From assembly GCF_003054245.1 (NCBI RefSeq), contig NZ_QBKR01000022.1:1-64000 (forward strand): a DNA stretch of 64,000 nucleotides, read 5' to 3'. The stretch comes from Melghirimyces profundicolus (GTDB taxonomy: Bacteria; Bacillota; Bacilli; Thermoactinomycetales; DSM-45169). Both the position numbers and the translations under genes were made by a program. The notes beneath the pieces are model-generated. The model did no database searches, was not told where the DNA came from, and was given only the letters and a program-made list of their open reading frames with translations. Each line of letters starts with the position of its first letter. The first letter of the stretch is position 1. Below, piece by piece: positions 1 through 64,000 of this stretch.

Positions 1-127
1 AGATCTCCTCCGTTCCGTTCAATCCTTTTGTAATGAATTCTACAGATCGGACAGAAAACCTGGCTTGACAACGGACTTTTTCACAACGCTTCTAGTGAGC
101 AGTCATGACATAATATCAGCAGTGGAA

Positions 128-1423
128 ATGGTGTGTAACGTGTACGAGCATTTCAAACACAGCAGAATTCTGAAAAAGTGGTCTGAAGAAGCACAGCTGC
201 GCATCGATCCGGTCATCCGATCCATCGAAAGCCGGGTGGACACCCACCAATGGCGGTTGCTGGAAGCATACCGGGACGCGGGGGTGGGGGAGCACCACCT
301 GTCATCATCCACCGGATACGGTTATGACGATGCGGGGAGAGAGACACTGGAGGCGATCGTGGCCCGGCTGTTCGGAGCAGAAACAGCCTTGTTCCGTCCC
401 CACATTGTTTCCGGGACTCACGCGATCGCCTCCTGTCTGTTCGGAGTGCTCCGTCCGGGAGACCAACTTCTCTACATTACCGGACCCCCGTACGACACCT
501 TGGAAAAAGTGATCGGAAAGGGTCGGGACGGTTCGGGGTCCCTCGCTGATTACGGGATCTCTTACCAGGCGATTCCGCTGACTCCCGAAGGGAAAGTGGA
601 CTGGCGGAGGGTGAGGGAAGAAGCGGGTGCTGGAACCCGGTGTTTCGCGATTCAACGCTCGAGGGGTTATTCGGAGCGCTCCTCCTTCCGTGTGGAGGAA
701 ATCGGGGAAATGGTGGAGAAATGCCGGGAAATCTGTCCCGGCGCCGCCGTTTTCGTGGACAATTGTTACGGAGAATTTGTGGAGGACCGGGAACCCACTC
801 ACGTGGGGGCGGATCTGATCGCAGGTTCTTTGATCAAAAACCCGGGTGGAGGGCTGGCCAAGTCCGGCGGATACATCGCGGGGAAGAAAAAATGGGTGGA
901 CCGGGCCGCAGCGCGGTTGGTCGCTCCCGGGATTCTGGCGGAAGGAGGGGCTACCCACGGATACCTCCGGGATTATTATCAAGGTTTTTTCCTGGCTCCC
1001 CACGTCGTTGGGGAGGCGCTGAAAGGGGCGGTCTTCACATCCGCCGTTCTGGATGCCGCCGGTTTTGAAACCACTCCTCGGTTCGACGAGCCCCGTACAG
1101 ACATCATCCAGCTGATCCGACTCGCCGATCCGAAGTTGCTGGTGGCTTTCTGTGAGGGGATCCAGGCCGCTTCCCCGGTGGATGCCCATGTGCGTCCGGA
1201 GCCATCTCCCATGCCGGGATATACGGATCCGGTGATCATGGCGGCGGGCACCTTCGTCCAGGGAGCGAGCATCGAATTGTCCGCCGACGGTCCTCTCCGT
1301 CCGCCGTACCTGGCCTACATGCAGGGGGGGTTGACCTTCTCCCACGTCAAAATCGGGGTCTTGACGGCGTTGGATCGGATGCTGGAGCATCGCCGGCGGT
1401 TTCCCTCGGAATCGGTACGATGA
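128..1423 (+). CDS. ynbB: YnbB-like PLP-dependent enzyme (methionine gamma-lyase/aluminium-resistance family)
   Basis: A fold-type I PLP enzyme of the Cys/Met-metabolism superfamily; its physiological reaction is not established. The conserved STGYGYDDAGR stretch lies near residues 61-71 and the probable PLP lysine is Lys237 in SLIKNPGGG, close to the AKSGGYIAG segment typical of the family. The frame is open from 65, but homology to family N-termini begins only around 128-140. I chose the ATG at 128; GTG at 140 is an alternative and neither has a strong ribosome site. It lies upstream of glnR-glnA as ynbB does in Bacillus. Family assignment is secure; exact start and substrate are not. Confidence 0.88.
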   Translation: MVCNVYEHFKHSRILKKWSEEAQLRIDPVIRSIESRVDTHQWRLLEAYRDAGVGEHHLSSSTGYGYDDAGRETLEAIVARLFGAETALFRPHIVSGTHAIASCLFGVLRPGDQLLYITGPPYDTLEKVIGKGRDGSGSLADYGISYQAIPLTPEGKVDWRRVREEAGAGTRCFAIQRSRGYSERSSFRVEEIGEMVEKCREICPGAAVFVDNCYGEFVEDREPTHVGADLIAGSLIKNPGGGLAKSGGYIAGKKKWVDRAAARLVAPGILAEGGATHGYLRDYYQGFFLAPHVVGEALKGAVFTSAVLDAAGFETTPRFDEPRTDIIQLIRLADPKLLVAFCEGIQAASPVDAHVRPEPSPMPGYTDPVIMAAGTFVQGASIELSADGPLRPPYLAYMQGGLTFSHVKIGVLTALDRMLEHRRRFPSESVR

Positions 1424-1439
1424 AAAAAGGGGTGGAAAC

Positions 1440-1916
1440 ATGGAACTTATCTGGTGGATATTGACGGTGGGGTTGTTTATCCTGGGGTTTGCCGGTCTGG
1501 TGCTTCCCGTCCTGCCCGATGCGCCGCTTCTTTTGCTCGGATTCCTCGTTTACCACTTTTTGATCAACCCGGAGGTCCTGAATCCCCCCTTCTGGATCGG
1601 AGCGGTGTTGATCACCATCGGGGTCGTTTTGATCGACTATTTCGCCGGCGGGATCGCGGCGCGAACCTACGGTGGTTCCAAGTGGTCGGTTTTGGCTGCG
1701 GTGGCCGGAGCTCTGGCAGGGATCCCCTTCGGACCTCTGGGGATCCTGGTCGGGCCCTTGGTGGCCGTGGTGGGGGTGGAGTGGATTCGTAAAAAGGACT
1801 GGCGGGAAGCCCTTCGAATCGGGTACGGGACTTTGGTGGGCTTTCTGGGCGGTCTGTTGGTCAAGGGGCTCCTGATGACGGGGCTGGTGATCTGGTTTGT
1901 GTGGCTTGCAGTCTGA
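1440..1916 (+). CDS. DUF456 family membrane protein
   Basis: A 158-residue, very hydrophobic protein of four to five membrane segments with small-residue-rich stretches (GGIAARTYGGSKWS near residues 69-82 and IPFGPLGILVGPLVA after it), the signature of the DUF456 family. Function is unknown. It begins 16 bases after the upstream PLP-enzyme gene, behind a ggggtgg ribosome site, and is probably cotranscribed with it; a hairpin terminator follows the stop codon directly, so the unit ends before glnR. Confidence 0.85.
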   Translation: MELIWWILTVGLFILGFAGLVLPVLPDAPLLLLGFLVYHFLINPEVLNPPFWIGAVLITIGVVLIDYFAGGIAARTYGGSKWSVLAAVAGALAGIPFGPLGILVGPLVAVVGVEWIRKKDWREALRIGYGTLVGFLGGLLVKGLLMTGLVIWFVWLAV

Positions 1917-1917
1917 G

Positions 1918-1946
1918 GCCGGTTTCGTGGGAAACCGGCTTTTTTC
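1918..1946 (+). terminator. Rho-independent terminator after the DUF456 gene
   Basis: The stem gccggttt / aaaccggc with a short loop is followed by TTTTTTC. It separates the ynbB-DUF456 unit from glnRA. Confidence 0.85.
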
Positions 1947-2017
1947 ATTTCCGAGTGGGAACCGGAATGCGCGCGACATGTCCACCGGTTGCTGGTGACC
2001 GGCATGACCCACTTTTT

Positions 2018-2057
2018 TGTAAAAAATCCTTACATCGCTTGACAATATAATCTGACA
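2018..2057 (+). promoter_or_regulatory. Tandem GlnR/TnrA operators upstream of glnR
   Basis: Site 1 at 2018-2034, TGTAAAAAATCCTTACA, matches the GlnR/TnrA consensus TGTNA-N7-TNACA exactly. Site 2 at 2040-2057 is a weaker copy (TGACA, 8 bases, TGACA) overlapping the -35 element. The arrangement and even the sequence closely resemble the two GlnR sites of Bacillus subtilis glnRA, so autorepression under nitrogen excess is expected. Confidence 0.9.
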
Positions 2058-2067
2058 AACATACAAT
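2039..2067 (+). promoter_or_regulatory. glnRA sigma-A promoter
   Basis: TTGACA (2039-2044), a 17-base spacer and TACAAT (2062-2067). The second GlnR site lies over the -35 and spacer, so bound GlnR would exclude RNA polymerase. Confidence 0.85.
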
Positions 2068-2100
2068 GAAATCAAAGTTCAACCAAGGGAGGCACTGCTG

Positions 2101-2514
2101 ATGCGCGATGAGATTCGTCGCAACATGCCCCTTTTCTCCATGGGCATCATCACCAAATTGACGGAACTGACGCCTCGCCAGGTTCGTTACTACGAACAGC
2201 AGGGCTTGATCCGTCCGGCCCGGACGAAGGGGAATCAGCGGTTGTTCTCATTCAATGACGTCGACCGGTTGCTACACATCAAATCCTTGATGGAAAAAGG
2301 GGTCAACATCGCCGGTGTCAAGGAGATGCTGCAGGAAAGAGACCGGCAGCAGGCCCGGGAGAGCCAGCCGGAACCGCAGCCGAAGAAAGCGGTCAAACCG
2401 GATCTGTCGGAGGCCGAACTCCACAAGCTTTTGAAACGGCAACTTTCGGAACTGAGTTACAAGCCGAATCGGAGCCATTTGATTCAAGGCGAGTTGTCCC
2501 GTTTTTTTCATTAA
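2101..2514 (+). CDS. glnR: GlnR, MerR-family nitrogen repressor
   Basis: A 137-residue MerR-type regulator that represses nitrogen-assimilation genes when glutamine is abundant. The helix-turn-helix spans about residues 14-80 (LTPRQVRYYEQQGLIRPART is the recognition part), followed by a charged linker and a C-terminal tail ending QGELSRFFH. In the family this tail is the segment that senses feedback-inhibited glutamine synthetase. Start is the ATG after GGGAGG. glnA follows 33 bases downstream and the pair is one operon. Targets visible here are its own promoter and the box at 11834 before the broken ammonium transporter gene. Confidence 0.96.
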   Translation: MRDEIRRNMPLFSMGIITKLTELTPRQVRYYEQQGLIRPARTKGNQRLFSFNDVDRLLHIKSLMEKGVNIAGVKEMLQERDRQQARESQPEPQPKKAVKPDLSEAELHKLLKRQLSELSYKPNRSHLIQGELSRFFH

Positions 2515-2547
2515 TTCCACATCACTTCTTGAAGGGAGCTCACACAC

Positions 2548-3888
2548 ATGCCGAAAACGTTCACCCGGGAGGACATTCTGAAGTCGGTTGAGGAAAACAA
2601 CGTCGAATACATCCGGCTTCAATTCACCGACCTTTTGGGAACCATCAAGAATGTGGAGATTCCCAAGTCCCAGTTGGAAAAAGCTCTCGACAACAAGATG
2701 ATGTTCGACGGTTCTTCCATTGAAGGGTTTGTCCGGATCGAGGAATCGGACATGTACCTGTACCCGGATCCGAACAGCTGGATCATCTACCCTTGGGGCG
2801 GGACGGAGGATTCCCGTGTGGCCGGGCTGACCTGCGATGTTTACACCCCGGACGGTGAGCCTTTCGCCGGCGATCCCCGCGGTATTCTGAAAAGGGTCCT
2901 CAAAGAAGCGGAAGAGATGGGCTTCACCTCTTTCAACGTGGGTCCGGAGCCCGAATTCTTCCTCTTCAAGACGGATGCCCAGGGCGAACCGACGATGGAC
3001 CTGAACGACAAAGGCGGATACTTTGACCTGGCTCCGCTGGACCTCGGCGAAAACTGCCGGCGGGACATCGTGGTCACGCTGGACAAACTCGGTTTTGAAA
3101 TGGAAGCTTCCCACCATGAAGTGGCTCCGGGTCAGCACGAGATCGACTTTAAATACGCCAATGCGGTGGTTGCGGCCGACAACATCCAGATCTTCAAGCT
3201 GGTGGTGAAAAACATCGCCCGCCGATACGGGTTGCACGCCACCTTCATGCCCAAACCGCTGTACGGCGTGAACGGTTCAGGGATGCACTGCCACCAGTCC
3301 CTGTTCCGTGGGAACGAGAACGCCTTCTATGACGAATCCGACGAATTGGGCCTCTCGGAAACCGCCCGCCACTATTTGGCCGGGATTCTGAAACACGCCC
3401 GGGCGTTCACGGCACTGACCAACCCGCTGGTCAACTCTTACAAGCGGCTGGTCCCCGGATATGAGGCTCCCTGCTACGTCGCTTGGTCGCCCACCAACCG
3501 GAGTCCGCTGGTCCGCGTGCCGGCTTCCCGCGGTCTTTCCACTCGGATCGAAGTCCGCAGTCCGGACCCCTCCGCCAACCCGTACCTGGCCCTGGCGGTC
3601 ATGCTGAAAGCGGGGTTGGACGGCATCAAGAACAAGCTGGAATTGCCGAAGGAAACCGACCGGAACATCTATGTGATGGACGAGGAGGAACGGAAAGAGG
3701 CCGGAATCGAAAGCCTGCCGGCGACGCTGAAGGAAGCCCTGGAGTTGCTGAAGGAAGACGAAGTGATGGTCGAAGCGCTGGGCGAACACGCTCTCAGCCA
3801 CTTTATCGAGGCCAAGGAAATCGAATGGGACATGTTCCGCACCCAAGTGCACCCCTGGGAACGGGAGCAATATCTGTCCCTGTATTGA
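2548..3888 (+). CDS. glnA: Type I glutamine synthetase
   Basis: Glutamine synthetase (ATP + glutamate + NH4+ to glutamine), 446 residues, the GSI-alpha length. The N-terminal beta-grasp domain precedes the catalytic domain; GPEPEFFLF near residue 131 carries metal-binding glutamates and [10 protein letters not shown] is the conserved active-site segment. Arg63 in [10 protein letters not shown] corresponds to the feedback-inhibition arginine (Arg62) of the B. subtilis enzyme, and no tyrosine adenylylation motif is evident, as expected where GlnR controls the gene. The C-terminus closely follows the B. subtilis tail that contacts GlnR/TnrA. Intact, with no sign of decay. Confidence 0.98.
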
Positions 3889-3900
3889 TCCACCATGAAC

Positions 3901-3931
3901 ACCCCTGCCGCCGGGCAGGGGTTTTTTGTTG
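3901..3931 (+). terminator. glnA terminator
   Basis: Strong hairpin acccctgcc / ggcaggggt followed by TTTTTTG, 12 bases after the glnA stop. The next gene converges from the other strand and ends at 3937. Confidence 0.9.
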
Positions 3932-3936
3932 GATGT

Positions 3937-4599
3937 TCATTCCGCGGTTTCACTTTTTCGGGCCAAATAAATCCAATCGTGCTGTCCCTTGAAATGAGGA
4001 ACCGATTCCAGTTTCACTTCAAAAAATTTCTCCAGGCAGTTTACGAACCTTCTGGAGAGTGAAGCGCTCCATACCGAGAGGATGCCTTGGGGTCGCAAAA
4101 GGGATTTCAAATGCCGAATCCCTTGTTCCGTATACAAACGGCGGTTCTTGTCGACGACGGTCCAGTCCGGACCGTTGTCGATGTCCAGGCAGATGAGATC
4201 AAAGGTGTTTTTTGTGTGTTCCATCCAATCGATGAAATCAGCCTGTACCAGATGGACCCGCGGATCTTTCAGTGCATGGTTTGAAAAGGGAGCCAAAACA
4301 TCCCGGTTCCATCGGACAATATCCGGCTCGATTTCCACAACGGTCACGTGTTCCACGCGTCGATCGGTCAGTGCTTCGGCCAATGAAAAACCGACTCCCA
4401 GTCCTCCGATCAAAAGGTTCCGGGGGCACTGAACACGCTCCAGGGCGGACCGAACCAAAGCTTTTTCGGAATCACCCTGATAGGTGGCCATCAAAAAGGT
4501 TCCGTTGCTGATGATTTCGTAATGGCTTCCCCGGCACTGCAGTTGCATTTCCCCGCGCGGCGTTTGACAGCGTTCCACTGTTTCAGGAAGGTCGGACAT
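3937..4599 (-). CDS. Spermidine-synthase-like methyltransferase-fold protein
   Basis: A 220-residue Rossmann-fold protein of the spermidine synthase/SpeE-like class. The nucleotide-binding glycine motif LIGGLGVGFSLAEAL lies near residues 62-76, the acidic DIVRWNRDVL stretch follows it, and DLICLDIDNGPDW near residue 138 occupies the position of the catalytic acidic loop. It is shorter than genuine spermidine synthases (about 280 residues), lacks their N-terminal beta-domain and has no speD neighbour, so polyamine synthesis is not implied; small-molecule alkyl or methyl transfer is the safer reading. It is convergent with glnA. Confidence 0.75.
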   Translation of the reverse strand: MSDLPETVERCQTPRGEMQLQCRGSHYEIISNGTFLMATYQGDSEKALVRSALERVQCPRNLLIGGLGVGFSLAEALTDRRVEHVTVVEIEPDIVRWNRDVLAPFSNHALKDPRVHLVQADFIDWMEHTKNTFDLICLDIDNGPDWTVVDKNRRLYTEQGIRHLKSLLRPQGILSVWSASLSRRFVNCLEKFFEVKLESVPHFKGQHDWIYLARKSETAE

Positions 4600-4674
4600 G
4601 GCATTTCACTCCCGGTGATCCGCATTTGATATTCGACAATATGAAATGTCCCTTCCGTCCGGCAGTTCCATCAT

Positions 4675-5255
4675 TCACTCCTGGATTCGGTCCTGCCACA
4701 GTTCCGGGGGGTTGACCTCATAGATCCCGTCTTCCCGGTGGAGAAAGTGGTGGGCCACCAGTTCCCGCCGGAGGGTGGCGGTGTCTTGGTGCACCGGTTT
4801 CAGGATCCGGTTGATGTTTGTCTCCGAATACCGCTTTCCCCTTTGAAACACCCGGCCAGTCGACGAAGAACGATCAACCGTTTTTTCCGCTGGGCGGGGA
4901 GTTGCTTCAGCTTTCCGTCGGGGGTGAAAAAATTCCGATGAACCCCCTGTTCGAAACGGGCCGCGTCCGGCTCCGTCGGACCCGGATCTTCCATCATGTT
5001 CAGCAACGCCCGGCTCTTCCGTTTCAGTACATCACGGTCCAGGTGGAAATACTGGGTGTTCTTCACCCGCCGCTGTCGGACCAGACCTGCCTCCCGCAGT
5101 CTTGCCATGTGATGGGTTACGGTGGGCGGTGTGATCCCCAGTTTTCCCGCGATCGCCTGACCGTGGAGGGGCTGCCGGGTCAATAGAAGCAGGATCCGGA
5201 TCCTTGTCGGATCCGCCAGGGCTTTGTGAAAATCGACCAGTCGCTGAATTTGCAA
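4675..5255 (-). pseudogene. ArsR-type regulator with DUF2087 domain, single-base frameshift
   Basis: The open frame (start 5255) encodes an ArsR winged helix (residues 1-80, LADPTRIRILLLL and GITPPTVTHHMARLREAGLV) and the beginning of a DUF2087 domain (NFFTPDGKLKQLP). Homology is lost at CCCC 4838-4841 (GGGG on the coding strand). One extra G restores the usual domain, continuing RYSETNINRI and LRRELVAHHFL to a stop at 4675. Either a real -1 frameshift or a homopolymer sequencing error; DNA binding would survive but the C-terminal domain is lost. A palindromic operator lies just upstream. Confidence 0.8.
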
Positions 5256-5283
5256 TACGAACCCTCCTTCTTTCTTTGTTGAA

Positions 5284-5310
5284 TATCTAATTAGATAATG
5301 ATCTAATTTA
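5284..5310 (-). promoter_or_regulatory. Likely autoregulatory operator of the ArsR-DUF2087 gene
   Basis: A perfect 14-base palindrome tatctaattagata (5284-5297) followed by a second half-site atctaattta (5301-5310), in an AT-rich block 29 bases upstream of the ArsR-type start. Position and symmetry suit an ArsR dimer site; it could also control the rightward material beyond 5340. Confidence 0.6.
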
Positions 5311-5344
5311 TTTGCTCGGTCAATGGTGAGGAGGGGGAGTGATC

Positions 5345-5506
5345 GTGAAATTCAAATCATTTGGACCCTTGATCGTCCTTTTTTCTTTGATTTGTTTGAC
5401 TTTTCGATGTTTGCGAATATTTGAGAAGAAACATGGAGCGTTTTGCTTCCGCCACGGTGGTCGGAGCAGAGAGAGGGGAGTTCCACTACGGGAAAACACC
5501 CCGTGA
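5345..5506 (+). CDS. Possible small hydrophobic protein
   Basis: GTG start at 5345 behind ggaggggg gives 53 residues. The N-terminal 26 residues form one membrane or signal segment (GPLIVLFSLICLTFRCL) and the rest is basic with no pattern I recognise. It lies divergent from the ArsR-type gene, where a regulated target would be expected. No homology supports it and the following sequence is degraded, so it may be the start of a dead gene. Confidence 0.25.
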   Translation: MKFKSFGPLIVLFSLICLTFRCLRIFEKKHGAFCFRHGGRSRERGVPLRENTP

Positions 5507-5610
5507 ACGGAACTACTTTGAAAGGGTGTTTTTATGATGATCGATGCTCGGTATGGAGAGGAAACTCGTGATCCTCGTTTAATCGGTTCAGTTAAGAGGG
5601 AGGGAGGATC

Positions 5611-5876
5611 ATGAAACGTTTTCTTGTGCCGAACGGCATTCCCTGGTGACGTTGTTGGCACGGGTTCATCAAAATCTGGTCCGGGTCGTCACAGGTGGAA
5701 AAATGGCGATCACTTATCAGAAGGTGGGAAAGAATACGGAAGATCCGACCCCGTTCGCAAATCGCCTGAGCGGCGAACTGGAGGAAGCCGGTTTTGTCCG
5801 GATCTGACGGGAATTCCGACCGTTCAAATGCGGCAACGCCGTATGCATCGTGACCGAGAAGCCAGTGGATTCATGA
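5611..5876 (+). pseudogene. Remnant of an unrecognised gene (frameshift and in-frame stop)
   Basis: A strong ribosome site (GGGAGGGAGG) precedes ATG 5611, which opens MKRFLVPNG and then stops. One base shift away a frame runs HSLVTLLARVHQN... EELEEAGF-like to a TGA at 5805-5807, then continues in the same frame as REFRPFKCGNAVCIVTEKP to a second TGA at 5874. The pieces read as one protein with a frameshift and a CGA-to-TGA type nonsense change. The C-terminus vaguely recalls SAM methyltransferases, but I cannot name the family. It may be the former target of the adjacent ArsR-type regulator. Confidence 0.5.
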
Positions 5877-5912
5877 ACACCAGGTTTTTCGTATCCGAAT
5901 ATCGGTATCGAG

Positions 5913-5942
5913 AAAAGGAGCCGTCCGGCTCCTTTTCTTTCT
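5913..5942 (+). terminator. Terminator after the degraded gene
   Basis: aaaaggagcc / ggctcctttt hairpin followed by TTTTCTTTCTC, 37 bases after the second stop of the remnant. Confidence 0.75.
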
Positions 5943-6011
5943 CCGACAGATCTAGAAGAGCTTGATGTAAAAGCTACGGGAGGGCTTTCATGGTTGTTGC
6001 TTCCGAACCCG

Positions 6012-7385
6012 TCACTCTTCTCCGAAGATTTTACCCGGATTGAGGATTCCTTTGGGATCCAACAGTTGTTTGATTCCCCGCATCACATCCAGCGCTTCTT
6101 CGTGCTCCCGCCGCTGGTAGCGGATCTTTCCCGAACCCACGCCATGCTCTCCGGTGCAAGTGCCGCCGTGATCCAGGGCATGATCCACGAGGGCTGCGTT
6201 GATCCGTGCCGCTTCTTCCATGTCCGCCCGGTCCTGCGGATCGATCATTAGAAGGGCGTGGTAGTTGCCGTCGCCGATATGGCCGAAAACCGCACCGGTC
6301 AGGTGGGAGGCTTCAATCAGGCGACAGGCATGTTCCAGGGAGTCGGAGAGGGCCGACAAGGGGACGCATACGTCCGTCACCATTTGCTTTTTTCCGGGGA
6401 TTCCGTGGAGGAAAGCATAAACCAAGTGGTGCCGGGCTTCCCACAGCCGGGCCCGGGCATTGGATCCGGTTTCGAAAAGGAAGTCGTCGCACCCTTCGTC
6501 GGAAGAGAGTTCCTCAGCGAAGGAAGCGTCCCGTTGAAGGCCGGCTTCGTTTCCGTGGAATTCCAAAAACAAAGTGGCCTGTTCGGGATAATGGGTTTGA
6601 AAGTGCCGGTTCACTTGGCGGATGGCCCGGGCATCGACCAACTCCATCCGGGCCACGGGAATTCCAGCGGACTGAATCGCTCGCGCGGCCCGGACAGCGG
6701 GGGCGATGCCGGGAAAAGAAGCCCGGGCGGCCAGCACCTCCTCCGGAATGCCGTGAACTTTCAACCGGATTTCCGTGAAAATTCCCAACGTCCCCTCCGA
6801 GCCGACAAACAAGCCGGGCAGGTGGTACCCCGACGAAGATTTGACCGCACTCCCCCCCGGGCGGATCACTTTGCCGTCGGCGAGGACCACTTCCAGCTCC
6901 AACACTTGGTCCCGGGTCACCCCGTATCGAACCGAGGTGGTACCGCTGGCGTTGGTGGCCGCCATTCCGCCCACGGTGGCGTCGGCGCCGGGGTCGACGG
7001 GGTAGAAAAGACCGTATTTTTTCAGTTCCCGGTTCAACTGGGAACGGGTGACTCCGGGTTCCACCCGCACCTGAAAATCATCGGGGCGTATTTCCAGGAT
7101 CCGGTTCATTCGCTCAAAATCGAGTGTGATCCCCCCCTTGAGAGGGATTACATGCCCTTCCAAACTGGAGCCCACTCCGAACGGAACCACCGAAATCCCG
7201 TGGCGGTGGGCGAAACGCATGACCCGGACAACATCCTCCCGGCTTTCGGGGAAGACGACCACGTCGGGGAGACGGGCCGTATGATAGGACTCGTCCCGGC
7301 TGTGGCGCTCCCGGACCGTTTCGTTGTCCGTCACCTGATCTTTTCTCAAACATTGTTGCAATTCCGCCTTCAAGTCCAATTTCAT
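6012..7385 (-). CDS. FAD-linked oxidase, GlcD / D-lactate dehydrogenase type
   Basis: A 457-residue flavoprotein of the glycolate oxidase subunit D/D-lactate dehydrogenase family. The PCMH-type FAD-binding domain covers about residues 35-215 (VPFGVGSSLEGH, then PGADATVGGMAATNASGTTSVRYG), followed by the C-terminal FAD-oxidase domain with HIGDGNYHALL and the closing EHGVGSGK motif. These oxidise 2-hydroxyacids, passing electrons to quinone or a partner. No GlcE/GlcF partner gene is adjacent, favouring a stand-alone D-lactate-type dehydrogenase; the exact substrate cannot be read from sequence. Confidence 0.9.
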   Translation of the reverse strand: MKLDLKAELQQCLRKDQVTDNETVRERHSRDESYHTARLPDVVVFPESREDVVRVMRFAHRHGISVVPFGVGSSLEGHVIPLKGGITLDFERMNRILEIRPDDFQVRVEPGVTRSQLNRELKKYGLFYPVDPGADATVGGMAATNASGTTSVRYGVTRDQVLELEVVLADGKVIRPGGSAVKSSSGYHLPGLFVGSEGTLGIFTEIRLKVHGIPEEVLAARASFPGIAPAVRAARAIQSAGIPVARMELVDARAIRQVNRHFQTHYPEQATLFLEFHGNEAGLQRDASFAEELSSDEGCDDFLFETGSNARARLWEARHHLVYAFLHGIPGKKQMVTDVCVPLSALSDSLEHACRLIEASHLTGAVFGHIGDGNYHALLMIDPQDRADMEEAARINAALVDHALDHGGTCTGEHGVGSGKIRYQRREHEEALDVMRGIKQLLDPKGILNPGKIFGEE

Positions 7386-7517
7386 TCCCCCTTTTCCCCG
7401 TCTGTTTTTATCTTAACATTTGGACAGCAGAACCGGCTCCCGAATCTCCTCACATATTTTTTGGGTGCCATCGGATACTAAGATCGTCATGATTTTATCG
7501 AAAAAGGAGAAGAGGCG

Positions 7518-8078
7518 ATGCGCACCATATGGAAAGGGCTTGCACTGATGGCCGCCGGGGGGTTGGTGTGGGGATTGGTCGGATGCATGCGGCCCGGGTC
7601 CCAACAGGGGCAGGAAAACCGGCAGCCCCGGCAAATGGTCAACCAACCGGATCAGGCTGATGATCGCACGGGAGTTCCCGCTCCGCAGCAGAACGCTTTC
7701 GGCGAGCGTATTGTCGAGACCGGACGTCGATATCTGGGGACTCCCTACCAATTCGGGGCGGAGTACGAGGAGAGCGGGAAGTTTGACTGTTCGTCCTTTA
7801 CTCAGTACGTCTTTGCCAAAAACGGAGTGGATTTGCCCCGCCGTGCGGAACCTCAGGCCCAGATCGGGGTGGAGGTGCCTAAAAACGAGTTGAAAAAAGG
7901 GGATCTGTTGTTTTTCAAGCTGAGAAGCAAGCCCAACCGAGGCATCGAACACGTGGGGATTTATGCCGGTGACGGTAAGATCCTGCACACGTACGGACCG
8001 GGTGGTGTTCGCTTCGATGATCTGAGTGAAAGATGGCTGGAATGGGGATATGTAAAAGCCACCCGTGTCCGGCCGTAA
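7518..8078 (+). CDS. NlpC/P60 cell-wall peptidase, lipoprotein
   Basis: A 186-residue secreted gamma-D-glutamyl endopeptidase-type protein. A signal peptide ends in a lipobox with Cys23 (GLVGC), so it is probably membrane-anchored outside the cell. A Gln/Pro-rich linker to about residue 58 precedes the NlpC/P60 domain with catalytic Cys91 (FDCSSFTQYVF), His145 (IEHVGIYAG) and third polar residue His157 (KILHTYG). Peptidoglycan stem-peptide cleavage is the family activity. Start is ATG 7518 behind AAAAAGGAGAAG; it stands alone, with a terminator following. Confidence 0.92.
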   Translation: MRTIWKGLALMAAGGLVWGLVGCMRPGSQQGQENRQPRQMVNQPDQADDRTGVPAPQQNAFGERIVETGRRYLGTPYQFGAEYEESGKFDCSSFTQYVFAKNGVDLPRRAEPQAQIGVEVPKNELKKGDLLFFKLRSKPNRGIEHVGIYAGDGKILHTYGPGGVRFDDLSERWLEWGYVKATRVRP

Positions 8079-8115
8079 CCGCTCCTCGTCCGAACCGCTG
8101 TTGTCAGCGGTACAG

Positions 8116-8149
8116 CCCGGCGTTCATTTCCAACGCCGGGATTCTTTTA
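8116..8149 (+). terminator. Terminator of the NlpC/P60 gene
   Basis: Hairpin cccggcgtt / aacgccggg then ATTCTTTTAT. Confidence 0.8.
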
Positions 8150-8180
8150 TGAAAAATGGCGGAAGAAAATCGCTTAAGTG

Positions 8181-8205
8181 TAAACAAGTTTGTTACGCAA
8201 ACAAC
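8181..8205. promoter_or_regulatory. GTTTG-N5-CAAAC palindrome, copy 1
   Basis: GTTTGTTACGCAAAC at 8188-8202, preceded by AAACAA. The same layout recurs at 13321 and 35321. This copy lies between two convergent genes, unusual for an operator. Confidence 0.5.
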
Positions 8206-8211
8206 AAACCG

Positions 8212-8243
8212 TCAAAAAAACCGTCCATCCAGGGATAGACGGA
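8212..8243 (-). terminator. Terminator of the CapA-like gene
   Basis: On the minus strand, ccgtctatcc / ggatggacgg followed by TTTTTTT, just past the capA-like stop at 8253. Confidence 0.85.
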
Positions 8244-8252
8244 AAATGGAGA

Positions 8253-9434
8253 TCAGGGGGAAGCCCCCTCTTCCCGTGAGAAGGTGGGGAAGCGTTCATA
8301 AGCGGACATGAGGGATGTCGTTCTCTCCCAGGTCCGTTCCAGTGAGATCCGGCTCAGTCCGGGGTACGAAGGAACGACTCGGTTGCCGTTTCGCCGGTCA
8401 ATCGGAATGACAACAAATCTTTTCACTTGGTTTTGCCGGTATTTGTGCACATACGTGGGGACATAGGAGACGTTCTGAAGCCGGACGGGTTGGCTGGATC
8501 CTTCGCGCACCAGATCGAGGTACAGGATCAGGCCGTCGTTGGTGTACGGTTGGGTCTGATCTGAGATGAAGTTTCCCATCGAGTAGGCGACGAACTTCTC
8601 CCCGCCGTCCATCTTGATCCGCGTCATCGGTTGCAGGACATGGGGGTGTGCACCAATCACCGCATCCGCTCCGCTCTTCAGGATGGATCGGAACCACCGT
8701 TGTTGTTCCCGGTTCGGCTGACGTTGGTATTCCGATCCCATGTGAAGCAGCACGATCACATAGTCGGCACCCTGCCGTTTGCTCAACCGTATGTCTTTCC
8801 GAATTCTCTCTTCGTCCATCCGGTTGACCCGATGGTCTTTCCCCGGGGGAATCGGAATTCCGTTGGTTCCGTATGTATAGGCGGCAAAAGAAAGGGTGAG
8901 TCCGTTTTTATTAACCAGCACAGGTGATTGACGGCGGTTTCCGGCGGAGGTGCCGACAGGTTGAATCCCCCACTCCTTCAGTTTTTGAAAAGTGCGGACC
9001 ACACCGGATTCTCCGGCGTCCATGCTGTGGTTGTTGGCGGTGGAGAGGAGGTCGAAGCCGGCTGTCTTTAACGCAATGCCCAGGGCGTCGGGGGAACGGA
9101 ACCGCGGATACCCCGTGTAAGGAGAGCGGTGGTTTCCGGGAAAGGTGGTTTCCAGGTTGCCCAGGGCGAGGTCGGCCTGTTCCAGGTAAGGCTTGATCTC
9201 GCGGAAAAAGGGGCTGTAGTCATAGGTGCGGTTTTTTTGCCTCCCGGAGCGGATCTGGGAAGCGTGCATCATGATGTCCCCGACCACCGCCAAACGGAGC
9301 CGGGTGGATGGAGAAGTGGAGTCTGTTTGCCGCTCTTCCCCGGATTTGGAAACCCGCCAGGAAGCCGACGGCAGGCAGGCGGAGGTCCAGAGGGAAAGAA
9401 CGAGGATCAAGAGCGTCAAAACCGGACGTTTCAT
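8253..9434 (-). CDS. CapA-family metallophosphatase-like lipoprotein
   Basis: A 393-residue CapA/PGA-cap type protein of the calcineurin-like fold. Start is ATG 9434, 8 bases after AGAAGGGGGG. A signal peptide leads to a lipobox (WTSAC), so it should be anchored on the outer membrane face. Family motifs are VVGDIMMH, the GNLETTF strand, ANNHSMDAG and GAHPHVLQ, the metal and phosphate-site segments of CapA proteins. CapA is needed for poly-gamma-glutamate synthesis in some Bacillus, but no capBC are present; isolated paralogues like this have unknown roles in envelope polymers. Confidence 0.88.
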   Translation of the reverse strand: MKRPVLTLLILVLSLWTSACLPSASWRVSKSGEERQTDSTSPSTRLRLAVVGDIMMHASQIRSGRQKNRTYDYSPFFREIKPYLEQADLALGNLETTFPGNHRSPYTGYPRFRSPDALGIALKTAGFDLLSTANNHSMDAGESGVVRTFQKLKEWGIQPVGTSAGNRRQSPVLVNKNGLTLSFAAYTYGTNGIPIPPGKDHRVNRMDEERIRKDIRLSKRQGADYVIVLLHMGSEYQRQPNREQQRWFRSILKSGADAVIGAHPHVLQPMTRIKMDGGEKFVAYSMGNFISDQTQPYTNDGLILYLDLVREGSSQPVRLQNVSYVPTYVHKYRQNQVKRFVVIPIDRRNGNRVVPSYPGLSRISLERTWERTTSLMSAYERFPTFSREEGASP

Positions 9435-9502
9435 GTGACAAGCCCCCCTTCTCCCGTTTATTATTGGCAGAAAACCCCCGATTGACACGGGTTCAGGCTT
9501 CG

Positions 9503-9532
9503 TTGACTCCGGTTTCCGGACAAGTATATAAT
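9503..9532 (+). promoter_or_regulatory. asnS promoter
   Basis: TTGACT (9503-9508), 18-base spacer, TATAAT (9527-9532), 32 bases before the asnS start. Confidence 0.75.
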
Positions 9533-9564
9533 GGACTGGTCAACAAGGGGATGGAGGTTAGAAC

Positions 9565-10854
9565 GTGCTTACCACCATTGGAAACATATCCGACCATGTC
9601 GGAGAATCCGTGCGGTTGGGCGCCTGGCTTTACAATAAACGATCCAGCGGGAAAATCCAGTTTCTGCAGTTGCGGGACGGAACCGGTTTCATTCAGGGAG
9701 TGCTGGTGAAAAGCAAAGTTTCCCCGGACATATGGGAAGCTGCATCCGACCTGACTCAGGAAAGCTCCCTTTATGCGGAGGGGACCGTCCGGGCCGATGA
9801 GCGTGCTCCCAGCGGGTACGAGTTGGATATCACTTCGCTGGAAGTGATTCAGAAGGCCGAAGAATATCCCATCTCTCTCAAGGAACACGGCGTGGAGTTC
9901 CTGATGGACCACCGGCACCTGTGGATCCGTTCTCCCCGCCAACGGGCCGTCCTCCGCATCCGGGCGGAGATCACGCGGGCGATCCAGGACTGGCTGGACA
10001 AAGAAAATTTCACGCTGGTGGATCCGCCCGTCCTTACCCCTTCCTCCTGCGAAGGGACGACCAACCTGTTCCACACGAAATACTTCGACGAGGATGCTTA
10101 CCTCACACAAAGCGGACAGCTCTACATGGAGGCGGCAGCCATGGCTTTGGGCCGGGTTTATTCCTTCGGCCCCACGTTCCGGGCGGAGAAATCCAAGACG
10201 CGCCGTCATCTCATCGAATTCTGGATGATCGAACCGGAAATGGCCTTCGTCGATCACGAGGAAAACCTCCGCATCCAGGAGAACATGCTCTCCCATGTGG
10301 TCCAGCACGTGCTGAAGGAATGCGGTCCGGAGTTGAAGACCTTGGGACGGGACACGGCTCCTCTTGAAAACGTCAAGGCCCCCTTCCCCCGGATCACTTA
10401 CGACGAAGCAGTGGAACTGTTGAACCGGGAGGGGATGGAGTTCCAATGGGGAGAGGATTTCGGAGCGCCCCACGAGACGAAGATTGCGGAAACCTTCGAT
10501 CGGCCGGTTTTTATCACCCATTACCCCACGGACATCAAAGCGTTTTACATGAAACCCGATCCGTCCCGGCCGGAGGTGGTGCTCTGTGCCGATCTGATTG
10601 CGCCGGAAGGGTATGGGGAAATCATTGGGGGAAGCCAGCGGATCGATGATCCGGCGCTGTTGGAAGAGCGCTTCATCCAGCACCGGCTTGACCGGAAAGA
10701 TTACGAGTGGTACATGGATCTCCGCAAGTACGGAACGGTTCCCCACTCCGGCTTCGGTCTGGGGCTGGAGCGGACGGTGGCTTGGATTGCCGGCCTGGAT
10801 CATGTCCGGGAAACCATTCCTTTTCCGCGCATGCTGAACCGGCTGTATCCGTAA
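9565..10854 (+). CDS. asnS: Asparaginyl-tRNA synthetase
   Basis: Class IIb aminoacyl-tRNA synthetase, 429 residues, intact. The N-terminal OB-fold anticodon-binding domain (about residues 15-100, [20 protein letters not shown]) is followed by the catalytic core with motif 2 ([15 protein letters not shown]) and motif 3 ([12 protein letters not shown]). Asn rather than Asp specificity is inferred from the bacterial AsnS length and the asnS-dnaD order shared with Bacillus. Start is GTG 9565 behind GGGGATGGAGG. Housekeeping gene in clean sequence. Confidence 0.95.
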
Positions 10855-10963
10855 GAAGGTTGACAAACATCCCGGAGCATCGGTGGGAGACCGATGCTCT
10901 TCTTATTTTCAAGTCTGTTTTTCCGCATCTGTGGTTGCTATAGTAGGATTGAGGTGAAAAAAG

Positions 10964-11692
10964 ATGGACCGAAAAATGTCGCCGCACTCCGCTCTGGTCG
11001 ATGTTCTGCAGCAGGGATCGACGGCTTTTCCGGTCGTGCTGTTCAAGGAATACAAGCGGCTGGGACTCAACGAAGGACAGGTCATACTGCTTTTACATAT
11101 CATCGTGTTCCGGGAAAAAGAAGAGGTTCCTTTCCCGACCGTCAACCAATTGGAAGAGAGAATGAGCGTCTCTGCGGACCAGATTGTGCAGTGGTTGCAG
11201 ACGTTGGTCCAAAACGGTTTTTTGTCCATTGAAGAGACCGTGGAGGGGGGCATCCGGAGTGAACAGTACTCCATTTCCCCTCTCCTGCAGCAGTTGGCTG
11301 CCGCCTGTCTGGACCGGGAACCGGAAGAGCCGGATGATTCCGTTGAGGAAGCTTACGAAAATCTGTTCCAGCTATTCGAAAGGGAGTTTGGCCGTCCGCT
11401 TTCACCGATGGAGTGTGAAACCCTCACCCAGTGGCTGGATGAGGACAAGCACCCGGAGCCCCTGATTGTCGCCGCTCTCAGGGAAGCGGTTTTCTGCGGC
11501 AAACCGAGCTGCCGTTACATCGACCGCATTCTTCTCGAATGGCAACGAAACGGGGTGCAGACTCCGGAAGAAGCGGCCGAATTTTCCCGGAAATTTCGCA
11601 CCAAGGGAATTCTCTACCAATCGGAACGATCGGCAGGAGAAGGTGAGACGGGAGAGTTTTCCCTTTACAACTGGGTCAATCAGAGTCCATGA
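10964..11692 (+). CDS. dnaD: DnaD-family DNA replication initiation protein
   Basis: A 242-residue DnaD protein of low-GC Gram-positive primosomes, acting with DnaB and DnaI to load helicase. The N-terminal winged-helix oligomerisation domain occupies about residues 20-115 and the C-terminal DnaD_2 domain about 130-210 (YENLFQLFEREFGRPLSP then KPSCRYIDRILLEW, the conserved YxxxIL-W element). It follows asnS by 109 bases as in Bacillus; the usual third gene, nth, is absent and a terminator comes next. Confidence 0.93.
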   Translation: MDRKMSPHSALVDVLQQGSTAFPVVLFKEYKRLGLNEGQVILLLHIIVFREKEEVPFPTVNQLEERMSVSADQIVQWLQTLVQNGFLSIEETVEGGIRSEQYSISPLLQQLAAACLDREPEEPDDSVEEAYENLFQLFEREFGRPLSPMECETLTQWLDEDKHPEPLIVAALREAVFCGKPSCRYIDRILLEWQRNGVQTPEEAAEFSRKFRTKGILYQSERSAGEGETGEFSLYNWVNQSP

Positions 11693-11744
11693 CGGAAGCG
11701 TCCGCAAGAAATGGAACACTCCGGGCCAAAATAGAACACCGGAA

Positions 11745-11773
11745 CACCCGCCCCGAAGGGCGGGTGATTTTTT
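11745..11773 (+). terminator. dnaD terminator
   Basis: cacccgcc / ggcgggtg hairpin followed by ATTTTTTG. Confidence 0.88.
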
Positions 11774-11833
11774 GTCAGGAAATCTAACATAATGTCTTTT
11801 CAAACGGACGGTGATGTGATATTGTTAAGTCAA

Positions 11834-11850
11834 TGTTAGAAAAGTTAACA
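11834..11850 (+). promoter_or_regulatory. GlnR/TnrA operator before the broken ammonium transporter gene
   Basis: TGTTAGAAAAGTTAACA is a perfect TGTNA-N7-TNACA match, 19 bases before the TTG start. It shows that the dead gene once belonged to the nitrogen regulon of glnR at 2101. Confidence 0.88.
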
Positions 11851-11868
11851 TAAGAAGGGGAAGGATCG

Positions 11869-12212
11869 TTGTTGGAGAAAGTGGTCTTGTCACTGGATTC
11901 GGTTTGGGTCCTGTTGTGTGCGATCCTGGTGATTTTTATGCAGGCGGGGTTCGCGCTGTTGGAAGCCGGGTCCACCCGGATGAAAAACGCCGGCCATGTT
12001 GCCGGGAAGCAAATCCTCGGTTTTTCCCTGGCCGCGCTCGCCTTCTGGGCTTTCGGATACGGCTTGACCTTTGGCGAAGGCAACCCGTGGGTGGGAACCA
12101 CCGGTTGGTTTCTGGACCTTCCCGCAGAAACGGGGGAGATTCCCCTGGAGATCTCCTATCTGTTCCAACTCTCCTTCGCGGCGGTATCCCTGGCCATCGC
12201 CTGGGGCGCCAG
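11869..12212 (+). pseudogene. Ammonium transporter, N-terminal fragment
   Basis: A TTG start (11869 or 11872) behind AGAAGGGGAAGG opens an Amt-type protein: SVWVLLCAILVIFMQAGFAL, ALLEAGSTRMKNAGHV (the conserved first-helix segment) and FQLSFAAVSLAIAWGA. After about 115 residues, where Amt proteins continue FAERA, the sequence switches directly to DUF294 homology. The rest of the transporter (about 300 residues) and any downstream glnB are missing, consistent with an in-frame deletion; the surviving piece cannot form a channel. Confidence 0.85.
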
Positions 12213-12572
12213 CTACGGGTATCCCGAGCAGCTGCCCGCAGCCCACACCGGTCAGGTGGATGTGAAAGAGGGGGGGTATCTGCCGCTGGTGGTACGCCTT
12301 CTCTCTTGGGATCCGATCGGTGTCCACGGCGGAACGGATCCGGGGGACCGGAGGCCGCCTGGGTTGGTCGGTGGAGAAGACGGAGTCGGCTCTCTTTGCG
12401 CTGGAGGCTTTTCTCAAGATGCGGTTTCGCATCCACAGCGCCGGCGATCCGGGCGATCATCTCGATCCCGGAAGGTTACCCCGGGGGGGGAAGAAAGGAG
12501 TTGAAAAAGGCCATGACGGTGACCCGGGAGATTTGGAAGGAAATTCTCTGTCACCGGCCGGGAACCGGTTGA
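12213..12572 (+). pseudogene. DUF294 nucleotidyltransferase, C-terminal fragment with two frameshifts
   Basis: The reading continues from the Amt fragment as HTGQVDVKEGGYLPLVV, then shifts near 12308 into a second frame (AERIRG, EKTESALFALEAFLKMRFR, DHLDPGRLP), and shifts again in the G-run near 12483-12490 into ERKELKKAMTVTREIWKEIL, ending at 12572. Together these reproduce the C-terminal substrate-binding region of the signalling nucleotidyltransferases that often precede a DnaQ-like exonuclease gene. N-terminal cNMP/CBS and catalytic domains are absent. Two frameshifts make this a genuine remnant. Confidence 0.78.
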
Positions 12573-13281
12573 TGGATTGGAACCACCCGATTCTCCGGTG
12601 GGTCCGGGAAAGAGGGGCCTCCATTTCCGGACTGACCGGAACCCCCGATCTTCGAAAGGAAGCCTACATCCCCTCGCTGCCCGGATCCCTTTGGAGACCC
12701 CGCTGAGAGAGGTTCCGTTTGTGATCTTCGACTTGAAAACGACAGGATTTCGTCCCCATCAGGGAGACGAAATCCTCTCCATCGGGGCGGTCCGGGTCCA
12801 GGGCGGAATCGCCGGGAAGGAAGGAAGGTTTCACACCCTGGTGCAGCCTGTACGACCGGTGCCGGAAGAGATCACCCTCCTCACCGGGATCACGCAGGAA
12901 GAGGCATCCCGGGCACCGGAGCCGGCGGATGCGCTGGAGCGCTGGTTGAACTACATCGGGCAGAGCACCCTCGTGGCCTACGGAGCGGGACACGATGCAG
13001 CGTTTATCCGGGAAGCGCTCCGCAAAACCTGGAAAAGCCGACTGACCCACCGAATTCCGGACGGTTGGCAAATCGCCCGGTGCCTGCATCCCGACTGGCC
13101 CGACCACTCTCTCGATTCCGCGCTCCAACAGTACGGGATTCCGATTCAAAACCGTCACACCGCCGACGGGGACGCCTGGATGACCGCCCTCCTCTGGGAG
13201 AGGATGCTCAACGTCTGCCGCGAACGCTCCATTCACTCGCTGGATCAGTTGTATTCCGCTTTGAACCAAATCCGTTATTGA
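12572..13281 (+). pseudogene. DEDD (DnaQ-like) exonuclease, frameshifted, catalytic Glu replaced
   Basis: The start ATG 12572 overlaps the preceding stop (TGATG). The frame reads MDWNHPILRWVRERG... and must shift near 12676 to enter the frame containing PLETPLREVPFVIFDLKTTGF, which runs to 13281. Motif ExoI in active relatives is D-x-E (FDLETTG or similar); here it reads FDLKTTG, so one metal ligand is lost. ExoII (YGAGHDAAFI) and ExoIII (HTADGDAWMT) remain. Frameshift plus active-site loss, beside two other dead genes, indicate operon-wide decay. Confidence 0.8.
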
Positions 13282-13306
13282 CCCGTCGCGAGACGGGGAT
13301 TTTTTT
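13282..13306 (+). terminator. Terminator after the exonuclease pseudogene
   Basis: cccgtc / gacggg hairpin, tight GCGA loop, then ATTTTTTTG. Confidence 0.85.
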
Positions 13307-13320
13307 GCAAAAAATAAAAT

Positions 13321-13343
13321 AAACTTGTTTGTAACACAAACTT
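13321..13343. promoter_or_regulatory. GTTTG-N5-CAAAC palindrome, copy 2, upstream of dhaK
   Basis: GTTTGTAACACAAAC (13327-13341), preceded by AAACTT; here it is a perfect GTTTGT-AAC-ACAAAC inverted repeat. It lies in the leader of dhaKLM and is the best candidate operator of that operon, though two other copies are not in front of obvious targets. Confidence 0.55.
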
Positions 13344-13473
13344 AAAAACATGCAAAATCGGAATCGTCCACAGACGGAGCCCCCAAAGGCGGGAGGAATT
13401 GAAATGGTTGAGGAAGAAGAAGTCCCATATCCCGTTAACAGAATGGAACACGTCTATCCAAGGGGGATCTCTG

Positions 13474-14478
13474 TTGAAAAAAGTGATGAATCAGCCCGAA
13501 CAGATTGTCAAGGAAATGTTGGAGGGAATGATTCTGGCACATCCCGACCGTCTTCGAGGGATCAAGGAGAGCGGTGTGCTCCTGCGGACGGACGCCCCCG
13601 TGGAAGGGAAGGTCGGTCTCGTCAGCGGAGGAGGCAGCGGCCATGAGCCCGCCCATGGCGGTTTTGTGGGGAAAGGGATGCTGGATGCCGCCGTAGCCGG
13701 AGAGGTGTTTACCTCTCCCACCCCGGACCGGATCCTGGAAGCGATCAAAGCGGTGGACAGCGGAAAAGGGGTTCTCTGTATCGTGAAGAACTATACCGGT
13801 GATGTGCTCAATTTTGAAATGGCGGTGGAATTGGCCGCGGCGGAAGGGATCGAAGTTGATTCCGTCGTGGTCAACGATGACGTGGCGGTGGAAGACAGCA
13901 CCCATACCACCGGACGCCGGGGCATCGCCGGCACTCTGTTTGTCCACAAAGTCGCCGGAGCCAAAGCGGAATCGGGGGCAACGTTGCCGGAGGTGAAGGA
14001 AACGGCGCGAAAAGCGATCGGCCGGATCCGCAGTATGGGGGTGGCCCTGACTCCCTGCACCCCACCCGAAGCGGGGAAGCCCAGTTTTACGCTGGAGGAA
14101 GACGAGATCGAAATCGGAATCGGAATCCACGGTGAACCGGGGGTGAAGCGAACCAAACTCCTTCCCGCTTCCCGGCTTGTCCGAACCCTTTTCGACCGGA
14201 TTCGGGAGGATCTTCCTTTCAAAGCGGGCGACCGCGTGGCGGTCATGGTGAACGGGATGGGTTCCACTCCCCTGATGGAGCTGAATGTCGTCCACAAAGA
14301 ATTGATGGCTTGTCTCAGAGAAAAAGAGATGAAGATGGTGGAAGCCTGGGTCGGTGAGTATATGACCTCCTTGGACATGGCGGGTTTTTCCCTCACGCTG
14401 TTCCAATTGGATGAGGAATTGGAAGCGCTTTTGGCCCAACCGGCGGATAGTGTGACCATCAGGAGGGGCGGGAATTGA
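13474..14478 (+). CDS. dhaK: Dihydroxyacetone kinase subunit DhaK
   Basis: The dihydroxyacetone-binding subunit of the PTS-type kinase, 334 residues from TTG 13474 (AAGGGGGATC upstream). GGGSGHEPAHGGFVG near residue 45 is the substrate-pocket signature, and the His of GIGIHGEPG is the residue that forms the hemiaminal link with dihydroxyacetone. The frame is open further upstream and an out-of-frame ATG with a good ribosome site at about 13404 could be a short leader ORF. First gene of dhaKLM; its stop overlaps the dhaL start. Confidence 0.94.
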   Translation: MKKVMNQPEQIVKEMLEGMILAHPDRLRGIKESGVLLRTDAPVEGKVGLVSGGGSGHEPAHGGFVGKGMLDAAVAGEVFTSPTPDRILEAIKAVDSGKGVLCIVKNYTGDVLNFEMAVELAAAEGIEVDSVVVNDDVAVEDSTHTTGRRGIAGTLFVHKVAGAKAESGATLPEVKETARKAIGRIRSMGVALTPCTPPEAGKPSFTLEEDEIEIGIGIHGEPGVKRTKLLPASRLVRTLFDRIREDLPFKAGDRVAVMVNGMGSTPLMELNVVHKELMACLREKEMKMVEAWVGEYMTSLDMAGFSLTLFQLDEELEALLAQPADSVTIRRGGN

Positions 14479-15110
14479 ACGCGAAGGACGTGGCCGGTTG
14501 GTTTCAGCGTTATGCGGATGTGATCGAAGAAAAAAAGGCTTGGCTGACGGAACTGGATTCCGCCGTCGGAGACGGGGACCACGGGGCAAATATGGCCCGG
14601 GGATGGAAGGAGGTCCGGAATCAGTTGAAGACGTTTGAAGGCGGATTGCCGGAAGTTTTTCTCTTGGTCAGCCGCACACTGATCTCCAAGGTGGGGGGCG
14701 CTTCCGGTCCTCTGTACGGAACGGCGTTTTTGCGCATGTCCATGTTCCTCAAAGGAAAAGAGGAGATCGGTCATGACGACTGGCCCGCGTTATTGAAGGC
14801 AGCTTCCGAAGGGATCGGACAACGGGGAAAAGTGAACGGCGGGGAAAAGACCATGTACGATGTCTGGGCCGTTGTCAGTGAGACGGCGGAGAAGAGGGCG
14901 GGGGAGCCTGTCCGGACCTCACACCTTCTCGAGTGGGCCCGTGAAAAAGCGGAGGCAATCCGGGACCTTCGGGCATTGAAGGGGAGGGCCGCTTATCTGG
15001 GGGACCGCAGTGTCGGTCACAGGGACCCCGGAGCGGAGTCCACGGTCCTGCTGTTTGAAACTCTCCACCAAACCGTTTCTTCCCGGGGAGGGAACGGCCG
15101 TGAAAGATAA
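14475..15110 (+). CDS. dhaL: Dihydroxyacetone kinase subunit DhaL
   Basis: The nucleotide-binding subunit, 211 residues. It holds ADP as a bound cofactor and passes phosphate from DhaM to dihydroxyacetone on DhaK. DSAVGDGDHGANMARG near residue 30 carries the magnesium-binding aspartates and KVGGASGPLYGT is the second conserved loop. Start is a TTG overlapping the dhaK stop (TTGA), and the 3' end overlaps dhaM by 11 bases, so expression is translationally coupled. Confidence 0.94.
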   Translation: MNAKDVAGWFQRYADVIEEKKAWLTELDSAVGDGDHGANMARGWKEVRNQLKTFEGGLPEVFLLVSRTLISKVGGASGPLYGTAFLRMSMFLKGKEEIGHDDWPALLKAASEGIGQRGKVNGGEKTMYDVWAVVSETAEKRAGEPVRTSHLLEWAREKAEAIRDLRALKGRAAYLGDRSVGHRDPGAESTVLLFETLHQTVSSRGGNGRER

Positions 15111-15489
15111 GGTCGGATTATTGTTGGTGTCACACAGCGAGCGGTTGGCCTTGGGAACCCATGAATTGATATCGGCGATGGCGCGGGACGTGCCCATCCG
15201 AATTGCCGCCGGGGACGGGGAAGGGGGACTCGGAACGCGGGCGGAAGCGATCGAAGAGGCGGTTCCCTCCGAATGGGAGCATGTGCTTCTTCTGTTCGAT
15301 ATGGGAAGCGCCCGGATGAATGCCGAGATGGCAGCGGAGATGCTGACCGCCCGAGGCTGTGGTGTCACCATCATTGACGCCCCTTTCGTGGAGGGGGCCC
15401 TGACCGCCGCCATGGCCATTCAAGTGGGGAAAACTCCCTCCGAGGCGGTGAAAGAAGCGGAAGCCACCCGAAGGTCCAAAATGAATTGA
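15100..15489 (+). CDS. dhaM: Dihydroxyacetone kinase phosphotransfer subunit DhaM (EIIA-like)
   Basis: A 129-residue EIIA-mannose-type protein from GTG 15100 behind GGGGAGGGA. The phosphorylatable His12 lies in LLVSHSERLA; HPr would donate phosphate, linking this operon to PTS flux. Only the EIIA domain is present, without the HPr/EI extensions of E. coli DhaM, which is normal for Gram-positive DhaM. dhaKLM is complete and probably converts dihydroxyacetone to DHAP. Confidence 0.92.
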   Translation: MKDKVGLLLVSHSERLALGTHELISAMARDVPIRIAAGDGEGGLGTRAEAIEEAVPSEWEHVLLLFDMGSARMNAEMAAEMLTARGCGVTIIDAPFVEGALTAAMAIQVGKTPSEAVKEAEATRRSKMN

Positions 15490-15500
15490 CCCCACAGGGA

Positions 15501-15529
15501 AAAGCAGCCGATTTCCACCGGCTGCTTTT
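15501..15529. terminator. Bidirectional terminator between dhaM and the MurF-like gene
   Basis: aaagcagccg / cggctgcttt hairpin with A-tract and T-tract on either side, serving the two convergent transcripts. Confidence 0.85.
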
Positions 15530-15547
15530 CCGTTGAAACCCTTCGGT

Positions 15548-16948
15548 TCAGGAAAACCGGAGGGAATCGACGATTTTCTCGAGTTTGAGCTTTCTTGACG
15601 CTTTGAAGTAGATCATGGAACGGGGCGGGGTGTTCCGCAGATAACGGATCAGGGATTCGCGGCTTGTGAAGTGGATCACCCGTTTCGGGCTCATTCCGGC
15701 GGCGACGGCCGCTTTTCCGATTTCACGGGATTCGCGTCCGTAAGTGACCAATCGGTCAAGGTTCATGCGGGCGACGAATCGGCCGACCTGCCGGTGGGCC
15801 GTCCACGTATAGTTGCCCAGTTCCTGCATGTCTCCCAAAACGGCAACCGAAGTGCGTTTTCCGGACAGATGTTTCAGCACGGTCAAACCGGCTCTCATGG
15901 CGGTGGGATTGGCGTTCCAGGCATCATTGATCAACACCCGTCCCCGGGTTCCCGCCAGTCGCTGGAGTCGCATTTTTGGCAGCTTTACCCGTTCCAGCCC
16001 CCGTTTGATCGATGAAAAATCCATCCCCAATGCCCGGGCGATCCCAATGGCGGCCAGTGCGTTATAAACATTGTGCTCACCCCAGGTGGGAATCCGGAAG
16101 GTTCCCCGTTTTCCTTCCATCTTCACATCGAAACTCATGCCAAAGGGAGTGTAGCGGAGATGATTGGCCTGAATATCGGAGGGATGTTGGATACCGAAGG
16201 TGTGCACCTTCCCCTGAAAACGGCGGGTCGATAACCGTCGGGAACGCGGGCAGTCCGCATTCAAAAACAGGGTCCCGCCCTTCCGGAGTCCATCGATGAG
16301 CTCCTGTTTGGCCTTCACCACCCGGTCCAATCCGCCGAGGCTTCCCGCATGGGCTTCCCCCACATTGGTGACAGCCCCCACTTCGGGACGCACCACCCGG
16401 CATTGGCGGGCGATGTTGTTCAGCGACTTCATCCCCATTTCCAGCAATAACACCTGGTCCTTGGAGGACAGCCGCAGGAGATAGGAGGGAAGGAAGCTGA
16501 AGGTGTTCAGGTTTTCTGTTGTGTGAACCACCCTTTTGGTTTTCTTCAGGATCGTTCCCACCATGGCCGTGGTCGTTGATTTTCCGGCACTTCCGGTGAC
16601 AGCGGCCACACGGGGGGAGTGATGTTTCCAGTTCCAATTGGCCAACCGCCAGATGGCCCGTTTGTTGTTCTTTACCCGGATCACGGCACTCTCTCCCGGG
16701 AGAGATGAGGCGGGAACGTCTTCGGGCAACACCACGGCGACGGGGGGGGTCTTTGCCAGCGCGGCGAGCTGCTTTTCACGGGAACGGGAAGTGGAATAAA
16801 AGTAGATCTGGTTTCTCCTGAGGGAGGAAGGCTTCCCCAGGTTGGCCGTCCGCAGGATGCTTCCGCCGTTTCCGCGAATCAAAGACCCGCCCATGATCTT
16901 GGCACAGTTTGATAAGGTGACGGGTTTCGTTGGAACCGCCTCCTCCAT
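15548..16948 (-). CDS. MurF-like Mur ligase, paralogue 1
   Basis: A 466-residue Mur-ligase of the MurF type (UDP-MurNAc-tripeptide:D-Ala-D-Ala ligase family). ATP-binding P-loop TGSAGKSTTT at residues 118-127, the central-domain stretch LLLEMGMKSLNNIA, GAVTNVGEAHAGSLGG, and the C-terminal LINDAWNANPTAMRAGL. A second relative at 17982 shares the architecture. Both are unusually rich in Arg/Lys and lack mur/ddl/mraY neighbours, so neither is obviously the housekeeping MurF. Start is uncertain: GGAGGAGG lies inside codons 2-4 of the ATG start used here. Confidence 0.82.
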   Translation of the reverse strand: MEEAVPTKPVTLSNCAKIMGGSLIRGNGGSILRTANLGKPSSLRRNQIYFYSTSRSREKQLAALAKTPPVAVVLPEDVPASSLPGESAVIRVKNNKRAIWRLANWNWKHHSPRVAAVTGSAGKSTTTAMVGTILKKTKRVVHTTENLNTFSFLPSYLLRLSSKDQVLLLEMGMKSLNNIARQCRVVRPEVGAVTNVGEAHAGSLGGLDRVVKAKQELIDGLRKGGTLFLNADCPRSRRLSTRRFQGKVHTFGIQHPSDIQANHLRYTPFGMSFDVKMEGKRGTFRIPTWGEHNVYNALAAIGIARALGMDFSSIKRGLERVKLPKMRLQRLAGTRGRVLINDAWNANPTAMRAGLTVLKHLSGKRTSVAVLGDMQELGNYTWTAHRQVGRFVARMNLDRLVTYGRESREIGKAAVAAGMSPKRVIHFTSRESLIRYLRNTPPRSMIYFKASRKLKLEKIVDSLRFS

Positions 16949-17023
16949 CCATTCGGTAATCGAGTCGGATACTCAACACATCCTATTCCGAAAGGGAGTG
17001 GCCCGGCACGAAGGAGGAAGCCC

Positions 17024-17053
17024 AAAAAAACCCGGCACCGAGGCGCCGGGTTA
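17024..17053 (-). terminator. terC terminator
   Basis: On the minus strand, cccggcgcc / ggtgccggg followed by TTTTTTT, 11 bases after the terC stop. Confidence 0.9.
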
Positions 17054-17063
17054 GGATGGGAAG

Positions 17064-17741
17064 TCAGGTCTGTGTCGCCTGTTTTTTCTTGGTCAGACGG
17101 CCGAGGGAGAGAACCCCGGCCACGATCAGCAGGACCAGCCCCCATTGGATGGCGGGTTCCCCCTCGAGAATTTCTTTCAGAAACGGCTCATCCACGATCA
17201 TCTTGGCCGCGGTCCAGGCCAACACGCCGGAGCCGATGTAGATGATGGAGGGATAGCGTTCCATCCACTTGAGGATCATGGTGCTTCCCCAGATAATGAT
17301 GGGCACGCTGATCAGCAATCCGAGAACCACCAGGATGTAATTTCCGTGGGCGGCACCCCCGATGGCCAGGACATTGTCCAGCCCCATGACCGCATCGGCC
17401 ACAACGATGGTCCCGATTGCTCCCCACATGTTGTTGCTGGCTTTGACATCTTCGTGCCCTTTGTCATCCACCAGGAGTTTGTAGGCGATCCAGATCAGGA
17501 TGAGCCCGCCGACCAACAGGAGGCCGGGGATCTTCAACAGCCATACGATTGCCAGAGTGGCCAGGGCCCGGATGACGACAGCGCCCATTGTTCCCCCGAT
17601 GATGACCCACCTTTGCCTTTCCTTGGGCAAATTTCTCGCTGCCATTCCGATGACGATCGCGTTGTCTCCCGCAAGCACCAGATCGATGATGATAATGGAG
17701 ATGAGGGCCTGAAGGAATTCCCATGATAGATACTCTGCCAT
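17064..17741 (-). CDS. TerC-family membrane protein, Mn2+-riboswitch-controlled
   Basis: A 225-residue seven-helix TerC/YkoY/YjbE-type protein. Conserved acidic membrane motifs DLVLAGDNAIVIG (residues 20-32) and ADAVMGLDNVLAIGG (about 114-128) are present. TerC relatives under yybP-ykoY control in Bacillus act in manganese export or metalation of secreted proteins; that role is inferred here from the riboswitch immediately upstream. Single-gene unit with its own promoter, riboswitch and terminator. Confidence 0.92.
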   Translation of the reverse strand: MAEYLSWEFLQALISIIIIDLVLAGDNAIVIGMAARNLPKERQRWVIIGGTMGAVVIRALATLAIVWLLKIPGLLLVGGLILIWIAYKLLVDDKGHEDVKASNNMWGAIGTIVVADAVMGLDNVLAIGGAAHGNYILVVLGLLISVPIIIWGSTMILKWMERYPSIIYIGSGVLAWTAAKMIVDEPFLKEILEGEPAIQWGLVLLIVAGVLSLGRLTKKKQATQT

Positions 17742-17765
17742 GATTCTACCTCACTTTTCAGGTAA

Positions 17766-17895
17766 TATAAAAAGACCTTCACCACAAAGAAACGGTAAAG
17801 GTCTTGCCAACAACACGAAGGTTGCCAACAAAGCCGGGGACGCATCCCGTAATGACGACTTTGTTGTATCAGCTACTCCCCTTTAACAGGAAGAG
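17766..17895 (-). ncRNA. yybP-ykoY manganese riboswitch
   Basis: Read on the minus strand, the leader has the class hallmarks: AAAGGGGAGTAGC, then GTCGTCATTACGGG, CCGGCTTTGTTGGCAACCTTC and GGCAAGACCTTTACCG, ending in a hairpin aagacctt / aaggtctt with TTTTTA (17766-17805). That last hairpin is the expected expression platform: manganese binding should prevent termination and switch on terC. Confidence 0.93.
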
Positions 17896-17917
17896 AATCC
17901 TATTCAATTTCCATTTC

Positions 17918-17946
17918 ATTATACTTGTTGTTTGAGCCTATGTCAA
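17918..17946 (-). promoter_or_regulatory. Promoter of the riboswitch-terC unit
   Basis: On the minus strand TTGACA (17946-17941), 17-base spacer, TATAAT (17923-17918), a consensus sigma-A promoter about 23 bases before the riboswitch core. Confidence 0.88.
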
Positions 17947-17977
17947 ACCCGGTTGGGACAGATTCCCGACCGGGTTT
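17945..17977 (-). terminator. Hairpin after MurF-like paralogue 2, abutting the terC promoter
   Basis: aaacccggt / accgggttt stem directly after the stop at 17982. The T-tract is only GTTT and then becomes the -35 of the terC promoter, so termination may be leaky. Confidence 0.55.
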
Positions 17978-17981
17978 GACA

Positions 17982-19358
17982 CTACTTCTTCAAAAGCTTT
18001 ACGGTTTGCTCCAATTTTGTTTTCCGTGAAGCTTTGAAATAAAGGATCGAGCCTGGAGGGACTTTCTTTTTGATGCGTTTGGCCACTTTTTGAGGTCTGT
18101 TTTGGCAAAAACGAACTTTGTTTCGGGCATAACCGGATTGAATGGCGGCTCTTCCGATCTCTTTTGCTTTTGGACCCACCGTGAAAAGATAATCGGGATT
18201 CAGTTTCGCCACTTTCTTCCCGACCCGCCGGTGTCCCTTTTTGGACAGGCGCCCCAGTTCGGCCATATCTCCCAAAACAGCCACACTGGGTTTTTCCTTT
18301 GCGACTTTTTTCAATACTTTCAGTCCGGCGATCATGGAATTCGGATTGGCGTTATATGCGTCATTGATCAAGAGGCAGTTTTTGATCCCCCGGCTCCGCT
18401 GCAATCTCATTTTCGGGGGTCGGAAACGGCTCAACCCTTTCCGGATCTCCCGCCGCGGGACTCCGAGATGACGGGCCAGAGCAATCGCAGCCAAGGCATT
18501 GTACACATTGTGCTCGCCCCAAAGGGGAATCTCGTACTTCTTTTTTTTGACCCGGAACGACATCCCCTGACGGGTGTATTGAATGTCACCGGCTTGCAGG
18601 TGGGCACGGTTGCGGACACCGTACGTAATGATTTTGCCCCGAAAACGCCGGGTGTTCAGTTTCCGTGTCCCCTTGTCGTCCGCGTTGATGATCAATGTCC
18701 CTCCCGGCCTCACGCCGTCCACCAGTTCCTGTTTTGCCCGGACCACGTTGGAACGCTTTCCTCCCAAGCTTCCAACATGAGCCACCCCGACATTTGTCAC
18801 AATTCCGATGTGGGGTTTTGCCACTTCGCACTGGCGTCGAATGTTTCCCAGACTGGACATTCCCATTTCAAGAATGACCGCTTGATGATCCGGTCGAAGT
18901 CGGATCAGGTTGAAGGGCAGCATGGACGCGACATTATAGTTGGCAATTGTTTTCAAGGTGCGGAAACGGCGGGACAAAACAACGGCTGTCATCTCTTTGG
19001 TGGTGGTTTTCCCGCAGCTTCCGGTGATTCCGATGAAAGCGGCGCGTGAACGGGAACGTTCCCGACGGATCAGATTTCTGACCGAATTCATCACATGATG
19101 GACTGTAATGACCGCGCATGTCCGGGGAACACGATGTTCCAATCCCTTTTTCACCACAACGGCTGTGGTCGGCTTTGGTTGTAACCTTTGAAGTTCCTTT
19201 GCTCCTGTTTGGGTGTTGAGTCGCAAAAAAACAACTCCGTGGTTTGGAAGAGGGGAAGTCCGTTGATACAATCCGTGTTTCAATTTCAGGTTCGGGTTTC
19301 CGCGGACAATCCGCCCACCGATCACACGGGCCAATTTTCCCAATTCGATCGGAAACAA
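17982..19358 (-). CDS. MurF-like Mur ligase, paralogue 2
   Basis: A 458-residue MurF-type ligase, homologous over its whole length to the protein at 15548. P-loop TGSCGKTTTK lies at about residues 112-121; LEMGMSSLGNIRRQCEVAKP, GIVTNVGVAHVGSLGG and LINDAYNANPNSMIAGL are conserved. I chose TTG 19358 because GGAGAGAAG precedes it by 6 bases and the MurF domain starts there; the frame is open to 19448 without support. Strongly basic C-terminal half. The substrate of the pair is unknown. Confidence 0.82.
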   Translation of the reverse strand: MFPIELGKLARVIGGRIVRGNPNLKLKHGLYQRTSPLPNHGVVFLRLNTQTGAKELQRLQPKPTTAVVVKKGLEHRVPRTCAVITVHHVMNSVRNLIRRERSRSRAAFIGITGSCGKTTTKEMTAVVLSRRFRTLKTIANYNVASMLPFNLIRLRPDHQAVILEMGMSSLGNIRRQCEVAKPHIGIVTNVGVAHVGSLGGKRSNVVRAKQELVDGVRPGGTLIINADDKGTRKLNTRRFRGKIITYGVRNRAHLQAGDIQYTRQGMSFRVKKKKYEIPLWGEHNVYNALAAIALARHLGVPRREIRKGLSRFRPPKMRLQRSRGIKNCLLINDAYNANPNSMIAGLKVLKKVAKEKPSVAVLGDMAELGRLSKKGHRRVGKKVAKLNPDYLFTVGPKAKEIGRAAIQSGYARNKVRFCQNRPQKVAKRIKKKVPPGSILYFKASRKTKLEQTVKLLKK

Positions 19359-19474
19359 GGGATCTTCTCTCCTTCCCAGACAGTCTATCTCCCATAGGTT
19401 ATGACACGGTATGAGAGTCTGTTTGGGTGAAGGAACAGAAGGGGGCAAAAGAGGCTCATAGGAAAAAGGGTTGT

Positions 19475-19831
19475 CTAACGTTGGATCGACTTGGATTCGG
19501 ATAAATGGACATGGGCGCCTTGTTTCCGGATGGCTTCATGGATGGAAGCGAGTTGTTGCCAGTGTCGCTCCACCGCGGACCGTCCGTCCGCCGTGATCCG
19601 GATCGTGGTTTGGGGGATCTTTTTTCTCACAAAGTGCTTGTCGATCACCACCAAATTGGCTTTTTCCAACTTGGCCAGGTGACTGGAGAGGTTTCCTTTG
19701 GTCAGTCCGGTCAACTCCTGTAAAAAGAGAAATTCAGCCAGAGTGCAAGCGGACAGGGCGGTCAGGATCGAGAGACGGGCCGGTTCGTGAACCAATTTGT
19801 CCATGCGGGCCAGCTCTTTGTAGGGCAACAT
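19475..19831 (-). CDS. Winged-helix transcriptional regulator (HTH_27-like)
   Basis: A 118-residue regulator of the small ArsR/MarR-like class. LDSL-type opening (MDKLVHEPARLSILTALSAC), the helix-turn-helix LTGLTKGNLSSHLAKLEKAN at about residues 40-60, and the wing KKIPQTTIRITADGRSAVERH. Start ATG 19831 follows GAGAGG; a TTG at 19849 is less likely. It is divergent from the hypothetical gene at 20021 across an AT-rich 190-base region. The ligand cannot be inferred. Confidence 0.8.
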   Translation of the reverse strand: MLPYKELARMDKLVHEPARLSILTALSACTLAEFLFLQELTGLTKGNLSSHLAKLEKANLVVIDKHFVRKKIPQTTIRITADGRSAVERHWQQLASIHEAIRKQGAHVHLSESKSIQR

Positions 19832-20020
19832 GCAAGAATCGCCTCTCAAATATCAATATTTTGCCTCCACCTGTTACTATATATTACTAACTTATTGTTA
19901 TCAATAACCAGTCTGTGATAGAAACTGAATAATTGAAAATCAGAATCCGGATGGTTGCATTTGCCCGCAAAAGAGGAAATGATAAAACCAAGGTACGGAA
20001 CAACAGAGAGGAGGAATCGT

Positions 20021-20383
20021 ATGAAGTTATGGGGCGTTCAGGTGCGGATCCGGGACGGGCAAGGAAACCCGGCATGGCAGCACCCCTTTATCGTGAAAGC
20101 AAAAACGGGGTTTGAGGTGACGGGGAAGGCACAGAAACGGATCGCTGAACGGGCTCCGGTAAACATCGGGCCCGGGAGCTCCGTGGAAATCCACCTCGAA
20201 TGGGAAGAGCCGTTGGCCCACGGCCAGGAGGAGATCATGACCCGAATGGATCAGATCCGGGAAATCACGGAGAAAATGGAGGAATGGGAACGAAAAAAAG
20301 AGCAGGCAGAGCCCTCCGTCCGGCTGGAACTGGAGATGCGGATCCAGCGGGAGCGGGAAAAGCTGAAGCGTTTAATGAAGTGA
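20021..20383 (+). CDS. Hypothetical protein with C-terminal coiled coil
   Basis: A 120-residue protein from ATG 20021 behind GAGAGGAGG. The first 65 residues look like a small beta domain (VQVRIRDGQGNPAWQHPFIVKA is too long to be a motif; it has alternating hydrophobics), and residues 70-120 are a charged, Glu/Arg/Lys heptad-like helix (TRMDQIREITEKMEEWERKK). I do not recognise a family. It has its own terminator and is transcribed away from the winged-helix regulator at 19475, which may control it. Confidence 0.6.
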   Translation: MKLWGVQVRIRDGQGNPAWQHPFIVKAKTGFEVTGKAQKRIAERAPVNIGPGSSVEIHLEWEEPLAHGQEEIMTRMDQIREITEKMEEWERKKEQAEPSVRLELEMRIQREREKLKRLMK

Positions 20384-20389
20384 AACCAA

Positions 20390-20422
20390 AAAAAGGGCCC
20401 CGTCAAGGGCCCTTTCCGTCTT
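20390..20422. terminator. Terminator between the hypothetical gene and the DUF896 gene
   Basis: aaagggccc / gggcccttt hairpin with A-tract on the left and TTTCCGTCTTT on the right; usable by both convergent transcripts. Confidence 0.75.
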
Positions 20423-20458
20423 TCATATTTCGTTCTCCCGGACACTTGTTTATAATGA

Positions 20459-21403
<945 letters not shown>

Positions 21404-21426
21404 TCATGGTTGGAGTGAAGTGAGGC

Positions 21427-22491
21427 ATGAATTGGAAACGTTTTGAGAAACTGACGCAGCTCGCGGGGGTTCCGGGAGCGGAAGAAGAGGTCCGTGAGGC
21501 GTTGAAAAAAGAGATCGGACATTACACGAAGGAGATGGTTCGTGACCGGCTCGGCAGCCTGTTCGGCGTGAAGCGGGGGACGAAAGAGAGCCCGCGGGTG
21601 ATGGTGGCCGGCCACATGGATGAAGTCGGATTCATGGTGACCCGGATCACCGACGATGGTTTTCTTAAATTCCAGACTCTCGGCGGTTGGTGGGGCCAGG
21701 TGATGCTGGCCCAACGAGTGGAAGTAGTGACCCGGACCGGAAAACGGATTCCGGGAGTGATCGGATCGGTGCCGCCCCATCTATTGAAAGAAGAAACCCG
21801 GAGAAAACCGGTGGAGATCGATGACATGTTCATCGATATCGGAGCGGATGACCGGCAAGAGGTGGAAGCCGCCGGGATTCGGCCCGGGGATTCCATTACA
21901 CCCGTCTGCCCACTGGTGGAGATGGAAGGCGGCCGCCGTCTGATGACGAAAGCCGTGGACAACCGGTTCGGGTGCGCAATGGCGCTGGAACTCCTGGAAG
22001 ATCTCTCGGATATGGAGCACCCCAACGTCGTCTACTCAGGCGCCACGGTGCAGGAAGAAGTGGGTCTCCGGGGGGCCGTGACGGCGGCGCAAACCATCGA
22101 GCCCGATGTCTTCTTCGCCGTGGATGCGGGTCCCGCTGGAGACACACCGGGAGTGAAAGACGGCTTCGGCGAACTGGGAAAAGGGGTGGTGATCCGGCTG
22201 TTTGACCGGTCCATGGTGCCGCTTTCCGGCATGCGCCGTTTCCTGGTGGAGACGGCGGAGGAAGAGGGGATCCCGTACCAGTTTTTTGTCTCCCAGGGGG
22301 GAACCGATGCCGGCGCCGTACATAAAACGGGCACCGGAGTCCCGTCCGCGGCCGTGGGCGTCTGCGCCCGCTATATCCATTCCCATGCCGCCGTGGTGGA
22401 CAAAGGGGATATCCGGGCGGTCAAGCGCTTCCTCACCGCGTTGATCCGCCGTCTCGACTCCGATCGGGTGGAACAAATTCTCCGGGGCTGA
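21427..22491 (+). CDS. M42-family metallo-aminopeptidase
   Basis: A 354-residue M42 glutamyl/deblocking aminopeptidase of the tetrahedral TET type. Metal ligands and catalytic residues: His in VAGHMDEVG, Asp in KAVDNRFG, Glu-Glu in VQEEVGLRG, Asp in FAVDAGPAGDTPG and His in RYIHSHAAV, all in the expected order. Cytosolic peptide turnover is the family role. It follows the resolvase gene by 23 bases and ends with its own terminator. Confidence 0.92.
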   Translation: MNWKRFEKLTQLAGVPGAEEEVREALKKEIGHYTKEMVRDRLGSLFGVKRGTKESPRVMVAGHMDEVGFMVTRITDDGFLKFQTLGGWWGQVMLAQRVEVVTRTGKRIPGVIGSVPPHLLKEETRRKPVEIDDMFIDIGADDRQEVEAAGIRPGDSITPVCPLVEMEGGRRLMTKAVDNRFGCAMALELLEDLSDMEHPNVVYSGATVQEEVGLRGAVTAAQTIEPDVFFAVDAGPAGDTPGVKDGFGELGKGVVIRLFDRSMVPLSGMRRFLVETAEEEGIPYQFFVSQGGTDAGAVHKTGTGVPSAAVGVCARYIHSHAAVVDKGDIRAVKRFLTALIRRLDSDRVEQILRG

Positions 22492-22514
22492 TGTGTCAGC
22501 CCCCTCCGGTCAAG

Positions 22515-22541
22515 CCCGGGCTTCATTCCCGGGTTTTTTCA
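22515..22541 (+). terminator. M42 peptidase gene terminator
   Basis: cccggg / cccggg stem with CTTCATT loop then TTTTTTC. Confidence 0.85.
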
Positions 22542-22562
22542 ACTCAAAAAGGGGGAGTTCGT

Positions 22563-23513
22563 TTGACGGAAAAACCCTTGCCCGCCGGTTCGGTCCGGCC
22601 GTGGAAGTTCACCGGGATCCTGGACGGGGTTTTTCGCATCCTCCGCGTCCGGTTATGGAGCGTGTGGGCGATCTGCGCCGCATTTCTCGGTGTCGGAACG
22701 TTCTTTTTCCACTTTTCCCTGGGTCAGGCGGAGACCGCCCAGCCGATGGGAGTCGCGCCGGATCCCTACGCTCCGCCGGAGACTTCCTTGGTCCTCGTCT
22801 TTCTGTCTTTTGTGATTTACGGATTGTCTTTCCTGTTCCTCCATCCTCTCGCTGTCGCTTCGGTCACGGAGGTGGCCCGTCGGCATTTGAGAAGGGGGGA
22901 GGCGACGGGGATTCGGGAGGCCTTTCGCCTGGTGGGACGATACGGGGGATCGGTGCTGATGACGATGATCCTGAAATGGGTGTTGATGATCGCCTGCCTG
23001 GCGGTTCCCGTCCTGATCTTTCTTTTTTCGGGATTGCTGCTGGGGGCGGTCACCGGGGACTGGGCCTCCGCCATGGGGGGGGTGGCGGTATTGGCCGTCC
23101 TGTGTTCCCTGGGCCTGCTTTCGTTTCTGTATTGTCGGCTGTTTCTGGCGGTCCCGGTGATCCTGGAGGAGAATACACCCTACTGGCCCGCCTTGAAGCG
23201 AAGCTGGCAGCTGACCCGCTCCGCCTTCTGGAGAACCTTCGGGCTGTTGCTGGTTCTGGGTCTGATTCTGTATGTGTTCAACCTGGTGCCTTCCCTCCTG
23301 CAGATGTTGCGGCTTCCCCTGGAGTTCTTCCTCCCGCCGGGAACGCGCTGGATCTCCAACCTCCTCCTCTCGGCGATGGTGGCGGCTTTCACCTCCCTGG
23401 TTTATGCGGCCCCTCCCATTTTGGCGGTGGTGTTGTATTATGAGCGCCGTTTCCGCAAAGAAGGATGGGATCTTGCGGCGGAAGCGGAACATCTTCGGCG
23501 GGAAACGGCATGA
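22563..23513 (+). CDS. Multi-pass membrane protein opening the MoxR/DUF58 operon
   Basis: A 316-residue protein from TTG 22563 behind GGGGGAG, with about six membrane segments and a cytoplasmic stretch GEATGIREAFRLVGRYGGS between them, the layout of DUF975/DUF7544-like or glycerophosphodiester-phosphodiesterase membrane-domain proteins. No enzymatic motif is seen. It heads a tight five-gene run with DUF4129, DUF4350, MoxR ATPase and DUF58 proteins and is probably a membrane partner of that system. Confidence 0.75.
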   Translation: MTEKPLPAGSVRPWKFTGILDGVFRILRVRLWSVWAICAAFLGVGTFFFHFSLGQAETAQPMGVAPDPYAPPETSLVLVFLSFVIYGLSFLFLHPLAVASVTEVARRHLRRGEATGIREAFRLVGRYGGSVLMTMILKWVLMIACLAVPVLIFLFSGLLLGAVTGDWASAMGGVAVLAVLCSLGLLSFLYCRLFLAVPVILEENTPYWPALKRSWQLTRSAFWRTFGLLLVLGLILYVFNLVPSLLQMLRLPLEFFLPPGTRWISNLLLSAMVAAFTSLVYAAPPILAVVLYYERRFRKEGWDLAAEAEHLRRETA

Positions 23514-23547
23514 GGCATCCACGCGGGAGAAGGAGGTGGGGCATGGC

Positions 23548-24171
23548 GTGTCGCCGGACTACCGGGAAGCACGAAAACAGTTGTCCGAGATTTTGAAAGA
23601 AGAAAACCGTTCCAAACAAAATTGGTTATTGGACATTGAGCGCCAACTGGATGCCTGGTCCCAGGAGGCCAACCGCTGGCTTTCCCACTGGATGGAAACC
23701 CTCTTCGGAATGGATGTGGACGTGCGGATCGGCTGGCTCCTGCCGTTCCTGCTTGCTCTGATGGGGGGACTGACTTTTTTCTGGCTGCGTCGGCGGGTGC
23801 ATTTCCACCGGACAGTGGAGCAACGTCTATCCGGAACTTCCTCTTTTGAAAAACACCCTTCCTCCCGATGGTGGGACTTGGCGGAAACCTACGCGGAACG
23901 AAGGGAGTACCGGGAAGGAATCCGCTGTCTCTTCCGTTCGGTGCTGGTGTCCCTGAACGAGAGGCGGGTGTTGGTGCAAGGGGATTTTAAGACCAACCGG
24001 GAATACCGGCAGGAAGTGGAGCGGAACCGTTCCGAACTCCTTCCCGCCTTTTCCGCCTTGATCCAGCGGTTTGACCGGGTGTGGTACGGACGGGTGGAAG
24101 CCCGGGAAGAAGATTACACGGAATTCAAAAGGCTCTCCGCCGAGTTGGTGAAAGGGGGTGGAGCCGGGTGA
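23548..24171 (+). CDS. DUF4129 protein
   Basis: A 207-residue protein with one central membrane helix (WLLPFLLALMGGLTFFWL, about residues 62-80) and a C-terminal cytoplasmic DUF4129 domain (DLAETYAERREYREGIRCLF, then TNREYRQEVER, FDRVWYGR). DUF4129 proteins accompany MoxR/DUF58 operons; in several lineages they adjoin a transglutaminase domain, absent here. GTG 23548 is preferred, 12 bases after AGGAGG; GTG 23536 is possible. Its stop overlaps the start of the next gene. Confidence 0.82.
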   Translation: MSPDYREARKQLSEILKEENRSKQNWLLDIERQLDAWSQEANRWLSHWMETLFGMDVDVRIGWLLPFLLALMGGLTFFWLRRRVHFHRTVEQRLSGTSSFEKHPSSRWWDLAETYAERREYREGIRCLFRSVLVSLNERRVLVQGDFKTNREYRQEVERNRSELLPAFSALIQRFDRVWYGRVEAREEDYTEFKRLSAELVKGGGAG

Positions 24172-25373
24172 AAGGAAAGATCCGGCCCTGGCTCTGGGTT
24201 CTGGTTCCGATCCTTCTGATAGCCTGGCTGCTCCCATTCGGATGGAACGCATCCATGGTTCCGTATTCGAGCCTGACTCCCTCCGACCGGGGAGTTTCCG
24301 GGATATACCGCCTCCTGGAGGAACGGGGAGAGCCTGTCGGGCGGTGGGAGGAAGGCTGGGATCATTTGCCGGAAACCCGGGGCCATGTTTTGTGGATCGT
24401 GGAACCTTCCCAACGCTTTTTCTCCCCCGGTGAGATCGACACCCTGAAACAGTGGGTCCGAAACGGGAACACGCTCATCGTCTGGGCCACGTTCGGCCGA
24501 CCTTTATCCGACGGGTTGCATCTGGACGGGTATGAAATCGACCACCGAAAAAAGAAGGTTTCCATGGATCGGTCGGGTTCCGGTTGGAAAAACGAGGTGG
24601 AGACTCTTCATTTTCCCCGGAACCGCCGGCTTTTATCTTCGATGGACGAGGTCTGGAAAGATGATCAAGGCATTCCCCGGATCGGGAAGAGAGGGATCGG
24701 GAAGGGGGCCATCTATTACATCCCCGAACCGGACCTGATCACCAACCGGGGGATCGGCAAGGAAGACAACCTGGCCCTGGCCCTTTATTTTGCCTCCCTC
24801 GCAAAAGGAGATGGGCGAATCTGGTTTGACGAAACCGTCCACGGGATGGAGGCGCCGTCGGCCGGCGGGGCGGGGGAAGAGCGAACGCTGACGACCCTGA
24901 TGTCCCCTTTGCTATGGTGGTTGTTTTTTCAGGGAACCCTTCTGTTTTTCCTCTGGCTCTACCGGAACGGGAAGCGGTTTGGAGCCCCCCGCTGGGAATC
25001 GGTTAAGGAAGAGCGGACCGGGAATGAATACATTCGGGCGATGGCCTCGCTGTACCAATGGGCCGGGGTGGGACAGGAGTCCTTGGCCATCCAGCTGGAG
25101 GGAGTGCTGCGGGAGACCCGGAGCCGGCTCGGACTCGGTTCCCGGAGTCCCCTTTCCAAGGTGCTGGAGCAGACGGAGCGAAGGATGGGATGGGTGGCCG
25201 CTCAGCGGTTCCGGAAATTGATCCGGGAGATTGAAAACCTTCCCGACACGCCAAAAGGAAGCACATTGATCCGGCTCAGCCGGGACTTGCAAAAGTGGAG
25301 AGAGGAGTTGGAAGGATGGAGACCCAAACGATCGACATCAAGGGAATCGGGGAGCTTTCCAACCGGGTTCTGA
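24168..25373 (+). CDS. DUF4350 membrane protein
   Basis: A 401-residue protein: N-terminal signal anchor (LWVLVPILLIAWLLPFGW), extracellular GATase-like DUF4350 domain (SLTPSDRGVSGIYRLLEERG, then FSPGEIDTLKQWVRNGNTLI, and GKGAIYYIPEPDLITN), a second membrane helix near residue 255 (LWWLFFQGTLLFFLWLY) and a cytoplasmic helical tail. GTG 24168 overlaps the DUF4129 stop. A conserved component of MoxR-DUF58 operons; biochemical role unknown. Confidence 0.82.
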   Translation: MKGKIRPWLWVLVPILLIAWLLPFGWNASMVPYSSLTPSDRGVSGIYRLLEERGEPVGRWEEGWDHLPETRGHVLWIVEPSQRFFSPGEIDTLKQWVRNGNTLIVWATFGRPLSDGLHLDGYEIDHRKKKVSMDRSGSGWKNEVETLHFPRNRRLLSSMDEVWKDDQGIPRIGKRGIGKGAIYYIPEPDLITNRGIGKEDNLALALYFASLAKGDGRIWFDETVHGMEAPSAGGAGEERTLTTLMSPLLWWLFFQGTLLFFLWLYRNGKRFGAPRWESVKEERTGNEYIRAMASLYQWAGVGQESLAIQLEGVLRETRSRLGLGSRSPLSKVLEQTERRMGWVAAQRFRKLIREIENLPDTPKGSTLIRLSRDLQKWREELEGWRPKRSTSRESGSFPTGF

Positions 25374-26275
25374 GCACGCTGGAAACGGTGGTCGTCGGCC
25401 AACAAGAGCCACTCCGGCTGTTGTGGGCCACCCTGCTGACCGGTGGCCATGTCCTCCTGGAAGGGGTACCCGGACTCGGAAAAACCTTGATCGTCCGGGC
25501 GCTGGGAGCCGTCATCGATGCTCCCTTCGCCCGGATCCAGTTTACCCCGGACCTGATGCCGGCGGATGTGACGGGAACCAAAATCTTCGATGCGCAAACC
25601 GGACGGTTCTCTTTTAAACGGGGTCCATTATTCACCTCCCTGTTGCTGGCCGATGAAGTGAACCGTACCCCGCCGAAGACCCAGGCCGCCCTCCTGGAGG
25701 CGATGGAAGAGGGACGGGTCACGGTGGACGGGGACGGAATGCCGCTTCCGGAACCTTTTTTTGTGGTGGCGACCCAGAACCCGATGGAGTATGAAGGAAC
25801 CTATCCGTTGCCCGAGGCGCAGCTGGATCGTTTCACCGTCAAACTGACAGTGGATTATCCCGGGGAGGAAGAGGAAGTGGCCGTGCTCAAGGGTCACCGG
25901 ATGACCGAGGGCCGGGAGGCATCCCTCCCCCCCCAGGTGACCACCCACGAAGTGTTGGCCTGCCGCCGGCGGTTGGAAGACGTTCGGGCCGAGGAGTTCG
26001 TCATCCGATACATCACGTCCCTCGTGCGGGCGACACGCCATCATCCGCAGGTGATGCTCGGGGCCAGCCCGCGTGCCGGCATCAGCCTTCTGTCCCTGGG
26101 GCGGGCACTGGCGGCGATGGACGGCCGGAATTACGTCACCCCGGATGATATCAAGAGTGTCATCAAACCGGTGCTCCGGCACCGACTCGTCCCCAAGCCG
26201 GATGTGGAATTGGAGGGATTGAACTCCGATGAACTCATCGAAGAGATCGCCCGTTCGATACCGGTTCCGCGATAA
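25316..26275 (+). CDS. MoxR-family AAA+ ATPase
   Basis: A 319-residue AAA+ ATPase of the MoxR branch. Walker A GVPGLGKT near residue 51, Walker B LLADEVNRTPPKTQAALLEA, sensor 1 ATQNPMEYEGTYPLPEAQLD, and the C-terminal lid. MoxR proteins act as chaperone-like remodelers with their DUF58 (VWA-like) partner, here encoded just downstream with a 47-base overlap. Start ATG 25316 (GAGAGGAGTTGGAAGG upstream) lies inside the end of the DUF4350 gene. Confidence 0.93.
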   Translation: METQTIDIKGIGELSNRVLSTLETVVVGQQEPLRLLWATLLTGGHVLLEGVPGLGKTLIVRALGAVIDAPFARIQFTPDLMPADVTGTKIFDAQTGRFSFKRGPLFTSLLLADEVNRTPPKTQAALLEAMEEGRVTVDGDGMPLPEPFFVVATQNPMEYEGTYPLPEAQLDRFTVKLTVDYPGEEEEVAVLKGHRMTEGREASLPPQVTTHEVLACRRRLEDVRAEEFVIRYITSLVRATRHHPQVMLGASPRAGISLLSLGRALAAMDGRNYVTPDDIKSVIKPVLRHRLVPKPDVELEGLNSDELIEEIARSIPVPR

Positions 26276-27590
26276 TGCCCTGATTCCCACTCCCCGGCTG
26301 CTCCTCTCGGTCGCCCTGGGAGCGGTTGTCACCCTGGCCGCATCCCCGGCGGGGTTGGAAGGTCAGGCGGCGGGGATCTTCTATGGGGCACTCGCGACTC
26401 TGCTTGCGGGGGAAGGATTCACCCTCCTACGTTACGGCCGGTTGGACCTCTCACGGGAAAGTGCCGCCTTCTTCGAGTTGGGGGAAGACAACGAGGTGAC
26501 GCTGAGGGTGTCCCACCCGGCTCCCTACGCCGTCCGGTGCGTTCTCCGGGATGATTTTCCCAAGGGGTTTCAGGTGGACGTCCGCGACCTCATCCTGCAT
26601 CTGGCCCCGGGAGAAAAGGGGGTCGCCCGCTACCGGGCCCGACCCCACCGACGCGGACGGCACACTTTCGACCGGATTCATGCCCGCGTCACCGGGCGCT
26701 TCGGTCTGTTGATGCGGCAACAGGCACGGGAGGCCGGGGAGGAAAAGCGGGTCTATCCCCGGTTGAAGGAGGTGCGAAAGGTCCGGGGCGGGATCTATCG
26801 GAAACAGCTCTTGTCCGAGGGACCCCACACCCGCCGGGGGCTGGGACGGGGGTCGGAGTTTTCCCACATCCGGGATTACGTCCCCGGGGATGAACCCCGG
26901 ATGATCAACTGGAACGCCACCGCCCGCATGAACAAGCTGGCCACCAACGTGTACCAGCCGGAACAGGGTCAACACGTCGCCGTTCTGATCGACTGCGGGC
27001 GGGTGATGGGGGTGAAAGACGGGGAATTAAGCCGTCTGGACCGGGCGGTGGAAGCGGCCCTTGCCTTTGCCGCCATCGCCCTGGAGCGGGGAGACCAGGT
27101 GAGCCTGCTCGCTTTTTCCAGCCGGGTGTTAAGGTGGGTTCCCCCGGGAAAAGGGGGCGTTCAGCTTCAGCGCCTGGTGGAGGCGGTCCACGACCTGGAA
27201 CCGGAATATGTGGAGTCCGGTTACCGCACTGTGGTGGAGACCCTGGCATTCCGTCAGAAACGGCGGGCGTTGGTGGCCCTCTTCACCGACACCGGCAATC
27301 TCACCTTCGCCGACGAACTGGTGGAGCAGCTGGCGGTGCTCCGGCGGCGCCACCTGGTGATGACCGTGACGACGGAGGATCCCCTCCTGGAACGGGAACG
27401 GAGTCTCTACCCCCGGGTGGAGAAAGACGTCCACCGCAAAACGGTGGCCCAACGGATTTCCGACGATCGTTCGGAACGATTGCGGAACCTGAAGCGGCGG
27501 GGGGTGGTCACGCTGGACGTTCCTCCCGGCCAGCTGGCCCCCTCGGTCATTCACCAATACATCGAGATCAAAAACCGGGCGTTGTTGTGA
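26229..27590 (+). CDS. DUF58 protein (VWA-like MoxR partner)
   Basis: A 453-residue protein with two N-terminal membrane helices, a beta-rich extracytoplasmic segment and the C-terminal DUF58 domain: RRGLGRGSEFSHIRDYVPGD is the family hallmark, followed by RMINWNATARM and a VWA-like fold with a MIDAS-type VLIDCGR start. DUF58 proteins are the usual substrate or adaptor for MoxR ATPases. The 47-base overlap with moxR makes ATG 26229 uncertain, although no later start has a better ribosome site. Last gene of the run; RDD and SpoIIM-like partners are instead at 45.6-47.4 kb. Confidence 0.88.
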   Translation: MNSSKRSPVRYRFRDNALIPTPRLLLSVALGAVVTLAASPAGLEGQAAGIFYGALATLLAGEGFTLLRYGRLDLSRESAAFFELGEDNEVTLRVSHPAPYAVRCVLRDDFPKGFQVDVRDLILHLAPGEKGVARYRARPHRRGRHTFDRIHARVTGRFGLLMRQQAREAGEEKRVYPRLKEVRKVRGGIYRKQLLSEGPHTRRGLGRGSEFSHIRDYVPGDEPRMINWNATARMNKLATNVYQPEQGQHVAVLIDCGRVMGVKDGELSRLDRAVEAALAFAAIALERGDQVSLLAFSSRVLRWVPPGKGGVQLQRLVEAVHDLEPEYVESGYRTVVETLAFRQKRRALVALFTDTGNLTFADELVEQLAVLRRRHLVMTVTTEDPLLERERSLYPRVEKDVHRKTVAQRISDDRSERLRNLKRRGVVTLDVPPGQLAPSVIHQYIEIKNRALL

Positions 27591-27608
27591 AGACACGAAA
27601 TCGGGGGT

Positions 27609-28087
27609 GTGACGGTGAGCGAGGATTGGAAAAAAGACCGGGTTGGTTCGGCTATCCGAGGCGAAAATCCGATGGTGATGGCCAAAATGAAAAGCGGTTT
27701 GCCGTGATCGGGGATACTCAGTTCCTTCCAGGGTATTGTGTGCTATTAGCTGCTCCCCGGGCGGCCGCATTGAACCAGTTGAGTTATAAAGAACGACAGG
27801 ATTTTTTGATGGATATGAGCTTGATCGGTGAAGCCATCGAAAAAGTTTGTCATCCGAGGCGGGTCAATTATTCGATTCTCGGTAATAAGGATCCTTTTTT
27901 ACATGCCCACATATTTCCCCGATACGAATGGGAGCCGGAAGAACTGAAGCCCTATCCGGTTTGGCGATATCCCGATGAAAAATGGATCGACAAGCGGGTT
28001 CATTATCGTGAAGAAAAACACGGCGATTTAAGAAAAAAAATAACGGAAGCGTTGGTTGAACGGATGAATCAGGCTGATCACGGGTGA
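27609..28087 (+). pseudogene. HIT-family protein, single-base frameshift
   Basis: GTG 27609 or 27615 (behind CGGGGG) opens MTVSEDWKKDR... MVMAKMKSG and stops after LP. One extra T at TTT 27698-27700 would join it to FAVIGDTQFLPGYCVLLA, continuing to 28087 with the histidine-triad-type segment HAHIFPRY near residue 100. The product would be a HIT-like nucleotide hydrolase of about 158 residues (diadenosine polyphosphate hydrolase-like). Homopolymer location leaves sequencing error possible; as written it is inactivated. Confidence 0.78.
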
Positions 28088-28094
28088 TTTCATA

Positions 28095-28129
28095 AAACCG
28101 GGCCCTCAATTCAGGGTGCCGGTTTTTTG
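28095..28129 (+). terminator. Terminator after the HIT-family gene
   Basis: aaaaccgggccct / agggtgccggttttt hairpin, slightly imperfect, ending TTTTTTG. Confidence 0.8.
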
Positions 28130-28294
28130 TATGGGGAGGATCTCGGGAGTTTGTTTATCTTGGTCGGTTGCGTATTTTCAATCGGGGGGCGGGAACCGCG
28201 GATATTTTGGGAATATTGACTCACGCAGGATTGCCAAACATTATCAATTGATTTACAATTCCAACAAATCAATCACACAGAAGAGGTGAATGGC

Positions 28295-29614
28295 ATGGGA
28301 GTGTTGAAAAAGCGGCGGACCCTGTTGAGGAGAACCGGTGCCCGTTGGGTGGCAAAACTGATCATGGCCGCCCTCGTGGTCGTTTTCCCAATGACGGCTT
28401 CCGTCAACGCATCCCAGGTACCGCCGGAAGGGCCGGAAACGCGGTCGGTCCTCTTTGTCGGAAACAACTGGGACGGTACGGTGGACATCATCGACCCCGA
28501 GGACTTCACCCGGCTCGGTCGGATCCATGTCATCCCGGATCTTGAGGAGCGTCGGCAAGCGATGGTGACCGATCCCGTGAGGGTCGGGTACTACTTGGCG
28601 ATTCGCCAACTCGTCGGGGAGGGAAACGACCAGTACGTGGATGACATGTTCACGTCCCGCGATGGGCGCTACCTCTACGTCTCAAGGCCCAGCCTGGCCG
28701 ATGTCGTCGGCATCGACCTGCGGACGCGGGAGATTGTCTGGCGCGTGCCGATGGAGGGCTACCGGTCGGATCACATGGCGATGTCTCCCGACGGCACGCG
28801 TTTGCTTGTGTCTGACTCCACAGCCCGGAAGGTGCACGTGATTGATCCGGCGGAGGGCCGTAAAGTCGGTAAGTTCGAGTCGGGGGACTCTCCCCACGAG
28901 AACAACTACTCCTCCGATGGTAAGCGGATTTTCCACGCGAGCATCGGCCACGTTTGGACCCCGGCCGACCAGCCGGCCCTCGACTCCACGAAGGGGGATC
29001 GTTGGTTCCAGATTGTCGATGCCGGGACGAACGAGGTCATCAAACGCCTGGATATCGGTGAGATCCTTGAGGAGCACGGCTACAAGGGCTACAGCCCGGC
29101 AGTCAGGCCGATGGCCCTCTCTCCCGACGAGAAAACCGCCTACCTGCAGCTGTCCTTTTTCCACGGGTTCGTCGAGTTCGATCTGGAGAACGAAAAGCCC
29201 TTGCGCCTTGCCCACCTGCCGGTCAGCGAGGAAGCCAGGAATACCCCGCGCGAGCAGTATCTTCTCGACTCCGCCCACCACGGACTGGCGATGAACCCCG
29301 AAGGCACGAAGCTCTGTGTCGCAGGAACGATGTCGGACTACGCCGCGATTGTGGATCGTGAGACATTCGAGTACAAGCTCTTCCCGAAGGTGGACAAACC
29401 GTATTGGGCGACCAACAGCGCCGACGGGCAATACTGTTTCGTCTCGGCCAGCGGTGATGACTCGGTCGTCGTCCTCGACTACGACACCGAGCAGGAGGTC
29501 ACCCGGATATCCGTCGGCGACCACCCGCAACGGATGCGCATGGGGGTCATCCGTCACGACTACGTCAAGCACCTGCCCGGCGCAGAACACAGCGATCCTG
29601 CGAAAAGGCCGTAA
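28295..29614 (+). CDS. Secreted YVTN-type beta-propeller protein
   Basis: A 439-residue protein from ATG 28295 (AGAGGTG upstream; a GTG 9 bases earlier is possible). Basic N-terminus and hydrophobic helix (LIMAALVVVFPMTASVNAS) give a signal peptide. The mature part repeats the surface-propeller pattern: MFTSRDGRYLYVSRPSLADV, MAMSPDGTRLLVSDSTARKV, MALSPDEKTAYLQLSFFHG, ATNSADGQYCFVSASGDD. Binding or scaffold role; no enzymatic motif. Codon choice (ctc, gtc, gac, cgc) resembles actinobacterial genes more than its left neighbours, suggesting import. A transposon end lies 67 bases past its stop. Confidence 0.8.
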   Translation: MGVLKKRRTLLRRTGARWVAKLIMAALVVVFPMTASVNASQVPPEGPETRSVLFVGNNWDGTVDIIDPEDFTRLGRIHVIPDLEERRQAMVTDPVRVGYYLAIRQLVGEGNDQYVDDMFTSRDGRYLYVSRPSLADVVGIDLRTREIVWRVPMEGYRSDHMAMSPDGTRLLVSDSTARKVHVIDPAEGRKVGKFESGDSPHENNYSSDGKRIFHASIGHVWTPADQPALDSTKGDRWFQIVDAGTNEVIKRLDIGEILEEHGYKGYSPAVRPMALSPDEKTAYLQLSFFHGFVEFDLENEKPLRLAHLPVSEEARNTPREQYLLDSAHHGLAMNPEGTKLCVAGTMSDYAAIVDRETFEYKLFPKVDKPYWATNSADGQYCFVSASGDDSVVVLDYDTEQEVTRISVGDHPQRMRMGVIRHDYVKHLPGAEHSDPAKRP

Positions 29615-29680
29615 GGCCGTAATGCCAATTCGGAGCATATAGGGGTCCGAAAAAAGAAAGAAAATGGTACGGCAAGATAA

Positions 29681-29717
29681 GGGGGTAGTCCGAGATACGT
29701 GCAATATATACAGCTCT
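29681..29717 (+). repeat. Type A transposon end, copy 1 (solo)
   Basis: A 37-base sequence beginning GGGGGTAGTCCGAGATACGT, near-identical to the ends of the transposon at 53084-61646. Left-end orientation (interior would lie to the right). No matching right end occurs before 61646. Confidence 0.8.
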
Positions 29718-29758
29718 ATATGGGATTAATTGGTAATACCGTGAGGTATCGCTGGTAA

Positions 29759-29796
29759 GGGGCCCCGACGTCAAAACGCGGAAATCGCACGTTAAG
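29759..29796 (+). repeat. Type B Tn3-like terminal repeat, left end
   Basis: 38 bases starting GGGGCCCCGACGTCAAAAC and ending GCACGTTAAG, the GGGG...TAAG form of Tn3-family ends. An inverted partner lies at 40710-40746, about 11 kb away. Confidence 0.8.
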
Positions 29797-29814
29797 AAGC
29801 TTTGACTACCAATA

Positions 29815-29856
29815 AAACCCGAAATCCTTTCGTTAAGGATTCCGGGTTTTTGGTCT
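29815..29856 (+). terminator. Hairpin terminator in the transposon-end region
   Basis: aaacccgaaatcctt / aaggattccgggttttt, strong stem with T-tract. The right half (attccgggtttttggtctaatac) recurs at 39767, also just inside a type A end. Confidence 0.8.
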
Positions 29857-29861
29857 AATAC

Positions 29862-29970
29862 TCAGATTCGTCGTCGAATAAACAAAGTGATCCCCGTCAA
29901 CCCTGCTGCTAAATAAAAGGCAGCGGCCAAACCATACAGGCTAGCGAAGATACCGAAGATTGAAGGACCA
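29862..29970 (-). pseudogene. MFS transporter, C-terminal fragment
   Basis: The minus-strand frame reads GPSIFGIFASLYGLAAAFYL then AAGLTGITLFIRRRI and stop, the last helix and basic tail of a major-facilitator transporter. It begins abruptly at about 29970, where acyl-CoA dehydrogenase sequence of different origin is fused. About 35 residues of perhaps 400 remain. Confidence 0.6.
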
Positions 29971-29972
29971 AT

Positions 29973-30530
29973 TCAACAGTGTCCGATGTGGCGCTGTATG
30001 ATTGCCGCCGTGTCGACGCCCCGCGGCAGAGTTCCGTATTCAAAGCTGGTTTGGTCACCGAGTCGTGCGGCGCAGAATGCATCAGCCACCACGGTCGGCG
30101 CGAAGCGCAAAAGTAGAGAAGCTTGCAGCGCGAGCGCCATCCGCTCGGTTAATCGCCGGGCCAGTGGTTCGAGGTCGTCGCCGCCACGGAGCTCAGCCTC
30201 CAGGTCGCGCACGAACATGTCAAACCGCGTGTCGTCACCCGCCGCCTCGTGAAGTTCCGCTAAGAAGGCATCGAGGGCCTGCGGCACCCTCAACGAACGT
30301 ATAACATCCAGGCAAACGACGTTGCCGGAGCCCTCCCAGATCGACAGCACCGGCTGCTCACGGTAGCGACGGGCGAGTGGGAAGGTTTCGACGTAGCCGT
30401 TACCTCCCAGGCACTCCAACGCCTCGAAAGCGTGGTGCGGGCCTCGCTTGCACACCCAGTACTTCATTACGGGAGTCGCAAGCCGACGGAAGAGTAGTTC
30501 CCGTTCGTCGGCATTCGCTTCAGGCCGCAG
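29973..30530 (-). pseudogene. Acyl-CoA dehydrogenase, C-terminal fragment
   Basis: About 185 residues of an AidB/isovaleryl-type acyl-CoA dehydrogenase. FEALECLGGNGYVETFPLAR and YREQPVLSIWEGSGNV are the C-terminal flavin-binding signatures. In-frame homology extends upstream of the first Met (30467) through ANADERELLFRRLATPV, then ends at about 30530, so the N-terminal two thirds are gone. Very GC-rich, actinobacterial-like codon use, in contrast to AT-rich sequence beyond 30540. Confidence 0.82.
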
Positions 30531-30690
30531 GCATCATGATATCTGTGATACTTGGGTTTGGCTTACCGTCTTTCATTTCTTTGATCAGAAACAGGTATGA
30601 GATTTTCACTTCGACTGGTAACGTAGTGTCAAAGATCGCTCCTGGAGCTTGGAATTCTTCTGATGACCAACCTTGCACTAATTTTCCCAT
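30520..30690 (-). CDS. Small ORF of unknown function, possibly chimeric
   Basis: ATG 30690 behind GAGGAGG (spacing 8) encodes 56 residues, MGKLVQGWSSEEFQAPGAIF in the first part, ending in PSITDIMMPAA. The last residues come from the acyl-CoA dehydrogenase fragment read in another frame, so the natural C-terminus has been replaced. AT-rich body. Not recognised; ribosome site and body suggest the 5' end of a real gene truncated at the junction. Confidence 0.4.
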   Translation of the reverse strand: MGKLVQGWSSEEFQAPGAIFDTTLPVEVKISYLFLIKEMKDGKPNPSITDIMMPAA

Positions 30691-30724
30691 CAAAAAATCC
30701 TCCTCATAAGGCCTGCCGCGCCCA

Positions 30725-30855
30725 CCAAGAGAAGGATTGCTCGCACTTTCTGTCTATTTTGATATGGGAAAAGTTGCCCTCCTATTGACTGAAAGTGTCT
30801 ATAGAGGGTAAACTTAACCTAACCTATTGTAGTGCGAGTCACCGGTTTCTCTTGG
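30725..30855. repeat. 131-base element with 25-base imperfect inverted ends
   Basis: Left arm ccaagagaaggattgctcgc and right arm gcgagtcaccggtttctcttgg (end reversed) pair over about 25 bases with several mismatches. The interior is AT-rich and non-coding. Fits a MITE-like remnant or a long hairpin; no target duplication was recognised. Confidence 0.4.
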
Positions 30856-30934
30856 CGGAGGACGGTGGCTCATTTATTTTGTTAAATCAATTCTACCAAA
30901 TTGAACCACAATTTTCTATGTTGGTAGAAAAGAG

Positions 30935-30959
30935 CCGGGGGCGAACCCCGGTTTTTTTT
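30935..30959 (+). terminator. Terminator
   Basis: ccggggg / ccccgg with GCGAA loop and TTTTTTTT. No intact plus-strand gene precedes it. Confidence 0.8.
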
Positions 30960-30982
30960 GATTTCAAAACGGAAACGAGAGA

Positions 30983-31156
30983 CTAGTCTGAAATGCAAAC
31001 CTTTCTTGTTTCAGTCGTTTCCGGCCACAAATTCAACCTTGGTTGGATCACTTCGCGCATAGGCCTGGAGCAATAATAGCAGGACATGTCTGTGACTGAT
31101 CGGTGGACTCGCTCAATCTGTAGACACCGGGGACACTGCATCCGTTTCATATTCAT
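30983..31156 (-). CDS. Small zinc-ribbon protein
   Basis: 57 residues from ATG 31156, 8 bases after GAGGAAGG. CPRC near residue 8 and CYYC near residue 28 form a four-cysteine zinc-knuckle pair (MQCPRCLQIERVHRSVTDM, then SCYYCSRPMREV). Could bind nucleic acid or act as a metal-site chaperone; no specific family recognised. It lies 200 bases upstream of, and divergent from, ahpC. Confidence 0.6.
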   Translation of the reverse strand: MNMKRMQCPRCLQIERVHRSVTDMSCYYCSRPMREVIQPRLNLWPETTETRKVCISD

Positions 31157-31351
31157 AGGCAGAACCTTCCTCAAGAAAATAAGGGAACGCTCACATATCC
31201 TCTTCGAATCTCCGTTTTTTGAGGAACAAACGAACTCCCTTGAAGGTTGAAAATTGAAGGAAATAGTAAATTTGGATGGTGGGTAACCAAGAGACTAAAG
31301 ACTAGCCTTCAATTTCCATAATATGGTCGCGTGGTGACCCCTACTACCGCC

Positions 31352-31380
31352 TTGACAAAAGAATAGTTCCTAAGTAATAA
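31352..31380 (+). promoter_or_regulatory. ahpC promoter
   Basis: TTGACA (31352-31357), 17-base spacer, TAATAA (31375-31380). Confidence 0.75.
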
Positions 31381-31391
31381 TTAATACTAAA

Positions 31392-31406
31392 CTATAATCA
31401 TTTTAA
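31392..31406 (+). promoter_or_regulatory. PerR box before ahpC
   Basis: CTATAATCATTTTAA matches the PerR consensus TTATAATNATTATAA at 13 of 15 positions (12 of 14 specified). It lies just downstream of the -10, suiting peroxide-relieved repression. Confidence 0.8.
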
Positions 31407-31428
31407 ACTAATGAGGAGGAATTTGATT

Positions 31429-31998
31429 ATGTCTCTAATTGGAACTGAAGTAAAACCGTTCAAAGCACAAGCTTACGACCCCAAAAATGACAAGTTTATC
31501 GAGGTTACCGAAGCCGACCTAAAAGGGAAATGGAGTGTAGTTTGCTTTTATCCAGCAGATTTTTCATTCGTTTGCCCTACTGAACTTGAAGATCTGCAAA
31601 ACCAATATGCAACTCTCAAAGAGCTTGGGGTCGAAGTATACTCCGTTTCAACAGATACCCATTTTACTCATAAGGCATGGCATGATCACTCAGAAGCGAT
31701 TAACAAAATTGAATACATTATGATCGGTGACCCTTCAGGAAAGCTCTCTCGCAACTTCGATGTGCTGAACGAAGAAGAAGGCTTAGCTGATCGCGGTACG
31801 TTCATCATCGATCCAGATGGTATCATTCAAACTGTTGAAATTAATGCGGGTGGCATCGGCCGTGATGCAAGCACGATTGTTAACAAGATTAAGGCAGCAC
31901 AGTATGTTCGTAACAACCCAGGTGAAGTTTGCCCAGCTAAATGGAAAGAAGGTGCTCAAACTCTTAAGCCAAGCCTTGACCTTGTAGGAAAAATTTAA
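31429..31998 (+). CDS. ahpC: Alkyl hydroperoxide reductase AhpC (2-Cys peroxiredoxin)
   Basis: A 189-residue typical 2-Cys peroxiredoxin reducing H2O2 and organic peroxides. Peroxidatic Cys49 lies in [14 protein letters not shown]; the resolving Cys is in [11 protein letters not shown] near the C-terminus. Start ATG 31429 behind GAGGAGG. Its reductase ahpF follows by 12 bases. AT-rich, Bacillus-like sequence within a mixed island, so it was probably acquired with its own PerR-controlled promoter. Confidence 0.95.
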
Positions 31999-32010
31999 GG
32001 AGTATGATCA

Positions 32011-33543
32011 ATGATGATACTGGATGCAGATATAAAAGCACAATTGGCCCAATACCTTCAATTGATGGAGGGTGATGTTCTTCTAAAAGTCAGCGCGGGA
32101 TCCGATGACGTATCCCGCGACATGCTGGCGCTAGTGGATGAATTGGCTACCATGTCACCCAACATTAAGGTAGAGAAAACACAATTGCAGAGAACGCCGA
32201 GCTTTAGTGTAAATCGTATTGGCGAAGATACTGGGGTAACTTTTGCTGGTACCCCTCTGGGACACGAATTTACTTCATTAGTGTTGGCTTTGCTTCAGGT
32301 TAGCGGAAGAGCTCCAAAGGTTGATCAGAAGGTAATTGATCAAGTTAAAAGCATTCAGGGCGAATATCACTTTGAATCTTACATCAGCTTGAGCTGCCAT
32401 AACTGTCCTGATGTTGTACAGGCACTGAACTTAATGAGCATTCTCAATCCTGGCATTACACACACCATGATTGACGGTGCAGTTTTCAAAGAAGAGGTAG
32501 AAAGCAAAGAAATCATGGCCGTGCCAACTATTTTCCTAAATGGCGAACCCTTTGGCAGTGGCCGTATGACACTTGAGGAAATCCTGGCCAAAATGGGGAA
32601 CGGTCCAGACGCATCAGAGCTTTCTGATAAGGATCCATACGATGTGCTTGTTGTTGGGGGCGGTCCAGCCGGTGCAAGTGCAGCAATCTATGCGGCACGC
32701 AAAGGCATACGTACAGGCATTGTTGCTGAACGCTTTGGCGGTCAGGTAATGGACACCATGGGCATTGAGAACTTTATCAGTGTGAAATATACTGAAGGTC
32801 GTAAGCTGGTAGCAAGTCTTGAAGAACATCTCAAAGAGTACGACATTGATGTAATCAACTTACAGCGTGCCAAGCGTTTAGAAAAGAAAGACCTTATCGA
32901 AGTTGAACTTGAAAATGGTGCTGTTCTAAAGAGTAAAACCGTAATCCTTTCAACAGGTGCACGCTGGCGCAATATTGGTGTACCAGGTGAAGCAGAGTTC
33001 AAGAACAAAGGTGTAGCATATTGTCCTCATTGTGACGGCCCATTGTTTGAAGGAAAACATGTAGCGGTTATTGGCGGTGGTAATTCTGGTATTGAGGCGG
33101 CAATTGATCTCGCAGGTATTGTGAAACATGTAACAGTTCTTGAGTTCATGCCAGAGCTGAAAGCTGATGCTGTCCTACAGGAGCGTCTTTACAGCCTCCC
33201 TAACGTAACTGTCCTAAAGAACGTTCAAACAAAAGAAATTACCGGCACTGACAAAGTAAACGGCATTTCTTACATTGACCGTGAGACAGGAGAAGAACAA
33301 CATATTGAACTGCAGGGTGTATTTGTTCAGATCGGCCTTGTACCAAATACCGAGTGGGTATGTGAAACAATTGAATGTAACCGCTTCGGTGAAATCATTG
33401 TCGATAAGCATGGCGCTACGAACATCCCTGGAGTGTTTGCTGCAGGTGACTGTACGGATAGCGCATATAAGCAGATTATTATTTCGATGGGATCAGGTGC
33501 TACGGCAGCCTTAGGTGCATTCGATTACCTAATTCGAAATTAA
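32011..33543 (+). CDS. ahpF: AhpF, NADH-dependent peroxiredoxin reductase
   Basis: A 510-residue flavoprotein that reduces AhpC. The N-terminal tandem thioredoxin-fold domain carries CHNCPDVVQ (about residues 129-137); the FAD domain begins [20 protein letters not shown] near residue 213; the redox-active CPHCDGP is near residue 338, followed by the NAD-binding [19 protein letters not shown]. Complete. Same AT-rich composition as ahpC and one operon; hairpins follow its stop. Confidence 0.95.
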
Positions 33544-33553
33544 TGAAGGATAT

Positions 33554-33652
33554 CAGTAGAACCGTTGATATGACGGTTCTACTGACTATATCTTAAATTC
33601 GGAAAGTCACTTTACTATTTGTCCGGTAGTAAAGCGACTTTCTTTCTTTTTC
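33554..33652 (+). terminator. Two hairpins after ahpF
   Basis: cagtagaaccgt / acggttctactg at 33554-33584 without a T-tract, then gaaagtc...ttact / agtaaagcgactttc with TTTCTTTTTC at 33602-33652; the second is the likely terminator. Confidence 0.75.
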
Positions 33653-33744
33653 TGGAGCTTATCTATAGCGCCCCATTTTAAAATGCAACACTCGGTTTAC
33701 TGAGATCCCGCTCCCCATAATGGTAGAAAACCATCTATGGAGGG

Positions 33745-34774
33745 ATGAAGATGAAGCGTCGTCATTGGAGCCAGGAAGAAAAAATGGCGATTGTACTGAA
33801 TCGTTCCATCTCAGAAGTTTGCCGGGAGCATCAAATCTCGCAGGCACTTTATTACCAATGGAGGGATGCGTTTTTAGAAGGAGCTAAAGCGGGACTTCGT
33901 CCCAAACGGCAGACGGAAACGGCGATGTGGGAAAAAAAGATTGCGGAATATGAACGGCTTGTTGGCACCCCTTCCCTGAAGGAAGGACTCTCCTCGATCC
34001 AAGTGCTGGTAGAAGCCAACGAAGTGACGGTTACAGCCGTTTGCAAGGCGTTGGAGATTGAGCACTCAACGTACTACAGAGAGGTGAAACGCTCTTATGA
34101 AGTGAAGGCGCGATCCTGTCCCCGGCAGAAAATCTTGGCTCAAGAAGTGAAGCGCCTAACCACCCAGTATCCGACCTTTGGTTACCGTCGAATTTGGGCT
34201 TTACTCCAACGAAAAGGTTATCCCTGTAACCAGAAAACGGTTTACCGGGCAATGAAACGCATGAATTTGTTGCAAAAGACGATTCAGTATGGGGCCAAAC
34301 GGTCCGTTGGGGAACGGCCCGCTCATCCGACGGGCCCGAATCAACGTTTGATCACGAGAGGGGTGGGCCTACTTGGTGGCGATGATTGACGCATATGATC
34401 GTCGGATTGTGAGCTTTGATGTTCAAGCGTTTTGCCGGGATGATGAAGCCATCCATGCTCTCCATCTCGCCGTGAACCAAACCTACCCCGAGGGGATTCG
34501 GGAAGTCGATTCCAGACTCAAACTCGTACACGATAACGGTCCCCAATTTACCAGTCGCGACTTCTTGAAAACGCAGTCCAATGCCTTGATCGAAAGATGG
34601 TTTCGCTCGCTTAAAGAAGAAGAGATCTGGCTACACGAGTATGCCTCCATTCGTGAGGTTCGAGAGGCGGTGAATCGATATGTTCATTGGTATAACGAGG
34701 AGCGTCCCCATTCCTCTTTGCGGTACAAAAGTCCGATGGAATACCATCAAACCCACCTCATGTTGGCTGCATAA
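33745..34774 (+). pseudogene. IS3-family (IS150-like) transposase remnant
   Basis: The first frame (33745-34389) has the OrfA-type helix-turn-helix (WSQEEKMAIVLNRSISEVCR) and the HTH_21 start of OrfB (QYPTFGYRRIWALLQRKGYP). The second (34373-34774) carries the rve integrase end (YLVAMIDAY-type region, VHDNGPQFTSRDF, NALIERWFRSLKEEEIW, HWYNEERPHSSLRYKSP). The WQTD segment with the first catalytic Asp is deleted between them, and about 20 residues are missing after FTSRDFLKT. Inactive. Terminal repeats were not identified. Confidence 0.85.
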
Positions 34775-35644
34775 AAAAGACACGATCCCGGTTCACCAGC
34801 TCTCGGCCAGCTTCACATCAGGTCTCGTGCCCTTGTTCCACTATCCAGTATAGTCAAGGGTTTAGACTTTCAAACGGATCCTGGGGACTGGCTTGAGGCT
34901 GGCTTTGCATCAGGGCCTTGTGCCCTTGTTCCAAAAGTTTTTGGGGATGTGGGCCTCAGTTACATATACGGTATGTGTGTTGCACTTTTAGGGTAGCATT
35001 ACAAATTCGGGATACTATCCTCATCGAAAGAATGGGGATCCCCTTCCGCCCGGTTGTTGTTTAACGAGTCAAATCCACTGTCTGGAAGCATTGTCCGCTA
35101 CAGAAAGAGGGGCAGATCTTGACCGATGATGTCGTGAAAGTTACTCGATCATTACTTGGTAAGTCAGTTATTAATATGACATCCACGAAGCGGCCTCCTC
35201 TTTTGCAGGAAAATGAGTTTTTCAGGGTACGTACGCAAAAGTTTACGAGATGCTATCGGCAGAGATTGAGAAAATGGTTGTTGTTATCCTCTGACAGAGT
35301 GGATTTAATCACAAGAAATCCAAACATGTTTGTATCACAAACAATTATATTTTAAACAACTGAGCAAATAATGAAGTAACAAACAAAGTGCTGAAACGTA
35401 AGGATTTCCTAAATATAGGCCGTTAAATTTCCAATATAAGCCCGTTTTATATTTTACCCAGGGGTAGAGAGATACCCTGATCTGATTCCCAAAATAATCT
35501 CTATTACAAGAAAGCAATTAATAGGGGTATAGTGGCCTTAGAAAATCATAATAAGAGGGGGGGAGAGGTAGCAAAGCTCGACTCAGGCACCATTCACCCA
35601 TTAAATGGTAAAACGAATCGATTGGGTAGGATTTAGACTAAACA
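34775..35644. other. Gene-free interval with a short direct repeat
   Basis: No ORF here has a convincing ribosome site or recognisable protein; the 79-codon frame at 35119-35355 looks random. GTGCCCTTGTTCCA occurs twice (34829-34842 and 34921-34934), each in a similar context, suggesting debris of another insertion sequence. The palindrome at 35321 lies in the AT-rich right half. Confidence 0.6.
35321..35344. promoter_or_regulatory. GTTTG-N5-CAAAC palindrome, copy 3
   Basis: GTTTGTATCACAAAC (35328-35342), preceded by AAACAT. Third copy of the layout at 8181 and 13321; no intact gene follows directly. Confidence 0.5.
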
Positions 35645-35668
35645 CCAACCGGTGAGGTTGGCTTTTTT
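35645..35668 (+). terminator. Terminator overlapping the end of the small zinc-finger gene
   Basis: ccaacc / ggttgg with GGTGA loop and TTTTTT. No plus-strand gene is recognised upstream. Confidence 0.7.
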
Positions 35669-35837
35669 AGCGCTCAAGAAACCTTTTTTTCAGTCGGTCA
35701 AAGAAGGTTTCTTGTTTTTCTTGATCCTGTTTGGGTTTCTTCCCGGTTCCGCCACAATAAGCACAAGGAACTTCCATCGGTATCGGTAGCATCGTTTTTA
35801 TCTTTCCTTTCCCCTTGCAGACAGGACAAGCCGCCAT
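35667..35837 (-). CDS. Small DnaJ-type zinc-finger protein
   Basis: 56 residues from ATG 35837 behind GGAGGG. CPVCKGKGKI (residues 4-13) and CAYCGGTGK (about 25-33) are two CxxCxGxG knuckles as in DnaJ and in small YuiA/Anti-TRAP-like proteins; the C-terminus is a charged helix (TFFDRLKKRFLER). Probably a zinc-bound adaptor; function unknown. It lies downstream of the deleted YitT copy and may be part of that transcript. Too short for many gene finders. Confidence 0.6.
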   Translation of the reverse strand: MAACPVCKGKGKIKTMLPIPMEVPCAYCGGTGKKPKQDQEKQETFFDRLKKRFLER

Positions 35838-35851
35838 CGTCCCTCCACTTT

Positions 35852-36148
35852 CTAATGAATATTGCGCTTTTTAAAGCGTCCTCCCTTTACATCGTGAATA
35901 TCTCCGATTGCTTTGTACCCCCAGAAGAAGAAGGGGAGGTTTAAGCAGAAAAGGAAAGCCCCCGAGGGGAGACCACTCAAGTAGGAAAGAATGATGGAGA
36001 CCCCGACGATGTCGCCATCAATGATATGGTTCGGAACCAGAAAAATTTCCAGTCCCACAGCTACCAAGGACGATCCCAGCAGGATCATGATGCCTCGTTT
36101 CAGGATGCTACGCCATGTGAGTTTCTTGTGCTCTCTTTTCGGTACCAA
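35852..36148 (-). pseudogene. YitT-family protein, internally deleted copy
   Basis: 98 codons. The first 80 match the N-terminus of the intact YitT protein at 60206 (IMILLG...[12 protein letters not shown]...IDG), including the first two membrane helices; after FFFWGYKAIG the frame jumps directly to that protein's last residues, [16 protein letters not shown]. About 180 internal residues, including the DUF2179 sensor domain, are missing through an in-frame deletion. A non-functional derivative. Confidence 0.85.
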
Positions 36149-36178
36149 CGGACTCGTTCAACTCCATAAATGATCATT

Positions 36179-37024
36179 TCAGCCTTTGGGATACGGAAAC
36201 AGGGATTTGTATTCGACGCCGGCGGTCTCCGCGACATACGACGCTTCCATAATCGCCCCAGGATCCGTTTCCAGCACCAGTTCTTTCAGCTTGGGATACT
36301 CGAAGCGGTCCACGATGCAATAAATGATTCGTTTTTCGTCTCCGGAGTATCCACCCTCTCCGCGAAGAAAGGTGAGGGAAACTTCCAGGTCATAAACCAG
36401 CCGTTTTCCCACTTCCTCCGGCTTCTCCGAGATGATCATCACGGATTTCGCCTGGTTCAAACCATCCATCACGAAATCGATCATTTTGGTCACGATGTAG
36501 AAAACCGCCAAGGAGAACATAGCTTTTTCCAGGGTGTAAACGAAAGCGGCAGCCGTGAAAATGACCGCGTTCAACGCCAGTAGAAAGGTGGTGATGGGGA
36601 TGTGGAAGCGTTTGTGAAACCAAACGGCAAGCATCTCTGTTCCGTCAATCGCTCCTCCGGTTTTGACTACAAGGCCGATTCCCACTCCCAACAGAAGCCC
36701 TCCGTAGAGAACAATCAGAACTTCTGAAGTCGTGATGGCCGGGATCGGTTTAAACAGAATCAAACCAACGGTCGTAACTGCATTGGCATAAAGGGTGCGA
36801 ATGACAAACCTTTTCCCGGTCACTCTGGCGGTGAACAGCAGAATCGGAAGATTCAGTCCGAGAAAGACCACCCAAAGCGGGATCTCCCAGAGCTTATTGG
36901 ACATAATCGCAACGGCTGTCACTCCACCATCCACCAAGCCGTTGGGAGCCAAGATCAATTCCAATCCAACGGCGACAATGAACGAGCCCACGGTCAAGGA
37001 GAGGTATTCCCAAAATCGTTTCAT
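36179..37024 (-). CDS. YitT-family membrane protein (DUF161 + DUF2179)
   Basis: A 281-residue protein with five to six membrane helices (YitT/DUF161, hallmark APNGLVDGGVTAVAIM near residue 27, and GGAIDGTEMLAV) and a cytoplasmic DUF2179 domain (SVMIISEKPEEVGKRLVYDL, FLRGEGGYSGDEKRIIYCIV, ETDPGAIMEASYVAE). Transport or sensing function is not established. It is a paralogue, not a duplicate, of the YitT proteins at 35852 and 60206. It lies between a YnfA gene and the deleted YitT copy, all on one strand behind an AbrB-type gene. Confidence 0.88.
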   Translation of the reverse strand: MKRFWEYLSLTVGSFIVAVGLELILAPNGLVDGGVTAVAIMSNKLWEIPLWVVFLGLNLPILLFTARVTGKRFVIRTLYANAVTTVGLILFKPIPAITTSEVLIVLYGGLLLGVGIGLVVKTGGAIDGTEMLAVWFHKRFHIPITTFLLALNAVIFTAAAFVYTLEKAMFSLAVFYIVTKMIDFVMDGLNQAKSVMIISEKPEEVGKRLVYDLEVSLTFLRGEGGYSGDEKRIIYCIVDRFEYPKLKELVLETDPGAIMEASYVAETAGVEYKSLFPYPKG

Positions 37025-37086
37025 TTTTCATCTCCTTTGTCACCTTCTGTCCTCCGGTTTTCAAATAAGGAACCACATCTTCTCTT

Positions 37087-37413
37087 TTAACTTCGAGGAG
37101 CCCAGAGCATGATAACGACTCCAAGCAGGCAAATGCCGGCGCCAATCCAATCGTACCGGTCAGGGGTCTTTTGGTCAATCCCCCAGCCCCACAGCACCGA
37201 CAGCAAGATAAACACTCCGCCATAAGCAGCATAAACGCGACCGAAAGAAGGAAAGGCCTGAAAAGTGGCAATCACTCCGTACAGAAACAAAACCAATCCA
37301 CCGATGAGTCCCCAAGTAGCTGACTTTCCTTCTCTGAGCCACAACCAGACGAGATAACCGCCTCCAATTTCGGCAAGTCCCGCAAGAAGAAATAACCCGA
37401 TCGCTTTCAGCAT
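37087..37413 (-). CDS. YnfA/UPF0060 small membrane protein
   Basis: 108 residues, four membrane helices, family motifs [20 protein letters not shown] and [20 protein letters not shown], then [20 protein letters not shown]. The family resembles small multidrug-resistance transporters but has no proven substrate. Complete here, whereas the copy at 60948 is cut after the third helix. Part of the AbrB-YnfA-YitT run. Confidence 0.9.
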
Positions 37414-37424
37414 GGTTTCCCGCC

Positions 37425-37616
37425 TTAATCCGGCTTTTGTTTGCCTTTCAGCTTCTGAATCTCATCAAAGGGGATCAGACCCACTTTGGTCACATAAACT
37501 CGACCATCCTCAATGCGATAGGTGATGTAATCCCCCTCACGAACATCCAAAAGATCTTGGACCTGTTTGGGTAGGGTCACCTGATTTTTTGAACTGATTC
37601 GATTGACGTGATGCAT
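37425..37616 (-). CDS. AbrB/MazE-type DNA-binding protein, copy 1
   Basis: 63 residues, a swapped-hairpin SpoVT/AbrB domain: [38 protein letters not shown]. Start ATG 37616 (MHHVNR) was chosen because AAGGGGTGG precedes it and it aligns with MYHVYR of the copy at 61219; an ATG 9 bases earlier is possible. No MazF/VapC-type toxin follows, so it is probably the regulator of this cassette. Direct AGTAAGAA-like repeats lie upstream in both copies. Confidence 0.85.
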
Positions 37617-37714
37617 AAAATCCACCCCTTACAGGGATTTTTGGGATTCTTACTTTCTTACTACTATTTTATCATAAATTTCATCACATAAAGATTGAGC
37701 CCCCGACGAGATCG

Positions 37715-37922
37715 ACGAGTGCTTTTGTTTTAGATGCTGATTATAGGGAAGCCTGCCCAGACGACTGCAAGGAAGGACTGGAATTCGCCCTGAAAGACGA
37801 ACAGGAAACGGTAGACTTTTATCTTGATATCGCCGACAAAGCCAAAAACCGGCCATCCAAAAGCCTTCACCTGAGCGGCCCACGACGAACAAAACCACGC
37901 CGTCCGGGGACCACACACGTAA
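37715..37922 (+). pseudogene. Ferritin/rubrerythrin-like fragment
   Basis: The plus strand reads KEGLEFALKDEQETVDFYLD then IADKAKN, and further on, after an in-frame stop, AAHDEQNHAV. These are helices of a ferritin-like diiron family protein (E-x6-Y and DExxH-type ligands). No start codon, an internal stop and composition breaks on both sides show it is debris. It faces the AbrB gene head-on. Confidence 0.5.
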
Positions 37923-38063
37923 CAAAGCAAAGGTTCTTTGTTTTTTAAACGTTCCTTAAAGGGGTCCTGCCAGATTTACCTTTGTTCGAATTTTTCAAAT
38001 TACACCCTTTCTCTATGTCATAGAAATAAGGTGTACAGGAAACGAAGCGGAAGGAGCTTTTAG

Positions 38064-38615
38064 ATGAGCAGGAGAAAGCGGCAGGTCCGTCCCTATCTCA
38101 CCACCCGTTCCCTCCAACCAGAGAACCAGGAGACCCCGATCCGTTTTTTAAAAGAGGAAAGATCAGAATTCCTCTTTTTCCGAAGAAATCATTTTCCTTA
38201 TCCCGATCCGGACATTCAGTTCCCGAGCCTTACAGTGGAGGGGGGTGTCCACTGTCCCCGAGTGTTTCACCCCGGAGAACTTTTGTCCATGCCCGCCCGT
38301 TCGCTGAAGGTGGTTCTGGAATGTTCGGGAAACCAGCGGACCCGATTCTATCCCCCTGTGTTCGGGGAACAATGGGAAGAAGGGGCGATCAGCCAAGGTA
38401 TTTGGAGCGGGGTTCCCCTATCAGTTCTCTTGGAACGGACCGGATGGGCCAAAGAGGCCAAGGAAGTGGTCTTTGAAGGGATGGATCGGGGGAAGAGGAC
38501 CGGCATGGATAGGATACCGAAAGGACCTCCAATCCCTCCGAATGGCCCGCCGACCCGCCAAAAACCCTCCAAATTCACAAAATTGACTTGTATATGGAGG
38601 ATAAACAGGCACTAA
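38064..38615 (+). pseudogene. Sulfite-oxidase-like (YuiH-type) molybdoenzyme, truncated
   Basis: N-terminal about 150 residues of a sulfite-oxidase-fold molybdopterin protein: PIRFLKEERSEFLFFRRNHF, then VVLECSGNQRTRF with the molybdenum-ligating Cys87, and QWEEGAISQGIWSGVPLSVL. After KEVVFEGMDRGKR the sequence becomes unrelated and Pro/Lys-rich to a chance stop. Missing are the rest of the Mo domain and the dimerisation part. GGAAGGAG precedes ATG 38064, so it may still be translated into a non-functional fragment. Confidence 0.82.
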
Positions 38616-38788
38616 GTTCACTTCTTTTTCCTGTTCATCCTTTTAATCGCATATTTCTGAGTACAAAAGTGGTTTCAGAAGAACTTCGGAGGTCGACAAT
38701 TCCCTTGTGGGTCGAGCAGCGGATAAGAACGAATACCTCCCTATGGGCATAAAAATGTATAAATGACTTTCGCCCAGGAGGGATCATT

Positions 38789-39601
38789 ATGTCCGTAACA
38801 ACCAGTCATGCAAATGTAAGTGGTCATATGTCTTTAGTTCAGATCGTCCAGCATTGTCAGGTTGTCTGCGACCACATGGTCACCATGGTGGCTTCCATGC
38901 CCGATGCCGCCTTCCGCAGCAGACAACTCCGCTTGCTCCGGGATTGTGCCGACATCTGTGCGTTGACCGCCCAGATGCTGGCCCGATGCAGCTGTATCTC
39001 CAAACAAATGGCACTCCTCTGTGCCCACATTTGTGAACGATGCGGTCAGGAATGCATGAAATACCCGGACCCGCACTCCCAGCACTGCGCACAAGTCTGT
39101 CTACATTGCGCCTCTGTTTGTCGGGCCTATGCCAGTGGTTATGCAAATCGATTTAACCAAGAAGGCAATATAGAATTAATCGATTATGGAAGAAAACCGT
39201 TTGTTGTAAATATTAATAAAGCAGCTAAGCAAAATAATACGTTTCGTACCGCCTTATGGACAGGAGATCATTTACAAGTGACCGTGATGAGTATCGATGT
39301 TGGGGATGACATCGGTTTAGAGATTCATCCTACCGTTGATCAATTCTTACGTATTGAAGAAGGGCAAGGATTGGTTCAAATGGGTGATCGGAAAGATCAA
39401 TTGGATTTTGAAGCAGAAGTTTATGATGATTATGCCATCATGGTACCTGCTGGTACATGGCACAATTTAATCAATACAGGGGATACACCACTGAAACTTT
39501 ACTCGATTTATGCGCCACCTGAGCATCCTTTCGGTACTGTTCATAAAACGAAAGCAGACGCAATGAAAACTGAAGAAGGGGGTAGTCCGAGATACGTGTA
39601 A
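38789..39601 (+). CDS. Chimera: Cys-rich four-helix copper-binding protein fused to a cupin
   Basis: 270 residues from ATG 38789 behind AGGAGG. Residues 1-118 are a four-helix-bundle copper-storage-like domain (YhjQ/DUF326 type) with 14 Cys (23, 27, 53, 57, 67, 69, 78, 82, 85, 89, 100, 104, 107, 111). From about 121 a complete cupin begins (RFNQEGNIELIDYGRKPFVV; metal-site motifs LEIHPTVDQFLRIEEGQG and PAGTWHNLINTGD). Composition drops sharply in GC at the junction (about 39140). The last seven residues are encoded by a transposon end. Probably an accidental in-frame fusion; whether it is functional is unknown. Confidence 0.8.
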   Translation: MSVTTSHANVSGHMSLVQIVQHCQVVCDHMVTMVASMPDAAFRSRQLRLLRDCADICALTAQMLARCSCISKQMALLCAHICERCGQECMKYPDPHSQHCAQVCLHCASVCRAYASGYANRFNQEGNIELIDYGRKPFVVNINKAAKQNNTFRTALWTGDHLQVTVMSIDVGDDIGLEIHPTVDQFLRIEEGQGLVQMGDRKDQLDFEAEVYDDYAIMVPAGTWHNLINTGDTPLKLYSIYAPPEHPFGTVHKTKADAMKTEEGGSPRYV

Positions 39602-39614
39602 TATATACAGTTTC
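39578..39614 (+). repeat. Type A transposon end, copy 2 (solo)
   Basis: 37 bases beginning GGGGGTAGTCCGAGATACGT, left-end orientation, overlapping the 3' end of the cupin fusion gene and supplying its stop codon. About 30 further bases resemble the interior side of copy 1. Confidence 0.8.
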
Positions 39615-39794
39615 AGATGGGGGTAAATGGTATATTCTGAGATGGACGTCCAAAGGCAGGTAACATATTCAAACACAAGGAGCGGATTCTTTATGTCTCA
39701 CCCTTTATAAACATCTCCACGGTTCCCGATAACCCTTAACCGTACCGAAAAAAGAAAATTGTACGTTAAGAATTCCGGGTTTTTGGTCTAATAC

Positions 39795-40373
39795 TTAGAG
39801 GTGTGTTGGTAAGTGATACTGATACATCTCAAGTGCGTTCATATGTTCTTTTAATACATTTGCTGTTTGCGGATTTGTATAAATTACGGGATAATCGATT
39901 TCTCCCAGTTCGGGTCGAACAGGGAAAGCCAATTTTTCCATATCAATTGAAAATTCCGCTTGCACACCGGGTTTATTCCCTCTGGCATCGAGGCGAATCC
40001 ATTTCTCCGTAAAGTCAAGGTAAACCGCATTAAGACAATGGACTGCATAGCCTGTTTCCGGAGTCGAGCCCAAGGTTAACCGTTGATAACAAAATCCCGT
40101 CGGAATCCCCTGAGCCCTTAACAAAGCCGCAAGCAAATGGGACTTTGCGTAACAAATCCCTTCTCCATGTTGCAGAACTTCGGATGCTTTACAAGTTACT
40201 TTGGTACTTTGAATATCCCAAGAATGATGAATTTGGTCACGAACAAACTCGAATGTATACTTTATACAGTCTATCTCCGTCTGATGGGAGCTCGTTATTT
40301 CATCTGCCTTTTGTTGAATGTCATGGTGTAAATAATTGATTTCCTCTGATTCTTTAAGGTAGTCTTCCAACAA
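39795..40373 (-). CDS. Transglutaminase-like cysteine protease-fold protein
   Basis: 192 codons of a transglutaminase-core protein. Catalytic Cys in GEGICYAKSHLLAALLR, His in YAVHCLNAVYL and Asp in WIRLDARGNKPG are all present in order. Cytosolic; these Bacillus proteins are of unknown substrate. The start is doubtful: the frame opens with TTG 40373, the good ribosome site AAGGAGG with ATG lies 26 bases upstream but one frame off, and in-frame residues WNVCQSALLEDY continue upstream. A 5' frameshift or truncation is likely. AT-rich. Confidence 0.7.
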   Translation of the reverse strand: MLEDYLKESEEINYLHHDIQQKADEITSSHQTEIDCIKYTFEFVRDQIHHSWDIQSTKVTCKASEVLQHGEGICYAKSHLLAALLRAQGIPTGFCYQRLTLGSTPETGYAVHCLNAVYLDFTEKWIRLDARGNKPGVQAEFSIDMEKLAFPVRPELGEIDYPVIYTNPQTANVLKEHMNALEMYQYHLPTHL

Positions 40374-40473
40374 AGCGGATTGACATACGTTCCATACAGG
40401 TGCCTCCTTTCGAATAATTATTCAAATTATACTTATATTAATTCAAAGTGTAAACAGGTTATTCGAATGCCAA

Positions 40474-40507
40474 AACTCATCACAGAAAATACTTTCTGTG
40501 ATGAGTT
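40474..40507. repeat. Perfect 15-base inverted repeat
   Basis: aactcatcacagaaa / tttctgtgatgagtt separated by ATAC. No T-tract follows on either strand; could be an operator, an attachment site or a tight hairpin. Confidence 0.6.
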
Positions 40508-40709
40508 CGTCCGCTTTAACCCGCAAGTTTTCGTTACAATAGACATGAAACCGGCCAAATGAATTGCAAAAACTCGTAACGGAAATTTTTGAGGAGGGAT
40601 ATTCTCCTGAACGTGGTTCCCTGAAGAAGTGAGTAATTCATACAAAACCGATTCCTCACGTAACCGGTTTCTGAGCGTGCGGTATTTTTCATTTTGGATG
40701 GTAGGGCTG

Positions 40710-40746
40710 CTTAGCGTCCGTTTCCGTGTTTTAACGTCGGGACCCC
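40710..40746 (-). repeat. Type B Tn3-like terminal repeat, right end
   Basis: Read on the minus strand it begins GGGGTCCCGACGTTAAAAC and ends GCTAAG, matching the repeat at 29759 in inverted orientation with one gap and several mismatches. Together they enclose 29759-40746. Flanking pentamers (GGTAA, GACAT) do not match. Confidence 0.8.
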
Positions 40747-41173
40747 GACATCGACTATGGGGGAGGGGAGCGACGAATCTATGATTTAAAACGGATTCTG
40801 GAGTCTCATTCGTAGATCGTTTTGTTTGACGGCATTCGGATGAAGGATAAACAGAGAACAGAGGTGATTGCCATTTTGGAGTGGGTATTGGAAAGAGGAA
40901 CTAAAAAAAGTCCGATTCCAAAGGTCAAGATTCAATGGAAAAGTTTATCTTTCCACTATTATTTGAAGAATACTGTTTGCGACGAAAGTCGCCTTGGAAC
41001 CGGACGGAGAAGATCCCGTCAGAGCAATAGTAAGTTTTGTCCTTCTATTGTGATAACATCAGGTGGGAGAGGAAGCAAAATGAAAAGATCGATCGGCTTA
41101 TCCGAAAAGGGAAAATCGAAAGGCGCCGATGAGCGTCTATTTTTTTGAGCGTCCCGAAGGCCAACGCTCTTGG

Positions 41174-41532
41174 TTAGGCTTTCTTTTTTCGTTCTACAAC
41201 CACAGAATACACCAGCTCCCGGCCGCCGTAGACCTGGCATCCCGAGGAATTGCGCGTTCCCCGCATGTCCAGCATGGCGACCGCATAGCCCCTGGGTACG
41301 AAATACTCGTCATACCACTCGGAGGGAGCCCAAGGCTCCGGCGTGGTAGTCAGGGTTTCGTCCCAGGGAGTCTTCCGTTCGTGTTTGTAGCCCCGGCCCA
41401 AGGTGTTGTAATAGGGAGACGAAAAGAAAATCGTCGGTACGACTCCTTCGTCTTCGGCCGAATGATGTCCAGGGCCAGCTGGGTCTTCCCATCCCGGGCT
41501 GTCAACATCGTTTTCTCCACAACAATCAGCAA
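41174..41532 (-). pseudogene. S15/CocE-type X-prolyl peptidase, fragment with frameshift
   Basis: An N-terminal strip of a CocE/NonD hydrolase: VEKTMLTARDGKTQLALDII in one frame, then, after a one-base shift near 41455, GVVPTIFFSSPYYNTLGRGY and YFVPRGYAVAMLDMRGTRNS (the strand before the nucleophile elbow). Homology ends at VYGGREL, so the catalytic Ser-Asp-His domain is absent. Dead. Confidence 0.7.
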
Positions 41533-41574
41533 CTTTGTATTTGATTCATACGTCTAAATAGGGGGAGAGTGATT

Positions 41575-42048
41575 ATGAAGAACCTCGTCCTGATACTCAT
41601 GGTTGTGGCACTAATTATTGGTTGTGTCCCATTCATTCAAAAGGACGCCAATCCGCCAAAGCCTGGCAACCCACAGTGGAAGGCCGTTGTCTTTCCGAAA
41701 AAATACGAAGAGAGAGGGCGTTTTTTTGAAACAGCTTATCAAAAAAGTAAAATCAGCGGAGAATGTACCCTCGATCGAGAGGGAATGGATCAAAGAAAGA
41801 AGGAGGTGTTTAGGAATTCACCTCCGAAAAAGGGATATGATCGTGTGGCATGGCTCATGGTGATTTGCAAGGAGGGAGGCAAACATTCATATGTTGACTA
41901 TATTCCATCCTCCAAGAATCAAGCAGCGGAAAAATGGCTTCAAAAAGAGTTGAAGAAATACCCGGACGGACAGGTAGTGAACATTGTCGTTGGAATAAAA
42001 AATATAAAGGGAGAGCATATAGACCGATTAGAGGAAAATAAAAAGTGA
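41575..42048 (+). CDS. Putative lipoprotein, unknown function
   Basis: 157 residues from ATG 41575 behind GGGGGAGAG. A short signal peptide ends in a lipobox (ALIIGC, Cys15). The mature part is Lys-rich and mixed alpha/beta (KAVVFPKKYEERGRFFETAY, VAWLMVICKEGGKHSYVDYI) with two further Cys (in GECTL and VICKE). No family recognised. AT-rich; surrounded by pseudogenes on both sides but itself intact. Confidence 0.65.
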   Translation: MKNLVLILMVVALIIGCVPFIQKDANPPKPGNPQWKAVVFPKKYEERGRFFETAYQKSKISGECTLDREGMDQRKKEVFRNSPPKKGYDRVAWLMVICKEGGKHSYVDYIPSSKNQAAEKWLQKELKKYPDGQVVNIVVGIKNIKGEHIDRLEENKK

Positions 42049-42057
42049 GCAAACCGA

Positions 42058-42327
42058 CCATTTGTAAACGATCTCAATCCATCGGCGTCCTTGAGTATCA
42101 TGACCGGCCACTCCCATCACAGAGACGGGTAGCGTGATGTAGTGGCCACGTGTGCAGAAGGAACGATCCCAATCCTCCTCAGGTAAATCCCTGAAGACAA
42201 CAACAATGAGTTCAGACCGAGTCTCCAAATACTCCGGCCTTTCCACTCTTGGGGTCGATCTTCACCGGGACCATTTCCCCTCGCCAATCATTATCAGTAA
42301 AATCAGAATTGATCGAGGAGGTCGAAA
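42058..42327 (-). pseudogene. Unrecognised protein remnant (two frames)
   Basis: On the minus strand DNDWRGEMVPVKIDPKSGK passes, after a one-base shift near 42232, into VERPEYLETRSELIVVVFRD, LPEEDWDRSFCTRGHYITLP and VAGHDTQGRRWIEIVYKW to a stop near 42058. The joined peptide looks like real coding sequence but I cannot assign a family; no start is seen. Confidence 0.35.
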
Positions 42328-42329
42328 AG

Positions 42330-42536
42330 ATGAATGTATCAGCAAAACAGTATGACTGGATTCGTTGGACCATGGAGACGGCGGTTCGCTGCACGCTCCG
42401 GGACGTCCGTATCCCGGCCGACCAGGCCGACGAGTTCACCCGGCTCCCACCCTCCGGCGACGTCGTGCACGGCTTCACCGCCGCGGCCTACCCCACAGAA
42501 CAGCCTCACTTCCCCGACCGGAAGGACCCGTCATGA
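42330..42536 (+). pseudogene. Truncated actinobacterial-like protein, C-terminal piece with local start
   Basis: GAGGAGG and ATG 42330 lie in AT-rich sequence; after about ten codons the composition jumps to very high GC (RWTMETAVRCTLRDVRIPAD, DVVHGFTAAAYPTEQPHFPD) and the frame ends in TGA overlapping the next gene's ATG (ATGA). Most likely the tail of a gene transferred together with the hydrolase below and joined by chance to a local translation start. No family recognised. Confidence 0.45.
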
Positions 42537-43099
42537 CCGACGTCATCGAGTTCCACCACGCTCAGGGACGGACGCCCGGCGTCCTCGCCTTCGCCGACAC
42601 GCTCCGCGCCGCCGGCCACCCGGTCGCGGTCCCGGACCTCTACGACGGAGCAACCTTCGACTCGCTCCAGGCAGGCGTCGACCACGCAGAGCAGGTCGGC
42701 TTCGACGAGATCATCGCCCGCGGCGTCACGGCCGCCGAAGACCTGCCGCCCGAGACGGTTTACATCGGGTTCTCGCTCGGCGTCATGCCTGCACAGAAGC
42801 TGGTGCAGACACGCACCGGCGCGAAGGCAGCCCTACTGATCCACTCCTGCGTGCCGACCGACCACTTCGGCTGCCCGTGGCCGCAGGACGTCCCGCTCCA
42901 GATCCACACCATGGACGGTGACGAGTGGGGCGACGTCGACATCGTTCACCAGCTCGCAGAGACCATCGACACCGCGGAGCTGTTTCTCTATCCCGGCGAT
43001 CGACACCTCTTCACAGACAGCAGCCTGCCCGACTACGACCAGAGCGCCGCGGCGCTGCTCACGCAACGCGTGCTGGACTTCCTCGACCGCGTCGGATAG
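42533..43099 (+). CDS. Dienelactone hydrolase-family protein
   Basis: A 188-residue alpha/beta hydrolase of the DLH type: VIEFHHAQGRTPGVLAFADT, PDLYDGATFDS, the nucleophile elbow region GFSLGVMPAQ (with Ser replacing the usual Cys), and GDRHLFTDSSLPDYDQSAA carrying the catalytic His. Probably hydrolyses small esters or lactones. Very high GC with actinobacterial codon preference (gac, gtc, ctc, cgc), an obvious foreign block whose edges are about 42355 and 43250. ATG 42533 overlaps the preceding stop. Confidence 0.82.
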   Translation: MTDVIEFHHAQGRTPGVLAFADTLRAAGHPVAVPDLYDGATFDSLQAGVDHAEQVGFDEIIARGVTAAEDLPPETVYIGFSLGVMPAQKLVQTRTGAKAALLIHSCVPTDHFGCPWPQDVPLQIHTMDGDEWGDVDIVHQLAETIDTAELFLYPGDRHLFTDSSLPDYDQSAAALLTQRVLDFLDRVG

Positions 43100-43141
43100 T
43101 TCCAGCAACCCCCGGTCGCTGACCACCGTGGAGGAACCCAC

Positions 43142-43243
43142 ATGGCACGTTTCAATGTCGCGAACCGGGGAACGCCCCGTCGAGTCCATCCCGGACAGGA
43201 AGAGGCAACACCTCTGTGGCTCTACACCCAGCCTGCCCCATGA
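43142..43243 (+). pseudogene. Possible 5' fragment of a transferred gene
   Basis: ATG 43142 after GTGGAGGAACCCAC opens 33 codons starting MARFNVANRGTPRRVHPG. The GC-rich block ends soon after. It may be the N-terminus of the next gene of the donor; too short to name. Confidence 0.25.
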
Positions 43244-43303
43244 CAGCGGGATCAAACGGATCGTTTCTCTATGGATTATCAAAACCACCAAACGGAGGGA
43301 ACC

Positions 43304-44403
43304 ATGCATTCTTTCATTCGTTATCCCAAGCCCCTGCGAACGGGAGATAAAATCGCTGTAACCGCACCATCCAGTGGAGTGGAGGAATCGCTCCACGTGC
43401 TGCTCCGAGAAGCAAAAGATCGTGTGACCCAGGCAGGTTTTACCGTGATCGAAGGGTCAACTATCTGGAACCAGTGCAAGGGAGCCAGTGCTCCGAAGGA
43501 AGAGCGGGCAAAGGAGCTGATGGGGTTTCTTTCCGATCCCTCCATCAACACGATCATACCGCCTTGGGGCGGGGAGTTTTTGATTGATCTCTTGCCTTTA
43601 ATCGACGGAAAGAGATACGGTCCCTTTCACCAAAATGGATCCTGGGATATTCGGACATCAGCACGCTGACCTTTGTGTTCACCCTGAACACCAGCGTGGC
43701 CACCGCCCATGGTACCAATTACTGTGATTTACGCGCTTCCGAGTGGGACCCTCTGACCAGGCGATGGACTGACGTTCTCGGGACAGAAGTTGGTGGGAAT
43801 GTGGTACAGCATTCTTCGGAAAATTATCAGTCTTCCTGGGAACAAGCTTTTCAACATCCGGGAACCGGCTTTCACTTGGACACCCCCACACAGTGGAAAG
43901 TCCTCGGGAAAAGAAACTCTGTCACCGTCTCCGGAAGGTTGATCGGCGGCTGTCTGGAAACCTTGGCCTCATTGGCCGGCACCCCCTATGCCCCCGTCCA
44001 TTCCTTCGCCGAAAAATTTGCCGATGAGGGCATCCTCTGGTATCTGGAGAGCGCAGAGTCCTCTGCCGGCGAAATCTACCGCGCCCTCTGGACCTTGCGA
44101 GAAAACGGCTGGTTCCGATACACACAGGGGGTATTGTTTGGACGCCCAGGAGGGTACCGGGAGACGAAGGATTTTGATCGAGTAGACGCCCTTCACACTG
44201 CTTTCGGCCCGTTGCATGTTCCGGTCATCTATGATGTGGACATCGGACACGTCCCGCCCCAACTGACCTTGGTCAACGGGTCCTTTGCAAACAATCCTTT
44301 GTATAGAAGCACAGGATCGACTCCCCTCGCGGAGAAACTCTGGACAGGAAACCTTCATGGGACGAGGGGCATCCCCCTTAACGGACCTTATTCTGGATTT
44401 TGA
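43304..44403 (+). pseudogene. S66 peptidase (LD-carboxypeptidase/MccF family), frameshifted
   Basis: ATG 43304 behind GGAGGG. The first frame gives FIRYPKPLRTGDKIAVTAPS, APKEERAKELMGFLSDPSIN and IIPPWGGEFLIDLLPLIDGK; one extra G near 43608 joins it to the second frame: WILGYSDISTLTFVFTLNTS with the nucleophile region GYSD, then GRLIGGCLETLASLAGTPYA and VPVIYDVDIGHVPPQLTLVN. The C-terminus after NGSFAN is also abnormal, implying a second break. MccF-type proteins cleave peptide-nucleotide antibiotics; LD-carboxypeptidases recycle peptidoglycan. Inactive as written. Confidence 0.8.
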
Positions 44404-44606
44404 GGGAGCGGTTGACCGAGAAGAATTAATCTTCACGGCCGGAATTCTTGCTGAAGCACTACACGGGACACCAGCCACAAAGTCAAAAAAACAGGGTGAG
44501 ACTGACCATGGCACGGTTTTGATTTCTTAGATACTTTTCATATGGAGGTTGCCAGTAACGCTAATTCCAGTTTTCAGTTCCACTGTTCTCCAACCCCAAA
44601 AACCTC

Positions 44607-44790
44607 TCAAGCGGAATGGATCATATTATTACAAACGAGTCTGCAATACAAACCTTTCTTTAAAAAATCGAATTCATTTTCCAAACCAGAAACATCCCCT
44701 GCAGCCGAAATAACCCCTGCATTGCTTCCAATATCCCATCTTCATATAATAAAGCAGTCCTGTCTTCAAAGTTTTTATTAAAACGGTCAG
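44607..44790 (-). pseudogene. Fragment of an unrecognised gene in two frames
   Basis: On the minus strand NFEDRTALLYEDGILEA is followed one frame away by NAGVISAAGDVSGLENEFDF and LKKGLYCRLVCNNMIHSA, ending at 44607. Reads as a continuous C-terminus with a one-base shift. AT-rich; family unknown. Confidence 0.4.
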
Positions 44791-44806
44791 GTAACCGTTT
44801 TAATAA
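44775..44806. repeat. Inverted repeat, possible terminator
   Basis: ttattaaaacggt / accgttttaataa with a CAGGTA loop; perfect 13-base stem. The following run is A-rich on the plus strand, T-rich on the minus strand upstream of 44775. Confidence 0.5.
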
Positions 44807-44906
44807 AAATGATTCGGACATTGGGGTTTTTCGTCTCCGGTTCGGCCGGTTTTTCGTTTAAAATAAGAAAAACAGGCACAGATGCAGGGAGGGAAAACAT
44901 ATCAGC

Positions 44907-45473
44907 TTGTTAAATGAAATCCTGGAACATAACCGTACATTCGTCGAAAACCAACAGTACGAACCCTACCGGACCACCAAATTCCCGGACAAAAAACTGG
45001 TGATCCTGTCCTGCATGGACACCCGTTTGACTCAACTGCTGCCCGAAGCGATGAATCTGAGAAACGGGGACGCCAAGATCATCAAGAACGCCGGGGCGAT
45101 CATCTCCGACCCCTTCGACAACATTACACGCAGCCTGTTCGTCGCCATCTATGAACTGGGAGCGGAGGAAGTCTGCGTGGTGGGTCACCACGATTGTGGC
45201 ATGGCCGGGATCCAGCCGGCACGAACGGTGGAGAAGATGACGGACCGGGGGGTTCCCCGTTCCGTCATTGATACCCTGGAACGGTCGGGGATCCGGTTGG
45301 AAACGTGGTTGCAAGGATTTGACTCCGTGGAGGAGAGCGTCCAAAAGAGTGCAGCGATCCTCCGAAACCACCCGCTGCTCCCGGAAGGCGTGCCGGTGCA
45401 CGGGCTGGTCATCCACCCTGAGACGGGCAAGCTCGATCTGGTGACGGAGGGTTATGGGAAGAGGGGTCTCTGA
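44907..45473 (+). CDS. Beta-class carbonic anhydrase
   Basis: A 188-residue beta-carbonic anhydrase interconverting CO2 and bicarbonate. Zinc ligands Cys36 (LSCMDTR, with the Asp38-Arg40 dyad), His94 and Cys97 (VGHHDCGM). The length and C-terminal DLVTEGY match the small plant-type B/YtiB group. Start TTG 44907 is the only in-frame choice; AGGGAGGG lies 13 bases upstream, rather far. Backbone composition resumes here, marking the right edge of the first accessory block. Confidence 0.92.
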   Translation: MLNEILEHNRTFVENQQYEPYRTTKFPDKKLVILSCMDTRLTQLLPEAMNLRNGDAKIIKNAGAIISDPFDNITRSLFVAIYELGAEEVCVVGHHDCGMAGIQPARTVEKMTDRGVPRSVIDTLERSGIRLETWLQGFDSVEESVQKSAAILRNHPLLPEGVPVHGLVIHPETGKLDLVTEGYGKRGL

Positions 45474-45495
45474 TCGATCCATCGTTCATCCGGAG

Positions 45496-45538
45496 AAAAC
45501 CGGCTCTCTCGGAGAGAGGCCGGTTTTCCTTTCTTTTC
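45496..45538 (+). terminator. Carbonic anhydrase gene terminator
   Basis: aaaaccggctctct / agagaggccggtttt hairpin then CCTTTCTTTTCCC. Confidence 0.85.
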
Positions 45539-45578
45539 CCTTTTTTTCGTATTTTTCGGTTACAATGAAAGAGGTCCA

Positions 45579-46568
45579 TCAACGAACCAACGGGGCATGA
45601 GACCGCCGACGGACCAGGACGAAAGCGGGCCGTCCGAAGTAGAGGAACAAGGCCGTCAGGGTGGCGAGGGCGATTCCATATTTCGTCCAAAGCGGCCATG
45701 GAGCCGGGGTGATAAAACCTTCGATCAAACCTGCGACGATAAACATGGGAATCACACCGAGCACCAACTGGACCGTCACCTTTCCTTCCCGTTTAAAGGA
45801 CTCCAGACGGGTCAACTCTCCGGGAACCCAGAACGCATAGGCGAGGGAGAGTCCGGCTGCCCCGGCGATGAAGATGGCGGCTAGCTCAATCACTCCGTGG
45901 GGCCAGATGTAAGCCCAGAAAGAATAAGCTTCGCCGGCCCGGTGGAACAGAGCGGCCAGACTGCCGATCAGAAGCCCGTTCATAAACAGCACCCAGACGG
46001 TTCCGACTCCCAATAACGCTCCCAAGGCGAAGCAAAGAAAAGCGACCCGGATATTATTGGTCATGATCTGACCGGAGACAATCGCATGATCCCACTGGTT
46101 CCCGTTCTGAATCCCTTTCGGATCGACCTCGGCCAAGCCGGGGGGGAGGAAGGCGTTCGCATTGGCGGGATCCACCCAAGTCAGACCGAAGGAGAGGCCG
46201 GCTCCCGCCGCAAAAAGGAGCAAAGAGATCAGGAAAAAGGGAGCCCGTTCATGGAACAGTACCGGGAAACGCCGGGTGAAGAAGCGAAGTCCCTCCTTCA
46301 GGTCTCCTTTGGCGTTGGTGGCGTAAATCGTCTGATGGGCCCGGCCGACCAGACCGTTCAGGTAAGATACGACGGGCTGGTCGGGAAAATACGTCTGCGC
46401 GTAGGCCAGATGAGCCGCCGTTCTTCGGTAGGTATGGCCGAGCTCGTCCAATTCTTCCCTTCCGGCCCGACGGGAGCGGCAACGTCGGATGAGTTCCTCC
46501 AACCGGTCCCATTCCGGTTGATGTTTTTGGATAAAATGGGTCCATCGATGGGCGGATTGGGTGAGCAT
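45579..46568 (-). CDS. SpoIIM/DUF95-family membrane protein
   Basis: A 329-residue protein related to stage II sporulation protein M: cytoplasmic N-terminal helices (WDRLEELIRRC, DELGHTYRRTAAHLAYAQTY), then six membrane segments with IMTNNIRVAFLCFALGALLG and WPHGVIELAAIFIAGAAGLS, the two family signatures. It is longer than sporulation SpoIIM (about 210 residues) and divergent from an RDD gene, the pairing found with MoxR/DUF58 operons rather than with sporulation loci. I read it as a partner of the genes at 22.5-27.6 kb. Confidence 0.85.
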   Translation of the reverse strand: MLTQSAHRWTHFIQKHQPEWDRLEELIRRCRSRRAGREELDELGHTYRRTAAHLAYAQTYFPDQPVVSYLNGLVGRAHQTIYATNAKGDLKEGLRFFTRRFPVLFHERAPFFLISLLLFAAGAGLSFGLTWVDPANANAFLPPGLAEVDPKGIQNGNQWDHAIVSGQIMTNNIRVAFLCFALGALLGVGTVWVLFMNGLLIGSLAALFHRAGEAYSFWAYIWPHGVIELAAIFIAGAAGLSLAYAFWVPGELTRLESFKREGKVTVQLVLGVIPMFIVAGLIEGFITPAPWPLWTKYGIALATLTALFLYFGRPAFVLVRRRSHAPLVR

Positions 46569-46627
46569 TCGATTGGTTTCACCTCCGCGTCCATTGTATC
46601 ATGAAGCCTTTTCAAAGGAGTGATTCC

Positions 46628-47425
46628 ATGGAAAACCGGGTTTCGGTGACCACTCCCGAACACGTAAAACTGGATTTTCACACTGCAGGGATTGGCAGCC
46701 GGGCCGTCTCCCTTTTGATCGACTGGCTGATCCTGGGGGTCGTCAACGGCACCCTCCTGGTATTTGCCATCCTTTTTTCCCTGTATTCCACAGGTGTGGG
46801 AACTCCATTCTGGTCTTCGGTCACCATCGGCATCTTTCTGTTTCAGTTTTTCTTTCTTCCGCTTTGTTACTATACCTTGACCGAATACTTTCTGAACGGG
46901 CAAACCTTGGGCAAAAAAGCGATGGGCCTCACGGTGGTGACTGACCGGGGGACCGCCCCGGGTTTTCTGGCCATCGTGTTGCGAAACCTGCTTCGAATCG
47001 TCGACACGCTGCCTCTTCTTTACCTGACCGGGGTCCTGACTGTTTTTATCAACGGGAAGGAAAAGCGGTTGGGAGACCTGGCCGCGGGCACGATGGTGGT
47101 TCACAGAGACCCGGGCCGGATTCCCCGAATCCAACCGCTTTATCGGCACGAAGCCCCGGTCTTCACCTCCGGGGAATTGATCGGGATGAAAGATGCGGAA
47201 TGGGCGCTTTTGGGCCATTTTCTGGCCGGAAGGGAAGAGATGTTCCCGGAAGCCCGGAGGGAGATCGCCCGAAAGTTGGCCCTCTCGTTCCTGCCCGAGG
47301 GAAAGGCAGAAGAAGGCCGGGAAGAATTTTATCTGGAGGCCGCCTATTTGCAGCGAAATGAACGGGGCGCTCCCGCCTCTCACGGACGACAAACGGAGGC
47401 AGGGGAGGTTTTCCATGGAGTCTAA
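46628..47425 (+). CDS. RDD-family membrane protein
   Basis: A 265-residue protein from ATG 46628 behind AAAGGAG. The RDD domain (AGIGSRAVSLLIDWLILGVV with its Arg and the two Asp-type positions, then GQTLGKKAMGLTVV, LRNLLRIVDTLP, GKEKRLGDLAAGTMVV) spans residues 15-155; the C-terminal 110 residues are a soluble helical extension (LGHFLAGREEMFPEARREIA). Divergent from the SpoIIM-like gene with a 59-base shared promoter region; ends overlapping the SDR gene by 11 bases. Confidence 0.87.
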   Translation: MENRVSVTTPEHVKLDFHTAGIGSRAVSLLIDWLILGVVNGTLLVFAILFSLYSTGVGTPFWSSVTIGIFLFQFFFLPLCYYTLTEYFLNGQTLGKKAMGLTVVTDRGTAPGFLAIVLRNLLRIVDTLPLLYLTGVLTVFINGKEKRLGDLAAGTMVVHRDPGRIPRIQPLYRHEAPVFTSGELIGMKDAEWALLGHFLAGREEMFPEARREIARKLALSFLPEGKAEEGREEFYLEAAYLQRNERGAPASHGRQTEAGEVFHGV

Positions 47426-48170
47426 GCAAAACCGGGATTCCGCCCTGGTGACCGGCGCCGGCCGGTTGAAGGGGATCGGAGCGGCGATCTGCCGGGCATT
47501 GGCCGAAGGAGGCGCCGATATATGGTTCACCTGCCGGCCGGGCCCCGAAGAAGAGGAAGCGGAAAAGCTGAAACGGGAATTGAGGGAAAAAGGAATCCGC
47601 GCCCGCTTTTCCCCGCTCGATCTTTCTGATCCCTCCGCTCCCATGAAACTGCTGGACGAGGTGGAAAGTACGTGGCATCTTCCCCGGGTCCTGGTGAACA
47701 ATGCCGCCCATTCCGTACGGGACGTCTCCTTCGACACGCTGGATGCGGAAGTGCTGGACGTCCATTACGCGGTCAACCTTCGGGCGCCCCTGCTTCTGAG
47801 TGCAGCATTCGTCAAACGGTGCGAAGCCGGCCGGGGCGGGCGCATCATTTCCATGACCTCGGGTCAGTCCCTCGGCCCGATGCCGGGGGAGCTGGCCTAT
47901 GCCGCGACGAAAGGGGGAATGGATGCCTTCACCCGTACACTGGCGGCGGAGGCGGCTCCCAAGGGAATCACGGTGAATGCGGTCAACCCCGGACCGACGG
48001 ACACCGGCTGGATGACAGACGAGATTCGGAAGGAACTCCTGCCCCGATTCCCGATGGGCCGCCCGGGTGAACCCGTGGACGCCGCGCGTCTGATCGCGTT
48101 TTTGGCAAGCCGGGAAGCGCAATGGATCACGGGACAAATCCTGCACTCGGAAGGGGGCTTTCTTCGTTGA
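47415..48170 (+). CDS. Short-chain dehydrogenase/reductase
   Basis: A 251-residue classical SDR. Cofactor site TGAGRLKGIGAAICRALAEG near residue 13, NNAAHS, catalytic Ser in SMTSGQSL, YAATK (Tyr-x3-Lys) and the NPGPTDTGWMT loop; closes with QWITGQILHSEGGF. NAD(P)-dependent oxidoreductase of unknown substrate; the 3-oxoacyl-ACP-reductase-like pattern is not decisive. ATG 47415 behind GGGGAGG overlaps the RDD gene; its stop overlaps the next start. Confidence 0.9.
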   Translation: MESKQNRDSALVTGAGRLKGIGAAICRALAEGGADIWFTCRPGPEEEEAEKLKRELREKGIRARFSPLDLSDPSAPMKLLDEVESTWHLPRVLVNNAAHSVRDVSFDTLDAEVLDVHYAVNLRAPLLLSAAFVKRCEAGRGGRIISMTSGQSLGPMPGELAYAATKGGMDAFTRTLAAEAAPKGITVNAVNPGPTDTGWMTDEIRKELLPRFPMGRPGEPVDAARLIAFLASREAQWITGQILHSEGGFLR

Positions 48171-48722
48171 AGCCGGCGTATTTGTACCATTTCAGCGACG
48201 AACCGGAGATCCGGGTTTTTCATCCCCGGTCCCATCCCCGTCATCCCGACCGTCCTCCTTCCGTCTGGGCCATCGACGGTGCCCGGGAAGCCCACTACTG
48301 GTTTCCCCGGAATTGCCCCCGGGTGATTTTCTGGCCCAAACCGGACAGCCGGCGGGAAGAGGTGGAGATGTTGATGGGCCCCTCACCGGCGCCGAAGGTA
48401 ATCGCGATGGAAAGCAGGTGGCTCCCCCGCATCGGGAAACATCGACTTTATCGTTACAAACTGCCGGCGTCTTCTTTTCGTCTCTTCGACTCCACCGCCG
48501 GGTACTGGGTATCGGAGAAGAGCGTTCAGCCTGCCGGGGTGGAGGAGATCCCCGAGTTTGGAGCGATTGGCGTCAACGGGGGCGGAAGTTCGGTTCCTTC
48601 CCCGGTTCCTCCCGCTGGCGAAAGCGGTGGCGGCGTCCACTCTCAACTTTTCCATGATTCGATTGGGCAACGCCCATTCATCTCCCTCGGGTCACGTTTC
48701 CTGTGATAAGATGGAACCGTAG
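48167..48722 (+). pseudogene. DUF6886 family protein, single-base frameshift
   Basis: TTG 48167 (GGAAGGGGG upstream, overlapping the SDR stop) opens LYHFSDEPEIRVFHPRSHP, VWAIDGAREAHYWFPRNCPR and RLYRYKLPASSFRLFDSTAG, matching the DUF6886 family. At CCCC 48552-48555 the frame goes wrong; removing one C gives SLERLASTGAEVRFLPRFLP and ASTLNFSMIRLGNAH to a stop at 48722, the expected C-terminus. As written it ends at 48706 with an unrelated tail. Homopolymer site, so error or recent mutation. Confidence 0.78.
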
Positions 48723-48744
48723 ACACAGCCAGGAGGGGATCCCA

Positions 48745-49737
48745 GTGAAAGCAGTCGTCCATCATCAACCCGAAGGCTTTGACGGACTGAAAGTGACGGC
48801 AATGGAGGAGCCGACCCCGGGTCCCGGCGAAGTGACGGTGGCCCTGAAGGCTTCCGGTCTGAATCACCGGGACATTTGGACTCTGTTCCGCAAGCGGGAG
48901 TCGTCCGATCCGGTCATCCTCGGCTCCGACGGAGCAGGGGTGGTGAAAGCCGTCGGCGAAGGGGTCGAGTCATTCCGGGTGGGACAGGAAGTGGTGATCA
49001 ACCCCAGTCTCGGCTGGCCTGTTAAAAGTGAAGCCCCGCCGGCCGGATTCGAAATCCTGGGGGCGCCCACCCACGGAACCTTCGCGGAGGAAATCCGCAT
49101 CCGGGCGGAAAACGTGGAACCGAAGCCGACCCACCTGACCTGGGCGGAAGCCGGTGTACTTCCCCTGGCCGCCCTGACGGCATACCGGGCTCTCTTCACC
49201 CGCGGCCAGGTGAAAGAAGGGGAACATCTCCTGATCCCGGGCATCGGCAGCGGGGTGGCCACCTTTCTCCTGCAGATGGCCAAGGCGGCGGGAGCCCGGG
49301 TGACCGTCACTTCCCGAAGCGAAGAAAAACGAAAGCAAGCCCTGGAGCTGGGAGCCGACGCGGCCATTGACAGCCACGGGGACTGGGCGGAGCAAATGAA
49401 GGGCGAACAGGTGGACCTGGTGATCGACAGCGTGGGACCGGCCACCTTTGACCAGTGCCTCGACCGCCTCCGCCCCGGGGGGAGACTGGTCAACTTCGGT
49501 GAAACCAGCGGCAAAACCGTGGAGATCCCTCTTCGCCCCTTTTTCTTCGGCCAGTTCACCCTGATGGGAACCACCATGGGAAGCACCGAAGAGTTTCGCG
49601 AGATGCTCCGCTTTGTCTCGGAGCACCGGATCCGCCCGGTGATGGACCGGACATACCCGCTGTCAGAAGCCCGACAAGCCTTTCTCCGAATGGAGGAGGG
49701 GAAACAGTTCGGTAAAATCGGTTTTGAAAATGCCTGA
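48745..49737 (+). CDS. Zinc-type alcohol dehydrogenase-like / quinone oxidoreductase
   Basis: A 330-residue medium-chain dehydrogenase from GTG 48745 behind AGGAGGGG. GroES-like N-terminal domain (LKASGLNHRDIWTLFRKRES, LGSDGAGVVKAVGEGVESFR), Rossmann domain (IPGIGSGVATFLLQMAKAAG, then VDLVIDSVGPATFDQCL and GGRLVNFGETSG). The structural four-cysteine zinc loop is absent, favouring the zinc-free quinone-oxidoreductase branch (YogA-like). NADPH-dependent reduction is expected; substrate unknown. Last backbone gene before the second accessory block. Confidence 0.9.
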   Translation: MKAVVHHQPEGFDGLKVTAMEEPTPGPGEVTVALKASGLNHRDIWTLFRKRESSDPVILGSDGAGVVKAVGEGVESFRVGQEVVINPSLGWPVKSEAPPAGFEILGAPTHGTFAEEIRIRAENVEPKPTHLTWAEAGVLPLAALTAYRALFTRGQVKEGEHLLIPGIGSGVATFLLQMAKAAGARVTVTSRSEEKRKQALELGADAAIDSHGDWAEQMKGEQVDLVIDSVGPATFDQCLDRLRPGGRLVNFGETSGKTVEIPLRPFFFGQFTLMGTTMGSTEEFREMLRFVSEHRIRPVMDRTYPLSEARQAFLRMEEGKQFGKIGFENA

Positions 49738-49807
49738 TCATCGATCGAGCGGTGGTGGGGGGCTTAACCGGAACCTTGCCGTCCCGATTCCTCAGCACTC
49801 AAAAGTC

Positions 49808-49846
49808 AAACACCGGCCCCGTTATCATAAATGGGGTCGGTGTTTT
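49808..49846 (+). terminator. Terminator downstream of the dehydrogenase gene
   Basis: acaccggcccc / ggggtcggtgt hairpin followed by TTTTG. Confidence 0.75.
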
Positions 49847-49981
49847 GTATCTGACAGGGGGGTACGGCGGAATCAGGGGCCGCTATTGTACAGGGATGAA
49901 AAAGGGATGGTTGCTTTGTTTATCCTGCCTTTGTTGTTGACTGGATGACAGAAAACCAAATCGGTGATATCTATTCCCAAT

Positions 49982-50302
49982 TTAACTTATTAAAAAATAA
50001 CGGGCTAACAATCCAATCATGATTCCAATCACAACAGAAGGAAGGAATATTTTGATTATCTTCATTGTAATGGCTGTGGAAAGACAGCCGATAAGAACCG
50101 GATATGAAATATCCAGATGTCCTTCCGTGGGTACTAAGATTTGTTTGATGATCAGTGCCGATATAATTGCAACAGGGACATAATTAAAATATATACGAAA
50201 GGCAGAACCCATCTTTCGTCGTGCCATTATTTCGACTCCGATGATTCGTGATACATAGGTGGAAACGGATAGTAATCCGATTAGAATCCACTCATTAAGC
50301 AT
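49982..50302 (-). CDS. azlD: AzlD-family branched-chain amino acid transport subunit
   Basis: 106 residues, four membrane helices, AzlD type: SVSTYVSRIIGVEIMARRKM, FNYVPVAIISALIIKQIL, GCLSTAITMKIIKIFLPSV. AzlD is the small partner of AzlC in export of branched-chain amino acids and analogues. It overlaps azlC by 8 bases, but that azlC has lost its 5' part, so the pair should be non-functional. AT-rich, unlike its left neighbour. Confidence 0.85.
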   Translation of the reverse strand: MLNEWILIGLLSVSTYVSRIIGVEIMARRKMGSAFRIYFNYVPVAIISALIIKQILVPTEGHLDISYPVLIGCLSTAITMKIIKIFLPSVVIGIMIGLLARYFLIS

Positions 50303-50640
50303 CTTGGGACCCCCTCTTCAGATAAAGACCCACCAGCGGTGACAAAACACCCGTAAGAATAATCGTAAATACATTACCCGGTATTAAATATTCGAGCCCC
50401 ATCGCGATTACTGCAGCAGTGAGTGCTGTAGCAATCACGGGACTTTCTTTAAGACCGGGGATCAGAAGAGCTACAAAAGTAACCGGAAACGCCAGGTCCA
50501 ATCCCCATTTTCCAGGATCGATTTGATTTCCAATCAAAGCTCCAATGAGCGAAGAGAATACCCAAGCGATATAGAAAGTACCCACAACGATCCCAAAATA
50601 AAGAGGGTCGGGTCCATATTTTTTAAACCTTGAACTAAAA
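50295..50640 (-). pseudogene. azlC: AzlC, N-terminally truncated
   Basis: Homology starts abruptly at about 50635 with FKKYGPDPLYFGIVVGTFYI (no start codon) and continues AWVFSSLIGALIGNQIDPGK, LAFPVTFVALLIPGLKESPV to 50295. Roughly the first half of the permease, including the conserved proximal helices, is absent. Beyond the break the sequence is unrelated and gene-free to 51157. The ORF that could start at 50585 would give only 96 residues. Confidence 0.82.
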
Positions 50641-51156
50641 CAATATGTAACAAAACATTAACGAGCAAAACGATTCATACAGATCAAACTTCTTCCGGGC
50701 GAATTCGGTACCGGGAACGAAAGCCAACCTCGGAGGTAATCCGTGTCGTTTAAAATAAGCACTGAATCGAAAAATGCTATTGGTATCCCTTTGTGTACTT
50801 TTCGGAAGGTTTGATATAAGATAATGTCGTACCATGCCAACCCGACCGAGATCTCACCCGCGGTCGGAAATGAGGGATTATCCTTGCCAGCCGTGATTTT
50901 AAACTGACCAAACAAAAGAAGACGGCATAAGAGACCGCCAAAGCGAAAAAACCTGTTATTTTACAGGTTTCTTTTCTGTGCCGTTTTCCGGGTTTCGTTT
51001 AAGAGCATGGGTGGCTTCCCGTCCCTAAGATCACCGGCCTTTACGGGCTGTGCGGTTTTTATGTCAGGACAGGAAGGGGTCTTCCTGTCCTTTTTGTCTT
51101 GGGAATGGCCTGCCTGTGTTCATCATCGACCGAACACAGAAGGGATGAAAATATAA
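50641..51156. other. Gene-free interval with two terminator-like hairpins
   Basis: Hairpin aaacctgt / acaggttt with CTTTTC at 50949-50975, and aggacaggaag / cttcctgtcct with TTTTTG at 51066-51096, the latter only 60 bases before the MFS gene. An 85-codon minus-strand frame at 50658-50915 has no ribosome site and no recognisable similarity. Confidence 0.6.
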
Positions 51157-52398
51157 ATGGATCGACGCATGTTCGCTTATCATATGTACCTTGTGTATAT
51201 GGGTGCCACGGCTTTTTTATTCGCTGTGTATTCCACCGCAGCTTCCGTTTACCGAATTCAAGAAGTGGGGTTGGATGCCGTTCAGCTTCTGTGGATCGGG
51301 TTCGCGTTGGAAGTGAGCTGTTTTCTCTTTGAAATCCCCACCGGGGTGGTGGCGGATCTGTACAGCCGGAAGCGCTCGATGGCCATCGGCTTGTTGTTGA
51401 CGGGATGTGGATTCCTGTTGGAGGGAAGCGTCCCCCTCTTTGGTGCTGTGTTGGGGGCTCAGGTTTTGTGGGGAGTCGGATACACATTTCTCAGCGGCGC
51501 TGATCAGGCTTGGATCGCCGATGAGCGGGGTGGCGACGGGATGGAAGGACTCTATCTGCGCGGGGCCCAAGTCGCTCAGTTTCTCACTTTGGCCGGCATG
51601 GCTGCAGGAACGGGATTGGCCTCTTATGATCTTTCCTTTCCGCTGCAGGTCTCGGGGGTCATGTATTTTGCACTGGCGTTATTTGTTTGGCTCGGCTTTC
51701 CCGAGAACAGGTTCACTCCTTCCGATTCCCGGGAGGAAAACACTTGGAGGGCCATGTGGGGGACATTTTTCCTTGGCGTCAAGGCGGTACGAGCCAGTAC
51801 CGTTCTGGTCGTCATCCTTGGGATCAGCCTTTTCAGCGGATTGTACAGCGAGGGGTTTGATCGCCTGTACACTCTGCATCTGCTGGAGAACTTCCGGTTT
51901 CCTGGTTTCATCGATATTCCGGATGTCGTCTGGATCGGCGGAATCAACGCCGTTGCCATGGTCCTGAACATTATCGCGGTGGAATGGATCCAACGCCGAT
52001 TCCAAAAGACCGGACGACTGGAAAAAGTGGCCGTGTTATTGGTCATTAACAGCCTGATGACAGGATCCATCTTCGCCTTCGCCGTAACCGGGGAATTTTG
52101 GATGGCCTTGGCTGCCTACTGGATCACCTATATTCTCCGAGGGACCAATCAGCCAATCTACAACGCATGGATCCATGAACAGATCCGGGAATCCCACCTA
52201 CGGGCCACCATTCTCTCCACCCAAGGTCAGATTCACGCCCTCGGGGAAATTCTGGGCGGCCCCCTGGTGGGAGCCATTGTCTGGAGAAGCTCTGCCGTAT
52301 TCGGCCTGATTGCCTCCAGTATCATCTTGGCCCCGGTCGTTCTTCTTTACCTGATGGTCTGGAGAGAGCGAAAGGGGAAGAGTTTCATGAAGATGTAA
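51157..52398 (+). CDS. MFS transporter (DHA3-type efflux)
   Basis: A 413-residue major-facilitator protein with 12 predicted helices. The conserved loop 2-3 motif A is EIPTGVVADLYSRKRSMAIG (about residues 53-72), and YFALALFVWLGFPENRFTPS opens the central loop. Similar proteins export drugs or metabolites by proton antiport; the substrate cannot be told. Start ATG 51157 follows AGAAGGGATG. Intact and of backbone-like composition, although flanked by debris on both sides. Confidence 0.88.
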   Translation: MDRRMFAYHMYLVYMGATAFLFAVYSTAASVYRIQEVGLDAVQLLWIGFALEVSCFLFEIPTGVVADLYSRKRSMAIGLLLTGCGFLLEGSVPLFGAVLGAQVLWGVGYTFLSGADQAWIADERGGDGMEGLYLRGAQVAQFLTLAGMAAGTGLASYDLSFPLQVSGVMYFALALFVWLGFPENRFTPSDSREENTWRAMWGTFFLGVKAVRASTVLVVILGISLFSGLYSEGFDRLYTLHLLENFRFPGFIDIPDVVWIGGINAVAMVLNIIAVEWIQRRFQKTGRLEKVAVLLVINSLMTGSIFAFAVTGEFWMALAAYWITYILRGTNQPIYNAWIHEQIRESHLRATILSTQGQIHALGEILGGPLVGAIVWRSSAVFGLIASSIILAPVVLLYLMVWRERKGKSFMKM

Positions 52399-52501
52399 CC
52401 ATCAAACGCACTCCGGTAAAGGTGATATGGGCGGGGGCCTTGTCTTCATGTGGTTTGCTTCGGGATGGTTGCTCACCGTACAAGGGGCAGAACCAGCAAT
52501 A

Positions 52502-53083
52502 CTACGAAATCAGCAATACATCCAATAATCGTTTCGCCAAGGATTTGTGACCTTTTTTTTCGGCCAAAATCAAAGGTGTTTCTCCTGAATTATTTTTCAG
52601 CTTAGGATTAGCCCCACGTTCAAGTAGAATGTCAACGATTTCATCTGCCCCATGAGCTGCCGCATGGTGTAAGGGACTCCATCCAGCGCTGTCTTGAACC
52701 GAAATGTCACTATTTGCATCGATCAGCATTTTGGCTATTTCCGTTCGCTGACCCGCCAAGGCGGCGTGCAAAGGAAGATTTTTCATCGCATTTTTGGAAA
52801 GCACATTCACTTCCGCCCCTTGATCTAAGAGGAGTCGTGCTACTTTTTGATGTCCGAAGAAGGAAGCGAGGTGCAAAGCGGTCCATCCATCCTCACTGTG
52901 GACATCAAGTAGTTCAAAATCTTTCTCCAAGTTTTCTTTTACAGCATGGACATCTCCCACGGCCGCCGCTTCGTACAGATTAAGACGCGCACCTTGGTCA
53001 ACCAATAGCTGTGTCACCTCCGTAGAGCCAAAGTATACCGAAGTCAGCATAGGGGTTACCCCATCCTTGTCTTTGGAGTACAT
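52502..53083 (-). pseudogene. Ankyrin-repeat protein cut by the transposon end
   Basis: 193 codons containing about five ankyrin repeats (DGWTALHLASFFGHQKVARL, NLPLHAALAGQRTEIAKMLI, AGWSPLHHAAAHGADEIVDI, SGETPLILAEKKGHKSLAKR). The frame's first ATG is 53081-53083, the very base before the transposon, and no ribosome site precedes it, so the true N-terminus was severed by insertion. The remainder may still be translated from inside the transposon end. Protein-binding family; partner unknown. Confidence 0.75.
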
Positions 53084-53120
53084 GGGGTTAGTCCGAGATA
53101 CGTGTAATATATACCGTTAG
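53084..53120 (+). repeat. Type A left terminal inverted repeat
   Basis: Begins GGGGTTAGTCCGAGATACGT; pairs with 61610-61646. Confidence 0.88.
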
Positions 53121-53267
53121 ACTGATTATTTGTTCCAAATGTAAAATAATTGAATTTTATCCATTTGTACCGGAGTTTCTAGGGAAGAAAAACTTCAGGT
53201 TGAAGGGTATTCGGAGGAGGGTTTATGGCCTGTACAGACCAAATTAGAGGGATATATGGAGATGATT

Positions 53268-53302
53268 TGATGGGAGGGATACCAAAGTGGTATCCCTCCC
53301 AT
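53268..53302. terminator. Perfect 16-base hairpin beyond the transposase gene
   Basis: gatgggagggataccaa on one side and ggtatccctcccatc on the other, nearly loopless. It lies between the left end and the transposase stop (53339) and may stop minus-strand transcripts or insulate the transposon end. Confidence 0.55.
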
Positions 53303-53338
53303 CTCTTATTCCATCCCATCACCATAGACGAAGCCGAG

Positions 53339-55552
53339 CTATACCGACACCTCGAGGGGGAGACTTTCCGGAAAGATCAATTCCGGCTCTGGCGGTTCCG
53401 GGGCATTGTCCATATCGATGATATAGTCCCCGAAACGCTTGATATGACTGGTCATGTAGGGGCTTAGGGCGGCCACGGATTCGCTATCAAATCCGTAACC
53501 CTCCTTAGTCAACTCCCGCAACGCGGCGGTAAGATCCACGACGTTCTGAAAGATAACTGCGTTGGCCACCAGATCGTTGTACTTGATTGCCTTTTCCTGC
53601 TCTTCGGGATCGTTGTCGGCAATGACGCTCTCACCGCCAAAAAAGAGCCATTTGGAAAAGCCGTTATATGCTTCTGCCTTGTTCGTCGTGGCTGTGATTT
53701 GTTGGCGCAGTTCCAAATCGGAAATGTACTCGAGAAGAAACACGGTCCGGACCACCCGGCCCAACTCCCGGAACGCCTTGTATAACCGGTTCTTTCGGCT
53801 GTAGTTACTGAGTTTGCGAAGCAGCGTGGCGGAGGAGATTTTCCCGGCCTTGATAGAGAGTACGACCCGAAGGAGGTCTTTCCAATGCGTCTCAATGAGT
53901 TTCCAATCGATCGTTTCGGTAAACAATCCGTCAATATGTCGGTATCGAACATCCTCAAAGGGACGGAAAAACGTCCGATGCTTCAGGTTGCGGATCCGCG
54001 GCATTAGCTTAATCCCCAGCAGATGGGCCAATGCGAACACCGGCGTGGATTGCCCCTGGGTGTCGGCATGAACCGTATCCGGCTGGATATCGGACTCGTT
54101 TTTCAACAGGCCTTCGATGATGTAGACCGCCTCCCACACACCGCAAGGAATGAAGTGACTGAACAGGGCGATGTAGTTATCCGACACATGGTGGTAGGCG
54201 ATTCCGCCATATCCCCCGTAGCGAATGTGGTATTCGGCCAACAAGTTTTCCTCGTAGATGTCGTACTTGGTCCCGTCGGCGGCCGCCGTCTTGCCGCTTC
54301 CCCACAGTTGGGGAAGATCGAACCGGTAATATTCATTGATAACGTCCTTGATTGCTTGATCCAGCTTCTTTGCCGTGATGTGGCGTTGGTTCACGAATGA
54401 AAGCATCTTGGGAGTGACCAGTCCCCGCATGTGACGGGCAGCCTGGGCAGGTCCCAAGTTGCAACCGTAGGTGAAGGTATTGAGGATGTATCGTTCCGTC
54501 GGTTTTTCCAGCTTGGGATCGGAGCCGGACAGTGGTCCAAAATGACGGGTCCATCGGACCCAGTGCTCCACGTTGCACAAGATATCGAGGATGCTTCGCT
54601 CCGGCATCCGTTCGAGGATGAGTTGTTCCAAGTGCTTCTGGTCAGCTGTGGGATCTTTTGCCCGGACCTTTTTCAACTCGGGTTCGCCTTTTTCATTGAT
54701 CACCACCACATCGCCGCAGTCGGGATACTTACGGTCTACGGCCTGGCAGGTGCCGTTCATCCAGTCTTGTAAATGTTGGATAAACTCCCGTCCCGATTCG
54801 GGAAAGTCCATCTCATCCAGGTAGTCGGGTAGCAGAGGGGAGCATTCTTCCCAAGAAAGCAGTTGTTCCCGGTAATCGGCGAAATCATCAGAATCCTGGA
54901 TGCAGACATCTCCGGTTTTCAGTTCCGTCGCTAGGCAGGAAAAGACACACACTTCCAGTTGTCGGCGAGCAATCTCATAGCCGCCGACGCGCTTTTTGAC
55001 CCGGATGATCCTCTGCCATGCCTCTGGGGCGAACGATAGGTCCACCTCGTCCGGCAGCCAATCGCCTCGAAGGTTCCGGTGTTCTTTCACAAACTCCAAA
55101 GCCTGGATGAGTCGGCGATCCTCCGATGTAGAATCAAGGCGGAGTGCATCAATCACACGGAACAAAACCGAACGATGACTGTTCCTTCGAAAGAACTTCA
55201 GGATCAGGGGAAGGTAGTTGTTACCGTGGCAAGAAGCGACGGCTTCACAGTCGTTGAGGAGATCGGAGATGCCCCCGTGGGCGGCGAGAGTCGCTTTCAC
55301 AAGGCGGCCTGCTTCCGCGTCCTGGGGATCATCCTGTAAGGATTGCAGCACTTCCGTCAAGGTTGAAACCAGGGATTCCGTCCGCTCCCGGTGTTGCTCC
55401 CTCACTCGCTCCAATTCCTCTTTGCCGGCCTTATGGAGGCTTGCCATCCGTTTAATGAACAGTGTCCCGAGGTGATCCCGTGTCTTTGCTTGCCCCCGAT
55501 GCATCAGACAGAGGAGAAGGGTGATTCGCTTTTCCCGTGAAAAATCTTTCAT
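53339..55552 (-). CDS. tnpA: Tn3-family transposase, catalytic part (split)
   Basis: 737 residues holding the Tn3 DDE domain: Asp in TAAADGTKYDIYEENLLAEY, Asp in HADTQGQSTPVFALAHLLGI, Glu in TTNKAEAYNGFSKWLFFGGE. The reading begins at MKDFSREKRITLLLCLMHRG, which in relatives continues from ALDAREMKDF of the N-terminal domain; here that part is a separate ORF overlapping by 4 bases (ATGA). One missing G at the junction (about 55553-55558) explains the split. Both pieces could be coupled, but activity is doubtful. Confidence 0.9.
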   Translation of the reverse strand: MKDFSREKRITLLLCLMHRGQAKTRDHLGTLFIKRMASLHKAGKEELERVREQHRERTESLVSTLTEVLQSLQDDPQDAEAGRLVKATLAAHGGISDLLNDCEAVASCHGNNYLPLILKFFRRNSHRSVLFRVIDALRLDSTSEDRRLIQALEFVKEHRNLRGDWLPDEVDLSFAPEAWQRIIRVKKRVGGYEIARRQLEVCVFSCLATELKTGDVCIQDSDDFADYREQLLSWEECSPLLPDYLDEMDFPESGREFIQHLQDWMNGTCQAVDRKYPDCGDVVVINEKGEPELKKVRAKDPTADQKHLEQLILERMPERSILDILCNVEHWVRWTRHFGPLSGSDPKLEKPTERYILNTFTYGCNLGPAQAARHMRGLVTPKMLSFVNQRHITAKKLDQAIKDVINEYYRFDLPQLWGSGKTAAADGTKYDIYEENLLAEYHIRYGGYGGIAYHHVSDNYIALFSHFIPCGVWEAVYIIEGLLKNESDIQPDTVHADTQGQSTPVFALAHLLGIKLMPRIRNLKHRTFFRPFEDVRYRHIDGLFTETIDWKLIETHWKDLLRVVLSIKAGKISSATLLRKLSNYSRKNRLYKAFRELGRVVRTVFLLEYISDLELRQQITATTNKAEAYNGFSKWLFFGGESVIADNDPEEQEKAIKYNDLVANAVIFQNVVDLTAALRELTKEGYGFDSESVAALSPYMTSHIKRFGDYIIDMDNAPEPPEPELIFPESLPLEVSV

Positions 55553-56328
55553 TTCCGAGCATCCAAAGCTTTAGCCTGGGCAGCAAAATGATTCACCTTC
55601 GCCGGCGGGATCCCTTCCAGGTATGATCCTGCATCGCCGAAGGTGATCAACCAGGCCAAGTGATCTAACCGTTCCCGGATCTCTGATAGTTTGGGTTTCT
55701 TGGGTAGGTTTTTTAACCGGTTATAGTCACTAAAATGGGATTCCCCCCGTTCCAGCAGCTCCTCCAGCCGATGGATCTCCCGGTCATTTAGACGTTGGAT
55801 CACCTGTTCAAAAAAACCGTCGTTGACTGTTTTGCGGATATGTCGGGCCATCCGGTCCAAGGTGCTGAAGGCGGGCAGTTCAAAGGATTGTCGAATCAGC
55901 TCCGCAATAGCCACGTTAATTAGGTCTGCCGGATGGTCCATCACTTGGGCCGCCTTTTGCACCGCTGCCAGAGCGATGCGTTGTGCTTCCTTCCCATAGG
56001 ATTGGATTCCTCGGAATTTGCGGATGGCTGCCTGATGTTCATAACGGTTGCGGGGTTTATCATACCCAGGCACTGTGTCGGACTTGAGATTCATCCAAGA
56101 CCGAATATGATCGACAATCGGGTTGGGTACCTCTTCCAGATTGGGGAAATAACCCAGACGCTGCGAGGTCTTCAACAGAATCATGGCGTTGAGAAGATTC
56201 TGGGTTCCGCGGGCGATGCTGTACACAAAGCGGGCTTCGTCCTCCGTCGGTGTGTAGACCCGTTCCAGCTCTTTCTCGGTGTACGAGCGCTTGAGCCGAG
56301 GATAAGCGGTGCGTTCAATCGATGACAA
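55549..56328 (-). CDS. tnpA: Tn3-family transposase, N-terminal DUF4158 part (split)
   Basis: 259 residues of the DUF4158 DNA-binding domain that recognises the terminal repeats (ERTAYPRLKRSYTEKELERV, ARFVYSIARGTQNLLNAMIL, LKTSQRLGYFPNLEEVPNPI). It ends FAAQAKALDARK and stops where the domain should continue into the catalytic part. Sum of the two ORFs is about 990 residues, the normal Tn3 transposase length. Confidence 0.9.
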   Translation of the reverse strand: MSSIERTAYPRLKRSYTEKELERVYTPTEDEARFVYSIARGTQNLLNAMILLKTSQRLGYFPNLEEVPNPIVDHIRSWMNLKSDTVPGYDKPRNRYEHQAAIRKFRGIQSYGKEAQRIALAAVQKAAQVMDHPADLINVAIAELIRQSFELPAFSTLDRMARHIRKTVNDGFFEQVIQRLNDREIHRLEELLERGESHFSDYNRLKNLPKKPKLSEIRERLDHLAWLITFGDAGSYLEGIPPAKVNHFAAQAKALDARK

Positions 56329-56332
56329 CCGT

Positions 56333-56977
56333 TCATTCCCCCCTCATGGAGTGATTTAACCAACTGGAGGCGGGTTGATTAGTAAACATCATTTTTAAAC
56401 CGGCATTGATTAACACCACGGCGAGTAATCGACGAATCCCAATGCCCCCAACCCGACGGGTTCCCAGCCGTGTACCGATGATGCCACCGATCAGGGCGGC
56501 AACGGCAAAAAAGACAATTTCCCCCGGAATGTGCTGAACGCTAGATACGTGTCCTAATAGTCCGGAAACGGAGTTGACCAAAATAAAGGCAGCCGAGATC
56601 CCGGATGTTTTTTTGGCGTCGGCCCATCCTGTGAACAGAAGGAGAGGAGATAAAAAGATCCCGCCGCCGACCCCTGTCAGACCGGATAGGAAACCAATCC
56701 CCGTCCCGGAGAGATACGCCAAAGGAAGCGGTGCTTTTTTGAGCTCATTCTCTACCGTTTGTTTGTAACGCAACAAACGAAAAGCGGAGAAGAGTAGAAC
56801 CAGCCCCACCAACACCTTATATAGGGAAGTGGAGACCGTTAGGAATCCTCCAAAAAACGCAAACGGAATCGAGCCCAAAGCAAGGGGCCAAAAAGTGGAC
56901 CAGGAGAAAAAACCGGCGCGATAGAACGCAGCTACGAGGATGAATATTGAAAGTACCAGAATATCGGTGAGATCCAT
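56333..56977 (-). pseudogene. TauE/SafE-family exporter, N-terminally shortened
   Basis: 214 residues from ATG 56977 behind GGAGAAAGTAGG. The C-terminal repeat is complete (LAYLSGTGIGFLSGLTGVGG, SGISAAFILVNSVSGLLGHV, IGGIIGTRLGTRR), but the first repeat with the usual GxxGAGGG start is missing; the protein opens MDLTDILVLSIFILVAAFYR and enters at the middle of the family (TFWPLALGSIPFAFFGGFLT). TauE/SafE proteins export sulfite or sulfoacetate-type anions. Half-length forms exist, so a function cannot be excluded. Confidence 0.6.
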
Positions 56978-57006
56978 GATCTTCCTACTTTCTCCACCAG
57001 GGTGGG

Positions 57007-57975
57007 TTATTGCCATGCGATCTTTTCCACTTCCGCCTGGAGATCGGAACGGGTCGCCTGAACGTAAATCATGGTGGTGTCCAGGCTGTCGTGCCCCATG
57101 ATCTGGGCCAACCGGTGCAGCGGGGTCCGCTCGGCCATGACGTAACCGAACCGGTGCCGGAGATCGTGGGCACTCAACCCTTCCAACCCAGCCAGGCGCA
57201 TGTATTTTTGGATCAGGTGACGAAGGGCCCGCTCTCCCAGGCGCCCGCCGGTTTTTTCCGAACGAAACAGATAATCGTCACCCTGGGTGTCCTGCGTTGC
57301 CAAATATTCCTCCAACGCAGTTCGAATGGTGACATTGAGCGGGACCTCCCGCTGTTTGTTCCGTTTTCCGGAACGAACCATGAGGCGGCCGCTTCGTTTG
57401 CCGAGGACCACGTCCCGACACCGGAGGTCGCAGACCTCCATGGTCCGCAAACCCGTGTGCAGCATGAGCAGAATGATCGTCCGCTCCCGGATGGTTCCAT
57501 GACGTTGCACCGCCGCTACCAAGACCGCCTCCTCCTGATCCGTCATCTGCCGCGGACTGGTTTTTTCCGCTGCGACCAGTTTGACCGGCTGGGCAGGATT
57601 TAAAGGAACTACTCCTCGTTTAACGGCCCATTCAAAATAGCGCTTGATCGTGATCAACCGTCGGTTGATGGTGGCCGGCTTGAAGGAACGAACGGTTTGC
57701 ATGTACTCCCGATAACGAATCAGCGTCGGCGTGGTGATTTCCGACGGGTGAAAAACTTGCTCCTCCTCCTGGTAATTGTTCCACCCAGTTTCGACCCAAA
57801 CGGCAAAGTGACGTAAATCGCTGGCGTAATCACGGAGCGTTTTGGGGTTAAGGTCTTCATGGGTGGCCAAATCATCGATGAAACGATGAATCCACTCTTC
57901 GGCCCGATCGGAAACCGTGGGAGATCGACTCAAACCGATTCCCTCCTTTGGAATTTGACTTACATTATCGGACAT
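57007..57975 (-). CDS. tnpI: TnpI-like tyrosine recombinase
   Basis: A 322-residue phage-integrase-family recombinase. N-terminal SAM-like core-binding domain (residues 22-130), then the catalytic domain with Arg in LHTGLRTMEVCDLR, HDLRHRFG, and GHDSLDTTMIYVQ with the Tyr nucleophile. Tn4430/Tn5401-type transposons use such a recombinase to resolve cointegrates instead of a serine resolvase. Consistently, repeats of its candidate core site lie at its own start (57962-58065). Confidence 0.88.
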   Translation of the reverse strand: MSDNVSQIPKEGIGLSRSPTVSDRAEEWIHRFIDDLATHEDLNPKTLRDYASDLRHFAVWVETGWNNYQEEEQVFHPSEITTPTLIRYREYMQTVRSFKPATINRRLITIKRYFEWAVKRGVVPLNPAQPVKLVAAEKTSPRQMTDQEEAVLVAAVQRHGTIRERTIILLMLHTGLRTMEVCDLRCRDVVLGKRSGRLMVRSGKRNKQREVPLNVTIRTALEEYLATQDTQGDDYLFRSEKTGGRLGERALRHLIQKYMRLAGLEGLSAHDLRHRFGYVMAERTPLHRLAQIMGHDSLDTTMIYVQATRSDLQAEVEKIAWQ

Positions 57976-58065
57976 GATATTGTTAGCTTATCCGAAACAT
58001 TATCGGACATCAAGAACCAGTTTTCGGCGGAATTATAGCCGCTAATACTATTTAGCGGACATGAA
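57962..58065. other. Candidate internal recombination (resolution) site of the transposon
   Basis: ATTATCGGACAT occurs at 57964-57975 and 57999-58010 as direct repeats 35 bases apart, a related inverted TTATCCGAA lies between them, and TTTAGCGGACATGAA follows at 58050-58064. Such clustered motifs next to a tnpI gene match the internal resolution sites of TnpI transposons. It also holds the promoters of tnpI and khtT, so recombinase binding should be autoregulatory. Confidence 0.65.
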
Positions 58066-58085
58066 TATAAGGAGGAGGCCCACTC

Positions 58086-58583
58086 ATGGCTGATATTCGC
58101 GAGATCGATTTACCCGGAATCGGTCGTAAATTTCAAATCCATACCAACGAAGGCGAGAAACTGGTCCTCGTCATTCATGATGAGGATGGTAAAAGGGAGC
58201 TTTTTCATTTTGATTCCGATGACCCGGACGAAAGCATTTCGATGGTGACACTCAACGACTTGGAGGCCCGCCAGGTCGCCGGGATCTTGGGCGGCATGAG
58301 TTATAAACCCAAGGAGTTGGAAACGGCCGAGGTGACCTTGGATCAATTGCACATTGAGTGGTACAAAATCAAGCGAAACTCCCCGTACATAGGCAAGACC
58401 ATCGGAGAATTGAAAATCCGTCAATTAACCGGAGCCACCATCATTGCCGTCATAGAAAAAAACCGGAAGCAAACCATTACTCCAGGTGCGGATCATGTGC
58501 TTCAAGCAGACGCCACCCTGGTCGTGGCCGGTGAGAAAAAAAACATCAAGGCTTTCAAACAGATCCTTCAGGGGAGCGAATGA
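58086..58583 (+). CDS. khtT: KhtT, regulatory subunit of K+/H+ antiporter
   Basis: 165 residues. N-terminal KhtT domain (REIDLPGIGRKFQIHTNEGE) and a C-terminal RCK_C/TrkA-C domain from about residue 85 (IKRNSPYIGKTIGELKIRQL, TPGADHVLQADATLVVAGEK). KhtT is the cytosolic gating subunit of KhtU and binds c-di-AMP in B. subtilis. Start ATG 58086 behind AAGGAGGAGG. It overlaps nothing and is 3 bases from khtU. Transposon-borne. Confidence 0.9.
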   Translation: MADIREIDLPGIGRKFQIHTNEGEKLVLVIHDEDGKRELFHFDSDDPDESISMVTLNDLEARQVAGILGGMSYKPKELETAEVTLDQLHIEWYKIKRNSPYIGKTIGELKIRQLTGATIIAVIEKNRKQTITPGADHVLQADATLVVAGEKKNIKAFKQILQGSE

Positions 58584-58586
58584 TCG

Positions 58587-59783
58587 GTGGACGAGCACAT
58601 CCTCTTTGAATTGGGGGTTGCCATCGCTCTTGTCGCCGCAGCTGGACTGATTGCTTACAAACTCCGGTTTTCAGTCGTCCCCTTTTACATTATCGTGGGG
58701 ATGCTGGTGGGGCCCCATGCTCCCCAACTGGGTCCGGTGGATCTGCGTTTTATTCAAAGCGATGATTTGATCATGATTATGGGGCAGATGGGGGTTGTTT
58801 TCCTCCTGTTCTACCTCGGCCTGGAGTTTTCCGTCGATCGACTCCAGAAAGCCGGTCGGTCGATTCTCGTGGCGGGAAGTATTTACCTTGCGATCAACTT
58901 CTCTTTGGGTCTACTGTTCGGATGGATCGGAGGCTTCTCATTCAAAGAGATTTTGGTAGTCGCCGGGATTACCACCATCTCCTCCAGTGCCATCGTAGCC
59001 AAGGTATTGATGGACCTCAAACGAGCTGGTAATCCGGAAACAGAGTTAATCTTGGGCACTACCCTGTTTGAAGATGTGTTCCTCGCCGTCTATCTTTCGA
59101 TCCTCTCCGGTTTAATCTTAAGCGGGGCAACCTCCTTTGGCGGAGTCCTTCTGTCTGCTCTTCTCGCTTTAGGATACATGCTGTTGATCCTTTTCATCGG
59201 TCGGAAAGCCGTGCCGCTCCTCAATCGAGCGTTGAATATCACATCCAATGAAGTGTTTATTCTCGTGATTTTTGCTCTGTTGCTCCTGATTGCAGGGTTT
59301 TCGGAAACCATTCATGTCGCTGCAGCTATCGGGGCGCTTCTTGTCGGCCTCATCATTGCGGAGACGGAGCATATGAAGCGAATCGAGAAAATGATCCTCC
59401 CGTTTCGTGATTTCTTCGGAGCGCTGTTCTTTTTCAGCTTTGGCCTGTCCATCGATCCCACGACCTTGGGTGATGCTCTCTGGTTGTCCTTAGGTGCCGT
59501 CCTGGTTACTTTGATAGGCGCTAATGTAGCTGGATTGTTGGCTGGGCGAAGTGCTGAACTGTCATCGAAGGCATCGACGAACATCGGATTGACACTGATG
59601 GCCCGAGGGGAATTCTCGATCATTGTGGCCAATCTGGGCAGTGCGGGTGGATTATCCTCCATTTTACAACCGTTCACCGCCCTTTATGTGCTGATCATGG
59701 CCATGTTAACGCCAATACTCGCTAAAGAATCCAAACGAATCTATCAGGGGATCCGTAAGATTTCCGGTGTAGGGAAACGGTGA
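58587..59783 (+). CDS. khtU: KhtU, K+(cation)/H+ antiporter of the CPA2 family
   Basis: A 398-residue, 12-helix cation:proton antiporter from GTG 58587. VPFYIIVGMLVGPHAPQLGP and QMGVVFLLFYLGLEFSVDRL are CPA2 signatures, and GLTLMARGEFSIIVANLGSA lies in the ion-binding helix region. With KhtT it should export potassium against protons, used in B. subtilis under alkaline, salt or methylglyoxal stress. The KhtS leader protein of Bacillus is absent. Its position as passenger of a Tn3 transposon is unusual. Confidence 0.9.
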   Translation: MDEHILFELGVAIALVAAAGLIAYKLRFSVVPFYIIVGMLVGPHAPQLGPVDLRFIQSDDLIMIMGQMGVVFLLFYLGLEFSVDRLQKAGRSILVAGSIYLAINFSLGLLFGWIGGFSFKEILVVAGITTISSSAIVAKVLMDLKRAGNPETELILGTTLFEDVFLAVYLSILSGLILSGATSFGGVLLSALLALGYMLLILFIGRKAVPLLNRALNITSNEVFILVIFALLLLIAGFSETIHVAAAIGALLVGLIIAETEHMKRIEKMILPFRDFFGALFFFSFGLSIDPTTLGDALWLSLGAVLVTLIGANVAGLLAGRSAELSSKASTNIGLTLMARGEFSIIVANLGSAGGLSSILQPFTALYVLIMAMLTPILAKESKRIYQGIRKISGVGKR

Positions 59784-59831
59784 AAATAATTCTTCCTGGG
59801 GTACTGCCGGGAATTTAGATAAAGTGTGAAA

Positions 59832-59860
59832 AGATCGGAGGATCCCCTCCGATCTCTATT
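59832..59860 (+). terminator. Terminator after khtTU
   Basis: agatcggagg / cctccgatct hairpin with ATCC loop then CTATTT. Confidence 0.65.
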
Positions 59861-59939
59861 TGAAGACTTGCTCCTACCTGTGGCGGCAAAGGCAATGGTA
59901 AGATAAAAAAGAATCAGTCTGGAGAGGAGTAACGATGGA

Positions 59940-60092
59940 ATGGTACATAAAAAAGTCAAACGTCCAAAAAAAGAAGCCGCTCTTCCTTTTGAAGCGGTAT
60001 TAGCCCGGGATCTGAGAAAAATTGTATGGTGGTCGATGATTTCCTTCGGTACTGCGGGAATCGCTTATTTATTGGTGGAATTTTTTCGTTAA
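59940..60092 (+). CDS. Small membrane protein
   Basis: 50 residues from ATG 59940, 10 bases after GGAGAGGAG. Basic N-terminus (VHKKVKRPKKEAALPFEAVL) and one C-terminal transmembrane helix (VWWSMISFGTAGIAYLLVEF). An ATG five bases upstream starts a shorter, unrelated frame. Such single-span peptides often accompany transporters, so it might assist KhtU or YitT; that is inference. Followed by a strong terminator. Confidence 0.6.
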   Translation: MVHKKVKRPKKEAALPFEAVLARDLRKIVWWSMISFGTAGIAYLLVEFFR

Positions 60093-60102
60093 ACCCCAAT
60101 GC

Positions 60103-60146
60103 AGAAACCTTCTTTTCAGGGATCTAAGAAGGTTTCTTGCTTTTTC
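60103..60146. terminator. Terminator after the small membrane protein gene
   Basis: agaaaccttctt / aagaaggtttct hairpin, then TGCTTTTTCTT. A sequence-related hairpin follows the homologous cassette at 35677-35720. Confidence 0.8.
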
Positions 60147-60205
60147 TTCCTGTCCATTAAGAGTAAGAGACTTCTGGAAATGGAAGGAGTTTTTCCTTTG
60201 CTGCC

Positions 60206-61036
60206 TTAATGGATATCCCGCTTCTTGAAGCGCCCCCCCTTGACATCGTGGATATTCCCAATAGCCAAAAAGGCACCCGGATCCATTTCTTCCACGATCG
60301 ATTTCAGCTTGGATTCCTCCAAGCGGGTGACAACACAGAAAATGACTTTTTTGTCTTCTCCGGTATATGCCCCTTCCCCTTTCAGATAGGTGACTCCCCG
60401 ACCCAAGCGGTGTAACAGAGCGTCCCCAATCTCTTCATGTTTGTCACTGATGATCCAGACCGACTTCGTTTCATCAAACCCTTCAATGGTGAGATCGATC
60501 ATTTTAAACGCGATGAAATAAGCGATCAACGAGTACATGGCACGGTCCCAACCAAAGACGAAACCGGCACTCCCCAGAATAAACACGTTGATAAACATGA
60601 CGATTTCACCCACAGAAAAGGGGAGTCGTTTGTTGAACAGAATGGCGAGGATCTCCGTTCCGTCCAAGGATCCTCCATAACGGATAACCATTCCAACTCC
60701 GATGCCCAGGATGACCCCGCCAAAGACCGTGGCCAGCAATGGGTCATCGGTTAGCGGATCCACCGGATGGAGAAGAAAGGTTCCAATCGAGAGAACCAAA
60801 ACCCCAAACAACGTGGAGAGGGCGAAGGTCTTTCCGATCTGCTTGTAACCGATAAAGAAAAAGGGAAGGTTGAGGAAAAACAGAAACAGTCCCAACGGGA
60901 GGCGGCTTAAATGGGAAAAGATGATCGAGAGACCGACAATCCCCCCGTCAATCACTTGATTGGGAACGAGAAAGATTTCCAAGCCAACGGCCACCAGGAT
61001 CTCTCCCAGCAAGATCATGATCGTTCGTTTCAACAC
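60206..61036 (-). CDS. YitT-family membrane protein in the transposon
   Basis: A 276-residue YitT protein: [43 protein letters not shown]2179 part with [40 protein letters not shown] and [20 protein letters not shown]. Intact form of the gene whose deleted copy is at 35852. Its 5' end overlaps the frame of a truncated YnfA gene because a deletion joined the two, so its natural promoter region is missing and translation may depend on the AbrB-YnfA transcript. Confidence 0.9.
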
Positions 61037-61208
61037 GTTGCTTTTGGTTAGCTTTTAGGGTGGCAATGACTCCATACAGGAACAGAACAAATCCCCCCAT
61101 GAGTCCCCAAACTGCCGGCTTTCCTTCCCGTAGCCACAACCAGATGAGATAACCTCCTCCAATCTCGGCAAGCCCTGCAAGGAGAAATAATCCAATCGCT
61201 TTCAGCAT
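60948..61208 (-). pseudogene. YnfA/UPF0060, C-terminally truncated copy
   Basis: Identical in plan to the protein at 37087 for about 51 residues ([38 protein letters not shown]), then broken at about 61055 where YitT upstream sequence follows in another frame, giving an unrelated 35-residue tail. The deletion removed the YnfA C-terminus and, by comparison with the other cassette, a second YitT gene. Confidence 0.85.
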
Positions 61209-61218
61209 GGTTTTCCCC

Positions 61219-61410
61219 TTATTCCGGCTTTTGTTTGTCCTTTAGCTTTTGAATCTCATGAAAGGGAATCAGGCCCGCCTTGGTGACGTAAACCCGACCA
61301 TCCTCGATTTGATAGGTGATATAATCCCCCTCACGAACTTCCAGAAGGTCTTGGACCTGTTTCGGTAAGGTTACCTGATTTTTCGAACTGATGCGGTAGA
61401 CGTGGTACAT
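61219..61410 (-). CDS. AbrB/MazE-type DNA-binding protein, copy 2
   Basis: 63 residues, differing from the copy at 37425 by a handful of substitutions ([40 protein letters not shown]). Start ATG 61410 behind AAGGAG. First gene of the cassette; AGTAAGAAAGTAAG repeats just upstream resemble those before copy 1 and may be its own operator. No toxin partner visible. Confidence 0.87.
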
Positions 61411-61609
61411 AAACCCACTCCTTAAAGGGATTCCTGATTTCTTACTTTCTTACTATATTATATTACAAAATCTATTTGAAAGTACTCTAATAGATAGAGG
61501 CTCGGAAGGATTCCCCCCGAGCTTCCGCGTTTACAGTTATAAATTGCTGGCCGTAAACCAAAAAGCCGCTTCCTATAGTCAGAAAAGCGACTTTTCAAAT
61601 AATACCATT

Positions 61610-61646
61610 TGAAACCGTATATTTTACACGTATCTCGGACGAACCC
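61610..61646 (-). repeat. Type A right terminal inverted repeat
   Basis: Minus strand begins GGGGTTCGTCCGAGATACGT; outer end at 61646. The only inverted type A end in the window. Confidence 0.88.
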
Positions 61647-61709
61647 CACGTAGAGAAAGGATCGCTTCACGATCATCATGAAATCAAAATCAATGTCCGA
61701 TAAAGCCGA

Positions 61710-61736
61710 ACCCCCTGTCAATACAGGGGGTTTTTC
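61710..61736 (+). terminator. Terminator just outside the transposon
   Basis: accccctgt / acagggggt hairpin and TTTTTCC. Confidence 0.8.
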
Positions 61737-61774
61737 CAATCGAACTCCGAGAAGCGTTGTGAAAAAGTGAGCGG

Positions 61775-62020
61775 CAGCATTTACCCAAAGCCGCTCCGGC
61801 TGCACTCACAGAGCATAAGTCTCGCCTGGGTCGCTTACGCTCCCCGGTCTCGCTATGCTGTCCTGCAGAGATGGTGGAACTGTCCGCTCCGAATCATCCT
61901 GCTGCGGGCAGGGGCAAACGCCTTCGGATGCAACACAGAGAAGCTTTTGCCCCTGAACACCCTTGCAGGCTGATTCTCCGCTGGGCAGGACAGCAAAGTC
62001 GCTATTTTGGGTAAACGCTT
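61775..62020. repeat. Large nested imperfect palindrome, possible structured RNA or MITE
   Basis: Three nested arm pairs: TTTACCCAAAGC (61780) with GCTATTTTGGGTAAA (62001); GCTGTCCTGC (61857) with GCAGGACAGC (61985); and CAGGGGCAAA (61910) with TTTGCCCCTG (61947). Inside the left half, AGCATAAG / CTATGCT forms a side hairpin containing GGTCGCTTACGCTCCCCGGT. No ORF with a ribosome site. It ends 60 bases before the tusA promoter. Confidence 0.5.
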
Positions 62021-62077
62021 CCCCTTTTCTCGAAACGAACATGAAATCACAACGTTTCGAGCGAAAGTAAGAATCCC

Positions 62078-62107
62078 TTGACACCCATATACCTATGGGG
62101 GTATATT
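62078..62107 (+). promoter_or_regulatory. Promoter with CstR/CsoR-type operator, tusA-dsrE unit
   Basis: TTGACA (62078-62083), 18-base spacer, TATATT (62102-62107). The palindrome TATACCTATGGGGGTATA (62088-62105) covers the spacer and -10. Confidence 0.85.
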
Positions 62108-62180
62108 AGATACAGTCGTTTTGTTTTTGTTATATTATTTTACCCTTGCCTGTATAGGTATTTAAAGGAGGTTTTTTTAA

Positions 62181-62408
62181 ATGAAAACGGACGTGGTCGT
62201 GGACGCAAAAGGCTTGGCTTGTCCGATGCCCTTGGTTCGGGCCAAAAAAGAGATGGACCGGCTGAATTCCGGAGAAGTGATGAAACTCATCTCCACCGAT
62301 CCGGGTTCGGTTAATGATTTCGCGAGTTGGGCGAAACGTGCCAACCACGAGATCCTGGATCAACAAGAAGAAGACGGAGTTTACACCTTTTACGTGAAAA
62401 AAGGATGA
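62181..62408 (+). CDS. tusA: TusA-family sulfur carrier
   Basis: 75 residues from ATG 62181 behind AAAGGAGG. The active Cys14 lies in AKGLACPMPLVRAKKEMDRL, the TusA/SirA hallmark, and the fold closes with EEDGVYTFYVKKG. TusA-type proteins carry persulfide sulfur between rhodaneses, DsrE-type proteins and acceptors. First gene after a CstR operator, 12 bases before the DsrE gene, so the pair likely relays sulfane sulfur during sulfide stress. Confidence 0.9.
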   Translation: MKTDVVVDAKGLACPMPLVRAKKEMDRLNSGEVMKLISTDPGSVNDFASWAKRANHEILDQQEEDGVYTFYVKKG

Positions 62409-62420
62409 GGAGGGTTTGAA

Positions 62421-62906
62421 ATGGCGGAAGAACAAAACAATACGACCATGGTGGTGTTCAGCGGGGATCTGGACAAAGCGATCGCCAGTTTTATCATTGC
62501 CAACGGGGCAGCCGCCATGGGTGACAAAGTCACCATGTTCTTTACGTTTTGGGGGCTGAATATTCTCCGGAAAGAGAATGTTCAAACCCCGAAAAAGAAA
62601 GCCTTCATGGAAAAAATGTTCGGTAAGATGATGCCCCAAGGCCCCGACAAACTGGGTCTGTCCAAGATGAACATGGGGGGCATGGGGGCCAAAATGATGA
62701 AGAAAGTGATGAAAGAGAAAAACATCTCCACTCTGCCCGAGTTGATGGAGATGGCCAAAGGCCTGGGTGTCAACATCGTGGCCTGCACCATGTCCATGGA
62801 TGTACTGGGCATCGACAAAGACGAACTGATCGACGGCATCGATTACGGAGGCGTGGCCACGTACCTGGGCGAAGCTTACGATGCCAAAGTCAACCTGTTC
62901 ATCTGA
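62421..62906 (+). CDS. DsrE/DrsE-family sulfur-relay protein
   Basis: 161 residues of the DsrE/F/H-like family (DrsE/peroxiredoxin-family group): FSGDLDKAIASFIIANGAAA, VTMFFTFWGLNILRKENVQT, then a Met-rich variable loop (MNMGGMGAKMMKKVMKEKN) and the Cys-bearing NIVACTMSMDVLGIDKDELI. The Cys in VACTMS is the position that takes persulfide in DsrE2-type proteins. Membrane helices are not evident. Works with the TusA upstream; a terminator follows. Confidence 0.88.
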   Translation: MAEEQNNTTMVVFSGDLDKAIASFIIANGAAAMGDKVTMFFTFWGLNILRKENVQTPKKKAFMEKMFGKMMPQGPDKLGLSKMNMGGMGAKMMKKVMKEKNISTLPELMEMAKGLGVNIVACTMSMDVLGIDKDELIDGIDYGGVATYLGEAYDAKVNLFI

Positions 62907-62909
62907 CCC

Positions 62910-62942
62910 AAAAGAGCCCGGGGGGAACTCCGGCTCTTTTTT
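62910..62942 (+). terminator. Terminator after the dsrE-like gene
   Basis: aaaagagccc / cggctctttt hairpin with TTTTTT. The cstR ribosome site follows within 10 bases, so some readthrough into cstR is likely. Confidence 0.75.
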
Positions 62943-62962
62943 CACGGAAGGAGGGAAACCCC

Positions 62963-63232
62963 ATGCAATATGATTCCAATGTGCAAAACCGGTTGCGCCG
63001 TGCACAGGGCCAATTGGCCGGAGTCCTTCGCATGATGGACGACGGAAAAGAGTGCAAAGAAGTCATTTCCCAACTGTCCGCCATCCGAAAAGCGGTGGAC
63101 CGGACCATGGCACTTCTGGTTGCTTCCAATCTGCAGCAATGCCTGACGGAGGAACGGACGAAAAAACCGGAGGGCGGCAATCCCGAAAAAGTTATGGAGG
63201 AAGCGGTTCGGCTATTGGTCAACAGCCGTTAA
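62963..63232 (+). CDS. cstR: CstR, persulfide-sensing CsoR-family repressor
   Basis: 89 residues of the CsoR/DUF156 four-helix DNA-binding family. Cys31 (GKECKEVISQLSAIRKAVDR) and Cys60 (NLQQCL) are present while the His-x3-Cys copper ligand of CsoR is replaced, which marks CstR; the positions equal those of Staphylococcus aureus CstR, where the two Cys crosslink on exposure to persulfide. ATG 62963 behind GGAAGGAGG. Expected to repress the three operator-promoters around it. Confidence 0.92.
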   Translation: MQYDSNVQNRLRRAQGQLAGVLRMMDDGKECKEVISQLSAIRKAVDRTMALLVASNLQQCLTEERTKKPEGGNPEKVMEEAVRLLVNSR

Positions 63233-63247
63233 AGAGCAGAGTGGTTA

Positions 63248-63276
63248 TTGATATCATATACCCTATGGGGTATAAT
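63248..63276 (+). promoter_or_regulatory. Promoter with CstR operator, copy 2
   Basis: TTGATA (63248-63253), 17-base spacer, TATAAT (63271-63276), with the palindrome TATACCCTATGGGGTATA at 63257-63274. Confidence 0.85.
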
Positions 63277-63315
63277 GAGAGCCAACGGTCATTCTTTTTA
63301 TTTTTTGATTCTCTT

Positions 63316-63337
63316 TATACCCATGGGGGTATATAAT
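63316..63337 (+). promoter_or_regulatory. CstR operator, copy 3, with a -10 element
   Basis: TATACCCATGGGGGTATA (63316-63333) overlapping TATAAT (63332-63337). No good -35 at 17 bases; a second or auxiliary site in tandem with copy 2, 42 bases apart. Confidence 0.75.
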
Positions 63338-63398
63338 CAAGGATGAACCCATTCACCGAAAAGAGGGGCATCCCACAAAACAAGGAGGAGACTGGAAC

Positions 63399-63968
63399 AT
63401 GTCCCAAATCCGAGCGGATCGCAATCTGGATTGCAAAGGTCTGGCCTGTCCGATGCCGATTGTAAGAGCTCGCAAAGCCATTCAGGAACTGAAGCCCGGC
63501 CAGGTTCTTCATGTGGAGGCCACCGACCAAGGATCCCTTGCCGACCTGAAGAGCTGGGCGGAACGCACCGGACACCAATACCTGGGATCCCGGGAAGAGG
63601 ATGGGGTGCTTCATCACTTCCTGCGCAAAGCCTCCGAAAGGGAGGAGAGGGAAGAGAAGCAACACCCCCATGTCATCCGGCCGGAGGAAGTGGAGCAAAG
63701 GCTGAACGGGGAGATCCAACTGGTGGATGTCCGTGAACCGATGGAATACGCCTTCGGTCACATTCCGGGAGCCCTTTCCATCCCCCTCGGGGAACTGGAG
63801 GAGCGGATTGAGGAGCTGGACCCCCGGCGGGAAACCTGGGTCATCTGCCGGACCGGAACCCGCAGCGACACCGCTTGCCAAATCCTCGCGGGGAAAGGCT
63901 TTGAAAAGGTGAAGAATGTGGTTCCCGGCATGAAGGATTGGCAGGGCGAGACTCAAACCGATCTTTAA
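63399..63968 (+). CDS. TusA-rhodanese fusion protein
   Basis: 189 residues from ATG 63399 behind AAGGAGGAG. TusA domain with Cys17 (CKGLACPMPIVRARKAIQEL) to about residue 77, a charged linker (EREEREEKQHPHVI), then a rhodanese domain (VDVREPMEYAFGHIPGALSI) with catalytic Cys150 in CRTGTRSD. Sulfur would pass from the rhodanese Cys to the tethered TusA Cys. It resembles part of S. aureus CstA. Two CstR operators precede it; a gene probably follows (AAAGGAGG at 63990). Confidence 0.92.
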   Translation: MSQIRADRNLDCKGLACPMPIVRARKAIQELKPGQVLHVEATDQGSLADLKSWAERTGHQYLGSREEDGVLHHFLRKASEREEREEKQHPHVIRPEEVEQRLNGEIQLVDVREPMEYAFGHIPGALSIPLGELEERIEELDPRRETWVICRTGTRSDTACQILAGKGFEKVKNVVPGMKDWQGETQTDL

Positions 63969-63989
63969 AAATCGGTTCATTCATTTTTG

Positions 63990-64000
63990 AAAGGAGGATC
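63990..64000 (+). promoter_or_regulatory. Ribosome site of the next gene, cut by the window end
   Basis: GAAAGGAGGATC at the very end, 22 bases after the TusA-rhodanese stop, shows that the operon continues; in CstR loci the next gene is often a persulfide dioxygenase or SQR. Confidence 0.55.

Follow-up and report, generated by a model that had tools for sequence, protein, structure and literature searches.

Within the 64,000-nucleotide stretch of Melghirimyces profundicolus DNA analysed here (the window), a single in-frame gene joins a cysteine-rich four-helix bundle of the copper storage protein (Csp) type to a cupin of the BH2720 type. We found no earlier description of a Csp-cupin fusion in the open-licence papers that our literature search covered. 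On balance, we lean towards reading the product as a two-module copper protein of late sporulation whose gene is driven by sigma-K. The features on which the argument draws are as follows; genomes and loci are given by G and L numbers.

38729-38751, + strand: sigma-K-like promoter, AC-N17-CATA, with CATA at 38748-38751, 38-41 nt before the ATG
38776-38781, + strand: ribosome-binding site AGGAGG, from comparison of the upstream sequences of homologues
38789-39601, + strand: Csp-cupin fusion gene, 270 amino acids, ATG start, with fused homologues
38834-39139, + strand: Csp-type (DUF326) four-helix bundle, residues 16-117, from Pfam, BsCsp3 5fig (E 1.5e-11) and 6wkt (Z 12.9)
39143-39166, + strand: joint, residues 119-126 (ANRFNQEG), with ANRF and QEG similar to the ferritin-like domain's end and to the linker in the ferritin-bundle cupin L008 (HANRFSSLSSYQEG)
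39176-39574, + strand: cupin domain, residues 130-262, from Pfam, 2oa2 (E 1.5e-65) and the invariant His180/Gln185/His225
39578-39615, + strand: inverted-repeat end of Tn3-family type, which gives the fusion its last codons (GGSPRYV) and its stop

Two folds in one conserved chain

That two folds, a 14-Cys DUF326 bundle and a Cupin_2 domain, share one in-frame chain, as the original prediction held, is borne out both by Pfam (DUF326 at E 2.6e-5 and Cupin_2 at E 3.7e-11, each above its family cut-off) and by an AlphaFold2 model. All 14 cysteines lie in residues 1-118 and the remainder of the protein has none. The closest solved sequence to the N-terminal half is the Csp3 5fig, to which 6wkt (BsCsp3) is identical in sequence, and the closest to the C-terminal half is BH2720 (2oa2). 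In the model (mean pLDDT 80, pTM 0.58) helices at residues 16-35, 40-67, 72-89 and 95-121 precede a barrel that starts at residue 153, with pLDDT per ten residues of about 62-82 in the bundle and 94-98 in the barrel; at this pTM the relative placing of bundle and cupin is unreliable. Structural alignments, run against the chains that Foldseek ranked highest, gave Z 20.9 with BH2720 (0.7 Å over 114 residues, 71% identity) and Z 12.9 with BsCsp3 (rmsd 2.6 Å over 105 residues, 36% identity). The N-terminal domain combines the modelled four-helix fold with sequence homology to solved Csp3s, two of the properties expected of a Csp, and the cupin half has the barrel, the high identity and the His-Gln-His triad of the BH2720 type.

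Intact fusions are present in seven of the 42 genomes of the order, namely that of the window (G000) and, with decreasing identity to it, G027 (Paenactinomyces guangxiensis, 91%), G007 (Paludifilum halophilum, 87%), G008 (86%), G024 (67%), G018 (62%) and G021 (56%), the last a genome that is 67% complete. They span three families, the window's own included, and the same 42 genomes hold a frame-broken copy in G014 and scraps in G004. The six further intact fusions are the outcome of a search that had been suggested with the original prediction, and they tell against its view of the gene as a possible snapshot of domain shuffling, since a complete fusion recurs across three families. An assembly error at the joint, named there as a way in which the prediction might fail, is excluded by fused homologues in independent assemblies, those of P. 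halophilum and P. guangxiensis among them; on the same comparison of sequences, a recent age for the chimera is refuted. A wider contig scan with close-relative patterns found fusions at two of 67 loci, both in these two species, and a search for the bundle through the class matched 159 of 398 genomes, where, among the 30 matches listed and examined, only the loci of this order run on into a cupin.

Both halves look to be under purifying selection: between the window and G007, dN/dS is 0.072/0.349 = 0.21 in the N-terminal half and 0.045/0.332 = 0.14 in the cupin half. The N-terminal halves of G024, G018 and G021 have DNA identities of 54-66% to the other fusions and to each other. Among the called ORFs of 20 standalone Csp loci, in five of which the caller missed the Csp ORF itself, no Csp and cupin stood as adjacent separate genes. 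When the eight fusion loci (the broken copy included) were compared at the level of neighbour clusters, neighbour families were shared only within three genomes of one genus, so that no operon supports a role.

Origin of the halves and the mobile DNA

The contrast in GC between the halves, from which the original prediction argued, is real (53.4% in the N-terminal half against 39.6% in the cupin half, GC3 57% against 30%, with the split placed after residue 126), and different origins are probable. The joint near residue 119 keeps frame, as had also been claimed, and DNA similarity to Csp-less cupins begins abruptly at 39156 (codon 123). In a Csp tree made without domains under 85 residues and without duplicate copies of fusions, the bundles of the eight fused copies, the broken one included, formed one clade against 31 standalone proteins (99/97.9). 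The trees were made without L090 and without duplicate sequences. In a cupin tree with 86 rows, the fused cupins fell into two starred clades, window/G007/G008/G027 and G024/G018/G021, the second of which grouped with three tail cupins; with 29 rows the split stayed and neither clade was starred (94/87 and 91/72). The trees thus do not show a single clade of the seven fused cupins, but an AU test did not reject one (p 0.22 and 0.30). Two separate fusions are a conceivable origin of the two cupin clades.

The DNA of the window's cupin is 91% identical to the fused cupin of G007 and 89% identical to two ferritin-bundle cupins of another family, L008 of G040 and L009 of G023, whose regions have a GC of 36% and 40%, respectively. 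The 89% identity across families suggests that the window's cupin half was probably swapped in, and the donor would probably have been an AT-rich ferritin-bundle cupin gene. The window's linker, YANRF-NQEG, is similar to HANRF-SSLSSY-QEG in L008, which would fit a transfer that brought with it the last part of the ferritin domain; as HANRF is also found in the tail cupin L016, the donor cannot be told from the linker by itself. Since the fusion genes of the window and G027 are 95% identical, compared with about 70% DNA identity at recA, the gene has probably moved between families. The G027 copy is itself a mosaic, with a promoter region like that of G007 (91-98%) and a cupin (97-100%) and transposon end (89-94%) like those of the window. 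The best reading of these comparisons would be that the fusion is old and that, in the lineage of the window, its cupin half was exchanged at a later time.

The original prediction further had the last codons and the stop come from a transposon end at 39578, and this proved correct. The 24-bp core of the repeat at 39585 (at most three mismatches) occurs four times in the genome, always within the window, with no occurrence in 100 shuffles of the window, and two of the copies, at 53084 and 61647, are oriented towards each other and enclose a Tn3 transposase domain (53339-55552), a DUF4158 and a tyrosine recombinase. We assigned the end at 39578 to the Tn3 family as an inverted repeat of about 38 bp that starts with GGGG, as Tn3-family repeats do, and that is common to an element with a Tn3 transposase. 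Because its outer GGGG edge faces the fusion gene, the gene lies outside the element, and we rejected it as transposon cargo. No partner was identified for the end at 39578, and the flanks at 53084 and 61647 do not repeat as a 5-bp target duplication would. The end occurs at the same codon in G008 and G027, and G007, G024, G018 and G021 stop without it; given that four fused homologues lack the repeat, the fusion did not arise through the transposon end. In the window's lineage the end has replaced the C-terminus. Among the window, G007, G008 and G027, the cupin tree places G008 deepest, yet G008 has the end and G007, which branches inside, does not, so that loss or recombination is needed.

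The surroundings of the gene hold several other elements. The Tn3-family unit at 53084-61647, with Tn3 transposase and DUF4158 in two ORFs and a tyrosine recombinase, carries as cargo a TauE-type exporter, a TrkA_C protein, a Na/H exchanger and a YitT protein. A repeat of 178 columns, 84% identical between 37501-37678 and 61295-61469, covers the start of a small ORF and has one copy inside that unit. A truncated sulfite-oxidase-like gene (38064-38615, Oxidored_molyb 1-100 of 169) lies directly before the fusion gene, and a patch of about 60-70% GC at 42350-43150, in a window of 54% GC, contains an ORF at 42365-43099, as if from a high-GC donor.

Promoter signal, front ends and putative metal sites

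Ahead of the ORF the ribosome site that had been predicted is present (AGGAGG), and further upstream GGCATA stands at -37 to -42 in all seven fusions (shuffled mean 0.09, largest 1). The cores of sigma-K elements are AC and CATA. The two-part pattern AC-N16-18-CATA precedes 50 of 87 cupin-family genes, with 2.3 expected, in counts for which starts were chosen by ribosome-site score, some wrongly, the rows are related sequences and the motif is short. By front end, it was found before 3/7 fusions, 12/22 ferritin-bundle cupins, 32/51 tail cupins (among which the ferritin-bundle rows L043, L078 and L089 were counted) and 3/7 short N-termini, against shuffled means of 0.12, 0.61, 1.25 and 0.29. 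Only three of the seven fusions, closely related to one another, have the -35 AC at the right distance, the window with AC-N17-CATA. As the pattern has 45 matches on the two strands of the 64 kb, a two-part match is common; its conservation is not. Among standalone Csps, it precedes five of the eight nearer the fused ones (two of the five almost identical) and one of eight classical ones. Mapped sigma-K promoters are reported to have their -35 and -10 elements about 15 bp apart (PMC517825). Taken together, the signal before the fusions, which we regard as the best of the clues to function, points to use late in sporulation.

The gene for sigma-K itself, sigK, lies about 570 nt downstream of the fusion gene on the same strand in G008, and its matches lie elsewhere in the other six fusion genomes. 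It is full length in G008, G027 and G024, in two pieces in G007 and likewise in two partial pieces in the window's genome (G000:C24:14786-15211 and G000:C1:9047-9316, covering profile positions 3-145 and 138-227, below the family cut-off), where a skin-like insertion is possible.

In 21 of the 42 genomes of the order the cupin has a strong match, at E 1.3e-64 or lower; each of these genomes has one, and none has two. Its front end is a Csp bundle in seven, a ferritin-like bundle in nine and a short Tyr-rich tail in five; the cupin, being the same behind all three, is the constant part. Tyr-rich tails are regarded as coat-like. The ferritin bundle gave rubrerythrin matches in seven of 20 members (E up to 1 allowed, best 1.1e-9), and a model of it (pLDDT 73, pTM 0.45) matched bacterioferritin at Z 17.4. 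The di-iron ligands are largely lost (first His in 9/20, second in 7/20), so that a working di-iron site in these cupins is not supported; the loss hints that the bundles may be structural.

The window's Csp bundle keeps all 12 cysteine positions common to six of six standalone relatives and has two more, and it should, judging from these residues, hold Cu(I) on its 12-14 thiolates. Five of the 12 core positions are cysteine in all seven fusions, five in six, one in five and one in four; the window protein, G007 and G008 have all 12 and G027 has 11. Total counts of 10 in G024, 11 in G018 and 8 in G021 suggest that part of the family may be losing the ability to bind copper. In the cupin, His180, Gln185 and His225 are invariant in all 30 aligned rows and align with His41, Gln46 and His80 of XcTcmJ, which are given as its zinc ligands in a report that also describes 2OA2 as metal-deficient (PMC2954225). 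The Cu-oxidase_2 profile has no match in G000, G007, G008 or G027, so that the known Csp3 client was not found in these four, and matches in the other three fusion genomes; for the lineage of the window, this leaves the cupin as a possible client, or no client at all.

A third protein may connect the two parts. In B. subtilis, Csp3 and yhjR are reported to be under sigma-K control and in one operon, with YhjR a coat protein and Csp3 supplying Cu(I) to the spore laccase CotA, and the same report describes BsCsp3 as not required against Cu toxicity in that species (PMC9484137); yhjR is also listed among coat genes elsewhere (PMC3533761). In two of six csp3 loci examined, those closest to BsCsp3 (89 and 71%), the gene in front of csp3, on its strand, is yhjR-like; in the other four no called ORF beside csp3 is yhjR-like. 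The product of this gene has a Tyr-containing start and a ferritin bundle similar to the one in the cupins (matches of 59.7 and 57.0 bits, with E-values calculated for a set of 24 ORFs), and when used as the query it finds the bundle of six of the nine ferritin-bundle cupins of the order (E 5e-9 to 2e-4). Separate full-length yhjR relatives also occur in the order, one of them in the window's genome (G000:C23). Csp and YhjR thus meet in an operon, a YhjR-like bundle and the cupin in one chain, and Csp and the cupin in another, a triangle that would make the three a late mother-cell module, pointing to the spore coat. A yhjR-like fragment, broken by frame and stop, lies at 37747-37907, 0.9 kb before the fusion gene on the same strand. 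Given that it is 87% identical over 163 columns to the genome's own intact gene at G000:C23 and that no such fragment turned up when the six other intact fusion loci were searched in the same way, we rejected it as the relic of an operon and treat it as scrap.

Proposed role and known systems

Our model is as follows. The fusion protein would act late in sporulation, in the mother cell, where sigma-K would drive its gene. Its constant module would be the BH2720-type cupin with the His-Gln-His metal site, and its exchangeable front module the Csp-type bundle, predicted to bind Cu(I) through its thiolates. Like Csp3 of B. subtilis, the bundle would take up Cu(I) while in the cytosol; the cupin would bring the protein's copper to the forming spore coat, there to be stored or passed on, the recipient being either the cupin or an enzyme of the coat.

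Three other explanations have to be weighed. The bundle could be a built-in metallochaperone for its own cupin, passing Cu(I) along the chain to the His-Gln-His site; the cupin would then be a copper enzyme. CCS acts likewise for SOD1 in trans. The invariance of the triad, the retention of the core cysteines in the window and the lack of a Cu-oxidase_2 match as client in four of the seven fusion genomes are in keeping with this idea, as is the zinc reported at the same triad in XcTcmJ (PMC2954225). However, the family includes cupins that have no Csp, that same source describes 2OA2 as metal-deficient, no substrate is known for the cupin, and at a pTM of 0.58 a contact between the domains is not predictable, so we consider an in-chain transfer unlikely. 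We think it rather improbable that the bundles are modules of coat assembly or oligomerisation with vestigial metal ligands, the fused Csp storing no useful copper: the degenerate di-iron ligands of the ferritin-bundle cupins, the fall to 8 cysteines in G021 and the coat-like Tyr-rich tails would fit, but the window, G007 and G008 keep every one of the shared cysteines and G027 all save one. Finally, the gene fragments around the gene, the step in GC and a Tn3-family end in frame are what a recent, non-functional chance chimera made by mobile DNA might leave behind. Conservation of the fusion in three families, dN/dS well under 1 and a conserved promoter motif make such an origin hardly credible.

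A bolder form of the two-module copper protein, which we offer as a speculation with the odds against it, would have the bundle serve in cis as a Cu(I) reservoir for its own cupin, and the cupin family as a platform in the late coat for Csp (copper) or YhjR-like ferritin (iron) bundles. If true, this would be a bacterial cytosolic enzyme with a copper store in the same chain. The Csp3s raise the question of what copper kept in the cytosol is for, and one client, CotA, has been reported (PMC9484137); a Csp tied to a cupin is a second candidate partner, in genomes without a Cu-oxidase_2 match. The triangle also gives a testable role to the coat protein YhjR and to a structural-genomics cupin, BH2720, for which the literature searched yielded no reaction or function.

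BH2720 of Bacillus halodurans (PDB 2OA2) is the closest known counterpart of the cupin, sharing 71-72% identity over the barrel and the invariant His-Gln-His. In its other close relatives a Tyr-rich tail or a ferritin bundle takes the place that the Csp has in the window's cupin, and since the solved stretch of 2OA2 is numbered 158-271, BH2720 itself probably has an N-terminal domain. The counterparts of the bundle are the Csp3s (BsCsp3/YhjQ and MtCsp3; DUF326), with which it shares the four-helix bundle and cysteines placed on the helices, BsCsp3 being the best solved match; control in sporulation, as reported for B. subtilis (PMC9484137), would be a further likeness. In contrast to characterised Csp3s, for which 18-19 cysteines are reported (PMC5171941), the window's bundle has 12 core cysteines (14 in total) and is fused to a cupin, and it falls among standalone relatives with a common PDxxSxxC loop, apart from the classical Csp3s. 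Seven DUF326 relatives of the fused bundle (L198, L200, L201, L202, L204, L205 and L207, all of genus code g33) have long, acidic, Pro-rich N-terminal extensions.

The csp3-yhjR operon of B. subtilis is a further close known system, in that the cupin family carries the same two types of bundle; we equate the YhjR-like protein with B. subtilis YhjR by the position of its gene next to the 89% Csp3 match rather than by a YhjR record. In Bacillus the parts are separate proteins of one operon, whereas the window has Csp and cupin in one chain, and the intact yhjR-like gene of its genome is at a different site.
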